Below, one piece after another: positions 1 to 64,000 of a stretch of DNA of 64,000 nt. The notes under the pieces are model-generated. The model made no database searches. It had not been told where the DNA came from and worked only from the letters and a program-made list of their open reading frames with translations. The translations under genes were made by a program, and so were the position numbers. Numbering within the stretch: the stretch's first letter is position 1; each line of letters opens with the position of its first letter. Source of the stretch: Gordius sp. MW1 (lineage: Eukaryota > Nematomorpha > Gordioida > Gordea > Gordiidae); the NCBI GenBank assembly GCA_964036665.1, contig OZ038528.1, forward strand, positions 17,843,245 to 17,907,244, in the 5' to 3' direction.

Positions 1-1707
1 ACCAACCTTGCCCTTGGTGCTGGAAACCGACGCTTCTGATAAAGGATTTGGGGCAGTGTTGTCTCATGCATGTGATGCTGTACTATTGCGTCCTATTGCG
101 TATGCTTCGAGAACACTTTCCAACGCCGAGGAAAGTTATGCTACTATTGATAAGGAAGCCAAGGCCATTCTATGGGCGGTCCAAAAATTTCACACCTACC
201 TTTACGGAAGGAAATTTATTATAAGAACGGATCATAAACCCTTAGTGCGATTGTTTGGGGAAAATAGGGATCTTCCGAGAATAGTAAATAACCGATTGAT
301 GCGCTGGGCTTATCAGCTATCGGCCTACGATTTTTCAGTGGAGTACATTGAAGGCAAACGGAATAAAGTAGCTGACGCACTTTCAAGGGCGCCCTTACTC
401 CTTACAGAAGAGATTCACAACATTGATGATTTATCAATGCTTAGGATCAAAAACATCATCCTTAAGGATTTAGCACTATCGGGAAAGACTATTAGTGAAG
501 AAACAGATAAGGATTTTTAACTGCGTAAAATAAAGAACTTTATAAACAAAAGTTGGCCCTCACGCAAAGAGGATATTCCACAAGAATTGGGGGTCTTTTA
601 TAATCGCAGAGCTGAGCTAAGTTGTGAAAATAATTTATTATTTATGGATGGGCGGATGGTTATACCGCAATCCCTTCGGCAGCGAGTTTTGGTAAATCTG
701 CATAAAGGTCACCCCGGAATATCAGCTATGAAATCTATCGCTAGGTTCTATTGCTGGTGGCCTCAACTGAATTCTGAGATTGAAAATTTCGTTAATGCTT
801 GTAAAGCATGTCAACAGAATCGTGGGGAAGCTAGTGAAGTTCCATTGTTTTCATGGAATGTCCCCGAGTTTCCTTGGGAAAGAATTCACATCGATTTTGC
901 GGGACCAATCGATGGTTATTCGTGGTTAATAGTAGTTGACGGATTTTCAAAATGGATGGATGTTGAACTCTTACAGTGAACAACAACTCAGGCCTATCTT
1001 CGAATACTTAGGAAGTGGTTTGCCCTGTACGGGGTCCCTAGACAAATTGTTTCGGACAACGGACCCCAATTCACGGGGTTAGAGTTTCAAATTTTTGCAA
1101 GGAGAATAACATTATGCACATGAAATCTTCTCCATATCATCCTAAGACTAACGGGTTAGCAGAGAGAGGAATTCAAACTTTGAAGAAAAGGTACGCGGCT
1201 ACCAAAATGCAGAAGACGAGCCCTCATGAATGTTTGTCAGAGGTCTTGATGACTTACCGAATAAGCACCTTAAATTCAACAGGATCATCACCATATAAAC
1301 TAATGTTTGGACGACATATGAAAACGGCCTGGGATTGGGCACGATCTCCGGTTAAGTCAAAATTGGAAAAACAGGTTTGGTCTACCGAGGAACGGCATAA
1401 CAAAGGATTAAAGACTCGAGAATTTCTTTCAGAACAGTCGGTATGGGTAAGGAATGAAACGAGACCCGGATGGCGTGAAGGTTCGGTAATCACTAGAACG
1501 GGGCCCTTGTCCTACTCAGTGGAAGCGGATGGAAGGATATTGCGGAAGCACGCCGACCAACTGAGGAATAGATTTTTAGATACAAGACAAGAGCTGGTAC
1601 AATCTTCTTCTCCACAAGCGTCAGTTACGCCTCAGGGAGAGGTTGAGATTGAACCGTCAGTCACGCCAGTAGAAGACGGAATTAGCCGGGGAGGAGAGTC
1701 AATTTAA
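1..1707 (+). pseudogene. Ty3/Gypsy pol, 3' part (RNase H and integrase), broken
   Basis: The window opens inside a retrotransposon polyprotein. Residues read from 8-520 carry the RNase H domain (TDASDKGFGAVL, then YATIDKEAKAILWAV, TDHKPL, and the tail KVADALSRAPL). 587-979 carries the integrase HHCC zinc finger (HKGHPG, then CKACQQ) and the first catalytic Asp in HIDFAGP. The second Asp is in SDNGPQF near 1055 and the Glu is in TNGLAERGIQ near 1150. A TGA ends the frame at 977-979 and a frameshift lies before 1114, so the protein is not continuous. RT and gag would lie before base 1. Gypsy integrases insert the cDNA copy; this copy could not do so as it stands. Confidence 0.9.
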
Positions 1708-1800
1708 CTTAGGTCAAACGTGTCGCCCGAAACGCGACGTTCCCCTTGCAAGACTTATCGAAGAAAAGTAATTGAAACCCAAAAAGAAAGGGAGGACATA

Positions 1801-2167
1801 TGTTATATATTTGAATATTGTATTTTAATGTGGTTTGTAAACTTCGGTTCGTATTTAAAGATACCCTTTGTTCTACTTATATATATAATAGCATTCCATA
1901 TGTGTTTACACGTCATTGTTTTATCGCGCTTAATAAATAATAAACTTTCAACCCAGTTGTAATAAATTTAATCATCAATTCAATTATCATCAATTGAATC
2001 ATCAATTTAATCATCATCAAATGAATCATTAATTCAATCATCATCAATTCAATCATCAATTCAATCATCATTTGAATCATCATTTCAATCATTAATATAC
2101 TTATCGTTACTTATATTATTATTACATTAATTCAATAAAGTATATATACAACATCTAATTGTTAAAT
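1801..2167 (+). repeat. Probable LTR of the first Gypsy element
   Basis: It follows the pol end and a purine run (AAAAAGAAAGGGAGGACA near 1782-1799) typical of a polypurine tract. It begins TGTTATATATTTG, and its right edge abuts TGGTGACCCC, which looks like a primer-binding site. The last part (about 1965-2167) recurs at 2868-3107. The left edge is inferred from the polypurine tract, not from an alignment. Confidence 0.6.
1965..2100 (+). repeat. AT-rich tandem repeats of ATCATCAATTCA type
   Basis: Imperfect 9-18 bp units built from ATCATCAATTCA and ATCATTTGA lie inside the LTR. The same kind of array recurs at about 2865-3030 in the second LTR copy, which supports the pair being related. 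Confidence 0.75.
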
Positions 2168-2185
2168 TGGTGACCCCTCCATGAA
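2168..2185 (+). other. Primer-binding-site-like sequence
   Basis: TGGTGACCCCTCC directly follows the LTR edge. LTR retrotransposons keep a tRNA-complementary site starting TGG at this place. The tRNA is not identified. Confidence 0.45.
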
Positions 2186-2864
2186 CCAAACACAGTCCAA
2201 GATTCCCCTGTGAAAACAGATCTACTCCACCATGATGCCCTACTACACCTCTACACTACCAGCGTTGTCACCACCGCTGACCGGTTTAGTGATGACCGAT
2301 TGCGATTCCAATATAGATGCGTATGCCCGTGGCATGTATCCTATTACAATATTGGATAGCACAACAACATCACACACACACAATCTCGGCCACCTCACTA
2401 ACAACCACGGTAGTCGAAAAAAAAAGTTCTCGTCACCGCTGACCGATTTAGTGATGACCGATTGCGATTTCAATATAGATGCGTATGCCCGCGGCATGGA
2501 TCTTATTAATATATTAGGTAGCACAACAACATCAGACACACACAACCTCAGCCACCTCACTAACAACCACGGTAGGCGAAAAAAAGTTCTCGCCACAGCT
2601 GACCGGTTTAGTGATAACCGATTGGTCCCATTTTCGCGGAACCGGAAGCAAGATTCAGTCATGTTCATTGGCCCAAGAAGTTTTTTAGTTTTATGTAACG
2701 CTCCACGTCTAAGAAGGGTCTATTTGTAGTACATATCGGCGAGTTGACAATAACAGTGTAGCGGATAGTCAGTACACAGGTAGATTCACAGGAAGTACAA
2801 TAATGAAGATTATTCTAGAAAACCGTTTTTTAGGATGTAAATCAACCATCCAAGGATAAATTAT
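2186..2864 (+). repeat. Leader-like segment between two LTR copies, with tandem duplication
   Basis: About 680 bp with no recognisable gag. A unit of about 160 bp (around 2268-2432) is repeated at 2433-2589, and a third start appears at 2590. Each unit begins CCGCTGACCG or a close variant and contains GATGCGTATGCCCG. The open frames on both strands here arise from the duplication and match no known domain. It may be the remains of an internal region left between two LTRs. Confidence 0.6.
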
Positions 2865-2867
2865 TCA

Positions 2868-3107
2868 ATCATCATTTGAATCATCAATACCAACCATCAA
2901 TTGACTCATCAATACAATTATCATCAATTCAATCATCATCAATTCAATCATCATTTGAATCATCAATTCAATCATCATCAATTTAATCATCATCAATTCA
3001 ATCATCATTTGAATCATCATTTCAATCATTAATATACTTATCGCTAATTATATCATTATTACATTAATTCAATATAGTGTATATATAACATCTTATTGTT
3101 AAAATGA
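2868..3107 (+). repeat. Second, 5'-shortened LTR copy
   Basis: It repeats the 3' portion of 1965-2167, including CATTAATATACTTATCG, TTACATTAATTCAATA and the final ATTGTTAAA. The first 160 bp of the upstream LTR are not recognisable before it. Confidence 0.6.
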
Positions 3108-3574
3108 TATCGATTTATAAAGATCATAATACTTCATCAGATTAGTTAGTATGAAAAGGCTTAGTAATATAGCTCTATTTAATTCAGGTTTGTAGGTGAA
3201 TGGGCTTTCTAACTAACTCCCTCCGATGTAAAAAAATAGGGTTAAGAAAAGTATAACCATTAATATTATAAAAACCATTTGCATTCCGTTTCCTGATGAA
3301 AGTTGTGGAGCTACTTGGTTAGCTAATATGGCTGATTTATTACATAATGGTTTAATTAGTAATGTGGGACGCAGTTATTTGCTTTTGAGTGTTTAGGATA
3401 TCGCTGCATGTGAAAGATTTTAATGGTGAGACAAATTTGTGAGGTGAAATTCGTGTATACTCGTAATGCCGAAAAATTATATTAATGTTTCTTTAATATT
3501 ATTCAATTAAAAGAGTTAGCATCATTAACCCCATGTTAGTATTAGCAACCTATGCAGTTGGCCAAGCATTGTGA
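3108..3574. other. Unassigned AT-rich sequence
   Basis: No ORF, repeat or motif I can identify. It separates two Gypsy elements. Confidence 0.5.
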
Positions 3575-3820
3575 TGCTATGGTACCCCTATATTCAAATC
3601 CATATTTGAATATTATATGGTCACTTATTAATATCCTTTATTTTGCTATTTTGAGTATACGAATTTATCGTCTGCGTATATTTATCTTCTGCTAATTAAT
3701 TTCGATTTATTGATATCACATTTCACTACACATTCCATTTTTTGATTAAATAAAATATGTTGTTTGCCTTTATTTATTCCCTTGCTTAATATAAATCATA
3801 TTAGTATTAAGGAAGACGGC
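3575..3820 (+). repeat. 5' LTR of the second Gypsy element
   Basis: It starts TGCTATGGTACCCC, matching TGCATGGTACCCC at 7750, and ends near GGAAGACGGC, matching the end of the 3' LTR. Compared with the 3' LTR it has an internal deletion between about 3690 and 3710. Confidence 0.8.
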
Positions 3821-3829
3821 AGATCCGAA

Positions 3830-4615
3830 AATGGAAACTAAACAAATGGATGAAAATTCGAATGAGGAACACACGTTATACTATTGTACAAACTCCCCAT
3901 CTTTAACACATTAAACCCAAGAATTTGGTTCATTCAAATCGAATCTCTTTTTAAAATACGTAAAATTAAAAATGAATTTACTAAATTAGTTTATCTCATC
4001 GAAAATCTTCCCCAAGAGGTGACGTCAGAAATAGAACATTCCTCCTGAAGCTCCGTTTTCAAAGCTGAAGGAAGCTATTATCGAGCGCACATCCCGAAGT
4101 GATATGCAGCGCCTTCACGATCTACTTACAAACGTAAAACTGAGAGACCGAACCCCATCTCAACTACTGCGTTATATGAGAACTTTGTTAGGAACCCATT
4201 CACTGGACGACACCATACTCAAACAACTCTGGATGTATAAATTACCAGCCACAATGACCGGAATACTAGCGATTTTTGCCCCAAATCAATCCACCACAAA
4301 ATTGGCGGAAACGCAAATAAAATCGGCTACCTACTACGTAATTAATAATTAATTCTTTGAAACCAGATCTAAATAAAGAGTTGGAAGAACTAAAAGTGCT
4401 GGTCAAAAACCTTAATGTCACAGTAGATACATTAAAAAAAAGATTTAAAAAAAGTACGAACACGATCCTTTTCTAGACAGCGGTCTTACTCTCGACCCAC
4501 ACGTTCAACTAATACAAACGACCCTATAATATGCTGGTACCGCAATAAATTTAAAGAAAAGGCTACCAAATGTGTTGGGCCTTGTTCTTTCCACCACCAA
4601 GAATCAAACTAACAG
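3830..4615 (+). pseudogene. Gypsy gag remnant
   Basis: Broken reading frames resemble insect-type Gypsy Gag. A readable block at 4104-4352 contains RLHDLLTNVKLRDRTPSQLL and ends LAETQIKSA. Near 4530-4590 is a cysteine knuckle-like stretch (CWYRNKF, then CVGPC). Stops interrupt it before and after the readable block. Gag would form the particle that packages the RNA. Confidence 0.75.
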
Positions 4616-4689
4616 GCCGTCCAGCAAAAACGACATCTGGAGCCGGCCTTCATATACCTAGTCGCCTATTCTATATTTACGAAAAAAAT

Positions 4690-7600
4690 TCAACTTTTAA
4701 TTTTTTAATCGACACAGGCGCTTAAATTAGCGTTTTTTCAGCAACCAAACGAGAACGACTAAAATTGTTCAATATACAGCTACAGGCCGCAAATTCGAGC
4801 GCCATAAAAACTTTTGGACAAAAATCGTTGACTTTGGATCTAGGCCTTAAACGACGATATCAATGGATTTTTTACTATGTCTGACGTCAAGCTTCCAATA
4901 TCAGGAGCAGATTTTGTAAGTCATTTTAACTTAATAATTAATATTACAAAGAAATAACAGATCGAAACACAATTACTACGGGCAAACAAATTGCACCTAA
5001 AGAAGTAAACTCACAATTGGCCTTAGTAAATCCACCAGAATTTAATTGGTTATTTAAAAATACCCCGCCGTTTTCAAGCCTTAGTATATACACCAACTAC
5101 AAAACATAATCCCCATCACCATATAGAAACAAAAGGGCCGCCAGTATTTTCCAAACCCAGACGTTTGAATGCTGAAAAACTGAAGATAACCAAAGATGAG
5201 TTCATGCACATGATGGATTTAGGCATCATCAGAACATCAAATAGCAGCTGGCCTTCACCACGACACATGGCACCCAAAAAGAACAAAAAGAGTGGAGACC
5301 ATGCGGAGATTATCGGCTCAATATTGAAACAATTCCCGATCGTTACCCTCTACCTCATACATGATTTTTCACTTTCCTTGTCAGGTAAAAATATATTCAC
5401 TAAATTGGATTTAGTTAGTGCTTATCACCAAATTCCAATGGCACCAATATTTAAAAAACAGCCATAACAACCCCATTTGGTTTATTTGAATTCTTAAGCA
5501 TGCCTTTTGGTCTAAGAAATGCAGCACAAACGTTTCAAAGATTCATTGACCATGTTCTCAGATGATTAAACCATACATTTGCCTATTTAGATGACATAGT
5601 AATCGCCAGTTCTTCACTTGCAGAACACAAAGTACACGTCGAACAAGTAATACAACGACTTTTTGATAATGGGATTAATATCAATTTGCAAAAATGTAAA
5701 TGGGGCATAAAGGAAATTGAGTTCTTAGGACACACCGAAACGTCTTAAGGGTTAAAACCTATACCCGATAAAATAGACACCATCGACGAATTTCCAACCC
5801 CAACTTCAATGACACAAGTGCTAAGATTTATTGGCATGATAAATTTTTACCGACGGTTTATCGCTAAGTGTGCAGATCTCCTCAAACCATTAATTGACCA
5901 CCTCGATGATACCAAAAGACCAATTGAGTTAACTCATGAAGCAAAAGACGAATTCATTCAGGCAAAACAAGCTCTTAAACAAATAACTAGTCAATGTAAT
6001 TTAGATGAAAAGAGCAAGCTGTCACTTACTACGGATGCTTCCAATTATGCTGTAGGAGGAGTTCTACAACAACAATCATTAAACGGTGATATTCTACCCC
6101 TTGCCTTCTTTTCAAAGAAACTTTCACAAACTCAAACACGCTACAGCACCTTTAGCCGAGAACTTTTGGCCATTTACCTCACAATAAAACATTACAGCCA
6201 TGTTCTCGAAGGACGCAATTTCACCGTATATACCGACACAAACCCTTGACTTATGCACTTAAGGCAAAGTCTGACAAATACTCTCCCAGAGAAATCCGTC
6301 AGTTGTACATTTCTCAATTCACATCAGACATCAAATACATCCGAGGTAGCACAAACATTGTGGCTGATACCCTGTCCCGTACCGTTATCTACACAATTCA
6401 ACTCCATACATCACAGTCATTACTGGAGCTCATAGCTACGAGACAGAAGGTCGAAAGTTACACCAATGAGGAAACCAAGTCTATAATATTGGAACAATTC
6501 CCAATACCCTGATCAAAACAAAATATCATTTGTGATGTTTCCTATACAACACCTCGACCTCTGGTACCCCCTACCCTACGACAAACAGTTTTCGACCAAT
6601 ATCATGGCTTATCACATCCTAGTATCCGTTCAACTCTTAAACTAATTTCGAAAAAATTTGTCTGGCCTCAAATGAACCATGATGTACAAAGATGGGCTCA
6701 GCAATGCCATAAATGTCCGGTTTGCAAAGTCCATAAACATGTTGTTTCTACTCTAGGTACATTCAACCAACCAGATGCTCGATTCAGCCATGTCCACCTA
6801 GACATCGTTGGCCCGTTACCGCCCTCCATGGTTACACCTACATTTTTACGGCCATTGATCGATTCACCCGGTGGCCAATTGCAATCCCTATGAAAGATAT
6901 ATCAGCCGAAACAGTGGCTAGTACCTGAAACATTGGATAGCAAATTTTGGCGTTTCAACCATTATAACAACAGATAGGGGATCCCAGTTCCAGTCGACGC
7001 TCTTCCGTCAATTTTTTCAACTTCTCGGTTATCATCATATAGCCACAACCGCCTATCATCCACAAGCCAACGGGCTGGTTGAACGTTTCCACCGTCAGCT
7101 AAAGAGTTCGATCATGGCAAAAGACAACGTTAACAAATGGTCCGAACTACTTCCTTTGATACTTCTGGCATTAGAACCACAATCAAGGAAGATCTAGCAT
7201 CCTCTAGTTCCGAAATAGTATATGGTACTACCTTACGTCTCCCGATAGATTTCATACAACCCTCGTCACTCGACACCAACGCCACCTATTTCATACAACG
7301 CCTTTGACACCATTTCGACAGCGTACGTTTCACACCACCACGTCCTCAAACATCAACCAACAAATCCCTGCCGATTTAACCCCTTACATTTTTATCAGGA
7401 CAGATAAAGTTCGCAAAAGTTTATCTCCACCATATGAAGGTCCATTTAAAGTAATAGACAGACAAGCTAAATATTTTGTGGTAGACAAAAACGGGAAACA
7501 AGATACAAGAAAATATCTATTAATCGTTAGCATATATCGAATCAGTCAACCCACCAAAGCCACTCACAAAAGACCAACCAATCACAAAAGGCCCAACCAT
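4690..7600 (+). pseudogene. Gypsy pol remnant (protease, RT, RNase H, integrase)
   Basis: Protease: FLIDTGA near 4700, followed by a stop. RT: frames from 5165 (KLDLVSAYHQIP), then TPFGLFEF and AYLDDIVIASS near 5590; YLDD holds the catalytic Asps. RNase H at 5809-6249: LTTDASNYAVGGVLQQ, FSRELLAIY. Integrase near 6600-7130: MNHDVQRWAQQCHKC, HLDIVGPLP, TTDRGSQF, HPQANGLVERFH. The C-terminal GPF-type module (YEGPFKVIDR) is near 7430. At least six stops or frame changes break it. It matches the third Gypsy copy module by module. Confidence 0.88.
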
Positions 7601-7749
7601 TAAACCTCAACCTTCCACCTCTACAACTACAACCACCTCAACCATAGGTCAAGCCATACAACCACAAAATCTGGACGAAAAGTCCACTGGCCAGCAAAAT
7701 TAGCCGAGTATATCTACTTTTAGCACTCCTTGCAAATAGGGACGGGAAT

Positions 7750-8058
7750 TGCATGGTACCCCTGCATTCAAATTCCATATTTGAATATTATATGGTCACT
7801 TATTAATATCCTTTATTTTACTATTTTGAATATACGAATTTATCGTCTCCGTATATTTACTTCTGCTTATGTTATCGTCTGCGTAGGATTTTATTGTTTG
7901 CTAATAAATACTCGCGGATATAAAACAAATTAATTTCGTTTATATTTATATCCCACACTACACATTCCATTTTTTGATTAAATAAAATATATTATTTGCC
8001 TTTATTTATTCCCTTGCTTAATATAAATCATATTAGTATTTATAATGAAGACGGCGGC
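7750..8058 (+). repeat. 3' LTR of the second Gypsy element
   Basis: It follows GGGACGGGAAT, a purine-rich tract at 7739-7749. It is longer than the 5' LTR and ends near ATGAAGACGGCGG. Confidence 0.8.
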
Positions 8059-8504
8059 AACAATGCTGTGTTCATTAAGGGCGCAGATGTTCATAAGTGG
8101 TGAAAAATGGAATTGTTTAGCACTAATGTTAGGCACTAAGAAGTCATAAATTTTAAATTCTGGCTTTAATTAACTAGGATAGGGTTCGCCTGTATCAAAG
8201 CGCTCTTCAAAGTCAGGAAATTCCAGAGCGAGACGATCAGCCTAGGTTACCTCACGGTCTTCCTGTCAAGGGTTACAGGATTGACTGTCAAAAAACACAA
8301 CCTCAAATTAGAGGACAAGAATCTAACACAACAATAGCTTAGCAAAATTGCTTTTCATCCGCGCGGGCCTTCGATTCCGTTTTGAAACCTAATAAATCCG
8401 GCCAGGATGGTCGAGCGAATATAATGCACCAGTAATATGTCCGAGAAGGTTCTGGACGGTTTAATAAACTGGCTTTATGGTCGACTCCTTTGTCATTCAA
8501 CAAA
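8059..8504. other. Unassigned sequence
   Basis: Mixed-composition DNA with no protein motif I recognise and no obvious repeat within the window. Confidence 0.4.
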
Positions 8505-9060
8505 ACGCTATATTGAGATAGTTAATTGCAACCAATAATAAAAACTACAAAAATCATTTAGTCTCCTTACTTTATTATGTATAACTGAATTATATGAATT
8601 TTACAATATAGAATTTCATAGAACCGCGCGATGGTAGATTAAAAAGGAATAATGTGCAAATACACATCCGAGAAAATATATATGGAAAATTTGTATCATC
8701 AAGCACGATTAATGGAGAGATACCAAATAAATAATCTTGTCTATCCGTGAGCCCGAGTTTGACGCCCAAACTAGTTGACCATGGAGAGCCTTCTAGGCCT
8801 TTTACCACAATTTGAATGGAGAATCGGTAGCTCCTCAACCCAACTGCAACGTAAATAAGCCCCAGTCCGACGCCCAAACTAGCTAACCATGGAGAGCCTT
8901 CTAGCCCGTGTACCACAATCTGAATGGAGAATCGGTAGTTCCTCAAACCAACCACATCGTAAAAAGACTTTCTATCCACACCATCGATCCGTGAGCCCGA
9001 GTCCGATGCTCTAGCAAACAATGGAAAACCTTCAAGTCCTCTCACCACAATCTCAAGGAA
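8505..9060. repeat. Dispersed repeat with three internal tandem units
   Basis: 8505-8720 is present in reverse orientation at about 26095-26310 (shared runs include AACCAATAATAAAAACTAC). 8745-9060 holds three imperfect copies of a 110-130 bp unit containing CCGAGTYYGAYGC, CATGGAGAGCCTTCTAG and ACCACAATYTGAATGGAGAA. The minus-strand 152-residue frame here is produced by these repeats and shows no known domain. Confidence 0.7.
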
Positions 9061-9439
9061 GTGTCGTATCCTTAGTATTTATATGCTTATAATATTAGTC
9101 TCGCGCATGCTCTGCTTTTTGCTTTTACTTTAATGCTTCCTACTAGATACCTGCACTGCCCGGCCCGCGGGCTGGGCTTGGACGGGCTTCTGCTTAAAAA
9201 TAAAACAACGGGCCTGGACGGGCTCGGGTCGGGCCTAGTTTTACTTAAGGCCCGTTAAAAGCCCGTTTAAAAATTAATTAGATTTAGTACAAAAGAAGGT
9301 GTTTTCATAATGATCTAATTTGTAATTATTTTATGTATATAACAAGGAAAGTTAAATTTTGTTTCCATCCTAGTTCATTAATTCATTAATAGCTCAACCC
9401 GCATTATAAATGTTAAGATAATTTATACACGTAATTCCT

Positions 9440-9560
9440 TAGACGGCCAATTTAAATTGGAGGGGGGGCAGTTTAAATAGGACAAAAAATGCTTTTTTCA
9501 TTAGTAATTTTTGGATTTGGAGGGGTGCAGCTGCCCATATTTGCCTCCCATTTATACCCT
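9440..9560. repeat. Copy of the G-run MITE family
   Basis: It contains AATTGGAGGGGGGGCAG and, further on, TTTTTGGATTTGGAGGGG, like the copies at 15240, 48165 and 48585. The ends are not clear here. Confidence 0.5.
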
Positions 9561-10717
9561 CTAGCAATATTGAATAAATTAATTGAATATTATTTAAAAT
9601 TATTTATATTAATTGCTATGCAATTTATGGGCTCTCTTTTGGCTATCCGTCCTGTTCATCCTGTCCTGTCCAACTTGTAATTTTTCAGTAATTGCCGTGG
9701 AAACTTATACGGTTTTAATGGCTGTGGACTTATGCTTCTGTGAAAGACTTTTATTTAGCTGACCGCTGATTGGCTTTACTTTTTTCGACCTCGCCTAAGC
9801 TCAAATTCTATTATGGTTTTTCTGCCTGACTGATTACCTTTATTAATAAATTTGTTTTGCCAATTTGGCTAGGTCGTTAATTTATAACGGATGAACGAAA
9901 CTGGCTAAATATCTCCCTGCAAATTAATGCCGACCGTTGCTAACTTCTACTTTATCTGACCCCGGCCAAATGCCAAAATTTATATACTTATTATCATTAA
10001 CAAATTTAAAAACAAATTCTTAAATCTATTTCCTCAAGTTACTTTCATCACTGTTTTCTCATTTTATATCAATAAACTAATTATTTAAAATGGTGGCAAA
10101 GCAAGGAAGCTAAGTAGCTTTATTAAAACCATATAACCTTAAATAGGGTTTAAAAATTTATTTGGCTTATATGGTTTTATGTATCCTGAAGTGACACTTT
10201 TCCATGTAGGTCGTTTCTTAAAAGATAGAAGAACTCGAGTGACCGGGAATTACCAATTTTTTCTTTTTAAACTATTTTTATTAACATTTTTAACACAAAC
10301 ATATTGTTTGCCATATCAATAAAAAAAATTAACCCTCCATCGTACCTATGGGGTCTCACAGACCCCACGAAAGTTATAATTTAACACCACTTAAACAGTT
10401 TAAGATTTAGAGATCTGGTTTTTTTAGAGTTTTCCTAAATATATAAAAGCTACATTCCCTGAAAATTTCATTCGATTTACTCCAATACTTTTTGAGATAT
10501 AAGCGTTTGGGGTCCAATAGACCCCATAAGGCAAGTTTTTAAAGAGTTTTTTTGTTTTGGCCAAAAGAAAATTTTCATTTTTTTTACTTAAAAATAGTAA
10601 TTTAAACATGTATATAACGAATCATGGTTGAGGCAGCACAATCGTCACAAAAAGCAGCACAAAATTAGGTTCGTATTTTAGAGATTAACTAGCTACCTAT
10701 CGTTTGCATATTGTTAC

Positions 10718-11107
10718 ATGGCATTTGTGCAAGAATTTAGAAATTTTCTAGCGAAAGATAAATTAAATAAGTGTAATTATATAGGCTGTACATATTTTTT
10801 AGAATTTATGAAGTCAGCAAGAAATGTTCAGGTGTTGACTTATGGCCGATACTCCTATACCAAAGCAAAGATAGGAAAAAACCCAGGTATTTATTACCAA
10901 GTAATTTAAACCTAACCCTAACCCAATAATCACATAGAAGGATTCCACAACAAATTAAAACACATGATAAAACAATCCCACCCTAACATCTACGAGTTCA
11001 AAGATCACATTAAAGCAATACAACGAGAAAGTGACTCAAAGATCAAAAAGATAAATCAAGGGAAAATGATCAAGATAAATCAAGGGAAAATGATCAATCT
11101 TATATAA
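10718..11107 (+). pseudogene. MULE-like transposase remnant (FLYWCH start plus C-terminal part)
   Basis: The frame from 10718 gives VLTYGRYSYTKAKIGKN, which resembles the opening of a FLYWCH zinc finger. After a stop at 10907, the same frame resumes at 10925 with NNHIEGFHNKLKHMIKQSHP followed by FKDHIKAIQRE, which is close to the end of MULE transposases found with FLYWCH fingers (pattern NN-x-(V/I)EG-(F/W)HN). The DDE core between them is missing. Family assignment is by motif only. It sits inside the piggyBac element, so it probably jumped or was captured there. Confidence 0.6.
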
Positions 11108-11214
11108 TACATATTGTTCACTGAATCTTAATAAATATTGTATACATGAGAATTAATAAAATTTTGGTTCTCATTTTATGAAATCTTTCAGATATAATTG
11201 ATGATGACAAATTA

Positions 11215-11655
11215 TTAAATAATTAACTACATATAGCTAAGATCTAAGATATATGCTTTCACCCACTTCTGTGCAAAATGTAATATAGGCAAGGGTTAGA
11301 TTTAGTAATTTATTTGATAATATGTATTTATTTATAAAATAGTATTATACATTTTGATATACCTTATTTTGTTTTAATTAACAAATATAGTATCCTTTTA
11401 TTAAGTATAATTACATATTATAATTTCACCATTTTATAAATAATTACCTACATATAGCTAAGATCTAAGATATATACTTTCACCCACTTCTGTGCAAAAT
11501 GTAATATAGGGAAAATGTAATATAGGCAAGGGTTAGGGTTAGATTTAGTGAGTTATTTGATAATATGTATTTATTTATAAAATAGTATTATACATTTTGA
11601 TATACCTTATTTTGTTTTATTTAACTATTATAGTATCCTTTTATTAAGTATAATT
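11215..11655. repeat. Tandem duplication of about 225 bp
   Basis: 11215-11440 is repeated at 11443-11655 with few changes; both copies contain CTACATATAGCTAAGATCTA and CACCCACTTCTGTGCAAAAT. The second copy has a small extra duplication (AAAATGTAATATAGG) at 11511. Confidence 0.85.
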
Positions 11656-11785
11656 ACATATTATAATTTCACCATTTTATAAATCTGATGCCCAGATTCA
11701 CTTTCACCATATCAATTTTCATATGGTTTTTCATAAGGTTTTCGTGACGAGAGTAACGAAATGTGATGATCGTGACGAGTTTTAG

Positions 11786-12037
11786 CTCCTTTTTCTGTGC
11801 TGCCTCAACCAAGCCCCTAACAAACAGCTCCATAAAGATACAAGGGAATTCATTAAACGATTGTACAACGTTGAAGAGAATCCCGAACCAAGATCTAATA
11901 AAAAACGAAGGTGTTCCAGTTACTTCCGCAACCGAGATGTAAAAACAAGATTTTTGTGCAAATCTTGTCAAAACCCGCTCTGTTCTAGTCACATTGTAAT
12001 GTTGTGTGAAAAATGCAGTGAAAAAAACGAAAAATAA
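11786..12037 (+). pseudogene. piggyBac transposase C-terminal fragment
   Basis: The frame is open from 11786 to TAA at 12035-12037. It ends with a cysteine-rich domain: KKRRCSSYFRNRDVKTRFLC, then CQNPLCSSH, then CEKC. This spacing resembles the DNA-binding cysteine-rich tail of piggyBac transposases. The DDD core is not seen upstream. The fragment lies on the plus strand within an element whose ends are also piggyBac-like, so it is likely the element's own degraded gene. Confidence 0.72.
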
Positions 12038-12613
12038 AACACCTATTTTTAAAATCTTCTATTTTTTTCTGTATAATCATTTTATCGTGAAATTATGTTT
12101 TTTATATTTTTTAAACCTTCTTTTAAAAAAAACATTTACTTTTTATATTTTTGACGAATTGTTTAGAATCTGTGACAAAAATAAAACATGTCACTTTATA
12201 TTTTATGAATTTTCTTCATGTTTAGTAAATTGCATATAATTTTTAAATTAATATTTATAATCAAAATTTTTTTTTCTATAAACCTACAAGAGGCTTTAAT
12301 AAACTTATATTTAAAATTAGAGAACTTTTTCTTTAATGGTATTAAAGCTACAATCATTTTAAGATTGGGGTCTATTAGACCCCATAAGTCATTCTGGGAG
12401 AGTAATTTCTATAGGTACGATGGAGGGTTAAACAAAAAAATAAAAATAAAAAAATTTTACGGGCTTGGGCCGGGCTTTGTATAAAATTAGCAGGCTGGGC
12501 CCGGGCTTATAATTTAATATTTTGACGGGCCCGGGCCGGGCCGGGCTTTTTAATTTTTATTACGGGCAGGCCGACTGGCCTAAACAAGCCCGTTGCAGGT
12601 CTCTACTTCCTAC

Positions 12614-12783
12614 TACTAATAAATACTGATCTTCGCTTTAGCATACTAACAAACTAACCACTAACCTACTAACAATTGGACACGTAACTTTTGGTTAGCG
12701 GGCCCGAGATGCACCAATGGTGTCAGATGGACTCAATTTTAGCTTGCCGATTTAGCTAAGCTCTTGTTTGTCATCGGGGCTTA
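12614..12783. other. Unique-looking sequence before the TACA array
   Basis: Short spacer with no ORF or motif that I recognise. Confidence 0.4.
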
Positions 12784-14695
12784 TACATACATACATACAT
12801 ACATACATACATACATACATACATACATACATACATACATACATACATACATACATACATACATACATACATACATACATACATACATACATACATACAT
12901 ACATACATACATACATACATACATACATACATACATACATACATACATACATACATACATACATACATACATACATACATACATACATACATACATACAT
13001 ACATACATACATACATACATACATACATACATACATACATACATACATACATACATACATACATACATACATACATACATACATACATACATACATACAT
13101 ACATACATACATACATACATACATACATACATACATACATACATACATACATACATACATACATACATACATACATACATACATACATACATACATACAT
13201 ACATACATACATACATACATACATACATACATACATACATACATACATACATACATACATACATACATACATACATACATACATACATACATACATACAT
13301 ACATACATACATACATACATACATACATACATACATACATACATACATACATACATACATACATACATACATACATACATACATACATACATACATACAT
13401 ACATACATACATACATACATACATACATACATACATACATACATACATACATACATACATACATACATACATACATACATACATACATACATACATACAT
13501 ACATACATACATACATACATACATACATACATACATACATACATACATACATACATACATACATACATACATACATACATACATACATACATACATACAT
13601 ACATACATACATACATACATACATACATACATACATACATACATACATACATACATACATACATACATACATACATACATACATACATACATACATACAT
13701 ACATACATACATACATACATACATACATACATACATACATACATACATACATACATACATACATACATACATACATACATACATACATACATACATACAT
13801 ACATACATACATACATACATACATACATACATACATACATACATACATACATACATACATACATACATACATACATACATACATACATACATACATACAT
13901 ACATACATACATACATACATACATACATACATACATACATACATACATACATACATACATACATACATACATACATACATACATACATACATACATACAT
14001 ACATACATACATACATACATACATACATACATACATACATACATACATACATACATACATACATACATACATACATACATACATACATACATACATACAT
14101 ACATACATACATACATACATACATACATACATACATACATACATACATACATACATACATACATACATACATACATACATACATACATACATACATACAT
14201 ACATACATACATACATACATACATACATACATACATACATACATACATACATACATACATACATACATACATACATACATACATACATACATACATACAT
14301 ACATACATACATACATACATACATACATACATACATACATACATACATACATACATACATACATACATACATACATACATACATACATACATACATACAT
14401 ACATACATACATACATACATACATACATACATACATACATACATACATACATACATACATACATACATACATACATACATACATACATACATACATACAT
14501 ACATACATACATACATACATACATACATACATACATACATACATACATACATACATACATACATACATACATACATACATACATACATACATACATACAT
14601 ACATACATACATACATACATACATACATACATACATACATACATACATACATACATACATACATACATACATACATACATACATACATACATACA

Positions 14696-14724
<29 letters not shown>
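12784..14724 (+). repeat. (TACA)n microsatellite, about 485 copies
   Basis: About 1.94 kb of TACA repeats without a visible interruption. It breaks into TATATATTG at 14725. The four long frames across it (Y-I-H-T and M-Y-V-C repeats) are consequences of the repeat, not genes. Such a long perfect tract is polymorphic and may be mis-sized in an assembly. Confidence 0.98.
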
Positions 14725-14730
<6 letters not shown>

Positions 14731-14739
14731 TGAGGGCGC

Positions 14740-14835
14740 TTCTTCCCTGTCGCAAGGCGTAGGTAGGGGGCCCGGCCCCCCCCCCCAAGAGCAAAAACCG
14801 GCCCCATGGGCCCCCCAAGGGAAAAATCTTGGGCC
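14740..14835. repeat. GC-rich patch with C11 run
   Basis: GGGGGCCCGG followed by a C run and CCCCATGGGCCCCCC stands out from AT-rich flanks. It resembles sub-terminal parts of the G-run MITEs, but no ends or target duplication were found. Confidence 0.4.
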
Positions 14836-15152
14836 TCGTAAGCCATTTTTTTATTTTATCTAAATTAAGAAAAATATGAAGATTATAATTATTTGTTTTT
14901 GAATATAATTTTTAATTATAATATAAAGCCCAAATATTTATTTTATAAATGCAATTTCAACGGTTAATAGCCTAATATTAACTTTAAATGATATCATAAA
15001 TGAGGATCACTCAAATTCTATATAATAAGGCGAAAGATTTAGCTTGAATTTTTGATTTAGTACCTTCTAAACGTATTAAAAACCAAAAAAGTATGACACT
15101 TTTTACTCTTTTGAATCTACCAATTCATTAATTGATTTCAAAATTGATTTAT

Positions 15153-15177
15153 ATTATTCTATCATCGATAGAATAAT
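15153..15177. other. Short perfect inverted repeat
   Basis: ATTATTCTAT and ATAGAATAAT (10 bp arms) are separated by CATCG. Function unknown. Confidence 0.7.
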
Positions 15178-15239
15178 AGCAGAATTAACATAAGATTTTC
15201 GGGAATTTATTGTAATTTATATAGGTCCTTAGAAGGTTT

Positions 15240-15406
15240 TATGGGCGTAGCAGTATATGAATTAGAGAGGGGCAATAAAGATTTAGGGAGGGGAAATGAT
15301 TATTTTTTCAAATTTCAGCCATAATTTTAATAAATTTAATCAAGATTTTGGATTTAGAGGGGGGCACCCGCCCCTCCCTGCCCCCCCCCCCCTGGCTATG
15401 CCCATG
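15240..15406. mobile_element. Short hAT-type MITE with 8-bp target duplication
   Basis: 167 bp, flanked by GAAGGTTT on both sides (15232-15239 and 15407-15414). The ends are TATGGGCGTAGC and, inverted, CATGGGCATAGC. It holds GAGGGGGGCACC and a C13 run. Other members of the family, with GGCGTAGC ends and G runs, occur near 9440, 25182, 42010, 48165 and 48585. Confidence 0.85.
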
Positions 15407-15649
15407 GAAGGTTTAAACCCTTCATCCCCTTTTTTTGCGATAAATCTCTTTTATCATAAGTATTTAACCATTATGAATTAAATCTGCAAGATGCCGAAAT
15501 AATATTGGCAAAAATTATTTAATATATTATAATTATTTACTTCGAATAAAATAAAACTCAATGATATTTTTCCACTTATTAAAATTTTGCCCTCAATAGT
15601 GTTTCAAAATTTTATTATTTTAATTAAAATAATTTTAACTATCCCAATA

Positions 15650-15840
15650 ACTTCATGTTCATGCGAAGGATCGTTCTCATTGCTAAAATGGATTAAAAAT
15701 ATCTTCGTTCCACAATTGGACAAGATAGGTTATCAGCCTTAGCTTTATTGAGCTTAGAACAGACTTTATAAATGTCATTCACCCGGATGATGTTATAAAT
15801 TCGTTTGCAACACATCGAGTAAAAGGCGTAATAAACTACT
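15650..15840 (+). pseudogene. hAT transposase C-terminal (dimerisation) fragment
   Basis: The frame reads TSCSCEGSFSLLKWIKNIF, then after a stop and frame change LALLSLE. This matches the pattern C-E-R-S-F-S-x-L-K-x-I-K...LALLSIE of the hAT C-terminal domain in ZMYM/DUF4371-type transposases. No core is attached on this strand, so it is a fragment. Confidence 0.6.
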
Positions 15841-15991
15841 ATTAAAAGGCTAATTTTAATATTTAATCATTATCAGGGCTTTTAAACTTGTTTTAAACTT
15901 TTTAACACATTCAAAATATATTAAAATATTATTAAATTTACTAAAATTCCATCCTGGATTTAATTTAATTGTCCTCTCACATGCCTATTGT

Positions 15992-16285
15992 TTAACATAT
16001 CTTGCATATTTTTATGTACCACATGCATATATAAAGCCAAAGATTTTCCAAAAAATAGTTTGTACACCATTTTCTCCCCTTTATTAGTGATATCCCATCA
16101 AAATTTGATAAATTAATATTAATAACAAATTCCTGTATTTTATAGACAATTGTTAACGCATCAAAACTTTCAAGGGATAAATATCCCCAAAAAATTCCGT
16201 TTGGTGTGCCATTGGATTCAACAAAATGTACACAAACGCTAAGTTGTTCTGTGCATCTCACATCTCTAATTTCATCTAGAATCAT
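15992..16285 (-). pseudogene. hAT-like (DUF4371/ZMYM type) transposase fragment
   Basis: 97 residues on the minus strand include LDEIRDVRCTEQLSVCVHFV, which fits the D-E-T-x-D-x-x-x-x-E-Q-L-S-x-C-V-R-Y motif around the first catalytic Asp, and later FDGISLIKG, close to the usual YDGASNMSG. The first and last parts of the protein are missing. It lies in the opposite orientation to the C-terminal fragment at 15650, so the two are not one simple gene. Confidence 0.65.
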
Positions 16286-17270
16286 TAAGTAAAATTTTGA
16301 TTTATTTTATTTTGACAGAATATTTTTAAGGTTCATTTAGGCGCTAAATTTATTTGTTCATTTTAATTTTTAGGTGGTGTAAGGGGGGGGGAGGTTGTGC
16401 AAATATATCTATAATATCATCAGGGGCAATAACTTCTAAATATTCAAACTCATTCTCGAACGAAATTTAATTTCAAAATTTTTTTTTTTTATATTTTATG
16501 TTATAATTAAACTTTTGAGGATCTAGTTTTAAAAAAGGCTTTGAAATGTTCTCATTGTTTTCCTGATACAAATGCTGCCTGAAAATGCGGCCAATATTGC
16601 ATATGTAAAATTAAAATTTGTTATATATAGCCAAGATTTTTTGGGGTTGTGGCTAGTGATGTTAATTTGCTCCAGTGAGCATTGCACTGTGAGCTCTGCC
16701 CCCTCACACGCACTGTGTATCCAAATCTACTCATGAGGCTTTTGATGTATCAGATAAAAATGCTCGAGAGGCGAAGGAGTAGTAGCAAAAACTAACTCAT
16801 GTATAGAGCTGTGTGCCTGAGCAGCTTTATAAGTTAACTAACCGATTTAATATGAGCAAATGTTATGAGCAAGCAGTTTCTCTAAACTGCTCATAGCATC
16901 TCATCTATTATAATGTGATAATTAAAGCGTGCGATGAAATAAAGCGTGTTTTGTTTTAGTACATTCTGTTGTTCAACAATAATTATGGATTTGCATAGGC
17001 GTAAGTAGAATTTCCTCAAGAGGGGAGGGGAGTTATAAAATTTTCAAGGCCAAATTTTTTTGTAACTATTTTTTGGGATCAAATGTTTTGTTTCCTAAAA
17101 ATTTAAAGTGACATTCGCGTAAAAATAATAAAATACTAAGAGTGAAATTCTAACAAATATTTTTTTTTATAAATATGCAATGTAAAAGTTATATAAATTA
17201 CAAATCATGGGAGGTGTTCTGAAAACCACCCCCTCCCTGAGCCAATGGCTATTTGTTATAAATTTATTTT
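16286..17270. other. Unassigned AT-rich sequence with MITE-like pieces
   Basis: No coding motif. A TAGTGATG string at 16656 resembles the hAT terminus at 29423, and GGCGTAAG at 16998 resembles the G-run MITE end, but no partner ends were found nearby. Confidence 0.35.
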
Positions 17271-17900
17271 AGGGCGATTTTTTTTGCATTTTTCTTTATA
17301 TATGGCTAAAATATGTTTAATGCAAAAATTTGTTTTAATTATAAAATTTTGAATTTTCTGTCTCACCCAGGTGGTAATAATTTTTTTGACAATTTTAATA
17401 TGGTTAACTTTATATTTTAGCGTTTTTAAGAACAGGTGTCAATGTTATAATATTATTAAAGGTGCGAACTAAATTATTTTTCGATTTTCATTATATATAT
17501 CTAAGATGATTTTTAAAATTTGTTTTTTATAAATAGCGAAATTATGTTTTATGGTACAAATATTTTTTTGACATTTTAATATGGCTAAATGTTTCTAAAT
17601 TTATATTTAATAATATTTTTAGTCCAGGTCACAATGCAAAGTTTTATAAAGGTGGGAAATTTCGCTTTATAGAATATTCTATTATATAGATGGCTAAAAT
17701 CTGATTAATGATTTCAAAATTTACACCTGCCAAAAATATGTTTTTTGTTTTAAATATTTGAATTTTTGAATATTCTGTCTCACCCAGGTGCTAATAAATT
17801 TTTTGACATTTTTAATATGGTTTTATTTTATGGTTTTGTAAGCCAGGTTACAATGTAATAGTCCTATTAAAGGTGTGTTATTTTTTTGGCAAAAGATTTT
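17270..17900. repeat. Tandem repeat of about 200-230 bp, three diverged units
   Basis: Units each contain TGTCTCACCCAGGTG or a diverged form, then TTTTTTTGACA, TTTTAATATGG, a CAGGT(G/C)(T/A)CAATG segment and ATTAAAGGTG. Starts are near 17290, 17530 and 17745. No ORF spans it. Confidence 0.65.
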
Positions 17901-18245
17901 CAAATTTATTGTTCAAAACGTGGCAAAAATATCTTTATTTTATTACATATATTTTATTGTCTTATTTCTCCTTTTTTTAGTTGGTATTGACACCCAATCA
18001 GCATATGATGATATTTTATTATTTTATTAAATTTCACCAAATATACACTATGGGTGGGAAAAAATTAGGCGTGAGTCAGGCCCAGGTCAACCTTAGGCTA
18101 GGTTAGAGGTTCCTTGAAAACCTCTAAGGTCTTTTAGAAACGGTAAAATTTGCCTCGAGGTTAGAGGTCAATATTAACCTTAAACCTCGAGGTCAATTAG
18201 AAGCTCATAGCTTAGGTTAGAGCGCAAAATTAACCTAAACGCTTA

Positions 18246-18570
18246 CCCGACAGGTACCACTAACGGTTCGGCCGAACCAATTTCAATGAAATTTTTTTTG
18301 GGGCATCTCGATATGCTCTTATTAGATAAACAAAACAAAATTTCGGAAAAATAGCTTACTTTTGGAAATAAAGGGGTGTCACCTAAAAGTTACACTGGTA
18401 GACACAAATATAGGGAAATTTAACCGGATAGCTACCACTAAGGGTTCGGCTGAACCAATTTTTATGAAATTTTTTTTCGGGGCACCTCGATATGTTCTTA
18501 TTAGATAAACAAAAAAATTTTCTGGAAAAATAACTTACTTCCGGAAATAAAGGTGTGTTAACGAGAGATA
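18246..18570 (+). repeat. Duplicated left end inside the piggyBac element
   Basis: 18259-18375 (GGTTCGGCCGAACCAATTT through GGAAATAAAGG) is repeated at 18434-18552. Between the copies, 18378-18400 carries CACCTAAAAGTTACACTGGT, which is the same as the element's right end at 21059-21078. So a miniature left-end plus right-end copy appears joined to the left end of the element. Confidence 0.8.
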
Positions 18571-18620
18571 TATAAGCATAATTGTAAATTTTATTATATA
18601 ACGAAATATGCGCAAAGCAT

Positions 18621-20264
18621 TTAGTTATTATGAAACGATAACCAACAATGCATGTGAAGTCCAACATTGCAATAAGAACATAATATTCTAGTCGCTTTTT
18701 TACAAACAACGCAGCGCCGTTGAGTACAATGCTGTCGTTGATGATTGTCTACGACGTTTCTAATTTTTGTCAATCTAGGATTCAACGTTCTTTTCGGAAG
18801 TTGGCCGTATTTTTTAAAATAATTTTGGACGATTTCCCGTTTGAAGTTACAAAGTGTCATGTTTCCTTTGTTCATGCAATACAGTTGCCAAGCATTTTGA
18901 CACGCTGTATCTAATCCAAACGCAAATAATGGAAAATACCATTTCCTGCCCCTGTAAGATATTCTAGTCGCATCGACGTTCTGATCCAAGCGATCAACGC
19001 CGCCCATGAATTTATTATACATTTTCACCATAAATGGGCATTGAACTGATATCTTTTTCCTTGATTTTTGAACTGTTGCAATTCTTGCTATATTAGTTAT
19101 GGGCGTGACACCATGACAATTAGAAAGCATTGTCACTATGTTATTATCGTTCCAACGTAGTGCCATGATGTTAGGTGTATTCTTCTTTGAAATAAACCCT
19201 CTTTCCTTTTTTTTCACGGTCTTTATATCAATCAAGGGACATTTGATACGATTTACTCGTACTGTCCCAGTAGCTCCAATATTCATATGTGAAAGACATT
19301 TCAATAACTTGGAGCTGGTAAAATAATTATCGAAATATATATTATACGGGGCGAAATCGGGAGGGAGTTTTTCTACAAGGTCTAATATTACAGCTCCTCC
19401 TAATCCAAAATCCTTTTGCTTGGTCATCAAATATGAGGCTCCTTGGTAAGGCTGCATATTAATTAGGTAGCCGGTTTTAGTGGCCGCACACCACATTTTA
19501 AAGCCAAATCTAAAAGGCTTGCCTTTTATAAATTGCTTTGCAATGTGGTGTCCATAATAAGGGACCATAGATTCATCCATAGCAATGTGGGAGGAATTGC
19601 AATATTTAAAATTGGTTTTAAACCTATCATTCAAAATATCTAGAAAACCGCGTATCTTGGAAAATTTGTCTGATGGGAACAATTTCGAGTTATCTGACAG
19701 ATGGAGATATTTAGTTATCTCTTGAAACCGATTTCTGCGCATACCATTGGATACCATTTTGTTAAATGAATCGGCCTGAAGTTCCCAAAACATTTTGATA
19801 TTTTTTGGGGACAAGTAACCAGTTAAAAAAAGGATTGAAATGTAGATTTTGAATTCGCTAATCGTTAAATTTAGATCATGGTTGTGTTGTCTTGCATATA
19901 AATTACTCATATTTACAACAAGTGTAATAACATCATTTGAGATAAACTGTTCTAAATAGTCTTCAGGATGCTCTAAAACGATGGGGTTGAATATACGATT
20001 TTCATCAGAGTCCCCACAACCCCGTGGCCTAAATATGACGTCATTATCGGTCCATTTACCGTCTATATCTTGAAAGTTATCGAGCTCATTTGACCTAACC
20101 ACCTCAATACAAGAATTAAGCATAGATCGTGGCAAATGTTGCAGATCAAAGTCCATTTCATCCCCACTTTCCATATCCGTGTCCCCTTCGTCTTGAGGCG
20201 GAAAAATCAGTACTTCGTCAATATTTTCATTCGGTGTGTCCAATTCCTCTATAATGTCTATCAA
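18621..20264 (-). CDS. piggyBac transposase (PGBD-like), 547 aa
   Basis: DDE-type transposase that cuts and pastes the element at TTAA. The frame is uninterrupted. An acidic N-terminus (residues 1-45) is followed by the transposase core. Candidate catalytic Asps are D230 in IAMDESMVPYYG, D312 in YFDNYF, and D424 in MGGVDRLDQ. The C-terminal tail is a cysteine-rich finger (residues about 515-542: CVVCKKATRILCSYC, then CW). The length is in the usual 500-600 range. A TTAG splice-acceptor-like sequence lies about 10 bases upstream of the first ATG, so an earlier exon is possible. It lies between terminal repeats in perfect condition, so it may be, or recently was, active. Confidence is high for family and moderate for activity. 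Confidence 0.93.
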   Translation of the reverse strand: MIDIIEELDTPNENIDEVLIFPPQDEGDTDMESGDEMDFDLQHLPRSMLNSCIEVVRSNELDNFQDIDGKWTDNDVIFRPRGCGDSDENRIFNPIVLEHPEDYLEQFISNDVITLVVNMSNLYARQHNHDLNLTISEFKIYISILFLTGYLSPKNIKMFWELQADSFNKMVSNGMRRNRFQEITKYLHLSDNSKLFPSDKFSKIRGFLDILNDRFKTNFKYCNSSHIAMDESMVPYYGHHIAKQFIKGKPFRFGFKMWCAATKTGYLINMQPYQGASYLMTKQKDFGLGGAVILDLVEKLPPDFAPYNIYFDNYFTSSKLLKCLSHMNIGATGTVRVNRIKCPLIDIKTVKKKERGFISKKNTPNIMALRWNDNNIVTMLSNCHGVTPITNIARIATVQKSRKKISVQCPFMVKMYNKFMGGVDRLDQNVDATRISYRGRKWYFPLFAFGLDTACQNAWQLYCMNKGNMTLCNFKREIVQNYFKKYGQLPKRTLNPRLTKIRNVVDNHQRQHCTQRRCVVCKKATRILCSYCNVGLHMHCWLSFHNN

Positions 20265-21058
20265 AGTTCTAACGCAAAATAATAAAACTAATAATAGTAC
20301 ATAATATTTAAAAAGGGGACTTATGTCTCAAATTCTATTATAAATCACTTTTAACTTTTTAAAACGACAGATAGAATCCGAATGAATAACAAAAATCGCA
20401 TAAAATTTATCAATTGAGTTCGACCTCCTTATTCTCATACTTATTTGTGGTGATAGGATGTGTAAATATATATATAAATATTGTTTTTTGCATATTTCCT
20501 ACTAAAAAATTAGCAAAAATTTGAAAATGAAAATTTACCTAGACTAATTTTTATTTCCTATAGGTGGAAAATTTGCGATATTCTTGACTTTCCTAGCCCC
20601 ACCCCTTATAAACCATTAAGGTTTACGAGAAAAAGACAAAAATATATATAAAAGATCCATACTTTTAAAATGAAAACACTTAAAAAGATATGCTCGGCAA
20701 ACTAGCTCTGCCCAGTGTAACCTTTAGGTTATGTTCAACTTTAAGGCAAAATTTAAAGGCTTTAAAGTACTCAAATAAATTCAAAATTACTATCAAAATG
20801 TTGGAAAAATTATAGAGATTATAAATATGCAAATTAAATTGCAAAAACTTACAGTTGAGTATCCATAAATATTGAATTTAAGAAGGGAGGTAGAAAATGC
20901 AGATTTTGCGATTTTTGAATGAGAATAATTCACGAATGAAGGAAGAAGGAGTTATGAAATTATATCAGCTGATTTATCGCATTTCGTTCTTTCAAATTTA
21001 ATTTAAAAAATGTTTTTATCTTCTGTAGTTTTTAAGAAATGTGGTTTTAAAGTTGCGT
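20265..21058. other. piggyBac 5' non-coding part
   Basis: About 0.8 kb between the transposase start and the right terminal repeat, AT-rich. It would hold the promoter on the minus strand; I cannot point to one. Confidence 0.4.
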
Positions 21059-22295
21059 CACCTAAAAGTTACACTGGTACCTGTCGGGTTAATTAGATAT
21101 AGAGCTAGCCTAAAGCTTTAGTTAATTTGATTCACCTAAGGTCAATATTCTTTTATATACTGTAAAATTTCAACCTACGGTCTTTTAGCACTTTGTCTGC
21201 TTTATTTTTTACATATATAATAAATCATAGAAATTTTAAAATTTATTCTAATTAAATGTAAGGCAAATTAAACTAAAAATATAATCTAATTTTAATTTAT
21301 TTTAATTCTTTAATTTTTAAGAAAAAAGGTTTTTAATACATATCTACCTCTATCGAGTGTTTTATTTTTAATTGCCACCATTTTGTAACATATTCTTTTT
21401 GTGTGCAATGTAGCGTGACTGATAGTGGTTGTATTGCACAAAAAAGTATTTGCCAGTATTTTATTCAAATTGCTAAGTATTTTTAGCGTCGTTGCTAAGT
21501 ATTTTATTCATTTACTAAGTTCTTTTCGTTTGCTAAGTTTTTAATTAATTGTAAGTTTTATATTCAAATGCTAAGTATTTTATTTATTTTAAGTATTTAA
21601 ATGAATTTTGCTAAGCATTTTATTGTATTGCTAAGTGTTTATTTTGATATGCTAAGTTTTTTAATTAAAATGCTAAGTATTTTTTTTAATATTAAGCTAG
21701 GATTTATCAAAATGCTGGTATTAAAAAAAGATAATAACGCTTTAAAGCTAAAAAGGCCAAAGTTTTAATGGTAATAATTTCGAAAATGTTTAATTTTTTT
21801 ATTTATTAACCTAGCATATATTTAAATACTTAGCAATACATTAAAATACTTAGCAAATAAATAAAATACTTAGCAAATAAATAAAAAACTTAGGAAAACA
21901 ATAAAATGCATAGCAAAATTCATTAAAATACTTAACAAATGAATAAAATACTTAGCATTCGAAAAAACTTAAAATTAATTTAAAAAAACACTCGATAGAG
22001 GTAGATATGTATTAAAAACCTTTTTTCTTAAAAATTAAAGAATTAAAATAAATTAAAATTAGCTTATAATTTTAGTTTAATTTGCCTTACATTTAATTGG
22101 AATAAATTTCAAAATTTCTATGATTTAATACATATGTAAAAAATAAATCAGACAAAGTGCCAAAAGACCGTAGTTAAGTAGAAATTTTACAGTATATAAA
22201 AGAATATTGACCTTAGGTGAATTAAATTAATCTAAAGCTTTAGGCTAGCTCAATATTTAATTAACCTAAGCGTTTAGGTTAATTTTGCGCTCTAA

Positions 22296-24060
22296 AGCAA
22301 TCCAAACACCACACCGTGAAGTTAAAGTCCTAGCTTATGCTGATGACATCTTACTGGTTGCCAACACACCTGCCGAACTTCAAGATGGGCTTGACTCAAT
22401 TGCCACTTTCACTAAGAAAATTAATCTGGATTTGAATATCAATAAATGCGCCACCCTACATATATCAGCGGCATTGGGGGCGCAAGAAGAGCCCTGCCGA
22501 CCATACACCACATAAGGGGTGAACCCATCCGTTGCTTGAAAAATGGGAATTCAGAGGACTTCCTGGGGAAGCCGATAGGATTTGCGCTCTCCAAAGCCGA
22601 CAATATCGAAGAATATAAAGTGGTAGCGGAAAAGATTCTTGCATCTGGCCTAGCTCCATGGCAAAAGGCGGACGCATTAAAGACTTTCTTTTATCCAACT
22701 TTATCTCATTCGATGCGCCTAGAGTGCTTCCCGAAAGCAATGCGGAAGGAATTGGATAAATTCCTCCGACCCCATTTAAGGGAAATCTATTACCTCCCCA
22801 TGCGTTCCTCTGTTGACTACCTGTATAGGTCAGCCAAAAAAGGAGCACTTGGATTCCCGGTTGCTGCCAATGATTCCGACATATTTATAGTAGACTCAGC
22901 ATTCAAACTGCTCACGTCGAAGGACGATCGCACAGCGGATTTGGCGAGAGAAAATTTGGACGCCACGATAGGTCGAAGGGCCAGGATCAATAAAACCGAC
23001 AATACTCCTTCCATCCGCTCGTGCTACCTCTCTGTAGCACTGACAGCCCCTTTGACAATTCTACCTTCTCAATCTCAAACATATGGACTACCACCAGGAA
23101 GGCATCCACTCGATTAAACCTTACTTGGGAATTTCGGGAGGAAGCCCCCTTCATTCGTCGGGACAATCTCACAATCGATCATTAATGCGCAAAAGGCTGG
23201 TGTATGCCCTACGCACCCAGGAAAAAGATAAAAGATTTTCCAATCTGGTCTCAAATCCGGATCAAGGAAAGGTGATGGGGTGCGTGGCTGCCCACCCAGC
23301 TGGCCACCATTTTATAAGAGATGGACTTTATACCAGGTTCGCCGATTGGCGATTCATACACCGAGCAAGGCTTAACCAATTACCGCTAAAAGGAACGCCA
23401 TATAATCGGAGTTCCGATAGAAAATGCCGAAGGTGCGGGGACCATGATGAAACATTCCCTTATGTCATGGACCACTGCATGCGTTATTCGGCCTCATACA
23501 CCAAACGGCACAATTTGGTGGTCGACTGCATAAAAGCACTTGCAGCGGAGAGATTTACAGTCGTGGGGGAAAACACTAGGGTTGACCAGTCTCTGTTGAC
23601 CTGGTGGTGGCTAAGGGAGAATCTGCTATTATCATAGATATAAGCATACCCTTCGACAATCGCCTCGAGGCCCTTGACGCTGCACGTGAGGCGAAAATCA
23701 CCAAATATCAATCTATTCAACAATCGTTGTATCGAATACCGTTGGCGCGTTGGGATCGTGGCATCGCCCAACGATTTACCCCAAACGATTTACTCATTCG
23801 TAAATTGTGTGCTGCCACGTACGCCAAACGGTTAAGACGACGTATAGTATCAGATGTAGTCCACCTCTCGCGTAATATCTACGTACAACATGTTAATAAC
23901 ATTCAACAAGATGATTAATCCATCAAGTCCTACCTGTATTAAACTTTATATCCCCACAAAAAAAATATTATCGCTCACGTTCAACGACTACGTAAATCAT
24001 GATTTCATGTATTCTAACCTGTCATATTGTATTCTTTAATGCATTTTAATAATAGATATA
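22296..24060 (+). mobile_element. 5'-truncated R2-like LINE with 33-bp target duplication
   Basis: The insert is flanked by imperfect direct copies of a 33-bp foldback-arm sequence: 22263-22295 and 24061-24093 (both end CGCTCTAA). The interior is much richer in GC than its surroundings and encodes the end of a LINE protein. 5' truncation and target duplication are typical of target-primed reverse transcription. Confidence 0.85.
22300..23918 (+). pseudogene. R2-like reverse transcriptase, CCHC finger and endonuclease end
   Basis: The frame at 22300 starts in the RT palm: VLAYADDILLVANT holds the catalytic YADD, then LDLNINKCATLHIS. 22446-23117 carries the thumb region (FLGKPIGF, then LSHSMRLECFPKAM and the KGALGFPVA motif). 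Near 23430 is the CCHC finger (CRRCGDHDE, then HC), followed by the restriction-enzyme-like nuclease region (KGESAIIIDISIPF, then AREAKITKYQ) near 23610-23720. Frameshifts near 22510, 23100 and 23620 break it. R2-clade proteins cut a target site and prime on it; this copy is dead. Confidence 0.85.
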
Positions 24061-24145
24061 AACCTACGCGTTTAAATTAATTTTTCGCTCTAACCTAAGC
24101 TATAAGCTTCTAATTGACCTCGAGGTTTAAGGTTAATTTTGACCT

Positions 24146-24325
24146 CTAACCTCGAGCCATAATTTGTGTAATCGTATTTGAGGACAAACGATTTATTCTA
24201 GCTGTAACAATATTTCCTGCCAAAAAAAACATTCGTTCACTCGGAACTGAAGTGGTGGACCGCCCTAAATAGTTTTTAGCCATTCTGCTGAGTGCAGGAA
24301 AGCGTGACTCATTCACTTTTATAAT
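24146..24325 (-). pseudogene. hAT transposase C-terminal fragment
   Basis: Minus-strand frame: FPALSRMAKNYLGRSTTSVP, then SERMFFLAGNIVTARINRLS. This is the hAT C-terminal dimerisation motif (YPxLAxMARDYLxxPATSVPSERxFSxAG...RNRLS). It stops at TAG (24146-24148), just inside the end of foldback element 1, as though the foldback element's insertion cut the ORF. Confidence 0.8.
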
Positions 24326-25181
24326 ATTATCTTACAAAATTATAAAATTACAGATCTCTCCTCAGGAAATTGTGAAGAAATTTCCAAAAATGCCCATCTG
24401 TTAATCAATTATTGTCCATAAAAATTTTTGGGTTAAGCGAGTTATAAAATGGGGGGAGAGGAGGACTTTTTTAAATAAGGATAACAACGTTTCATGCTAT
24501 GAGAGATAGGGAAGAGGGGATAGGCGATATGTCGCATAAGACATAAGTAATTAACACATTTGCTGAGCAGATTAAATGCGATATGTCATCTAATTAATTA
24601 ACACATTCGCTGAGAAAAATGGATGAGCCACTTGCTCTCAGCAATTGCTCGTACAAAACTACTTTTATTTAAAGTTGTAAACAAGCTAAGCTAATATTCC
24701 TACTGCTTGAGCTTGTTTTTGCTGTTACAACTTAACCCCTCAAGAATTTTACCCCTCTTGATGACAAAGCTTATGCGTCCAAGCACATATGCTAGATATG
24801 TGTTTACGTCCAAGTCGGAGCATAATAGCAACTCTACATCTATAGTTGTGGCAATAAAATATTTTTATAAAAACTTTGTTGTATAGTTTTTTTACTATTT
24901 GTATTATTTTTTAAAATGTCAACGATTTCTTGTTAATATCCCCGTTCCACTTTGCGCCCTTACAATTCATTTATACAAAAACTTATTATACCAAGTAAAA
25001 TTTTCTATATTGTTTCAACTACATTACTTTGTTTTATTTATAATAAATTTTATTTATTTGATTATCTAGAAACATGCGGGTCTAAGACATATCAGTGTGA
25101 TGTTATTAGAAAAATACACAAAGTAGTAATTTTAAGTTTGTCCAACGTTTATGATGGAAAAATCTTTCATTTGCGTTTGAC
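24326..25181. other. Unassigned AT-rich sequence
   Basis: Two short similar segments (24530-24570 and 24575-24615, each with GCGATATGTC and TAATTAACACATT) suggest a local duplication. No coding motif. Confidence 0.4.
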
Positions 25182-25348
25182 CCATGGTCGTATCCAGGTT
25201 TTGGATTAGGTGGGGGGGGGGGGGGGCAAAACATAATTTTTTTTAATTTTTAAGAGTTTTTGCAGCTAACATTTTATTTGTCCCCCCCCATGGCTTGACC
25301 AGCACAACCCCCCCCCCCCCCAAGGAAAAAAGGTTAGCTACGCCACTG
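25182..25348. mobile_element. G-run MITE, CAGTGGCGTAGC family
   Basis: The right end GCTACGCCACTG at 25337-25348 is the inverted form of CAGTGGCGTAGC. The left end CATGGTCGTATCCAGG at 25182 is a diverged version. It contains a G run at 25211-25225 and two C runs. No matching target duplication is visible. Confidence 0.65.
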
Positions 25349-25356
25349 CTGTAAAC

Positions 25357-26072
25357 CAAAGGTTTCCCCTGAACCCGAACCAGGTAAAACCCGATGTTTT
25401 ACAGAACCCGAACCCATTTTTAAAAATACCCTTAAAACCCGAACTCGATGAATACAAAAAAAGGTTCGGGTTCGGGGTTTTAATTCAAAAATATATCGTG
25501 AATTGAATATCTCAGTTTTCTCTATCATGACAATGTAACGAAAACCATACGATTGTAATTTCAATATTTTTATGTTTCCGGCTTTTTTCATTCATTAATC
25601 GATACTAATTATCTCAAGAATTATTTGTAAGTATTATATATATAAATGATATATATTAATTATGGTATGGTTTTTAATTATAATAACAGTAAAGTTAATA
25701 ATAACTATTTATATTTCATGATGTGAAGTATACGTTGAATAAAAATATTTTTGTGTAATTTATAATATGGTATGGCTTTTATTAATTATATTTTTATTGC
25801 TTTTAAATCCAAAAATAAATTAGAACATTAACAATTAAATAAATACATATGCACAATGAGATGAAATAATTGGCATGTGAATTTAATTTGGTGCTATTTA
25901 AAAATTAACTTAACTATTCAATAATTTTTTGAAGGTAAAAATGTATTATTAGAATAATATAATTTCTTGAACCCGAACCCAATTCCTTAAACCCGAACAC
26001 CAACCCAATTTCAAAATTTATGCCAAACCCGAACACGAACCCGATTTTATTTTGGGCGGGTTCAAACCCCTG
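25357..26072. mobile_element. hAT-type non-autonomous element, 716 bp, 8-bp target duplication
   Basis: CTGTAAAC is present exactly at 25349-25356 and 26073-26080. The ends are CAAAGGTTT and, inverted, CAGGGGTTT, followed by GAACCCGAACC-type sequence on both sides. No transposase inside; the minus-strand frames read through the CCCGAACCC repeats. Confidence 0.88.
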
Positions 26073-26094
26073 CTGTAAACCCCCTCGATATATA

Positions 26095-26310
26095 TTGATC
26101 TCCTTAATTAATCGCGTTTGAAGAATACAAGCGATATTTTCCATATATATTTTCTCGGATATGTATTTGCGCATCATTCCTTTTTAATCAACCATCGCGC
26201 AGTTCTACGAGATTCTATATTGTAATATTCATATAAATTAGTAATAATAAAGTAAGAAGACAAAATGATTTTTGTAGTTTTTATTATTGGTTGAAATTAA
26301 CTATCTCATT
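26095..26310. repeat. Second copy of the 8505-8720 dispersed repeat, inverted
   Basis: Shared stretches such as AACTATCTCA, GTAGTTTTTATTATTGGTT and TATATTTTCTCGGATRTG read as the reverse complement of 8505-8720. Confidence 0.75.
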
Positions 26311-26463
26311 AATTCGCGTTTTGTTAAATGGTGTCCCATTAAAATCGCGCGAAGGTAAACATTTTTTTAAAATCCATATTTTTTTTCTATTTTTTTCGCG
26401 TAAAATTGTTTTTATATATTTATGAATATGATTGACGCGCATGTGACCATCAATTGTCGTCTG

Positions 26464-27135
26464 TCATTGTCCTTGATTGATCACTGGACAGTGCGATAAT
26501 AGAGCGCCGAAGGTATGTAATTCCGGTGTTGGAGACGCTATTGCGATTCCTAAAATTTTTTCGGTACCTGCTTGATGATTGAAAGATTTCGGGTGGACAA
26601 AACGACGCGGTGGTATGTAACTTAATGCATGAAGGTTGTCTGTACAGGGCAGTGTGGTCAATATGCGCTGAAGGGTGTAATGCCGATGCATAGGAACGGT
26701 AGGGCCAAGCTCGATGGAATTTTGCCGGTACAGAGCAGGCGTGTACGACGATGATCCGAGTATGAAATTTAGTATTGCATGCGCGCACGTGATCCCACAT
26801 GCGAAATTATATTCGGAGGTATAATGCCCGTTATCACCTTTAAGTAGGTTTGATGAGGTCGAATTTCCTGGGTGGGCAAATATTTTTGCTAATTGCGCAT
26901 GGCGTGATTTATATATTTGGTTGGTTACCGGAACGTCGCACGTGGTTTGATGAGAGGTAATACCATCGTAGTCAGGTCCGAGGTTACTTTTCGCGAAGTT
27001 CATAGCTCCAAGGTGATTATGGTAGGCGGAGTTGCATTTTATGCGAGATACGCCTGGTGACAATTTTTTTACATTTAGTGATGTTTCTGGTGCCTGTGTC
27101 GGCGCCGATAGCTGAGTATGGTATAGCGAAGTCAC
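26464..27135 (-). CDS. Unidentified 223-codon ORF
   Basis: I do not recognise this protein. It is notable for higher GC than its surroundings and for a long open frame in AT-rich DNA. The sequence is rich in His, Ser, Thr and Pro, with no clear catalytic motif, no signal peptide and no clear membrane segment. Its start would be ATG at 27133-27135. It may be the 5' ORF or untranslated part of a LINE, since the R2-like fragment at 22300 has a similar base composition, or chance. It lies just outside foldback element 2. Confidence 0.3.
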   Translation of the reverse strand: MTSLYHTQLSAPTQAPETSLNVKKLSPGVSRIKCNSAYHNHLGAMNFAKSNLGPDYDGITSHQTTCDVPVTNQIYKSRHAQLAKIFAHPGNSTSSNLLKGDNGHYTSEYNFACGITCAHAILNFILGSSSYTPALYRQNSIELGPTVPMHRHYTLQRILTTLPCTDNLHALSYIPPRRFVHPKSFNHQAGTEKILGIAIASPTPELHTFGALLSHCPVINQGQ

Positions 27136-27176
27136 TGATAATTTAATCGGAATATTTGTACTCCTATGGTCGAGAA

Positions 27177-28332
27177 TATAGTTGTTAAATTGCTAAGTAG
27201 CTTCAAATAAAACCGCGAGCACGAACATTAGCTGGGTAATATGTTAGTTTAACACAATGAGTGCTAGCTGTTCGGTGCAATAGTTTTAACAGTAGCACGT
27301 AAAAATGCTCGAGAGGTTAGTCGAAGCAGCCAAAAATGTTAAAAAACTTAGTAGGAGCTCGAGCAGTAAATTCGAGCAGATAGTAGATTGAATTGCTATT
27401 TGTTAAAATTACGATTTTAATCATATTATATATCATAAATAAATTAAGAACTTTGCCCCCCCCCCTTATTTTTTACCCTCTTTCTTACCAGAGGGGGGGG
27501 GGAGTGTTTTGCCCCCCCCCCTTATTTTTTATCCTTTTTCTCACCAGAGGGAAGATGGGGGGGGGGTGTTTTGCCGCCCCCTTAATTTTATCCTTTTCCT
27601 CACCAGAGGGGAGATAAAGGGGGGGGGGGGGGGGGGGGTGTTTTGCCCCCCCCCTTTATTTTTTACCCTCTTTCTCACCGGGGGGGAGGGGTGTTTTGCT
27701 TCCCTTCTTTTTTATCCTCTTTTTCACTGGTGCCCCCCTGGTAAGAAAAAGAGTGAAAAATAAGGTTGTGGGGCATAACCCCACCCCTCCCCTCTGGTGA
27801 GAAAGAGGGTAAAAAATAAGGGGGGCAAATACCCCCCCCCCCTCCCGTCTGGTGAGAAAGAGGATAAAAAATAGGGGGGGGGGGGGTACTCCCCCCCCCC
27901 TCTCGTCTGGTGAGAAAGAGGATAAAAAATAAGGGCGGGGCAAAACACCCTCCCCCCCCCCTCCCCCCTGGTAAGAAAGAGGGTAAAAAATAAGGGGGGT
28001 GGCAAAACACCCCCCTTCCATCTGGTAAGAAAGAGGGAGGGGGGGGGCAAAGTTTTTAATTTATTTATGATATATAATATGATTATAATTGTAATTTTAA
28101 CAAATAGCAATTCAATCTACTATCTGCTCGAATTTACTGCTCGAACTCCTGCGTAATTTTTTAACAGATTTGGCTGCTTCGACTAACCTCTCGAGCATTT
28201 TAACGTGCTGTTAAAACTATTGCACCGAACAGCTAGCACTCATTGTGTAAACTAGCATATTATCCAGCTAGTGTTCGTGCTCGAGCATAGCACATAGTTA
28301 ACATTGCTAAAGTTAGCAATTTAACAACTTTA
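27177..28332. mobile_element. Foldback element 2 with G-run tandem repeats, 8-bp target duplication
   Basis: The ends are TATAGTTGTTAAATTGCTAA and, inverted, TAAAGTTGTTAAATTGCTAA. Flanks are GTCGAGAA (27169-27176) and GTCGAGAG (28333-28340), 7 of 8 identical, as for hAT. About 270 bp of each arm is ordinary sequence (for example TGCTCGAGAGGTTAGTCGAA on the left, its complement near 28180). Inside, units of about 50-80 bp with CCCTCTTTCTCACCAGAG, a G run and CCCCCCCTTATTTTT run in one direction to about 27730 and then in the opposite direction. Confidence 0.85.
27440..28050. repeat. Inverted G-run/C-run minisatellite in foldback element 2
   Basis: At least five units on each side of a centre near 27735. 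G runs reach about 21 (around 27616-27640). The frames on both strands with repeated FYPLSYQRGG-like peptides are by-products of the repeat. Confidence 0.9.
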
Positions 28333-28439
28333 GTCGAGAGGCTAGTAGCTCTCATTGGGGAGCGGCCTGAACGACTTAGGGTGTGTTAATACATATTCCA
28401 TTAAGCTTCAAAAGATATACTAAATTATATTTGGCTGCC

Positions 28440-29422
28440 TACTAAACTAAAATAAAAAATTGATAAAGTGATATTTCAAGAGTACACATCTATTTTTATG
28501 ACAATTTATTTTATCAAAATATTAAAGGGCTTAATTAATTTCAACAGACACATAAAAACACTTAAATATAATGATATACCTAGTAAACAGTATAATAGAT
28601 TCAAATTTAACACCCTTAGAAGTGTTCCAATTGTTTTGGGACCAACTTTTCTTGGAATATGTATGCAAAGAAAGTGAAAACTATGCTAAATACAAATAGA
28701 TAATACATTTCCCACCAATGTGGAGGAACTGTATAAAATTTTGGGAATATTATTGGTATCTGGCTAACCTACCCCCAAATAGAAGCTTTTAGTGGGAAAC
28801 ATAAGCTGATGTTAATAACATCTCATTTCAAACTGTATATCAAGAGATAGATTTCTGACTATTTTCAAATGTTTGCATTTTTCTAACAATAATAACAACC
28901 AAATGGGAGGTCAAAAAAAAGTTTATTCACTCATGGCCATATGAATAATAAGTTTGAAAAATTGAGCCTGCCTCAGGCCACATATTATTCTATGGACGAG
29001 GGAATGGAGCCATATTTTGGCAAATATCATATCAAACAGTTTATCCGTGGAAAACCTATCAGATTAGGGTTCAAGTTTTAATGCCTCAACAAACCTAATG
29101 GTTATTGTTGCAGATATAAATTACACGAAGGTCGAGAGGATCGTCCTCCTAGAGTTCCCCTTGGGAGTTTTGTGGTAAAAGGTGTCTGGATTCGTCCCCT
29201 TTAACAGTCACATATTTATAGACAATTATTTTAATTCCTTAGAATTAATGCGAGATATGGGGGATCAGGGTATTTTTATAACTGGAACAATTAGAAAGGA
29301 TAGAATCCAAAAAGCTCCCTTAAAGATTTGAAAAAGGCAGAAAGAGGAGCTTTTGACGTATTTCGCGATGAAGAGGGAAAAATCACTCTTTATCGGTGGA
29401 ACGATAACAATCAGGTTACAAT
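28440..29422 (+). pseudogene. piggyBac transposase, N-terminal and core part (broken)
   Basis: Broken frames with piggyBac core motifs: IPSKQYNRFK near 28580, then SMDEGMEPYFGKYHIKQFIRGKP near 28990-29060 (first Asp region), then FIDNYFNSLELM near 29220 (second Asp) and YRWNDNNQVT at 29390-29420. Several stops and frameshifts. The copy is then interrupted by a hAT element, and the rest resumes at 33754 in the same reading frame. Confidence 0.85.
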
Positions 29423-29759
29423 TAGTGATGCGGAAAAACCGAGAAAAATCTCGGGAGACGAGACGAGAATTGGAAAAATTAAGTCGAGATCGAGACGAGA
29501 ATTTTTACCTCACGACGAGACGAGACGAGATTTTATCAGCGAGATCTCGGCTTTAATTTTTATATTTTATTGAGACTTAATTTAGCTAATTAAGAATTTT
29601 TATTTTATGAAATTTGCATTTAGGATATTAAATGCAAATTAATAAGATTTTGAAACTTTTGATAATTTAAGCACCTAATTATACGCTTCGCGCAAATTTC
29701 AAATTTGTAATATAATCTTATTCAATAGACAACATATTATTAGTGGCCCTTAGGGAATA

Positions 29760-30770
29760 TGAACAATTAATTGCTATGCAATTTATGGGCTCGTTTTTTG
29801 TTGTCCGTCCGTTGTCGTTGTCCACCAAGTTATGGCGCCAGCTTTATGACCTGGAGGTCTTGAGTTCAAGCCAGGGAGAGGACGAATTTTTTTTTTAATT
29901 TTTTTAAATTAAATTAATATTTTGTTCTTGTTAATAACATTGTTAATATGACTTTTTGACCGTCCGCTGGCTACTGACCAATGAAAAAAATGACCATTGG
30001 CCAAATAAATCGAAATTTTATTTTTTTGTCTTTGAATTGGGTATATTAGGTTAACATTGATAAATACCCTATGCCCTTTCCTACAAGGGCCTACGCCTCT
30101 ACTAATATGGGTCCCTATGCCCCTACTGATATGGGTCCCTGTGCCCCTACAAAAGCCTATGCCTCTACTAATGTGGGTTCGAATCCCGGAGAGGGCAAAA
30201 TTATTATTTTTTTTTAAATTAAATTAATATATTGTTCTTGTTAATACCATTGATTTTATGACTTTTTGACCGTCCGCTGGCTACTGACCAATGAAAAGAA
30301 TCACCATTGGCCAAAGTGTGAATCAAAATTTTTTTTTCGTTTTTTTTTTAAAATTAATATATTGTTTTTGTTAATACCATTGATAATGTGACTTTTTGGC
30401 CGTCCGTTGGCTGCTGACCAATGGAAAAAATCACCATTGGCCAAAGTGTGAATCAAAATTTTTTTTCGTTTTTTTTTCAAATATTGTTTTTGTTAATACC
30501 ATTGATAATGTGACTTTTTGGCAGTCCGTTGGCTGCTGACCAATGGAAAAAATCACCATTGGTCAAAGTGTGAATCTTTTTTTTTCGTTTTTTTTGACTA
30601 GTATGTATTTATAGACCGTCTATTGTTACTGACCAATGGAAAAAAGTGACAATTGGCCACATTGTGATTTGAAATTTTTTTTCGTTTTTTAATCGTCTCT
30701 TATGTATTTATATCTTTTTTGACCCTGTCCTGGCTACTGACCAATGAAAAAAATGATCATTCGCCAAATT
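29760..30770. repeat. CCAATGG/CCATTGG array A with tRNA-like box (minus orientation)
   Basis: Begins with TTAATTGCTATGCAATTTAT at 29767, then a tRNA-like stretch near 29825-29890 (GGCGCCAGC, GAGTTCAAGCC, then a T run). About six units follow, each with TGACCAATG(G)AAAAA followed by TGACCATTGGCC. A second B-box-like GGGTTCGAATCCCGGAGAGG occurs near 30176. Unit length is 90-130 bp. Inserted inside the hAT element. Confidence 0.8.
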
Positions 30771-31400
30771 GTTTTTAAGTATCTTTCTAATTTTTTTTTA
30801 AAATAATAATGATATTAAATCAAAATTTAAACAATATGTGTATTTTTCCATGAGGCAAAAGTAAAAAAAATTTTGTTTAGAAAAAATAAAATTCGCATTT
30901 TGTCAAAAATTTAATCAAAAAAATTACATGTATATATAAACTTTTTATAACTGCTTTAAAGTTTTTGATGTAACTTAACGATAATATTTTAACCATTTTA
31001 ATTGTAATCGAAAAACAGGAGGGCAATTATTATTATCACGTGGTCGATCATAGAAGCATATTTTTAATAATTATTCATCCTTCAATTAATTATTTTATTA
31101 TATTAAAGAACAAATTGTGAATCGAAATTTTTATTGTTTTTGAATTGGTATATTAGGTTAGCATTGATAATTACCCTATGCCCTCCCCTAGAAGGGCCTA
31201 TGCCTCTACTGATATGGGCAAATGATATTTTTAGATGGTTACTAACTAAATGCATACAAAATTCCGTCGTTTTGTATTTGCTATGTTTAAAAATATATGA
31301 TTGAAATTAAATTTACTGCATTTCACTATACTCTTATCTTACCTCTTTCATATGTTATAAGTTTTTTTATATGCCAAGGTTAAACTACAGTTTATTACCC
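30771..31400. other. Unassigned AT-rich sequence inside the hAT element
   Basis: CACGTGGTCGATC at 31038 is shared with 44088, so part is related to the Helitron-associated repeats. Otherwise nothing recognised. Confidence 0.4.
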
Positions 31401-31407
31401 TAGTATT

Positions 31408-31550
31408 ATAAGCGCGGGGGGGGGGGGGGGGGGGGGTTTAGGGGGCGGGAGTGGAGGAGATGGGAGAGAGAGATGTGTTAGTATTATTTTTAATTTATTA
31501 ATATAGGAGTGGGTGGGGGGGGGGGGGGGGGGGGTGGTAGATGTATTGAA
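31408..31550. repeat. Two long G-run tracts
   Basis: G runs of about 17-20 at 31418-31437 and 31515-31533, broken by T. Purine-rich flanks (GGAGATGGGAGAGAG). Likely G-quadruplex formers. Confidence 0.75.
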
Positions 31551-32210
31551 CAGAAGTTATTAATTGAGGGGGGAGGGTTGGAATTTTCTATATGAATTTT
31601 AAATTTCCGTCGTGTTTACCACTGCGACTGTTATTATTAATATTAACTTAGGCGAACTAACCAAAAAGGTTAAGTTTAATAGCAATTAACAAAACATTGT
31701 TAAAATTAATTTAAAATACTTAAATCTCAAGTTTGCCTCTAATTTAAAGCTTTTGCTCACTTTCACTTATCAAGAATATCGTTTTATATTTAATTTTCTT
31801 ATAATTTCCTCTTCTTTAGGGTATTTTCGCTTTTCTCATGTTAACAACCTTTGACACCCATTAGTTAAAAAAACCAAAGTATGACCTTTTCCCCTAAAAA
31901 AAATTAGTTATGAATAATTCAATTGGTTAACATCGATAATTACCCTACTATGCTCTCCCCTACAAGGGCCTATGCCTCTACTGATGTGGGTTCAAATCCC
32001 GGCGAGGGCAAAATTTTTATTTTTTTTAAATTAAATTAATTTATTGTTCTTGTTAATACCCTTGAAAATACGACTTTATAAACGTGTCCTGGCTACTGAT
32101 CAATGGGAAAAATGACCATTGGCCAAATTGTGAATCGAAATTTTAATTTTTTTTCTATTTGGAATTGGTTAACATTGATATTTACCCTATGCCCGTCAGT
32201 CTAATTATTT

Positions 32211-32364
32211 TGCATTTAATACCCCCCTATAAGCATTCTCGCCCCTTCCCACCTTTCTCGCCCATAAATTGCATAGCAAATATGATACATTTATACGGAG
32301 TATAGATGAGTCGTTCCCCCTTCCCTTCCCCCCTCCCCCTTCCCACGAGGGCCGAAGGCCCGAG
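32211..32364 (-). repeat. Hairpin-ended short repeat, copy 1
   Basis: The ends are CTAATTATTTTGCATTTAAT and a hairpin CGAGGGCCGAAGGCCCGAG. Four copies exist (32211, 44323, 44881, 62881) with the same two boundaries. Each holds CCCATAAATTGCATAGCAA and ATACGGAGTATA. Confidence 0.85.
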
Positions 32365-32439
32365 TTTTATGTATTTATTACTTATTTATATGGCATTATA
32401 TAATAGAAAAATTGTAGACCTATAATGAGTTAATGCGCA

Positions 32440-32690
32440 ACAAGTTCATCATCCAACTCAAAAAAGAGCAAGCTGCTTAAACATTTCACAGTATCCAAGG
32501 ATGAATTAAATAAAATGGGGAAGTGTAAATTGTGCTTTAAAGCAGTAAAAATGTCTGATAGTAATACTTCAGGTCTTCAAAGACATCTTTAACGTTACCA
32601 TCATAAGGATTACTATAACCTTTACCCTACTCAAGTTAATAAGGAATTAACCTTCTCAAAAACTTTTTTCCAGCCAACCTAGAAGCTTCA
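32440..32690 (+). pseudogene. hAT transposase N-terminus (BED-type zinc finger)
   Basis: The frame reads SKLLKHFTV, then KMGKCKLCFKAVKMSDSNTS, then GLQRHL and, after a stop, RYHH. The Cys and His spacing (C-x2-C ... H-x4-H) is that of BED fingers, which bind transposon ends. A TAA breaks it after GLQRHL. The core to which it belongs is deleted. Confidence 0.75.
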
Positions 32691-32769
32691 GAAAATCTAA
32701 GCATTTAACAGTTATTATATATCCAACATATTCTTCAAAAATGGCTAAATGCTTATATTATATAATTAG

Positions 32770-33027
32770 TTGATCAAAAATAATTATCCCAATCTAGCAG
32801 CAATGGCTAGAGATTTTCTGAGCACCCCGGCGACCTTGATGCCTGCCGAAAAATTGTTTTGGAAGGCGTCTCTGACTATTCGAAAGCATTCTAATAGATT
32901 AACTCATGAATGTGACAGAAGCTTGCTATGCATAAACTCATGGCACACCTCAACAAATTTCAACCCATCACATTCTTACATTTTACGTCAAAATGTAGGC
33001 TTGGCAGATGCATTGAAATTCAACTGA
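32770..33027 (+). pseudogene. hAT transposase C-terminal dimerisation domain
   Basis: Reads NYPNLAAMARDFLSTPATLM, then PAEKLFWKAS and SNRLTHECDRSLLCINSW. This is the hAT C-terminal signature (YPxLAxMARDxLxxPAT...E-x-x-F). It follows the BED remnant in the same orientation with the core missing between, so this is an internally deleted gene. Confidence 0.85.
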
Positions 33028-33745
33028 ATTTTTTGCAAAATGCCGCAATTTATCAATAAATTAAAATAAATGAACATAAGCTTTATTAGTACGTAATTAT
33101 TTTATGCGAAAATTAATAATAAATGGATTAAGTATTATGTTATATATAATGGGATGTCTCACTATAATAGAATTGTTTATTTAACAACTTAAATTAAATA
33201 TATATGTGTAATTAACGTTTATGTTCTTCCAACAATAATGCCTATTTTATAGTATTTGCAATGTTCAGATAATTACTTGTTATAAAAATAATAATATTCG
33301 TAAAAGTTTACTCTCGAATTTTTGTCATTTTTTAACGTTATTGTATAAGATCTCAATAAATTCATTATGTTAAAATATGATGATATTATTAAACTCTATC
33401 CTTTTATTTAACCTTAGCCAGGAAATAAAAGTTATTAATTAGCAATTTTATACCTTCGAGTCAAGTAGTATATAACACCTATATTAATGCTTCCTACCTT
33501 AAGTTTCTAGCTTGTGTTTTGGGGTTTGCGATAAAAAATTGGTTCCATTATGACCAATTGAAATCTTATATAATAATTTATAAGAGCCAAAAAAATATAT
33601 ATGGTATAATTATTTTTAAAAGTCGAGACGAGACGAAAATTCTCGCCGAGACGAGATTTTTCTAGGCCGAGACGAGATAGAGATTTAAGTAATCGCACCC
33701 GAGACGAGATTTTGCTTTCGAGACCGAGACGAGATCGAAACACTA

Positions 33746-34170
33746 GTTACAATGGCTTTAAATCGCAATGATGCCTTAGCCAACAGGTTCGGTCATTGTG
33801 TTCGTTATAATTCTATTGCCAAGAAGCGCATTATGGTTCCGCAGCCCAGTCTTGTAGCGGAATATAATAAAGGAATGGGAGGAGTTGATCTTTTTGACCA
33901 ACTCCGTGCAGCCTATCGAGTAAAAATTTCAAATAAATGGTACTGACCTATAATCCGTTTTTGTTTGATCGGGAATCAGAGAAAGGGATTCCCTTGTTGT
34001 ACTTTACCCGAAGAATAACTATCTCCTTACTCGCGGCATCCTGCCAATTCACGCAACGTTACGGCGAGGTTAGATACGATAACAAGGCGCATTGGCCTGC
34101 CAAAAACCCCACGCAGAGAAGATGCGCAGCTTGTACTAAGTGCGCTGCGCTAAATATATTTGTAGTATAA
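33746..34170 (+). pseudogene. piggyBac transposase C-terminal part, continuation of 28440-29422
   Basis: The reading frame from the left part continues into ALNRNDALANRFGHCVRYNS and reaches GMGGVDLFDQLRAAYRV, the third catalytic Asp region. A stop follows at NKWY, and the frame shifts to RYDNKAHWPAKNPTQRRCAA, then CTKCA, the start of the cysteine-rich tail. It belongs with the copy interrupted at 29422. Confidence 0.88.
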
Positions 34171-35490
34171 CATCGGATTGCACATTGAATGATTCACTTA
34201 GTATCATACGCAATAATTATCATATTGATTTAATAATTATATATTAAATAAAAAATGCTTTTTCAATATTTATAATTGCTTAGTTATCATAAAAATGTTA
34301 AAAATATCCCAAAAAATTACTATAAATGAATTTTGTTTGCAAAACTTACGAATAGAGGGCGATGGATTGGGGGGGGGGGCGATCGGAGGGGGGGGGGGTG
34401 TTCTTAGTGGACTTTTTTTTAATTTTAGTAGTAATCATCTTAATATTCATATTATAATAATAAGGTAGTGGGAGATAATCAATTGCTAACTACTATTTAT
34501 CAATACATAGCGGGTGAATCTTCGTCTCCCAGCGTATGATACATACGACGCTTAAAAAAACAATTAAAATTAATTTTTCCGAAAAAAATAAATGCAGACG
34601 TTAATTTGGTAGTAAATTAATAAAAAAAATCTTAAATTTTTAGTTTTTTTAACGAGGGGTTCTATGTTCAGGTTTTAATGGGTTAAGATGTTTCAGATAT
34701 TTTAAAGAAATTAATAGTGATGCTATTTAATGATAAATAGTATAAAATAGTATATTACAAAATGCAAGTTTTCTTTGAAATAGCAAAGATCACATAATAA
34801 TCAAATTATATGGATAGGAAAAAATGTTCCACAAATAATTAAGATTATTCTTGAATTTCCAAAATAGTTCAATGGATAATTTTGGTTTAAAAAGTCTAAA
34901 AGCATGTGGATTATTATACTATGCTGTATTTACTCAAAAAAAGTTTAGAACTTAGCAAAAAACTTATTAATGCATATATCCTCAGCTAAGTGATTCTCTA
35001 CTGCAAACATACATTGCATTGTACTGAAAGAAAATTGTTATTACATGTATGTGAAACATTGCATTTACAATTTAAAAAAATAGGGCAGACAATTTTTGCA
35101 AAAAGTTTTAATGATAACAAAGCTTAAAAATTTACAAAATCAATCCAAGTTTTTGAATAAAAAATTTATTTTCTTTTCTACGTATGTTCCTAGTTAAAAT
35201 GTTTTTTTTTGTTTATGGTGGAGGGGCTAAATAAAATTAGGGTAATAACCTATTTGATCTTGCTTTATATACTAATTTCTCTGTTAGTATATATAATTTG
35301 AACATATAGTAAACTTTAGCAGATTTTTTTTCTCTCTGATATTTATAAATTATTTTTTAAAAATGCAGTAAACTTATCTTATTCAAAGGCTTAATAACAT
35401 ATATTGCCAAAATAATGTGTCTATAAGGAAATTGATTACTCAAAATATTAACATAAATAAAAAAATTGACATTTAGGCAATAGACTTGTA
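34171..35490. other. Unassigned AT-rich spacer with G runs
   Basis: G runs near 34370-34400 (a G10 and a G10). Otherwise no motif; it forms the downstream side of RpL10A. Confidence 0.5.
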
Positions 35491-35493
35491 ACT

Positions 35494-35499
35494 TTTATT
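35494..35499 (-). terminator. Polyadenylation signal of RpL10A
   Basis: AATAAA on the minus strand about 40 bases beyond the stop codon, a normal position for a short 3' UTR. Confidence 0.6.
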
Positions 35500-35539
35500 T
35501 TAATATTAATCTTCATAAATACATGTAGAAGCATGAACT

Positions 35540-36428
35540 CTAATATAATCTCTGTGCTGGACCCATTGTGCTTTTTATATATAAAGCTCTAATATTTTGC
35601 CAGCCTTTCTTAAGTAATGAAACCAAGAAATTTATTGACAAATTGACATTAGAGGCTAACTCCTCATGAGGCATACCAACATTCCCAATAGCAAGTGCAA
35701 GGCAAAGAACCTAATTTTAATAGAGAAATAAATATGAAAATAGTAACCTTCTTCATTTGAAATTTAATGGTTGATTTAACTTCATCAGCCTTTGCAAGCA
35801 TAGACTCATTATGAGTCAGAACAGTTGGAAATTTTCCAGCTTTATTAAGTCCTGGACCCAAAATTCTAGGAATTTGTTTAATGAGAGAATCGGAGGCCAA
35901 AAAGGCATCGTATTTTTTTGCTATATATATATAAAGAAAAAAATTAGAAAATATAAATATTTTTTTGATATATCAGATAGTAGTTGTCGTCATTATAATC
36001 ATGAGTAGCAAATAAGTCATCATATAAATTACACTTACCCAATTGTTTAACAAGCTTTTTGTTTTTATTAAGTTTTTTCAATGCTTCGGCATCCATAAAT
36101 GGCAGGTTATTAGCTTTAGCTTCATCACAATGCTGCTGATCGCCCAATATGCAAACAGAAAACTTTGGTCTAGGCGCATATTTAACTCTAAATTATAAGA
36201 TGGTAGTTATTTTACAGAATATCTTACTTGATGGTTCCCGAGAAACGTTTATCTTTTTGGGGATCATAATTCTTCAAGGCAATTTGTAATTCTACAGTTT
36301 CAACAAAGCCTCTCTTTTTTTCTTGAGAGGCGGTTAATAGGCCAGAAATCGCCTCATTTAAAGCATCCTTAGATATTTTGCTAAAAAATACATGGATTAT
36401 AATTTAATTAACACATGTACCTCGACAT
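35540..36428 (-). CDS. RpL10A: Ribosomal protein uL1 (L10a), five exons, 217 aa
   Basis: A cytosolic large-subunit ribosomal protein that forms the L1 stalk guiding tRNA exit. Coding exons on the minus strand: 36421-36428, 36228-36380, 36039-36187, 35748-35920, 35540-35710. All introns are GT-AG (40, 40, 118 and 37 bp), and the phases join exactly. The product is 217 residues, the normal family length. It contains [62 protein letters not shown] and the end [11 protein letters not shown]. Exon 1 encodes only MS plus two bases, a common arrangement for ribosomal protein genes. Just upstream of ATG is TTTCCTTCAAG, pyrimidine-rich like a TOP start. No defect is seen, so it is probably expressed. 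Confidence 0.97.
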
Positions 36429-36784
36429 ATCTTGAAGGAAATATGTGGTATAGTTAGTGTAACATTCAATTCACATATTGCTTAATAAAAATTAGATACG
36501 AAATTTTAAATATTTGCTTGAGACTATTTTTTAATTAAGTCTCATGTAATAATATTGTAAACATAAATGATATAATATTTTAGATTCTACCTTATTTTAT
36601 TAATTTATAAGTAGTCCAACAAATTTAGCCGGATATATTTAGGGAAGAAAAGATAATTATATTGGACAACTAAAATGTTCTTTCAAATAGCTGTGTTGCT
36701 GCTCCAGTCCCTATCGAAAGTAATAAATATAGTATTTATTAAATAAAGGATTGTATGAGAGCTAACAACTGTTTTATTTCCATA
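36429..36784 (-). promoter_or_regulatory. Likely RpL10A promoter and 5' flank
   Basis: About 356 bp between the start codon and the third Gypsy copy. A pyrimidine stretch (TTTCCTTC on the minus strand, near 36435-36442) may be the TOP-like start. No TATA box can be assigned with confidence. An inverted partner of 39569-39592 lies at 36688-36710. Confidence 0.4.
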
Positions 36785-39600
36785 GAAAACAAATTCACCA
36801 CTCCACATGGTGCCCAAGAAGAACAATGAGTGGAGACCCTGTGGGGATTATCGTGCCCTCAATCTAAAAACAATTCCCGATCGTTATCCTCTACCCCACA
36901 TACATTATTTTTCCCTCTCCCTAAAAGGAAAAAGTATTTTCACTAAATTAGATTTAGTACGAGCTTATCACCAAATCCCTATGGCACCAGAAGACATCAA
37001 AAAAACCGCCATCACAACCCCTTTTGGTCTATTTGAATTTGTACGGATGCCTTTTGGGCTCAGAAATGCCGCACAATCGTTACAAAGATTCATAGATAAT
37101 GTTCTTAGAGGCTTGGAACATACATTTTCTTATTTGGATGATATTTTAATTGCCAGTTCTTCTCTAGCAGAACACAAAATCCACGTTGAACAGGTAATCC
37201 AACGACTATTCTATGATGGTATAAATGTCAACTTACAAAAATGTAAATGGGGAATAAAGGAAATTGAATTTTTAGGACACATCGTCATGTCTCAAGGGTT
37301 AAAACCAATACCTGATAAAATAGACACCATTGACAAATTTCCAATCCCAACTACAATGACGCAATAGAGAAGATTTATTGGCATGATAAATTTTTACCGA
37401 AGATTTATCCCTAAATGTGCAGATCTCCTCAAACCATTAACCGACCACCTTGATGATACCAAAAGACCAATTGAGTTAACTCAAGAAGCTAAACACGCAT
37501 TTATCCAAACAAAACAAGGCCTTAAACAAATAACTAATCTATACCATTTAGACGAAAATAACAAGCTGTCACTTACTACAGATGCTTCCAATTATGCTGT
37601 GGGAGAAGTTCTACAGCAACATACTTCAAACGGTGATATCCTACCACTGGCCTTCTTTTCAAAAAAACTGTCACAAACTCAAACACGCTATAGCACCTTC
37701 AGCCGAGAACTACTGGCCATCTATCTTATGATAAAACATTACAGCCATGTTCTCGAAGGACGGAATTTCACGGTATACACCGACCACAAACCCTTAACTT
37801 ATACACTGAAGGCAAAGTCGGACAAATACTCTCCTCGTGAAATCCGTCAGCTGGACTACATCTATCAATACACGTCGGACATCCAATACATACGAGGTAA
37901 CACAAACATTGTGGCTGATACTTTGTCCCGTACTGAAATAGATGCAATCCAACTCCAAGCATCACAGTCATTGCTAGAACTCATAGCTACGAGACAAAAG
38001 CTTGAAAATTACACAAATGATGAAACGAAATCTTTAATATTGGAACAATTCCCAATACCTGATTCCAATCAAAATATCATTTGTGATCTCTCTCAAGAAA
38101 CACCTCGACCCCTAGTACCTGCTACCTTGCGACAAAATGTTTTCAATCAATATCACGGATTATCACATCCTGGTATCCGTTCAACCCTGAAACTAATTGC
38201 GAAAAGTTTTGTGTGGCCTAAAATGAACCATGACGTACGAATATGGGCTCAACAATGTCTTAATTGTCAGCTCAGTAAAATAAATAAACATGTTATTTCT
38301 ACCCCAGGTACTTTCAGCCTACCTGATGCTCGTTTCAGTCACGTCCACCTCGACATCGTTGGCCCCTTACCACCATCCAATGGTTACAACTACATTTTTA
38401 CAGCCATAGATCGATACACCCGGTGGCCAATAGCAATCCCTATAAAAGATACCTCTGCCGAAACTGTAGCTAGTACCTTTTTAACACAATGGATAGCAAA
38501 CTTCGGTGTCCCAAGCACGATAACAACGGACAGGGGATCGCAGTTTCGTTCAACGTTATTCCGGCAATTTTCCCAACTTCTTGGTTATCATCACATAACC
38601 ACAACTGCCTATCACCCACAAGCCAATGGGCTGGTCGAACGTTTCCACCGTCAGCTAAAGAGTTCGATCATGGCAACAAACAACGCTAACAAATGGTCTG
38701 AATCACTTCCGTTGATACTACTAGGCATTAGAACAACCATCAAAGAAGACCTAGCCTGTTCTAGTGCCGAACTAGTATATGGGACTACCTTACGCCTCCC
38801 GGGCGACTTCATACAACATTCGTCACATGACACAAATGCTACCGAGTTTGTACAACGCCTCCGACAACATTTCGACAACGTACGTTTTTCACCACCACGT
38901 CAATCAAACACTAAACAACAAATCCCCGCCAATTTGTTTTCTACACCTTACATTTTTATCAGAACAGATAGTTCGAAAAAGCTTATCCCCCCCATATGAA
39001 GGCCCCTTCAAAGTTATAGATAGACAAACTAAATACTTTGTGGTAGACAGAAACGGAAAACATGATAACATTTCTATCGATCGGTTAAAACCAGCTTATA
39101 CTGAACCAGTCAACCATACTGAACCACTCTTAAAAGGCACGACCTTTCAAACCCAACCTTCCACCACTACAACAACCTCAACTACGACTACAACAAGTCA
39201 TACAACAACAAAATCGGGACGAAGAGTTCATTGGCCTGTTAAACTGGCAGAATACTTCACTCCGTGAAACTGGTGGGGGAATTATATGGTTACACTAACC
39301 TTTCTTATTTGAATATACTTACTTGGAATTATATCTTTACATAGGAAAGAAATTAACCTTCTAGGTAATTTGAATAAAGCAACTTGATCGTCCGAAGAGC
39401 TTAACCTTTCACAACACTCATTATAATTTAAACCTATTTTGAATATACCAACTTAATCTTTGGTTAAATTTATTAACCTTTATTATTCTAATATTCACGG
39501 TCCCTAATCATAAAAGTGAATACATTCAAATATTTAAATTCCTCATTATTATTCTCACAAGCCGTGGACTGGAGCAGCAACAGCTGTCACATAAAAAAAT
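36785..39600 (+). mobile_element. Third Ty3/Gypsy copy, 5'-truncated, nearly open pol
   Basis: Starts within RT; gag and protease are absent. It ends with a purine tract (CTGGTGGGGGAATT at 39270-39284) and LTR-like DNA to about 39592. Same family as the element at 3575, but with only one stop and one frameshift. A 22-bp sequence, TTGCTGCTCCAGTCC-centred, lies inverted on each side (36688 and 39569). Confidence 0.85.
36807..39267 (+). pseudogene. Gypsy pol: RT, RNase H, integrase
   Basis: [49 protein letters not shown] and [10 protein letters not shown] (catalytic Asps). RNase H: LTTDASNYAVGEVLQQ, FSRELLAIY, YTDHKPL, NIVADTLSR. Integrase: HHCC finger (HGLSHPGI, then CLNCQ), first Asp in HLDIVGPLPP, second in TDRGSQF, Glu in NGLVERFHR. 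C-terminus: YEGPFKVIDRQTKYFVVD, then SGRRVHWP. One in-frame TAG at 37366-37368 and a frame change near 38970 are the only breaks seen. The protein would start inside RT, so it cannot work alone. Neighbour: it faces away from RpL10A. Confidence 0.92.
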
Positions 39601-42000
39601 AAATACTTTATCCTGATTCTTGCAATCTTTTTTAAACCTGTTTGTGAAACTTGAATGTCAACTGCCTTTTTATGAAACTTTGTCATATTCCCTGTACCTA
39701 CATTTGATTCAAATCGTACCTCTTTAGGTCTATATCAATATTATGTTTCAAACCAGCTTAGGTTTTCTTTCCTTTGTTTATCCTCAACTCACATCTAATT
39801 TAAAACCCAGAGCAAAAACTATCAACGATATTATGTAATAAAACGGTTTTAATATGGCTAATATAATATTAAGGTGATAATTATACTTTAATGGATAATA
39901 AATACAAAAAGGGGATCGTTCAATAATTTATGAATTTTGGATTGTGTTAAATTACATATACACCTGATGAGGATGTAAAAAAGACAATTTTTTGAAACAA
40001 TTTTGTGTTGTCTCAATGCTCAAGAAGTTTTGCAACAATTAAAGCATACCTGAGCTCTAAAATTTCTGATAAAACATCATCACTTAACAAATCGCTGCTA
40101 ATAGATGAGAACTACATTTATACCAAAAACATCGTTACAACATTTTAAAGTGACCCCTATAGGGCGTAATTATTTATAATAATCTAGTAAAAAAAATGGT
40201 ATACAGCTGTTGAACTAGAATGTGAGATATATGTGAATTAGATGGAATATTTTAGAACGGTATTTGTACTTGCACTTTTCAGTATTTTTTAATATTTGCC
40301 CTCGAAATTAGCTTCTAAGTGTGTCTTTTATTCTATTATGCAAATGAATCTGCCATATCGTGGGGTAATTTAGCTTGGTGTGTGCTAAATCATTTAGTTT
40401 GCTTGTCCATTTTAAAGCATATTAAATTAAATTTTTTGACCTTTTGTTAACAAAGTCATGTATGTCCCTAAAGTGCATAACATTTCACATTTAAGGGTAA
40501 TGGGTTTAATTTTCAAAAAACAATACGCAAAAAATTGGCATTGTTTGTTACTCATAGAACATTCATTGTTTAATGTTTTAGGCGAAGGCATTGATCCTTT
40601 TGGTTATGCATAATTTGACATACACCAGCGAGGAGGGTTCAAGCGATTTAAAAAATGTTTCATAAGCATTTGTCATTTCATAGCCATTTGTCAATAATAA
40701 TCAACTATTTCCTTGTGTAAGTTCTTTTTCAAAATTCACTTAAACCTTTATAAGTCAATATCAATATTTGGTTCCCAAATCTTTAAATCTTCGCTCTTTC
40801 GTTTGCCCTTACTTTCACATGAGCAAGCGAATATGGATGCCTGCAATGATGGTGTTTTTTGAATCAATCACCAGCGTGGTGACCAGCCCGTTACAGATAT
40901 GTAAACTCCGCCAAATTAATAAATGATAGACCCGGCCCGCTAATATTTTACAAAGTCCGAGTTTGAGACCGTATATAAAAACTTTTATTTAGTGCATCAT
41001 TTAATATTCGATTGTAGTTTTTTTTGTTAAATAAAGAATATATATATAAAATTATACCTATTTATATATTAATTAGCCCATGTAAAATTAATAGATTTTC
41101 AAAGGGTTTGATTGGAGTGGGCTTTGTCTATATACACTCAATAAATAACACTTATCATCTTGAAATGCGCCTTGAGATATTGATGAGTGAATAAGTAACG
41201 AGAAATAATTTTATTATTATTGTTAATTTAATAAACATTAAATAATTATAAACTAATATAAAACATCATAAAAACACACCTATGTTTATACTTTATAATA
41301 CACAAAAACATCTATAAAATTTAGTAACGGGCTCTGGGGGCCTTACTTGTATTTATGCAGGGCTCGAGCTCGCTAGGTTCGTTCATGGCCCTTTGTATCC
41401 TTAGCAATAGGGCCCTGCAGGTTTCTAAGCGAAATTACCCGCAATAAAATATATTTAATTAATACTAAAAAATGCATATTGTAAAATAACAACGAAACCT
41501 GTAGTTAATTTGTATTACGGATACATAAAATTATATGGCGTATTGAGAGTGTACAAATCATTTAAAGCCCAAAATGGAACGGGTATATACACAAGAATAA
41601 TTTCAATTTTTGTAAATGATACAATTGGTAAAACTATATAGCAATTGTCTTGATAACTATTTGGTATTTTTTTTCTGCTAATAATATCTTTTATTAAATG
41701 AAACTATATACTACTATAAAAATTATATGCGGGGTAAACATTCAAAAATTGCGATCGCGTTGAAATGACAAATTATAATTCCGATTTTCTGTTTTAGAAA
41801 TAAGTTTCCCTTTTGTCAAGGGTATTGACAGCTATACGGCGCCCCATATTGCCCCAATCTTAAGTATTATACCATTTCATATTAAATTTAGGCTGATGAT
41901 TGGAACTTTTGATAATAAGTTAAGATTCGATTGCCCGCTTAGCGGAATAGCTCAATTAAAATATTTACTAATTTAAAAACAAATTAAAATAATTATTATT
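39601..42000. other. Unassigned AT-rich sequence
   Basis: No coding motif. TAGACCCGGCCCGC at 40929 and TGCAGGTTTCTA ending near 41429 resemble ends of the hAT family at 9144, but the 8-base flanks do not match, so I only note them. Confidence 0.35.
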
Positions 42001-42009
42001 AATTAATCC

Positions 42010-42132
42010 CAATATATTTAATATTGCTTGAGGGGGCCAAAGGGGCCAGGATTTTTATCTTGGAGGGGGGCGAAGGGGCCTGGATTTTGTACTTGGAGGG
42101 GGGGCCTTGGCCGCCCGCTAGCTACGCCACTG
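42010..42132. mobile_element. G-run MITE fragment
   Basis: Right end GCTAGCTACGCCACTG matches the CAGTGGCGTAGC family end. Three GGGG-rich units (GAGGGGGGCGAAGGGGCC type) precede it. The left end is missing. Confidence 0.6.
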
Positions 42133-42154
42133 CTTGTTACTTTAATGATATGGG

Positions 42155-42260
42155 CGATGATGGAAAATCATGGATAGACTGCTCATCAACTTTAAATAAG
42201 TGTGCCGTTTTGCCGCCATTTGAAATGTGCACAAATATGGGAGGGATATATAGATTATTG
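42155..42260. repeat. Dispersed repeat shared with 62345-62440
   Basis: Both contain ATAGACTGCT(C/T)ATCAAC, then an AAATAAGTGTGCCG or similar, then CCGCCAT. The same strand is used in both. Confidence 0.6.
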
Positions 42261-42909
42261 TCATTTAAGTTGAATTAAAAATTTATTGGACTAGTTAAAC
42301 ATTGAAAACAACATTTGAAAATATATGTCATTTACAAATTCATTAAAAGAAAAGTTTAAATTATTGTGATGATGTGATGTTAAAGCAATTTAGTGACATT
42401 TTTATTAAATATTTATAATTTTTTAACATATCTATTTTATTTAAATATGTAAGGTAGATTCTTTTTTTCTGTTTTAACAATGGGGTACACTGTAGAAAGA
42501 CATGGGAGATAGGAATATGCAAATGGTGGATTTAATGAAACTCACCGTATGAAACAGATCACATAAGCAGTCTATGTGAAAAATTAAGCGGAAAATTATA
42601 AAGCACTGTTTGACAAATAATTAATGAATTTATAATTAATATTATTAATCGTTGCCTAAAATAATTAGATTCTCAAAAAACTTCCCTTAAAGAAGCTTAA
42701 GAGGCCCTGATTTATCTCAGGGGGGGAGGGGACTTTGCTCCACCTCCCTAGCTACGCTACTGATTAAAGAAATATCCTATCTGCTCTCTTTCAATTTTTA
42801 GCACCATTCTCAATAGTTCGTTGCTATCTGCCATAGAAAATCTCATTATTTTTGTTTTCTAATTTATAATTTTGACACATGCCCTACATCTAATTTGTCT
42901 GTGATACCT

Positions 42910-43593
42910 ATTTCAATTTTAATCTTCTTCTTTATCAGTTATTTTGTCCCACAGTCGGGGGTTTGTTTTGATTAGTTTCTTCCATCTTGACAGGGTGAGT
43001 GCCATATCTTGACTAATCTCTTTTGTTTTCATTACATTATTGACTTGCCCTTTCCAAGTGACACGAGGTCGTCCTCTTCCTTTCTTGCCCGGTAACTCCA
43101 TGTCCAGTACTTTTCGATTTACGTCATTCGTGTCCCTTATTAGTATATGCCCATACCACCTTAGCCGATTTTCGTTAATCATGTCCGCCAAAGGTAGAAT
43201 ACCCATTTATATCATGAGCAGGTCATTCGTCATATGGTAGAGCTTAGTATATTCCAAGCTCCATCGTATCATTCTCATCTCTGTGGCTTGTAATAGCTTT
43301 CCTTCCGTGGTGTTTAATCCATGTTTCACTTCCATAGAGTGACACCGGTCTTACGACGGATTTGTATTTTGCTCTTTAACCATATTGGTATTTTCTTGTC
43401 GCACGTTACACCGGATATACTTCGTCATTTAAGCCTTTCCTTTCGGATCCGGGCAATGATTTCTATTGCGCTACCTTCATTTTAATGTAGCATTGAGCCG
43501 AGGTATGTACCCTTGTGTACTTTTGATGGTCGTCCAGTATGGGTTGACTGTAACGTTCAATCGGCATAATATCTCTCGTTATCGTGTCTATAA
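42910..43593 (-). pseudogene. RTE-like LINE C-terminal fragment
   Basis: It corresponds to the last third of the protein at 54425-57241: minus-strand readings GILPLADMINENRLRWYGHI, NDVNRKVLDMELPGKKGRGR and ITDKEED. Frameshifts break the middle (43210-43550). The plus end is cut at ATAA (43593) by the Helitron 5' terminus. The other side of this LINE is not found within the window. Confidence 0.88.
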
Positions 43594-44322
43594 TCTATCT
43601 ATATAAAGTAAAGTCTATGTATGTGTGTATGTATGCATGTGGATAAAGGCTAAATTCTGAAACTACCGGCCCGATTCGCGCGAAAATTTAGCCATAGATG
43701 CCCAGGGCGGCCAGGGGTAAAATAGCTTTTTTAGAATCCTAAAACTCCTTTTAGTTTTAAAAATATCGGACATTACGTTTAAAAAGGGGCTAAACTCTGA
43801 AACTACCAATCCGATTCGCGCGAAAATTTAGCCATAGATGCTTAGGACGGCCACGGGTAAAATAGCTTTTTCAGAATCCTAAAATTCCTTTTAGTTTTAA
43901 AAATATCGGACATTTCCGACCAGTTTCATTTATAGCATCATATACAATAATGACGTCATACATACATGGTTGAAGTTTTCTCGAATTAGATATTTAAAAG
44001 TATAATAAAAATGTTACAGTATACGGTCAAAATTATTTTAAATTAAATAAATAAAATTTAAATTATGCAATTTTTGCCATTATTATCACGTGGTCGATCT
44101 TTCAGATTCCTAAAATACCCTTTCGTTTTAAAAATATCGGACATTTCGTTTTAAAAAAGGGCTAAACTCTGAAACTACCGGCCCGATTCGCGCGAAAATT
44201 TAGCCGTAGATGCCCAGGGTGGTCAGGGGTAAAATAGCTTTTTCAGATTCCTAAAATACCTTTTTGTTTTAAAAATATTGGACATTTCCCGGCCAGTTTC
44301 ATTTAGAACATTATATACAAAA
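43594..44322 (+). mobile_element. Helitron 5' end and body
   Basis: Starts TCTATCTATATAAAGTAAAG directly after an A, as Helitrons do (TC start, A|T insertion), and continues GTATGTATGCATGTGG, then AAACTACCGGCCCGATTCG. This resembles the start of Helitrons in insects. A unit of about 140 bp (CGCGAAAATTTAGCC, CCCAGGG(C/T)GG(C/T)CAGGGG, TAAAATAGC) is repeated at about 43645, 43785 and 44155. No Rep/helicase is seen, so it is non-autonomous. The 3' CTRR end is not identified. Confidence 0.82.
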
Positions 44323-44505
44323 CTCGGGCCTTCGGCCCTCGTGGGAAGGGGGAGAAGGGAAGGGGAAGGGAAGGAGGGTAAGGGAAGGGAAGGGGGGACG
44401 ACTTATCTATACTCCGTATAAATGTATCATATTTGCTATGCAATTTATGGGCGAGAAAGGTGGGAAGGGGCGATAATGCCTATAGGGGGTATTAAATGCC
44501 TAATG
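44323..44505 (+). repeat. Hairpin-ended short repeat, copy 2
   Basis: Starts CTCGGGCCTTCGGCCCTCG (hairpin) and ends near GGGGTATTAAATGCC. Orientation is opposite to copies 1 and 4. Confidence 0.8.
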
Positions 44506-44639
44506 ATTAATTAATTATTTATACAAATTTATCACTTTGGCCAGTGGTGATATTTTTTAATGGTTAGCAGACAGTCAAATGGTAATAACAAGAACAAAAT
44601 ATTAATTTAATTTAAAAAAAAATTCCTTTTAGTTTTAAA

Positions 44640-44725
44640 AGAGGGCTAAATTCTGAAACTACCCGCCCGATTCGATCGAAACTTTACCCGTAGGTGCCCA
44701 GGGTGGCCAGGGGTAAAATAGCTTT
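44640..44725 (+). repeat. Helitron body fragment
   Basis: CTAAATTCTGAAACTACCCGCCCGATTCG and GTAGGTGCCCAGGGTGGCCA as in the Helitron units. A further one is at 45555-45690. Confidence 0.7.
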
Positions 44726-44880
44726 TAGGAACACGTAGGAAGAGGTAATTATTAAGGCCTCTCATATATATGTGGTATATAAACTCCCAAAATTAGTAAA
44801 GAATATACATTTTGGCCTATGCTCACGCATATATAAAATAAATATGTCAATATCTTAGTAAGCCATCAGAATAATAAAAA

Positions 44881-45075
44881 CTCGGGCCTTCGGCCCTCGT
44901 GGGAAGGGGGAGAAGGGAAGGGGAGTAGGGGAAGGGAAGAGGGGAAGGGAAGAGGGGAAGGGGGAACTCTTCTATACTCCGTATAAACGTAGCATATTTG
45001 CTATGCAATTTATGGGCGAGAAAGGTGGGAAGGGGCGAGAATACCTATAGGGGGTATTAGATGCAAAATAATTAG
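44881..45075 (+). repeat. Hairpin-ended short repeat, copy 3
   Basis: Starts CTCGGGCCTTCGGCCCTCG and ends at GCAAAATAATTAG. It contains AATTTATGGGCGAGAAAGG. Confidence 0.85.
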
Positions 45076-45149
45076 TTAATTAGTTATAGGCCCTTGTAGG
45101 GGAGGACATAGGGTAATTATCAATGTTAACCAATTCAAAAACGAAAAAA

Positions 45150-45235
45150 AATTTCGATTTATTTGGCCAATGGTCATTTTTTTATTGGTCAGTAGCCAGC
45201 GGACGGTCAAAAATTCATATTATCATTGGTATTAA
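45150..45235 (+). repeat. CCAATGG/CCATTGG unit
   Basis: A single copy: TTGGCCAATGGTCATTTTTT, then TTGGTCAGTAGCCAGCGGAC. A second lone unit is at 45440-45480. Confidence 0.75.
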
Positions 45236-45280
45236 CATGAACAAATATTAATTTAATTTAAAAAAATTAAAAAAAAAATT

Positions 45281-45352
45281 TGTCCCCTCACTGACTTGAA
45301 CCCCACACCTCCAGTTCACAAGCCGGCGCTATAACCACTATACCATGCTGGC
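45281..45352 (-). repeat. tRNA-derived SINE head
   Basis: On the minus strand 72 bases read GCCAGCATGGTATAGTGGTT, ATAGC, then GGGGTTCAAGTCAG. The A box (TGGTATAGTGGTTA) and B box (GGTTCAAGTCA) match pol III promoters, and an A run (T run on that strand) follows. The acceptor stem does not pair well, so it is not a working tRNA gene. It sits beside the CCAATGG arrays. Confidence 0.75.
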
Positions 45353-45879
45353 TTTAAAATAGTAGAAGTTATTATGTTATTTATATAGATGATGAAATAA
45401 TAAAGTTGTGTTTTATGTTTAGAAAATCAATATATTTCGTCGGTCAGTAGCCAGCGGACGGTCAAAAAGTCATATTATCAATGGTATTAACAAAAACAAA
45501 ATATTAATTTAATGTAAAAAAAAAATTAAAAAAAAGTTTTTTTTTAGTTTTAAAAAAGGGCTAAATTCTTAAACTACCAGCCCGATTGCTCGAAACTTTA
45601 CCCGTAGGTGCCCAGGGCGGCCGGGGGTAAAATAACCTTTTCAGATTCCTAAAATACCTTTTCACTTTAAAAATATCGGACATTTCCCTGCCACACGTGC
45701 GGTGTAATATCTATGACACGTAGAAAAATTTTACTAATTATATAAACTTACGCGCGCCATCTAATAAAGTACAATTCGTGTCTGAGTTTAATAGTAGATT
45801 CACTTTAATTAGAAATAACGGGCTATGCTTATACCTTTGAAGGAGGTTTCGAATTTTGTGTTAGTTTCTATCGATATAT

Positions 45880-46085
45880 TTTATCGTAAATTAGAATCTA
45901 ATACCTATATTATTTTTTTAAATATTACTTTTTAGGTTTTCTATGAAATCACAATCTAATTAAATGAAATATATTAACCCAATAAAAAAATATATATGCA
46001 TTTATAAGGTTAAAAATATATATTACATAGTTGGCTGTCTGTTAGACCATCTATAATAAATTTTTAGGTTATATATAAAATTTGG
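45880..46085. repeat. Dispersed repeat, inverted copy of 58190-58395
   Basis: Shares ACATAGTTGGCTGTCTGTTAGA and TAAATGAAATATATTAA with the reverse complement of 58200-58390. Both copies are directly attached to CCAATGG arrays. Confidence 0.8.
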
Positions 46086-47130
46086 CCAATGGTCATTTTT
46101 TTCATTGGTAAGCAGCCAGGACACGGTAAAAGTGGATATAAATTCATAAGTCAAAAAAAACGAAAAAAAAAAATTTCGAATCACATTTTGGCCAATGGTC
46201 ATTTTTTCCATCGGTCAGGAGCCAGCGGACGGCCAAAAAGTCATAATAGCAATGGTAGTAACAGGAACAATCATAATAGTCAAAAAAAACGAAAAAATAA
46301 ACTCGGATTCACATTTTGGCCAATGGTCATTTTTTTCCATTGGTCAGCAGCCAGCACACGGTAAAAGTGGATATAAATTCACAAGAGTAAAAAAAACGAA
46401 AAAAAAATTTTCGAATCACATTTTGGCCAATGGTCATTTTTTTCCATTGGTCAGCAGCCAGGACACAATAAAAGTGGATATAAATTCATAATAGTCAAAA
46501 AAAACGAAATAAAAGTTTTCGAATCACATTTTGGCCAATGGTCATTTTATTCCATTGGTCAGCAGCCAGCGGACGGCCAAAAAGTCATAATAGCAATGGT
46601 AGGAACAGGAACAATCATAATAGTCAAAAAAAACGAAAAAAATAATTTCGATTCACATTTTGGCCAATGGTCATTTTTTCCATCGGTCAGGAGCCAGCGG
46701 ACGGCCAAAAAGTCATAATAGCAATGGTAGTAACAGGAACAATCATAATAGTCAAAAAAAACGAAAAAATAAACTCGGATGCACATTTTGGCCAATGGTC
46801 ATTTTTTTCATTGGTCAGCAGCCAACGGACGGCCAAAAAGTCTTATTATCAATGATAGTAACAAGAACAATCATAAAAGTCAAAAAAAACTCCGGGATTC
46901 TAACCCAAAAACTAGTTAAATTGCATAGCAATTAAAAGTAAACAACTTTTATTTATGTTTATTATATAACATTGGTCAGCAGCCAGCGGACGGCCAAAAA
47001 GTCATAATAGCAATGGTAGAAACAGGAACAATTATAGTAGTCAAAAAAAACGAAAAAAATGATTTCGATTCACATTTTGGCCAATGGTCATTTTTTTCAT
47101 TGGTCAGCAGCCAGCGGACGGCCAAAAATT
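46080..47130 (+). repeat. CCAATGG/CCATTGG array D, about nine units
   Basis: Each unit has GGCCAATGGTCATTTTTT, then CCATTGGTCAGCAGCCAG. Two tail types alternate: GGACGGCCAAAAAGTCATAA and GACACGGTAAAAGTGGATAT. All units are in one orientation. 46190-46310 and 46665-46785 are nearly identical. The long frames across it are products of the repeats. Confidence 0.9.
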
Positions 47131-47420
47131 CTTATTATCAATGATAGTAACAAGAACAATCATAAGAGTCAAAAAAAACTCCGGGATTCCAACCCCAAAA
47201 CTAGTTAAATTGCATAGCAATTAAAAAGTAAACAACTTTTATTTATGTTTATTTATAACTAGTTAAATTGCATAGCATTAAAAGTAAACAACTTTTATAT
47301 TTATTATATAACCAAAACTAGTTAAATTGCATAGCAATTAAAAGTAAACAACTTTTATTTATGTTAATTATATAACTAGTTAAATTGCATAGCACAACTT
47401 TTATCTATGTTTATTATATA
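46900..47420. repeat. AAATTGCATAGCAATTAAAAGT repeats
   Basis: Five or more units with ACTAGTTAAATTGCATAGCA and TAAACAACTTTTAT. The motif TTGCATAGCAATTAA also occurs at 47670 and 60530, and its inverse at 9603, 29767 and 51730. Confidence 0.8.
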
Positions 47421-47444
47421 ATAGATAATTTAACAAATCTTATA

Positions 47445-47660
47445 TATAACACACCGAGGGAGATAGAGATGAGGGGTGGGGCACCTCTTATGCATAGCAA
47501 TTAAAAATAACACAGCGAGGGAGATAGAGATGAGGGGTGGGGCACCTCTTTCTCATCCATTAATTTAAAAAAGCGATAACCTAATATACCCAATGCAAAT
47601 AGATAGGGTAACGGACGACGGACGACGGACGACGGACGACGGACGACGGACGGACACCAA
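47445..47660. repeat. Duplicated purine segment and (GGACGAC)n
   Basis: GGGAGATAGAGATGAGGGGT occurs at about 47458 and 47519. At 47610-47652 six GGACGAC units precede GGACGGACACC. Confidence 0.9.
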
Positions 47661-47699
47661 AAAACGATCCCATAAATTGCATAGCAATTAAAAGGAATT

Positions 47700-49790
47700 A
47701 AAGAGTTGTCAGGGGGATTTTACAAAATTTTGAAATCATTACTATTCACCCAAAAGGCCTTGTTGGTCATTTTTTACGGCTAAAGATTTACCTGCCCTAC
47801 ACTAATTATAAATTTAGATTAAAACCAAACCCTTAAGTCTGTTTTAAAGATTGATAAAAATATAAAGATTAGAGACCTCTATCATTTGCAAATTCGATTT
47901 AACCTAACCTAGGATTAAAATATTTACCAAAATCAATTTACCCTGTAATTAATTTCCAATTCCATTTACCCCACCCCTCGTGAATATACAATATCCAATA
48001 TTAAAAGATAAATAAATAGACATACGGACAAAGCCGAACTTTTTGTTAATTTTTAATTAATTACAGCATAAACGAAGTGCAGTCAAATATTGCAAATATC
48101 TCAAATTGTTATTAAATAACTAACCAAAAGTTTTGCAATATTAATTATAATAAGTCATAGGCGTAGCCACCATTGCAATTAAAGGGAGGGGGGCAATAAT
48201 GATTTAAGGAGGGATAAAATTAACATTTTTTTAACAAAAAATGCGTTATTCACTCAAATTTAATGCATTTTGTTCCTAAAAACTTCGCAACCCTTTAAAT
48301 GAATAATTATTAATGTTTTTATATATCCCGTGGAGTTATAATATATTTATACACACATGTGATTCTAACTAATTTGAATAATATAATAAACACTGATTCT
48401 GATGATATTTGTAGATTAATTTAAAATATATTTGGAATTAAAGGTGGCTTTCCTTGTGCCTGCCCATAGCTGCATCTTTAGTATGGCTGCAACTTCAAAT
48501 AATACTTTGTAGGCCGCCTTTCTAATTCACCAATTGAGTTTGTGAATATTCTATAGTTAGTAGTTGTGATCAATAATATATACGCGAGCGTAGCCTAGAT
48601 TCAAATTAAAGAGGGGCAATAACGATTTAGTGAGAGGCAAAATGTCATAAAAAATTGGATTTAGAGGAGGCAGCCGCCATGGGCCGAGCCAAGGAGGGCT
48701 GATAAGTTGTCCCGCGGGTTTTGTGCCGATTCATTCCTTTAAGGGGCGAGGGGGTGGAGCGCAATCGATCGAAAAGCTATGCCCCGCCCCCCCCCCCCGA
48801 GGGGTGGGTAGGAATAGTACTGCTGCTGCACTGTGTGAGGGAGGTTGTGTGTGTGGTGGCGGATTAGATTAACCTTGGCAATGAATTCGTTTTATGAGCG
48901 CTTGCGCCACGCATTTTGTCACTCACTGCCGCACTACTAAACTAACTAACGTTTAATTCTTAACTTGCTGGGGGAGAGAGGGGAGGGGAAAGGGTAGAAA
49001 CCAGTAAAGCAATAGGACTAGGAGAAATACTTTATTTCCCACAATTTTAGTGACATCAAATATCTGCGGTAAATTTCAAAAAATCATTAATGTTAACTTA
49101 ACAAAAATATCTTAGAGTATTTGTCCAAATTTCGAATATTTGCCTTAGACCTGAGTTTAGGTGATATATTGTCTTTCTTTAGAGTTTAGACTATGGTTAT
49201 ATTCAGCCAGTAAAATTATAGGTGTAATAAATTTTGTTTTTTTTGCCGCGAATCAAGCTTCCTACTAATCATATGGCCATGTAAATTGCTCTATCGGAGG
49301 AAAAAATTTGTATTGGATTTTACAGTTTCCATTAAATTTCTGATGTAAAAAAATCTTTGGGATCGTGTGTAAGTCGAGTAGGGATAAGGCTTATATAGCC
49401 ATTTTTTACATATGTGACATTTAACATCGAGTGATCGACATCATACACTTGGCTATAGACTTGGTTCCTGCTTACAAACGAGCCAGAACATAAATAAGAG
49501 CTCAGTAATTAGTAAAACTTTTTTATATAAAAATTCATAAATAATCCTTAAAGTCGTCCCCATTAAATTTTGCAGCCGATGGCACTAGAATTTATATGCA
49601 GCTCTACATATTGTTTTCAAGAATAATAATTTTATCAAAATATTTTTATAACAAATTTGTTATACCTTTGGTAGAATATAGCTAATATTTAATTTCAGAC
49701 AATTTATCTCCCTTAAAAAACTTAGGAAGAACGTCTAGCTATAGGTTAATAAACTAGTAATTTAGAGTATAATAATTTTTTCATTTTATA
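47700..49790. other. Unassigned sequence with two MITE copies
   Basis: No coding motif. G-run MITE family members start at about 48165 (GGCGTAGCC...GGGAGGGGGGC) and 48585 (GCGTAGCC...TTGGATTTAGAGGAGG). 48700-49010 is GC-rich with a C13 run at about 48786, unlike its AT-rich surroundings. Confidence 0.5.
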
Positions 49791-49799
49791 AAAAAATAC

Positions 49800-50905
49800 A
49801 CTGTTATTTTTTTCATTGGTCAGTAGCCAGCGGACGGCCAAAAAGTCAAATCAATGGTATTAATTAAATAATAGTGTTTGTTTTTTAATTTTGTTTACAA
49901 TAATATCCTCAATATTTTTTTTAATTTTGACAATTTAAAAATTATTTCCAAAGGAGGGATAATATAATGCAAGATATAAAAACGAGGTTATTAAAAAAAT
50001 TTTATTTAACATTTTAAAATATTTTAATATATTGTATAATAAAATGAAACAATAAGAGAAAATCAATATTTTATAGATGATTTAACAAATATTTGTTTAA
50101 TGTATATAACATTAGTTAATTATAAAATGGGCAAATCGCCATTTAAAACAATGATTCTTAACAGGGGGCAGCGAGAAAAACGTCGATATAAATACATAAG
50201 AGTCAAAAAAAATGGAAAAAAAAAATTCGATTCACATTTTGTCCAATGGTCATTTTTTCCTTTGACCAGCAGCCAGGACACGTTAAAAGTCGATATAAAT
50301 ACAGAAGAGTCAAAAAAAAGTGAAAAAAAAAATTTCGATTCACACTTTGGCCAATGGTCATTTTTTCCATCGGTCAGTACCAAGAGACAGTCTATTAATA
50401 TACAAGAGCCAAAAATAACGAAAAAATAATTTTCGATTAACATTTTGGCCAATGGTCATTTTTTTCCATTGGTCTGCAGCCAGGACACGTTAAAAGTCGA
50501 TATAAATACATAAGAGTCAAAAAAAATGAAAAAAAAATTTCGATTCACACTTTGGCCAGTGGTCATTTTTTTTATTGGTCAGTACCAAGAGACAGTCTAT
50601 TAATATATAAGAGCCAAAAATAACAAAAAAAAAATTTTTGATTAACATTTTGGCCAATGGTCTTTTTCCATTGGTCAGCAGCCAGGACACGTTAAAAGTC
50701 GATAAAAATACATAAGAGTCAAAAACAAATGAAAAAAAAATTTTTGATTCACACTTTGGCCAGTGGTCATTTTTTTCATTGGTCAGTACCAAGAGACAGT
50801 CTATTAATATATAAGAGTTAAAAAGAACGAAAAAAATATTTGATTAACATTTTGGCCAATGGTCCTTTTCTTCCATTGGTCAGCAGCCAGTGGACGGCCA
50901 AAAAG
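49800..50905 (+). repeat. CCAATGG/CCATTGG array E, about eight units
   Basis: Third tail type is frequent here: TACCAAGAGACAGTCTATTA, alternating with CAGGACACGTTAAAAGTCGA. The central core is the same as in array D. Confidence 0.88.
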
Positions 50906-51179
50906 CCATATTATCAATGGTAGTAACAAGAACAATATATTAATTTAAAAATAAATAACAAAAAAATTTGGCCCTCTTTGAGTATCGAACCAGCAAATAA
51001 GAATTTGCCCTGGGGGGGGGGGGGGGGGGGGCACAGGGACCCATATCAGTAGAGGCATAGGCTCTGTCGGGGGAGGGCATAGGGTAATTGTCAATGTTAG
51101 CCAAAAAAAACGAAAAAACCGTTGTCCGTTGATGTCCGTCCACCAAGTTATTGGTGCCAGCTTTGTGTTATTTAAATTA

Positions 51180-51615
51180 AATTAATATTTTGTTCTTTTT
51201 AATATCATTGATAATATGACTTTTTGACCGTCCGCTGGCTACTGACCAATGAAAAAAAATGACCATTGGCCAAATAAATCAAATTTTTTCATAAAACTGC
51301 CCGGGAAATGTCCGATATTTTTAAAACGAAAAGGTATTTTAGGAATCTGTAAAAGCTATTTTACCCCTGGCCGCCCTGGGCACCTACGGGTAAAGTTTCG
51401 AGCGAATCGGGCCGGGAGTTTCAGAATTTAGCCCTTTTTTAAACTAAAAGGAATTTTAGGATCCTGCAAGAGCTATTACTTTAAATTTTATTTATTTAAT
51501 TTAAATAGTTTGTTAAACCTCAATAATTTTGACTGTATACTGTAACATTGATAATATGACTTTTTGACCGTCCGCAGGCTACTGACCATTGAAAAAAATG
51601 ACCATTGGCCAAATA
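51180..51615 (-). repeat. Composite block: array unit plus Helitron body, copy 1
   Basis: One array unit, then Helitron body DNA reading in reverse (CCCCTGGCCGCCCTGGGCAC, GGGTAAAGTTTCGAGCGAAT), then GACTGTATACTGTAAC and a second unit. 57520-57955 has the same order and near-identical sequence. Confidence 0.82.
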
Positions 51616-51779
51616 AATCGAAATTTTTTTTTCGTTTTCGAATAGGTTAACATTGTTAATTACCCTATATCCTTTCCTACAAAAGCCTATGCCTCTACTG
51701 ATATGGGTCCCTGTGCCCCTACAAAAGTTTTAATTGCTATGCAATTTATGGGCTCGCTTTCCATTTTGTTTGTAACGCT

Positions 51780-51885
51780 GTTCGGTGTCTTGTCTTGTCT
51801 TGCACCGAGTGTCTTGTCTTGCACCGAATGTCTTGATGTCTTGCACCGAATGTCTTGTCTTGCACAGCATGTCTTGTCTCGTTGT
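51780..51885 (+). repeat. TGTCTTGTCTTGCACCGA minisatellite
   Basis: About five copies of a 15-25 bp unit built from TGTCTTG and CACCGA. Confidence 0.85.
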
Positions 51886-51959
51886 TTACTTTTAATTTTT
51901 GTTAATTTAACTAGTTTTTAGGTTCGAATACCGAAGTTTTTTTTGACTCTTATGATTGT

Positions 51960-52690
51960 TCTTGTTACTACCATTGATAATAGGACTTTTTGGCCGTCCG
52001 TTGGGTGCTGACCAATGAAAAAAATGACCATTGGCCAAAATGTGAATCCAAGTTTTTTTTTAGTTTTTTTTTACTATTATGATTGTTCCTGTTACTACCA
52101 TTGCTATTATGACTTTTTGGCCGTCCGTTGGCTGCTGACCAATGGAAAAAAATGACCATTGGCCAAAATGTGAATCGAACATTTTTTTCGTTTTTTTTGT
52201 TAAAATAAATAATTAACCTATGCCCTCCCCTAGTAGAGCCTATGCCTTTACTAATATGGGTCCCTGTGCCCCCCCCCATACAAAAGCCTATGCCTCTCCT
52301 GATGTGGGTTCGAATCCCGGAGAGGCCAATTTTATGTTTTATTTTTTTTATTTAAATAAATAAATATATTGTTCTTGTTAATACCATTGATAATAAGACT
52401 TTTTGGCCGTCCGTTGGCTGCTGACCAATGAAATAAAATGACCATTGGCCAAAATGTGATTCGAAAATTTTTTTTTCGTTTTTTTTGACTCTTATGAATT
52501 TATATCCACTTTTACCGTGTCCTGGCTGCTGACCAATGGAAAAAAATGAATATTGGCCAAAGTGAGCATCTTTTTTCGTTTTTTTGGCTATCATTGACTT
52601 ATAGAATATCTGTTGGTACTGACCAATGGAAAAAATGACCATTGGCCAAATTGTGAATCGAAATTTTTTTTCCGTTTTTTTTTACTCTTA
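51960..52690 (-). repeat. CCAATGG/CCATTGG array F with B-box-like segment
   Basis: About five units on the minus orientation. 52290-52325 has GTGGGTTCGAATCCCGGAGA, a pol III B-box-like tract, preceded by CCTATGCCTCTCCTGATG. Confidence 0.82.
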
Positions 52691-52699
52691 TGATTGTTC

Positions 52700-54230
52700 C
52701 TGTTAATTGGTTTTAATGATTCGACAAATCGCTACCTGAGAATTGGAATGCTATATCTGCACAAAACTCCGAACTGAGATAATTGAGTTCAAAGTTTGAA
52801 ATGCTATAAAATCTAAACTTATTAATCATATGACTTGAAATTAAGTTTGATAGTGTAAACTATTAGCATCTATATTATTTTAGCCAAAAACGTGGATTTT
52901 TTCTTTTATTTTATAAAAAAATTGATTTTTTAAATTTCAGATAGAGCAAAGTAGCTAAATAAAGGGTTATGTATATTAAGGTAAATTATAAAATTTTTTA
53001 AATATCTTTGAGTATATAATTAAATTTCTTAGACCAATTTGTAGCAATCATATTATTTACAACAAATACTATTAATGTGTTATTTATAAAATAAATGATA
53101 CATATAAAAGAATATCAAATGGAAGTACAATCATTTATATCTATTTTTAAACAAATATTTCCGTTAAAATTTTATCTCTCATTTTTGAATAATCTTAAAT
53201 ATTCTCTTTTAAAAATTTAATTTTTTTCCTATCTCTTGCAAAATTTGCTTTGGCTATAACAATCATCTTTTTCCATGAGCAATAATGAACAAAGCCTAAA
53301 ATTAATATTAGTTTTAATCTTTTATACAAATTTTGCCTGTAGTCTAATTTCAACCATTATTTACAATTTTTTGATTTATCCTCTTGATACTTATAATAAT
53401 AGTTATGGCTATATTTTTTATATTACTTTTAATTATCTTCATCCGAAATAGTTTATTTATAAATATTTGACATAAAACCATGTGAAAAGTAATTGTAGAG
53501 ATATTATTCGAATTAAAATTTAAAAGCAGACGATTTATTCACGTGATTAAATGAGCGCTTGCGATTGGGTAATTGCAGTTAGAGCAAACCAATTCTAAAA
53601 AATATTGATATTCGCGATTTAAGCGAAATAAGAACCTTAATAGTGAAGCCAAAAAATTTGTTTTCCACATTTTATAAAAAGTTTATGATAAAATATATAA
53701 AAATCTATGGAATAGCACTTTTACTTTAAAATTTTCAAAACGAAATAATAAATGCGGGATAGCGATTAAGAGAATTGATGCCAACCCTTGCTTACCATAT
53801 ATTTCAATTATATTATAGTAGTGGAGTAGTGGTGGAGTATAGGATTGCCATGAATCGGCAATTTGCTACCCGAAGCAATATACCCTCGGTATATGCAACA
53901 GTATCGATTAATTTTGTATTTTTCTTATCTAAGAAGTAAATTAAACAAACCCAAATATATAAAATATCAATAATCATTAAATAAAATCATAGTATTTTGA
54001 CTGTCTTATTTTGACAATGTCTTATAAATTATGTTTCCCATTAGTGTTCACCTAACTTTGTTAATTTCGACGAAAGAAATGTGTTAAGAGTAATTACGTA
54101 GTATTTTAATTAAAACCAGACTACCTTACAACCTAAATCTAGATAGATTGGCCTAATTTCTGAACACCCCTGAAATTAATAGGCATAGATCATATAAGAA
54201 ATTTACTTACAAATACATTTTATTACCAAC
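52700..54230. other. Unassigned AT-rich sequence
   Basis: No ORF of note and no repeat I can link to another place, apart from GAGCGCTTGCG at 53550, shared with 48896. Confidence 0.5.
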
Positions 54231-54410
54231 TAGTTAATCCCGGCAATTAGTAATGAATAACATCGATAATTACCCTATGCCCTCCCCTACATGGGACTAT
54301 GCCTCTACTGATATGGGTCCCTGTGCCCCTATTAATTGCCATGCAATTTATGGGCTCGTTTTTGGTTGTCCTTTGATGTCTGTCCGTTGTCCGTCCGTTT
54401 ACCCTCCAAT

Positions 54411-57262
54411 CTTCTTCTTCTTTATCAGTTATTGGGTCCCAGATTCGTGGGGTTTGTTTTGATAAGCTTCTTCCATCTTGACCGGGTGAGTGCCATGTCT
54501 TGACTAATCTCTTTAGTTTTCATAACTTTATCGACTTGCCTTTTCCACGTGACACAGGGTCGTCCTCTTCCTCTCTTCCCCGGTACCTCCATGTCCAGTA
54601 CTTTTCGATTTACGTCATCCGTGTCCCTTCTTAGTATATGCCCATACCACCTTAGCCAATTTTCGTTAATCATGTCCGCCATAGGTTGAATACCCATTTT
54701 TGTCATGAGAAAGTCATTCGTCATATGGTCGAGCTTAGTATACCCCAAGCTCCACCGTATCATTCTCATCTCTGTGGCTTGTAATAGCTTGCCTTCCGTG
54801 GTGTTTAGTGCCCTTGTTTCAGTTCCATATAGTAACACCGGTCTTACGATGGATTTGTAAGCTTTGCTCTTCAACCATATTGGCATTTTCTTGTCGCACA
54901 TTACACCGGATATACTTCGCCATTTAAGCCATCCTTTTTGGATCCGGGCATTGACTTCTGTTGTGCAACCTCCCTCTTGATGTAGCATCGAGCCGAGGTA
55001 TTTAAACCTGTCTACTTTGGGGTACTTTAGATGGTCATCCAGCGATTGGGTGCTTGTACCGTTCATTTCCATGTATACCGTTTTTCGATCGTTGACCTTT
55101 AAACCATATCTAGCTAAGCGCTTCGACCACTTTTCGACTTCTTCGAATACTTTGTCCCTTGTTTCCTCGCATAGTACTATATCATCGGCATATAGCATAC
55201 ACCATGGCGATGGCTTTTGAATGTCCATCGTTATCGTGTCTATAATTATATTAAATAAAAAGGGACTTAAAGCAGATCCTTGATGTAATCCAATTTTAAC
55301 CCGAAACGATTTAGAGTCTCCAACTGTCGTCCTAACGCAAGAGTTTGAGGCTTCATAAATATTTTTCATAAGCCGTATATATGCGTCAGGAATACTTTGT
55401 TTTCTCAGGCACCACCATATTAAATCGCGGGGGACCGTGTCATAAGCTTTCTCCAAGTCGATAAAGACCATATGTAGGTCTTTCCTCTTTTCACCATACT
55501 TATCCATTATTTGTCTTAGTGCGAAGATTGGGTCGATTGTGGATTTGCCGGCCACAAATCCGAATTGATTCGCCGATATTTCCACCTCGTTTTTCAGCCT
55601 TGTTACTAAGATCCTTTCCATAAGCTTCAAGGAGTGGCAAGTTAGCTTGATACCTCTGTAATTGCCACAGTCTTGAGGGTCTCCTTTGCCTTTAAATAAG
55701 GGTATAATCGTGCTTGCTCTCCATTGATTAGGAATTCGCTCTTCTACCAATATCTTGTTAAGAAGGTTCGTCATGGTGGTGACTCCTTCTTCACGACATC
55801 CGAGCAATGCTTCTATAGGGATTCCATCTGGGCCATTTGCTTTTCCTTTTTGCATCTTGTTCATTTGTGTCCTAACTTCATCCTCCTGAAAGAGTTCGAC
55901 CAAACTTATATTAGGCTCAATTTTGGGAAGGGAATCCTTGTCATTTGCAATATTCATAAGTTTCTTAAAATATCCTTTCCACCTTTCCATCACTTCTTTT
56001 GGCTTGAATAAGGTTTGACCCTTCTTGTTTTTGACTATTTTAAGAACTCCGACATCGCGACTTTTCTTCTCCCTTATCTTGGCCAATTTGTACATAAGCC
56101 TATCGCCACCTTTATGATCCAGTTTGTTTGCCATCTCGGTGTAGGCGGCATTCTTCGCTATTGCGACGGCCTTTTTTGCGGCCCTCTTTGCGTCCCTATA
56201 CTCTTGATAATCCTCCGACTTTTTTGATTTATGCCACCCTCTATATAGATTTTTCTTTCTTTCGATAAAATCCCTAACCGATTTATCCCACCACCATAGT
56301 TCCCTATTCATAGCTTTGCCTCCTTTGGTCTGTCCTAGAACATGAATCGCTGTTTCCTTAAGGTCCTTAGATAGCGTCTCCCAATCGTCGTCTACGTCTC
56401 TTTGCAACTTCCTTGCACCCAAGAGTGAGGAGGCTTTTTGATGATATTTTTCGCTTGTCGACGTATCGTTCAGCCTTTCATATCGAATTCGAGGTTCATA
56501 GACCTTTCTTCTTTCGGTAAATACTCTTCTATCAAGATCCATAACAAGGGGACGATGTTGCCTGGCAATTTCTTCTCCCGGTATTACTTTGCAATCCTTG
56601 ATACTCCATAAGACCTTTCGCCGTATAAGCAAATAGTCAATTTGACTAAAATGCTTCCCACTTCTATAGGTCACAACATGATCTTCTCGTTTTTGAAAAT
56701 AGGTGTTAACGATCGCCATGTCATATGCTTGGGATAATTGGAAAAGTTTTTCCCCTTCTTTGTTCTTCAGACCATGCCCATAGCCTCCATGATTACGTTC
56801 ATACCCGAGACGATCTTTCCCTACGTGAGCTTTGAAATCGGCCCCAATAATTAGCCTTTCTTCGGGTCGGATTCCTTGTATTTCTTTTTCCAATGAATCG
56901 AAGAATATGTCTTTCTCTGATTCCATACACCCAATTTGGGGAGCATACGCGCACATAACGGTTAGAAGGCCCCCTTGATCTGCAATCTTCACCCACATTA
57001 GCCTGTCGGAACAACGCTTGACTTTTACCACCTTGTCCTTGAACGATTCGCTAAGAACGATACCGACCCCGTTTCTACGATTTGGTGACCCACTGTAGAA
57101 AAGCTTGTATCCTTCTCCTAATTCCCGAGCTTTCGTTCCGTTCCACCTCGTCTCTTGTAGGCAGGCGATGTGTACCTTTCTTCTTTTTAGCATTTGTGCA
57201 CCTCGATGCTCTTCCCCGTCAACGTTCCCACATTCCAACACGTTATTCGCATTCTTTCAACA
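54411..57262 (-). mobile_element. RTE-like LINE, nearly full-length
   Basis: The element carries one long ORF on the minus strand, with 3' tail GAAGAAGAAGATT near 54411. The 5' side begins near GAAAGAATGCGAATAACG (57262). 42910-43593 is a second, shorter copy. No target duplication was found. Confidence 0.9.
54425..57241 (-). CDS. LINE polyprotein: AP endonuclease and reverse transcriptase, 938 aa
   Basis: Endonuclease (residues 1-235): LQETRWNG holds the catalytic Glu, IIGADFKAHVG the Asp, SQIDYLL and RQHRPLV (His about 229). The usual GDFN reads ADFK here, so the Asn expected next to the Asp is Lys. RT (about 440-740): FVAGKSTIDP, FIDLEKAYDTVPRD, LHQGSALSPFLFN, CMLYADDIVLCEE (catalytic Asps) and FKYLGSML. 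The C-terminal end carries DVNRKVLDM. Just upstream in another frame is RMRITCWNVGTLTG, the usual N-terminus, so one frameshift near 57190 separates the start from the ORF. The last residues also look frame-shifted relative to the copy at 42919, which ends ITDKEED. RTE-like by motif; the exact clade is not tested. Confidence 0.92.
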   Translation of the reverse strand: MLECGNVDGEEHRGAQMLKRRKVHIACLQETRWNGTKARELGEGYKLFYSGSPNRRNGVGIVLSESFKDKVVKVKRCSDRLMWVKIADQGGLLTVMCAYAPQIGCMESEKDIFFDSLEKEIQGIRPEERLIIGADFKAHVGKDRLGYERNHGGYGHGLKNKEGEKLFQLSQAYDMAIVNTYFQKREDHVVTYRSGKHFSQIDYLLIRRKVLWSIKDCKVIPGEEIARQHRPLVMDLDRRVFTERRKVYEPRIRYERLNDTSTSEKYHQKASSLLGARKLQRDVDDDWETLSKDLKETAIHVLGQTKGGKAMNRELWWWDKSVRDFIERKKNLYRGWHKSKKSEDYQEYRDAKRAAKKAVAIAKNAAYTEMANKLDHKGGDRLMYKLAKIREKKSRDVGVLKIVKNKKGQTLFKPKEVMERWKGYFKKLMNIANDKDSLPKIEPNISLVELFQEDEVRTQMNKMQKGKANGPDGIPIEALLGCREEGVTTMTNLLNKILVEERIPNQWRASTIIPLFKGKGDPQDCGNYRGIKLTCHSLKLMERILVTRLKNEVEISANQFGFVAGKSTIDPIFALRQIMDKYGEKRKDLHMVFIDLEKAYDTVPRDLIWWCLRKQSIPDAYIRLMKNIYEASNSCVRTTVGDSKSFRVKIGLHQGSALSPFLFNIIIDTITMDIQKPSPWCMLYADDIVLCEETRDKVFEEVEKWSKRLARYGLKVNDRKTVYMEMNGTSTQSLDDHLKYPKVDRFKYLGSMLHQEGGCTTEVNARIQKGWLKWRSISGVMCDKKMPIWLKSKAYKSIVRPVLLYGTETRALNTTEGKLLQATEMRMIRWSLGYTKLDHMTNDFLMTKMGIQPMADMINENWLRWYGHILRRDTDDVNRKVLDMEVPGKRGRGRPCVTWKRQVDKVMKTKEISQDMALTRSRWKKLIKTNPTNLGPNN

Positions 57263-57339
57263 ACTAATTTCCTTAACCGCCTTCGTTCAATGTATATATT
57301 TAATTAAATTAATATTTTGTTCTTGTTAATACCAATGAT

Positions 57340-58195
57340 AATATGACTTTTTGACCGTCCGCAGGCTACTGACCATTGAAAAAAATGACCATTGGCCAAA
57401 TAAATCGAAATTTTTTTTCGTTTTTGAATAGGTTAACATTGATAATTACCCTATGCCCTCCACTACAAGGGCCTATGCATCTACTGATATGGGTCCCTGT
57501 GCCCCTATTTAGATTAAATTAATATTTTGTTCTTGTTAATATCATTGATAATATGACTTTTTGACCGTCCGCTGGCTATTGACCAATGAAAAAAATGACC
57601 ATTGGCCAAATAAATCGAATTTTTTTATAAAACTGCCCGGGAAATGTCCGATATTTTTAAAACGAAAAGGTATTTTAGGAATCTGAAAAAGCTATTTTAC
57701 CCCTGGCCGCCCTGGGCACCTACGGGTAAAGTTTCGAGCGAATCGGGCCGGTAGTTTCAGAATTTAGCCCTTTTTTAAACTAAAAGGAATTTTAGGATCC
57801 TGCAAGAGCTATTACTTTAAATTTTATTTATTTAATTTAAATAGTTTGTTAAACCCCAATAATTTTGACTGTATACTGTAACATTGATAATATGACTTTT
57901 TGACCGTCCGCTGGCTACTGACCATTGAAAAAAATGACCATTGGCTAAATAAATCGAAATTTTTTTTTTCGTTTTTTTTGACTATTATGATTGTCTTTGT
58001 TAATACCATTGATAATATGGCTTTTAGGCCGTCCGTTGGCTGCTGACCAATGAAATAAAATGACCATTGGCCAAAATGTGATTCGAAAATTTTTTTTTCG
58101 TTTTTTTTTACTCTTATGAATTTATATCCACTTTTACCGTGTCCTGGCTGCTGACCAATGCAAAAAAATGACCTTTGGCCAGAATGAGCATCAAA
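57340..58195 (-). repeat. CCAATGG/CCATTGG array G with Helitron body
   Basis: Five units and one Helitron body block (57630-57830). Ends in the dispersed repeat at 58190. Confidence 0.85.
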
Positions 58196-58395
58196 AATTT
58201 TTTGGCCAAATTTTATATATAACTTAAAAATTTATTATGGATGGTCTAACAGACAGCCAACTATGTAATATATTTTTAACCTTATAAATGCATATATATT
58301 TTTTTATTGGTTTAATATATTTCATTTAATTAGATTATGATTTCATAGAAAACCTAAAAAGTAATAGTTAACAAAATATAGGTTTTAGGTCATAC
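58190..58395. repeat. Dispersed repeat, inverted copy of 45880-46085
   Basis: See the entry at 45880; junction with the array is preserved in both copies but the orientation is reversed. Confidence 0.8.
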
Positions 58396-58399
58396 TCAT

Positions 58400-59390
58400 T
58401 TATTTAATAATTTAGTTGAGAGACCTGCACGGCCTTTCCTTGCCCGAGTATGGGCCTAAAAGCCAGATAAACGTAATTCTTTTATCTTTCTTATTCGTTG
58501 TTGTTAATAATAACTAATTAAAAACATTTTAAATCTTTTGATAATTACCCTTCCCTGCCACCACGCCCATGACCCTTTTATTAGTTTGTTATATAGTATT
58601 AAGTTTATGTGACTTATTATTTATATTGCTTTCTAAATAATAATTATATCGTATTTTTCTTTTAAATACGTTCTGAAATTGAGGGAAAATGGAGGATGAT
58701 ATTGATAAGGGAGAAATAAACGTGCAAATGAGAAATTGTGCTTACTAAGGGTTTTTATATTATTATACAAACACACGCACACACTCTACGCTTGAATTTG
58801 TTGTGCGCTGTTTATTGATAAATTAAATACAGCAACCCCGTCCCCTATCGTAAAAAGGGCGGGAGAGAGAGAAGGGAAGAGGGGGTATATAAAACAAAAT
58901 CGCGTGGGTTATAATAGATCAGGGTAGGTAAAAAATAATAAATAATATTATAATATAGGCTGCATAACAATTAATAATAGTATATAGTAATTAAAATAAA
59001 ATTAAAAAACTACCTTTTTGTTAATATGTAAAAGAAAAAATAATATGATATGCCTTTCTGATGATTACAGATGAAAAATACTAAAATTGATAGCTAAATT
59101 AATAAATGAAAATAATAGCTATGAATATGAATTTAAAACTTATTATTGTTTACTGTAGATGGTGAATTGGATAATAAAATTCAGATTTGTGCATAACAAT
59201 TAATAATATTAAGCAATTATTGCATAGCAATTAACATAATAAAAACAATTAAAACTTACTTGGGTGGCTTATAAAATCAATTAAAAATTTAGAAACCCAG
59301 ACAATATAATTAATAAAACTTAATAACAAACATAAAAGTTACAAATATACATAATGGAGAATAATGAAATTTAATTGAATAATAATAATG
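58400..59390. other. Unassigned AT-rich sequence
   Basis: A purine patch (GGGCGGGAGAGAGAGAAGGG) at 58859. Otherwise nothing recognised. Confidence 0.5.
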
Positions 59391-59407
59391 GACTTGCGAC
59401 GTAACAA

Positions 59408-59515
59408 GCAGCGACATGCAATAGCTCCGCTATTGCCTGTTACGACCGCGCATGACAAAATGTCACAATGAGCAGCGACATGCAATAGCTCCGCTATTGC
59501 CTGTTATGACCGTAC
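59408..59515. repeat. Duplicated hairpin segment
   Basis: GCAGCGACATGCAATAGC, CTCCG, CTATTGCCTGTTA occurs twice (about 59410 and 59470). The stem GCAATAG/CTATTGC has a 5-base loop in each. Confidence 0.85.
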
Positions 59516-59579
59516 ACCTAAAAATGACACAGGTATTGTAAGGATATCTCAAAAAATTTACAGATGCTAAATTAAAACT

Positions 59580-60430
59580 TTTTCAACCACATTTTGGCCA
59601 ATGGTCATTTTTTTTATTGGTCAGCAGCTAGGACACTGTAAAAGTGGATATAAATTCATAAGAGTCAAAAAAAACGAAAAAAAATTTTTTGATTCACATT
59701 TTGGCCAATGGTCATTTTTTTCATTGGTTAGCAGCCAGGACACGGTAAAATTGGATATAAATTCATAATAGTCAAACGAGAAAAAAAAATTCGAATCACA
59801 TTTTGGCCAATGGTCATTTTTTCCATTGGTCAGCAGCCAACGGACGGCCAAAAAGCCATATTATCAATGGTAGTAACAAGAACAATTATAATAGTCAAAA
59901 AAAAACGAAAAAAATAAACTTGGATTCACATTTTGGCCAATGGTCATTTTTTTCCATTGGTCAGCAGCCAACGGACGGCCAAAAAGTCTTAACAAGAACA
60001 ATATATTAATATAAAACAAAAAAATAAAAAAATATTTGGCCTCTCCGGGATTCGAACCCACATCAAGAGAGGCATAGGCTTTAGTAGGGGGGGGGGGCAC
60101 AGGGACCCATATCAGTAAAGGCATAGGCTTTGCTAGGGAAGGGCATAGGGTAATTGTCAATGTTACCAAAAAAACGAAAAAAATAATTTCGATTCACATT
60201 TTGGCCAGTGGTCATTTTTTCCATCGGTCAGCAGCCAGCGGACGGCCAAAAAGTCAAAATAGCAATGGTGGTAACAGGAACAATCATAATAGTCAAAAAA
60301 AAACGAGAAAAAAAAACTTGGATTCACATTTTGGCCAATGGTCATTTTTTCATCGGTCAGCATCCAACGGACGGCCAAAAAGTCTTATTATCAATGTTAG
60401 TAACAAGAACAATCATAAGAGTCAAAAAAA
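59580..60430 (+). repeat. CCAATGG/CCATTGG array H, six units
   Basis: Same core; two tail types. 60040-60150 carries a reversed B-box-like segment (TCCGGGATTCGAACCCACAT) inside the array. Confidence 0.88.
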
Positions 60431-60696
60431 ACCCGGGATTCGAACCCAAAAACCAGTTAAGTGCACACTCGGTGCACACGAACAGCGTGACACGAACAGC
60501 GTGACAAACAAAATGGAAAGTGAGCCCATAAATTGCATAGCAATTAATAATGCTTGCTTACTCTAATAAAATCCAGGCAAGATGGAATATGTAGGAAGGA
60601 TGATTTATTTGTGTTAAGGCGTTTGTTTTGATATTTGCGCTCAAGTGAGTGGGGGGGAGGGTATGTGATGTGGGCGTTTATTGATTTTTTTACTTA

Positions 60697-62006
60697 GGCT
60701 ACGTCTTAAGACGCGCTACAACTTCAAGCCCGCAATTTTTTTTCTGTCCAAATACGCGCTTCACGTTTCATGGATACACATGCTTTATTAATCATTTTAC
60801 TTGTTTAGGGTTGTCAAGTTTAAAAAATAAATATACATTATCATATTAATGTTTAGGATTGTCAAGTTTAAAAAATAAATATACATTATCAACTTAATAT
60901 ATTGTTATCAATGCTTGATTGTCAAGTTTAGAAAATAAATACATTATCAACTTAATATATTGGATTAATGTTTAGAATTGTAAAGTTTAGAAAATAAATA
61001 TAGATTTTATTGTCTATAATATTAACTTAATATATTGTTATTAATGTTTAGGATTGTCAAGTTTAGAAAATAAATATACATTATTAACTTAATATATTGG
61101 ATTAATGTTTAGAATTGTCAAGTTTAGAAAATAAATATAGATTTTATTGTCTACAATATCAACTAATATATTGTTATTAATGTTTAGGATTGTCAAGTTT
61201 AGAAAATAAATATACATTATTAACTTAATATATTGTTATTAATGTTTGTTAAAGTTTGGTAAATAACTATAATTAAGCTTATAATACTTAAAACTCCTAT
61301 AAAAACAAAGCTTAAAAAGGCTGAAAAGATAGCTCAGGGTATTTGTTCACTACAAAATGTACTGATAATAAAGATTTGCCTATACATGATTATGAGATTA
61401 ATAATAACAATACTCAGCAAATACAGTTGAAAATATCTTTCAACCCAACAAGCTAGAGATTTGAGATATTTGTTCATATTCCAATAACTTAAATACTTTA
61501 TTCATATATAAATACAAGTTTTGTTAAAAATTTATTGGGATCAGATAAGGCTTTAAATCTTGAAGAAGAAAATCAAGAAATGTCTTTTCCAGATCCTGAG
61601 AAGTTCTTTGCTTCTCTGCCTCTATGTATATTTTCTTCAGAGTGTTTTCCATCTAGTTTTGCAATAATCCACTTTTAAAGTTAGTATTTTAATTGATACT
61701 AGTTACCAGCCAAGTTGCATTATGTGGCCACCAAACCCCAGGCTTATTCCATTCAATTATTTATGTGGAGCTTTTCATGTGCCTTTCCACACTTCTTAAT
61801 AATGTTTTTACTTGATCTTGTCTATCTATGTAAACATATTAGGTCACAGTATAAGCTTATTCAATAGCTTGTAGCTTATTGATCGCGGTTGAGTTGATAC
61901 GGCAAAACTACAAAAATGACGTGACGCTCGTATTAAGACGCGTCTATGTTTTAACATGGATTCGCTTTTTCAAGCTAGCTACAAAAGCGCGTTTTAAGAC
62001 GCACCC
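60697..62006. mobile_element. Possible Harbinger-like MITE
   Basis: Left end GGCTACGTCTTAAGACGCGC and right end, inverted, GGGTGCGTCTTAAAACGCGC (16 of 20 identical). The 3-base flanks TTA and TCA nearly match the TWA duplication of Harbinger elements. No transposase. A minisatellite fills 60805-61250. Confidence 0.5.
60805..61250. repeat. Minisatellite with GATTGTCAAGTTTA units
   Basis: Seven or more units of about 50-85 bp: GGATTGTCAAGTTTAGAAAA, TAAATATACATTAT, CTTAATATATTG. Lies inside the inverted-repeat element at 60697. Confidence 0.88.
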
Positions 62007-62344
62007 TCAAAGCTTCACTATTTATTGATGAAAATTGCGCGCCTTTAGGTTGAAGTGTAAATATAAATATTACGTCCACGAGGAAGCTAGAAATTTGTGT
62101 ATTTTTGCTAATTTATCAAAAACTTAATTTATTATAAGTTAGCAATAAAATATATTAACTATTGTTTATTACTCTTTAAGTTAAAATATTTTTGGTGCAA
62201 AATGGTACTTAAATTTTTTCAAATATGCTTAAAACTATATCATGACTTTGATTTAATTAGAATAATTTATCTAAAAGCACCGATTAATCTCGCAATGAAT
62301 AGAATCAATCTAAGATTTCAGAATGTTTATAAGTTGTGATATGA

Positions 62345-62440
62345 TCTTAGATATAACCATAGACTGCTTATCAACGACAAAATGTGTACTCTTTTTTCCG
62401 CCATCTTGACTTGCACTTTGTATAGTGGTAAGGTAATCAT
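62345..62440. repeat. Dispersed repeat shared with 42155-42260
   Basis: Contains CATAGACTGCTTATCAACGA and TCCGCCATCTTG. Confidence 0.55.
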
Positions 62441-62749
62441 ATAGAAATTCGTAATTTTCGCAAATTAAATAATCTTAAAATGGTAAATAAAAAAATACTG
62501 AATTGGGTAGATATCAAAAACAGCATTTTAATATAAATATCATTTAAAAAATACATAAAAATTAAAAATGTAAAAAATGCGATTAAAGTTTGTTTAATAA
62601 TATAGCTCCATCAATTTTAATTGCTATTTTGTATAATATTAATTTATTTACGTTTGTTTTAATTTATAAACTAGTGATGAAGGTAAATTGACTGTTATAG
62701 GGCAAAATTACATGGTTAAAATACACCAATTGCTCCCCTCAAGATGGAG

Positions 62750-62870
62750 GTTGATCGTCCGCAGGCTACTGACCAATGGAAAAAATGACCATTGGCCAAA
62801 TAAATCGAAATTTTTTTTTTCGTTTTTGAATAGGTTAACATTGATAATTACCCTATGCCCTCCACTACAA
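62750..62870 (-). repeat. Lone CCAATGG/CCATTGG unit with its trailing segment
   Basis: GACCAATGGAAAAAATGACC, then TTGGCC, then GGTTAACATTGATAATTACC CTATGCC as after other arrays. Confidence 0.75.
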
Positions 62871-62880
62871 GGGCCTATAA

Positions 62881-63048
62881 CTAATTATTTTGCATTTAAT
62901 ACCCCCCTATAGGCATTCTCGCCCATAAATTGCATAGCAAATATGCTACGTTTATACGGAGTATGGAAGAGTTCCCCCTTCCCTTCCCCCCTTCCCTTCC
63001 CCTACTCCCATTCCCCCCTTCCCCTTCCCACGAGGGCCGAAGGCCCGA
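62881..63048 (-). repeat. Hairpin-ended short repeat, copy 4
   Basis: CTAATTATTTTGCATTTAAT at 62881 and hairpin CGAGGGCCGAAGGCCCGAG ending at 63048. Confidence 0.88.
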
Positions 63049-63174
63049 GATTCTTAAATCTTTATTGATTCTTTTTATTTCCATCCTAAGCAAAAGCTAA
63101 TTTGGTTTTACTAAAATTTCATATTGATGCTTTTTAATTGCTTTATGCTGCTTTTAAATTGAGCTACATTCTAA

Positions 63175-63555
63175 GACTCTCGCCGAACACCGCAAAACGG
63201 TTAAATACCAGGCCCTCCTACCATCTAATATCTTTACCCCTATCGTTGCCTCGTGTTCTGGGACTTTTGGTCCGGCCGCCATTAAGCTTTTTAAAGAAAT
63301 CAGCCGTCGCTGCCCGCCCTCTAAATATTCCTCTAATTTTTTACTTAAACAAAAAATTGGTATTTTTATAGCTAAGTACAATTTTAAATCCCTGGCCGAC
63401 AGTTGGCCACTTTTACAAGATGACACATGCGACATTTTTGAATCATAATATTTTTATTTTGTTTTACATCCGCTATATTTTTCGAATTTTGACACTTCGT
63501 TTTTATAATGTTCTTACGTTCAAATAAACAATATATACATTTAAAAAAAAAAAAA
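63175..63555 (+). mobile_element. LINE 3' tail with perfect 57-bp target duplication
   Basis: 381 bp ending in an A13 tail. TTCATATTGATGC...CTACATTCTAA is present at 63118-63174 and again at 63556-63612 without a difference. This is a young, 5'-truncated insertion. Confidence 0.93.
63177..63449 (+). pseudogene. C-terminal end of a LINE ORF
   Basis: The open frame reads TLAEHRKTVKYQALLPSNIF, then TPIVASCSGTFGPAAIKLF, ending DDTCDIFES and TAA. The pattern FTPIV...G-x-x-x-A-I-x-L-x-x-x-I is found at the very end of some non-LTR retrotransposon proteins. I cannot give the clade. The reading is intact to its stop, in line with a recent insertion. Confidence 0.6.
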
Positions 63556-63612
63556 TTCATATTGATGCTTTTTAATTGCTTTATGCTGCTTTTAAATTGA
63601 GCTACATTCTAA

Positions 63613-64000
63613 AAGTTATGACTATAAAATAAATAAGGCCAAGAAATTTTTATACATCCTTTTATTGAGATTAGATGTCCTTATGAGATTTGTAGATAAT
63701 ATTTAATCATTAAATTAGAGGCATTTTCAAGTTTTTTATATGACTGTTTAAGCTATAAATTGTATTCACAGATTACTAAAGTCAGTGTTTTGATCCCCGC
63801 GATGCTAGTGCACGAATCTGGTAGAATTAGTAAAGTCAAATAATTTTTGGATAAATTTGAATCATCTATTTAAAAAAAGTTAAGCATATATGCCTAAAAT
63901 AAATGCCGCAAATTTTGTTAAAGCTTTGCCATGTAACACCTTCGTTGCAATGCCTAATTGTTTTTTAATGTTTAAATAAATATTTAGACTGAATTGGCGG
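63613..64000. other. Unassigned AT-rich sequence
   Basis: Nothing recognised to the window edge. Confidence 0.4.

Follow-up and report, generated by a model that had tools for sequence, protein, structure and literature searches.

The window is a stretch of 64,000 nucleotides from Gordius sp. MW1 (contig OZ038528.1 of assembly GCA_964036665.1) and contains an element of 1156 bp at positions 27177-28332, as established by base-by-base reading with rechecked coordinates. Elsewhere in the window are a near-perfect (ATAC)n array at 12783-14729 (about 487 copies, 99% matches) and two long open frames on the minus strand. The first, of 568 codons at 18624-20327, has a DDE_Tnp_1_7 transposase domain (E 1.4e-79), which we take to be of the piggyBac type; the second, of 943 codons at 54428-57256, has a reverse transcriptase domain (E 6e-36) and reads by its build as a non-LTR-type element. 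TTAGGG-type telomere repeats are present at the starts of two chromosome-sized contigs of the genome. The 1156-bp element and its immediate flanks consist of the following parts, with coordinates in the window:

27169-27176, no strand: left copy of the target-site duplication, 8 bp, GTCGAGAA, one mismatch to the right copy
27177-27196, plus strand: left terminal inverted repeat, TATAGTTGTTAAATTGCTAA, from sequence reading and the left-type end pattern
27197-27215, plus strand: left-specific subterminal stretch without counterpart in the right arm, from the arm alignment
27216-27455, plus strand: left arm of ordinary sequence in which the motif CGAGCA/TGCTCG recurs
27456-27724, plus strand: left tandem array, five units counted at about 60 bp each, period 59
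27725-27743, no strand: asymmetric centre, CACTGGTGCCCCCCTGGTA, turning point of the unit direction
27744-28047, minus strand: right tandem array, the left-array unit inverted, five counted, period 61
28048-28283, minus strand: right arm, the left arm inverted, 94% identical to its own left arm over aligned columns
28284-28312, minus strand: right-specific subterminal stretch, inward CTTTAGCAATGTTAACTATGTGCTATGCT, from the right-type end pattern
28313-28332, minus strand: right terminal inverted repeat, inward TAAAGTTGTTAAATTGCTAA, from sequence reading
28333-28340, no strand: right copy of the target-site duplication, 8 bp, GTCGAGAG

The initial annotation described a foldback whose two arms, each with about 270 bp of ordinary DNA followed by tandem G-run/C-run units, are mirrored around 27735 and bounded by inverted repeats. 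This build is confirmed by the match of arm positions 40-264 to 28283-28063 in inverted orientation (92.9% identity), by the turn of the unit direction at 27725-27743, and by the agreement of the two terminal repeats at 19 of 20 bases. The terminal repeats are set off from the common arm by dissimilar stretches, 19 bp long at the left end and 29 bp long at the right, a feature missing from the initial annotation; in the 17 two-armed copies described below the match to the right arm begins only at arm position 40 or 42. The array unit is made up of a C-run, TTATTTTTTAYCCTCTTTCTCACCAGA, a G-run and TGTTTTG. The long G runs noted earlier are present, the longest being 20 rather than the 21 or so first given, and exact run lengths are untrustworthy in sequence of this kind. 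Runs of at least 8 G or C are concentrated in the 1.2-kb element, which holds 11 of the window's 25. The motif CGAGCA/TGCTCG occurs four times within element positions 1-264.

The window element belongs to a family with many copies, in which the left and right ends are fixed but unequal. A genome search with the arm, in which the best 40 of 1152 candidates were scored, returned 39 full or nearly full copies besides that of the window, at 90-95% identity, and one match of 35 bp. The 24-base pattern of the left-type end is found at 424 places with no more than 2 mismatches, and the 37-base right-type pattern, which includes the terminal repeat, at 133 with no more than 3, counts that mix subfamilies; the reversed-pattern control for the left type and the control for the right type both gave 0. 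Other copies with the same termini thus exist, as the 39 arm copies and the 424 left-type ends attest. A search for family ends followed by A or T gave 49 places, one of which is the right end of copy L025. The main sample comprised 21 copies, the window element and 20 others. Both arms and both ends lay within the stretch read for the window element and 16 of the 20 others, giving 17 two-ended elements. In L010, of about 4.3 kb, the right-type end lies just beyond the stretch read and the inverted second arm is cut at its edge; for L011, L019 and L028 the second end was not found within the stretches read. The abundance of end matches resembles that of MITEs, yet the 17 measured elements are 958-1981 bp long (median 1430) and L010 is longer still. 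Left ends start with TATAGTTG in 20 of the 21 copies; right ends are mostly TAGAGTTG, with TAAAGTTG in the window element and TAGTGTTG in the giant element described below. Usual hAT terminal repeats are of the TAGNG/CAGNG type, and the left ends here start with TATAG instead.

The window element is flanked by GTCGAGAA and GTCGAGAG, an imperfect 8-bp duplication with one base different. The 8-bp hAT-type duplication proposed at the outset holds for the whole sample: all 17 two-ended copies have 8-bp duplications with at most one mismatch (14 perfect, 3 with one mismatch), against 0 of 272 control pairs of left and right flanks from different copies. Flanks are unclean in three copies that were read singly, with 2 mismatches in L063, 7 bp shared but shifted by one in L070, and no 8-bp duplication read in L068. 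The empty site was sought in the same genome with the joined flanks of the window element, keeping a single copy of the 8-mer. The best 40 of 277 candidates were scored; one was the window itself, and the other 39 cross the junction at 82-88% identity with a gap of at most a few bases. The flanking DNA therefore belongs to a dispersed repeat that has 39 or more further copies, and the window element landed in one copy of it. An open frame of 242 codons at 26467-27192 on the minus strand enters the left end of the element and is without a Pfam match. Chance is excluded as the source of the family by the 39 other arm copies, the duplications in 17 of 17 copies against 0 of 272, and the related sites without the element.

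Sequence with palindromes and long runs of G or C assembles badly, and an inversion could in principle be a false join of a collapsed repeat. Such an artefact is given hardly any credence here, since both inverted arms and both ends are present at 16 of 20 further loci, L010 has an inverted second arm, matching 8-bp duplications lie outside the ends, and the same centre recurs. The asymmetric centre, searched as 35 bases among the 17 copies, is found in forward orientation in 13 and reversed in one (L023, with zero differences); in the remaining 3 it was not found at the set limit. The same centre is also present in L059, L071 and the stretch read for L010. Its recurrence at independent loci settles the question raised by the initial annotation of whether the inversion is an assembly join, and it indicates that copies multiply in the foldback form and do not arise afresh one by one. 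The flipped centre of L023 suggests that the arms of one element can recombine together. Arms are slightly more alike within an element (96.3%, a value reached by 0 of 20,000 permutations) than between copies (95.4%). The advantage is small at 0.9 points and uneven, since for 4 of the 17 copies the element's own right arm comes 10th or lower in the ranking. Array size ranges from 1 to 16 units per side in the 17 copies. The lengths of adjacent G-runs and C-runs across the loop are uncorrelated (rho 0.004, n=100), which fits independent slippage rather than a maintained hairpin; a coupled, hairpin-driven evolution of the runs was tested and is unsupported.

A transposase-bearing relative is located at C4:10714836-10726360. 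It was reached by a search for the hAT dimerisation domain, in which the best 150 of 3413 candidates were scored and compared with the list of family ends. At C4:10.72 Mb an end 84% like the window arm lies downstream of hAT transposase frames; its partner is absent from the next 4 kb, and a second, oppositely directed transposase copy was detected nearby. The missing end was predicted from the mirror position and found there with the same CATGAAAG duplication. The resulting giant element is 11,525 bp long, has a perfect CATGAAAG duplication and carries the same unequal pair of ends as the small elements. Its inverted arms are 97.4% identical over 2900 bp, and additional stretches match beyond these, outward at 94.3% and inward at 97.5%. 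Each arm contains the common terminal block, a tandem array (units of 128-129 bp, 7.3 of them in one arm and 9.3 in the other) and a hAT transposase region. The domain Dimer_Tnp_hAT (PF05699) was detected in one arm with E 2.1e-20 and in the other with E 8.9e-20, and the hAT-like RNase-H with E 6e-6 and 2e-5, just below the curated cut-off. A BED zinc finger is expected at the N-terminus of hAT transposases; the 71-aa N-terminal piece from one giant arm has no Pfam match, BED included. No Pfam match to a P-type transposase or THAP was obtained in the six giant-element pieces scanned, and comparing one transposase piece with solved structures returned nothing useful. The transposase frames are interrupted by stops, frameshifts or introns. 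The initial annotation had called for an autonomous hAT with matching ends; a transposase-bearing relative with these ends was found, its frames are interrupted, and the search yielded no active transposase source. The centre of the giant element holds other repeats. A different foldback at C4:10721270-10722739 (L064:2271-3740), with 625-bp arms at 94% and GGGCCATTCCAGGACAAATC-like ends, is apparently nested within it, to one side. A second copy on C5 (start 22930329), of which one end was read, shares the right-type end (97.1% over 69 bp); its arm is 94.8% similar to that of the window element, and it also carries the 129-bp array and part of the transposase.

Two other loci were tried as the autonomous partner and rejected. 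L059 (C7:4981900-4985700) has the ends of the window family and a strong hAT domain, which however comes from a different hAT family nested in the minisatellite; the nested stretch recurs at 98-99% in seven other loci, none with a window arm in the roughly 3.2 kb examined. At L047 another hAT family lies within a right end of the window family. Both intruders (L059:1578-2727 and L047 from 1162) have GGGTCGGGTT-type repeats near their ends, and their presence inside copies of the window family perhaps reflects a target preference. Inverted hAT transposases were observed at two further places. At C3:11641643-11686120 four blocks about 13.5-15 kb apart each hold an inverted pair of hAT transposase fragments, perhaps another giant foldback that was tandemly amplified. 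Two facing open frames of 573 codons with hAT domains at C6:5654080-5659500 are possibly an intact inverted transposase pair.

The window element is very probably a non-autonomous foldback transposon moved by a hAT transposase. The assignment to hAT is supported by the 8-bp duplications and by both end types being common to the giant element with its hAT transposase arms. In the proposed mechanism the transposase would bind the terminal repeats and short arm motifs, for which CGAGCA is a candidate, pair the two ends, excise the whole foldback and reinsert it into a target cut with an 8-bp stagger. The small elements would be derivatives that lost the transposase and have the G-run/C-run minisatellite in place of the 129-bp array. 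The arrays would grow and shrink through slippage and unequal exchange, and the arms would exchange sequence by gene conversion or crossing over, occasionally flipping the centre. The coding relative holds the 129-bp array and not the G-run array, and an intermediate between the two interiors was not seen. Movement by a Mutator-type transposase, as for most described foldbacks, is scarcely tenable, as the duplications here are 8 bp and hAT domains, or DNA matching hAT, are present in the relatives that share the ends.

Three derivatives, L070, L063 and L068, were read in addition. L070, 3321 bp long, has an array of 12.2 units that all run in one direction. The rest of its sequence has no DNA match to the interior of the giant element; a GC-rich stretch matches that interior at 39-44% at the protein level over about 55 residues and looks like another, nested hAT. 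L063 is 699 bp long, with a left-type end at both sides and a G-run array. L068 is the shortest, at 336 bp, and is devoid of an array.

The motif CGAGCA was counted in four arms, both arms of the window element and both of the giant element, and occurs 3-5 times in each, where dinucleotide shuffles average about 0.1. It was chosen after the fact, TGTTAA and GTTAAA being as common or commoner in the window arms. Its positions are similar in small and coding elements. It was counted 0 times in the array core of 17 of 17 small copies and 0 times in the one 129-bp array examined, while two occurrences lie in the coding interior of the giant element. The absence of this candidate from the array core makes the G-run minisatellite look like a passenger or spacer rather than the target of the transposase. 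The tandem units could instead be extra transposase-binding sites that give specificity, as in Galileo-like arms, with array length under selection; an array is lacking only in L068 (336 bp) among the copies examined, as such selection would have it. We regard that explanation as improbable, because CGAGCA, whose role is that of a candidate only, is missing from the G-run cores and from the one 129-bp array counted, and because one transposase could hardly read two arrays that are unlike while the ends are common.

Selection may also be imagined to act on the DNA structure of the G-run/C-run cassette, a hairpin or G-quadruplex serving for example in promoting excision at replication forks or arm-to-arm recombination. 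A hairpin of the form G(n)-TGTTTTG-C(m) is possible, 100 such having at least 4 G and C, and the cassette is also found in an element with different ends (L072). Against this, the G-run length in a hairpin is unrelated to the length of the C-run opposite, contrary to hairpin selection, and canonical G4 motifs are few and uneven, with 0-9 per strand across copies and 1 on the plus and 2 on the minus strand of the window copy. Selection for structure is rated unlikely. Folding of one strand into G-quadruplexes and of the whole into a cruciform, as put forward in the initial annotation, is hypothetical; hairpins would be expected to compete with G4 folding, since within one strand about 7 nt separate C-runs from G-runs.

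The cassette is widespread, its unit core being found at 3172 genome places with up to 2 mismatches. Two arrays lying apart from the known family ends were read, L071 and L072. In L071 the centre is that of the window family and the innermost 38 bp of the arm are retained (97.4%), with different sequence outside; it may be a truncated copy. In L072 the G-run array lies inside an outer arm with a different end, starting TAGTGTTGTTAATATGCC. This outer arm has no real similarity to the window arm except for about 27 bp at the array edge, and over its first 12 bases TAGTGTTGTTAATATGCC coincides with the giant element's right-type end. The pattern for the L072 end type, taken from L072 itself, is matched at 123 places in the genome with no more than 3 mismatches (control 0); by eye, among the matches listed, at least 6 places with this end, L072 included, are within 3 kb of a unit-core place. 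L072, of which one end was read, is a putative hAT foldback of its own. A possible and tentative reading is that of a modular hAT foldback system, with an autonomous giant palindrome that has a transposase gene in each arm and with array cassettes, of 129-bp or of G-run/C-run units, swapped between hAT families. Were it true, arm interiors would travel independently of the ends, with outer arms that are unrelated.

The remark in the initial annotation that it knew of no described element with this build goes too far. FB, Galileo, Tetris and Tm1 have repeat-filled arms according to the accessible parts of the papers on them (PMC4168063, PMC4079207, PMC3169594, PMC3688188; for FB, PMC3169594). 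Their superfamily, where stated in those parts, is Mutator, or suggested to be so, or P, and not hAT; most foldbacks are seemingly Mutator, with exceptions (PMC4079207). The window family has long inverted arms that make up most of the element and tandem repeats of variable number, as foldbacks do, together with the 8-bp duplication and a PF05699 transposase in an element with the same ends, as expected of hAT. FB-like Mutator elements have 9-bp duplications and a Mutator transposase, and Galileo-like P elements a P-type transposase with THAP; 8-bp duplications and hAT domains are found here instead. Mar and Vege of Drosophila willistoni are non-autonomous hAT MITEs, short and not known to have long tandem-repeat arms.

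Tetris/DAIBAM of the Drosophila virilis group is alike in being a foldback with tandem repeats in modular arms and in that a MITE shares the final part of the ends; it differs in that its authors suggest Mutator, report 8-10 bp duplications and, in the accessible text, found no transposase (PMC4079207). Tm1 of root-knot nematodes resembles the window family in its composite arms, variable numbers of short repeats and asymmetric terminal motifs, and in having MITE-like and transposase-bearing groups; as far as the available text goes, it is distinguished by a Mutator/Phantom-like transposase, 9-bp duplications and units of about 14 bp (PMC3169594). Galileo, of the P superfamily in Drosophila, likewise has transposase-bearing and transposase-less copies with very long inverted arms, which in one D. 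willistoni copy include direct repeats of about 140 bp arranged in tandem, and interior sequence recruited into arms (PMC4168063, PMC3688188). Its transposase is of the P type with a THAP domain, unlike the hAT transposase of the relative described here, and the accessible text makes no mention of G-run units such as those of the window family. The giant element differs further from Galileo, as presented there, in having the transposase region itself in both arms.

Sea urchin foldbacks are mentioned in the accessible text on Tetris (PMC4079207). Among titles and abstract openings in the mainly open-access literature covered on hAT and foldback elements, none describes a hAT foldback. The TU elements of sea urchins have inverted arms with tandem repeats and 8-bp duplications, and on these features are the likeliest prior case of a hAT-like foldback. 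Two features look new, namely hAT membership with the transposase inside both arms and a G-run/C-run cassette that also turns up in an element whose ends differ. Foldback transposons are able to cause inversions of chromosomes, as is stated for Galileo. With its G-run/C-run palindromes mapped to known positions on a genome-wide scale, the genome described here lends itself to work on fork stalling and ectopic recombination. A hAT family with small copies, a coding relative and common asymmetric ends would put the foldback build in a third superfamily, and the window family offers a natural case in which to compare the origin of long arms, the upkeep of their similarity and their gain of tandem arrays.
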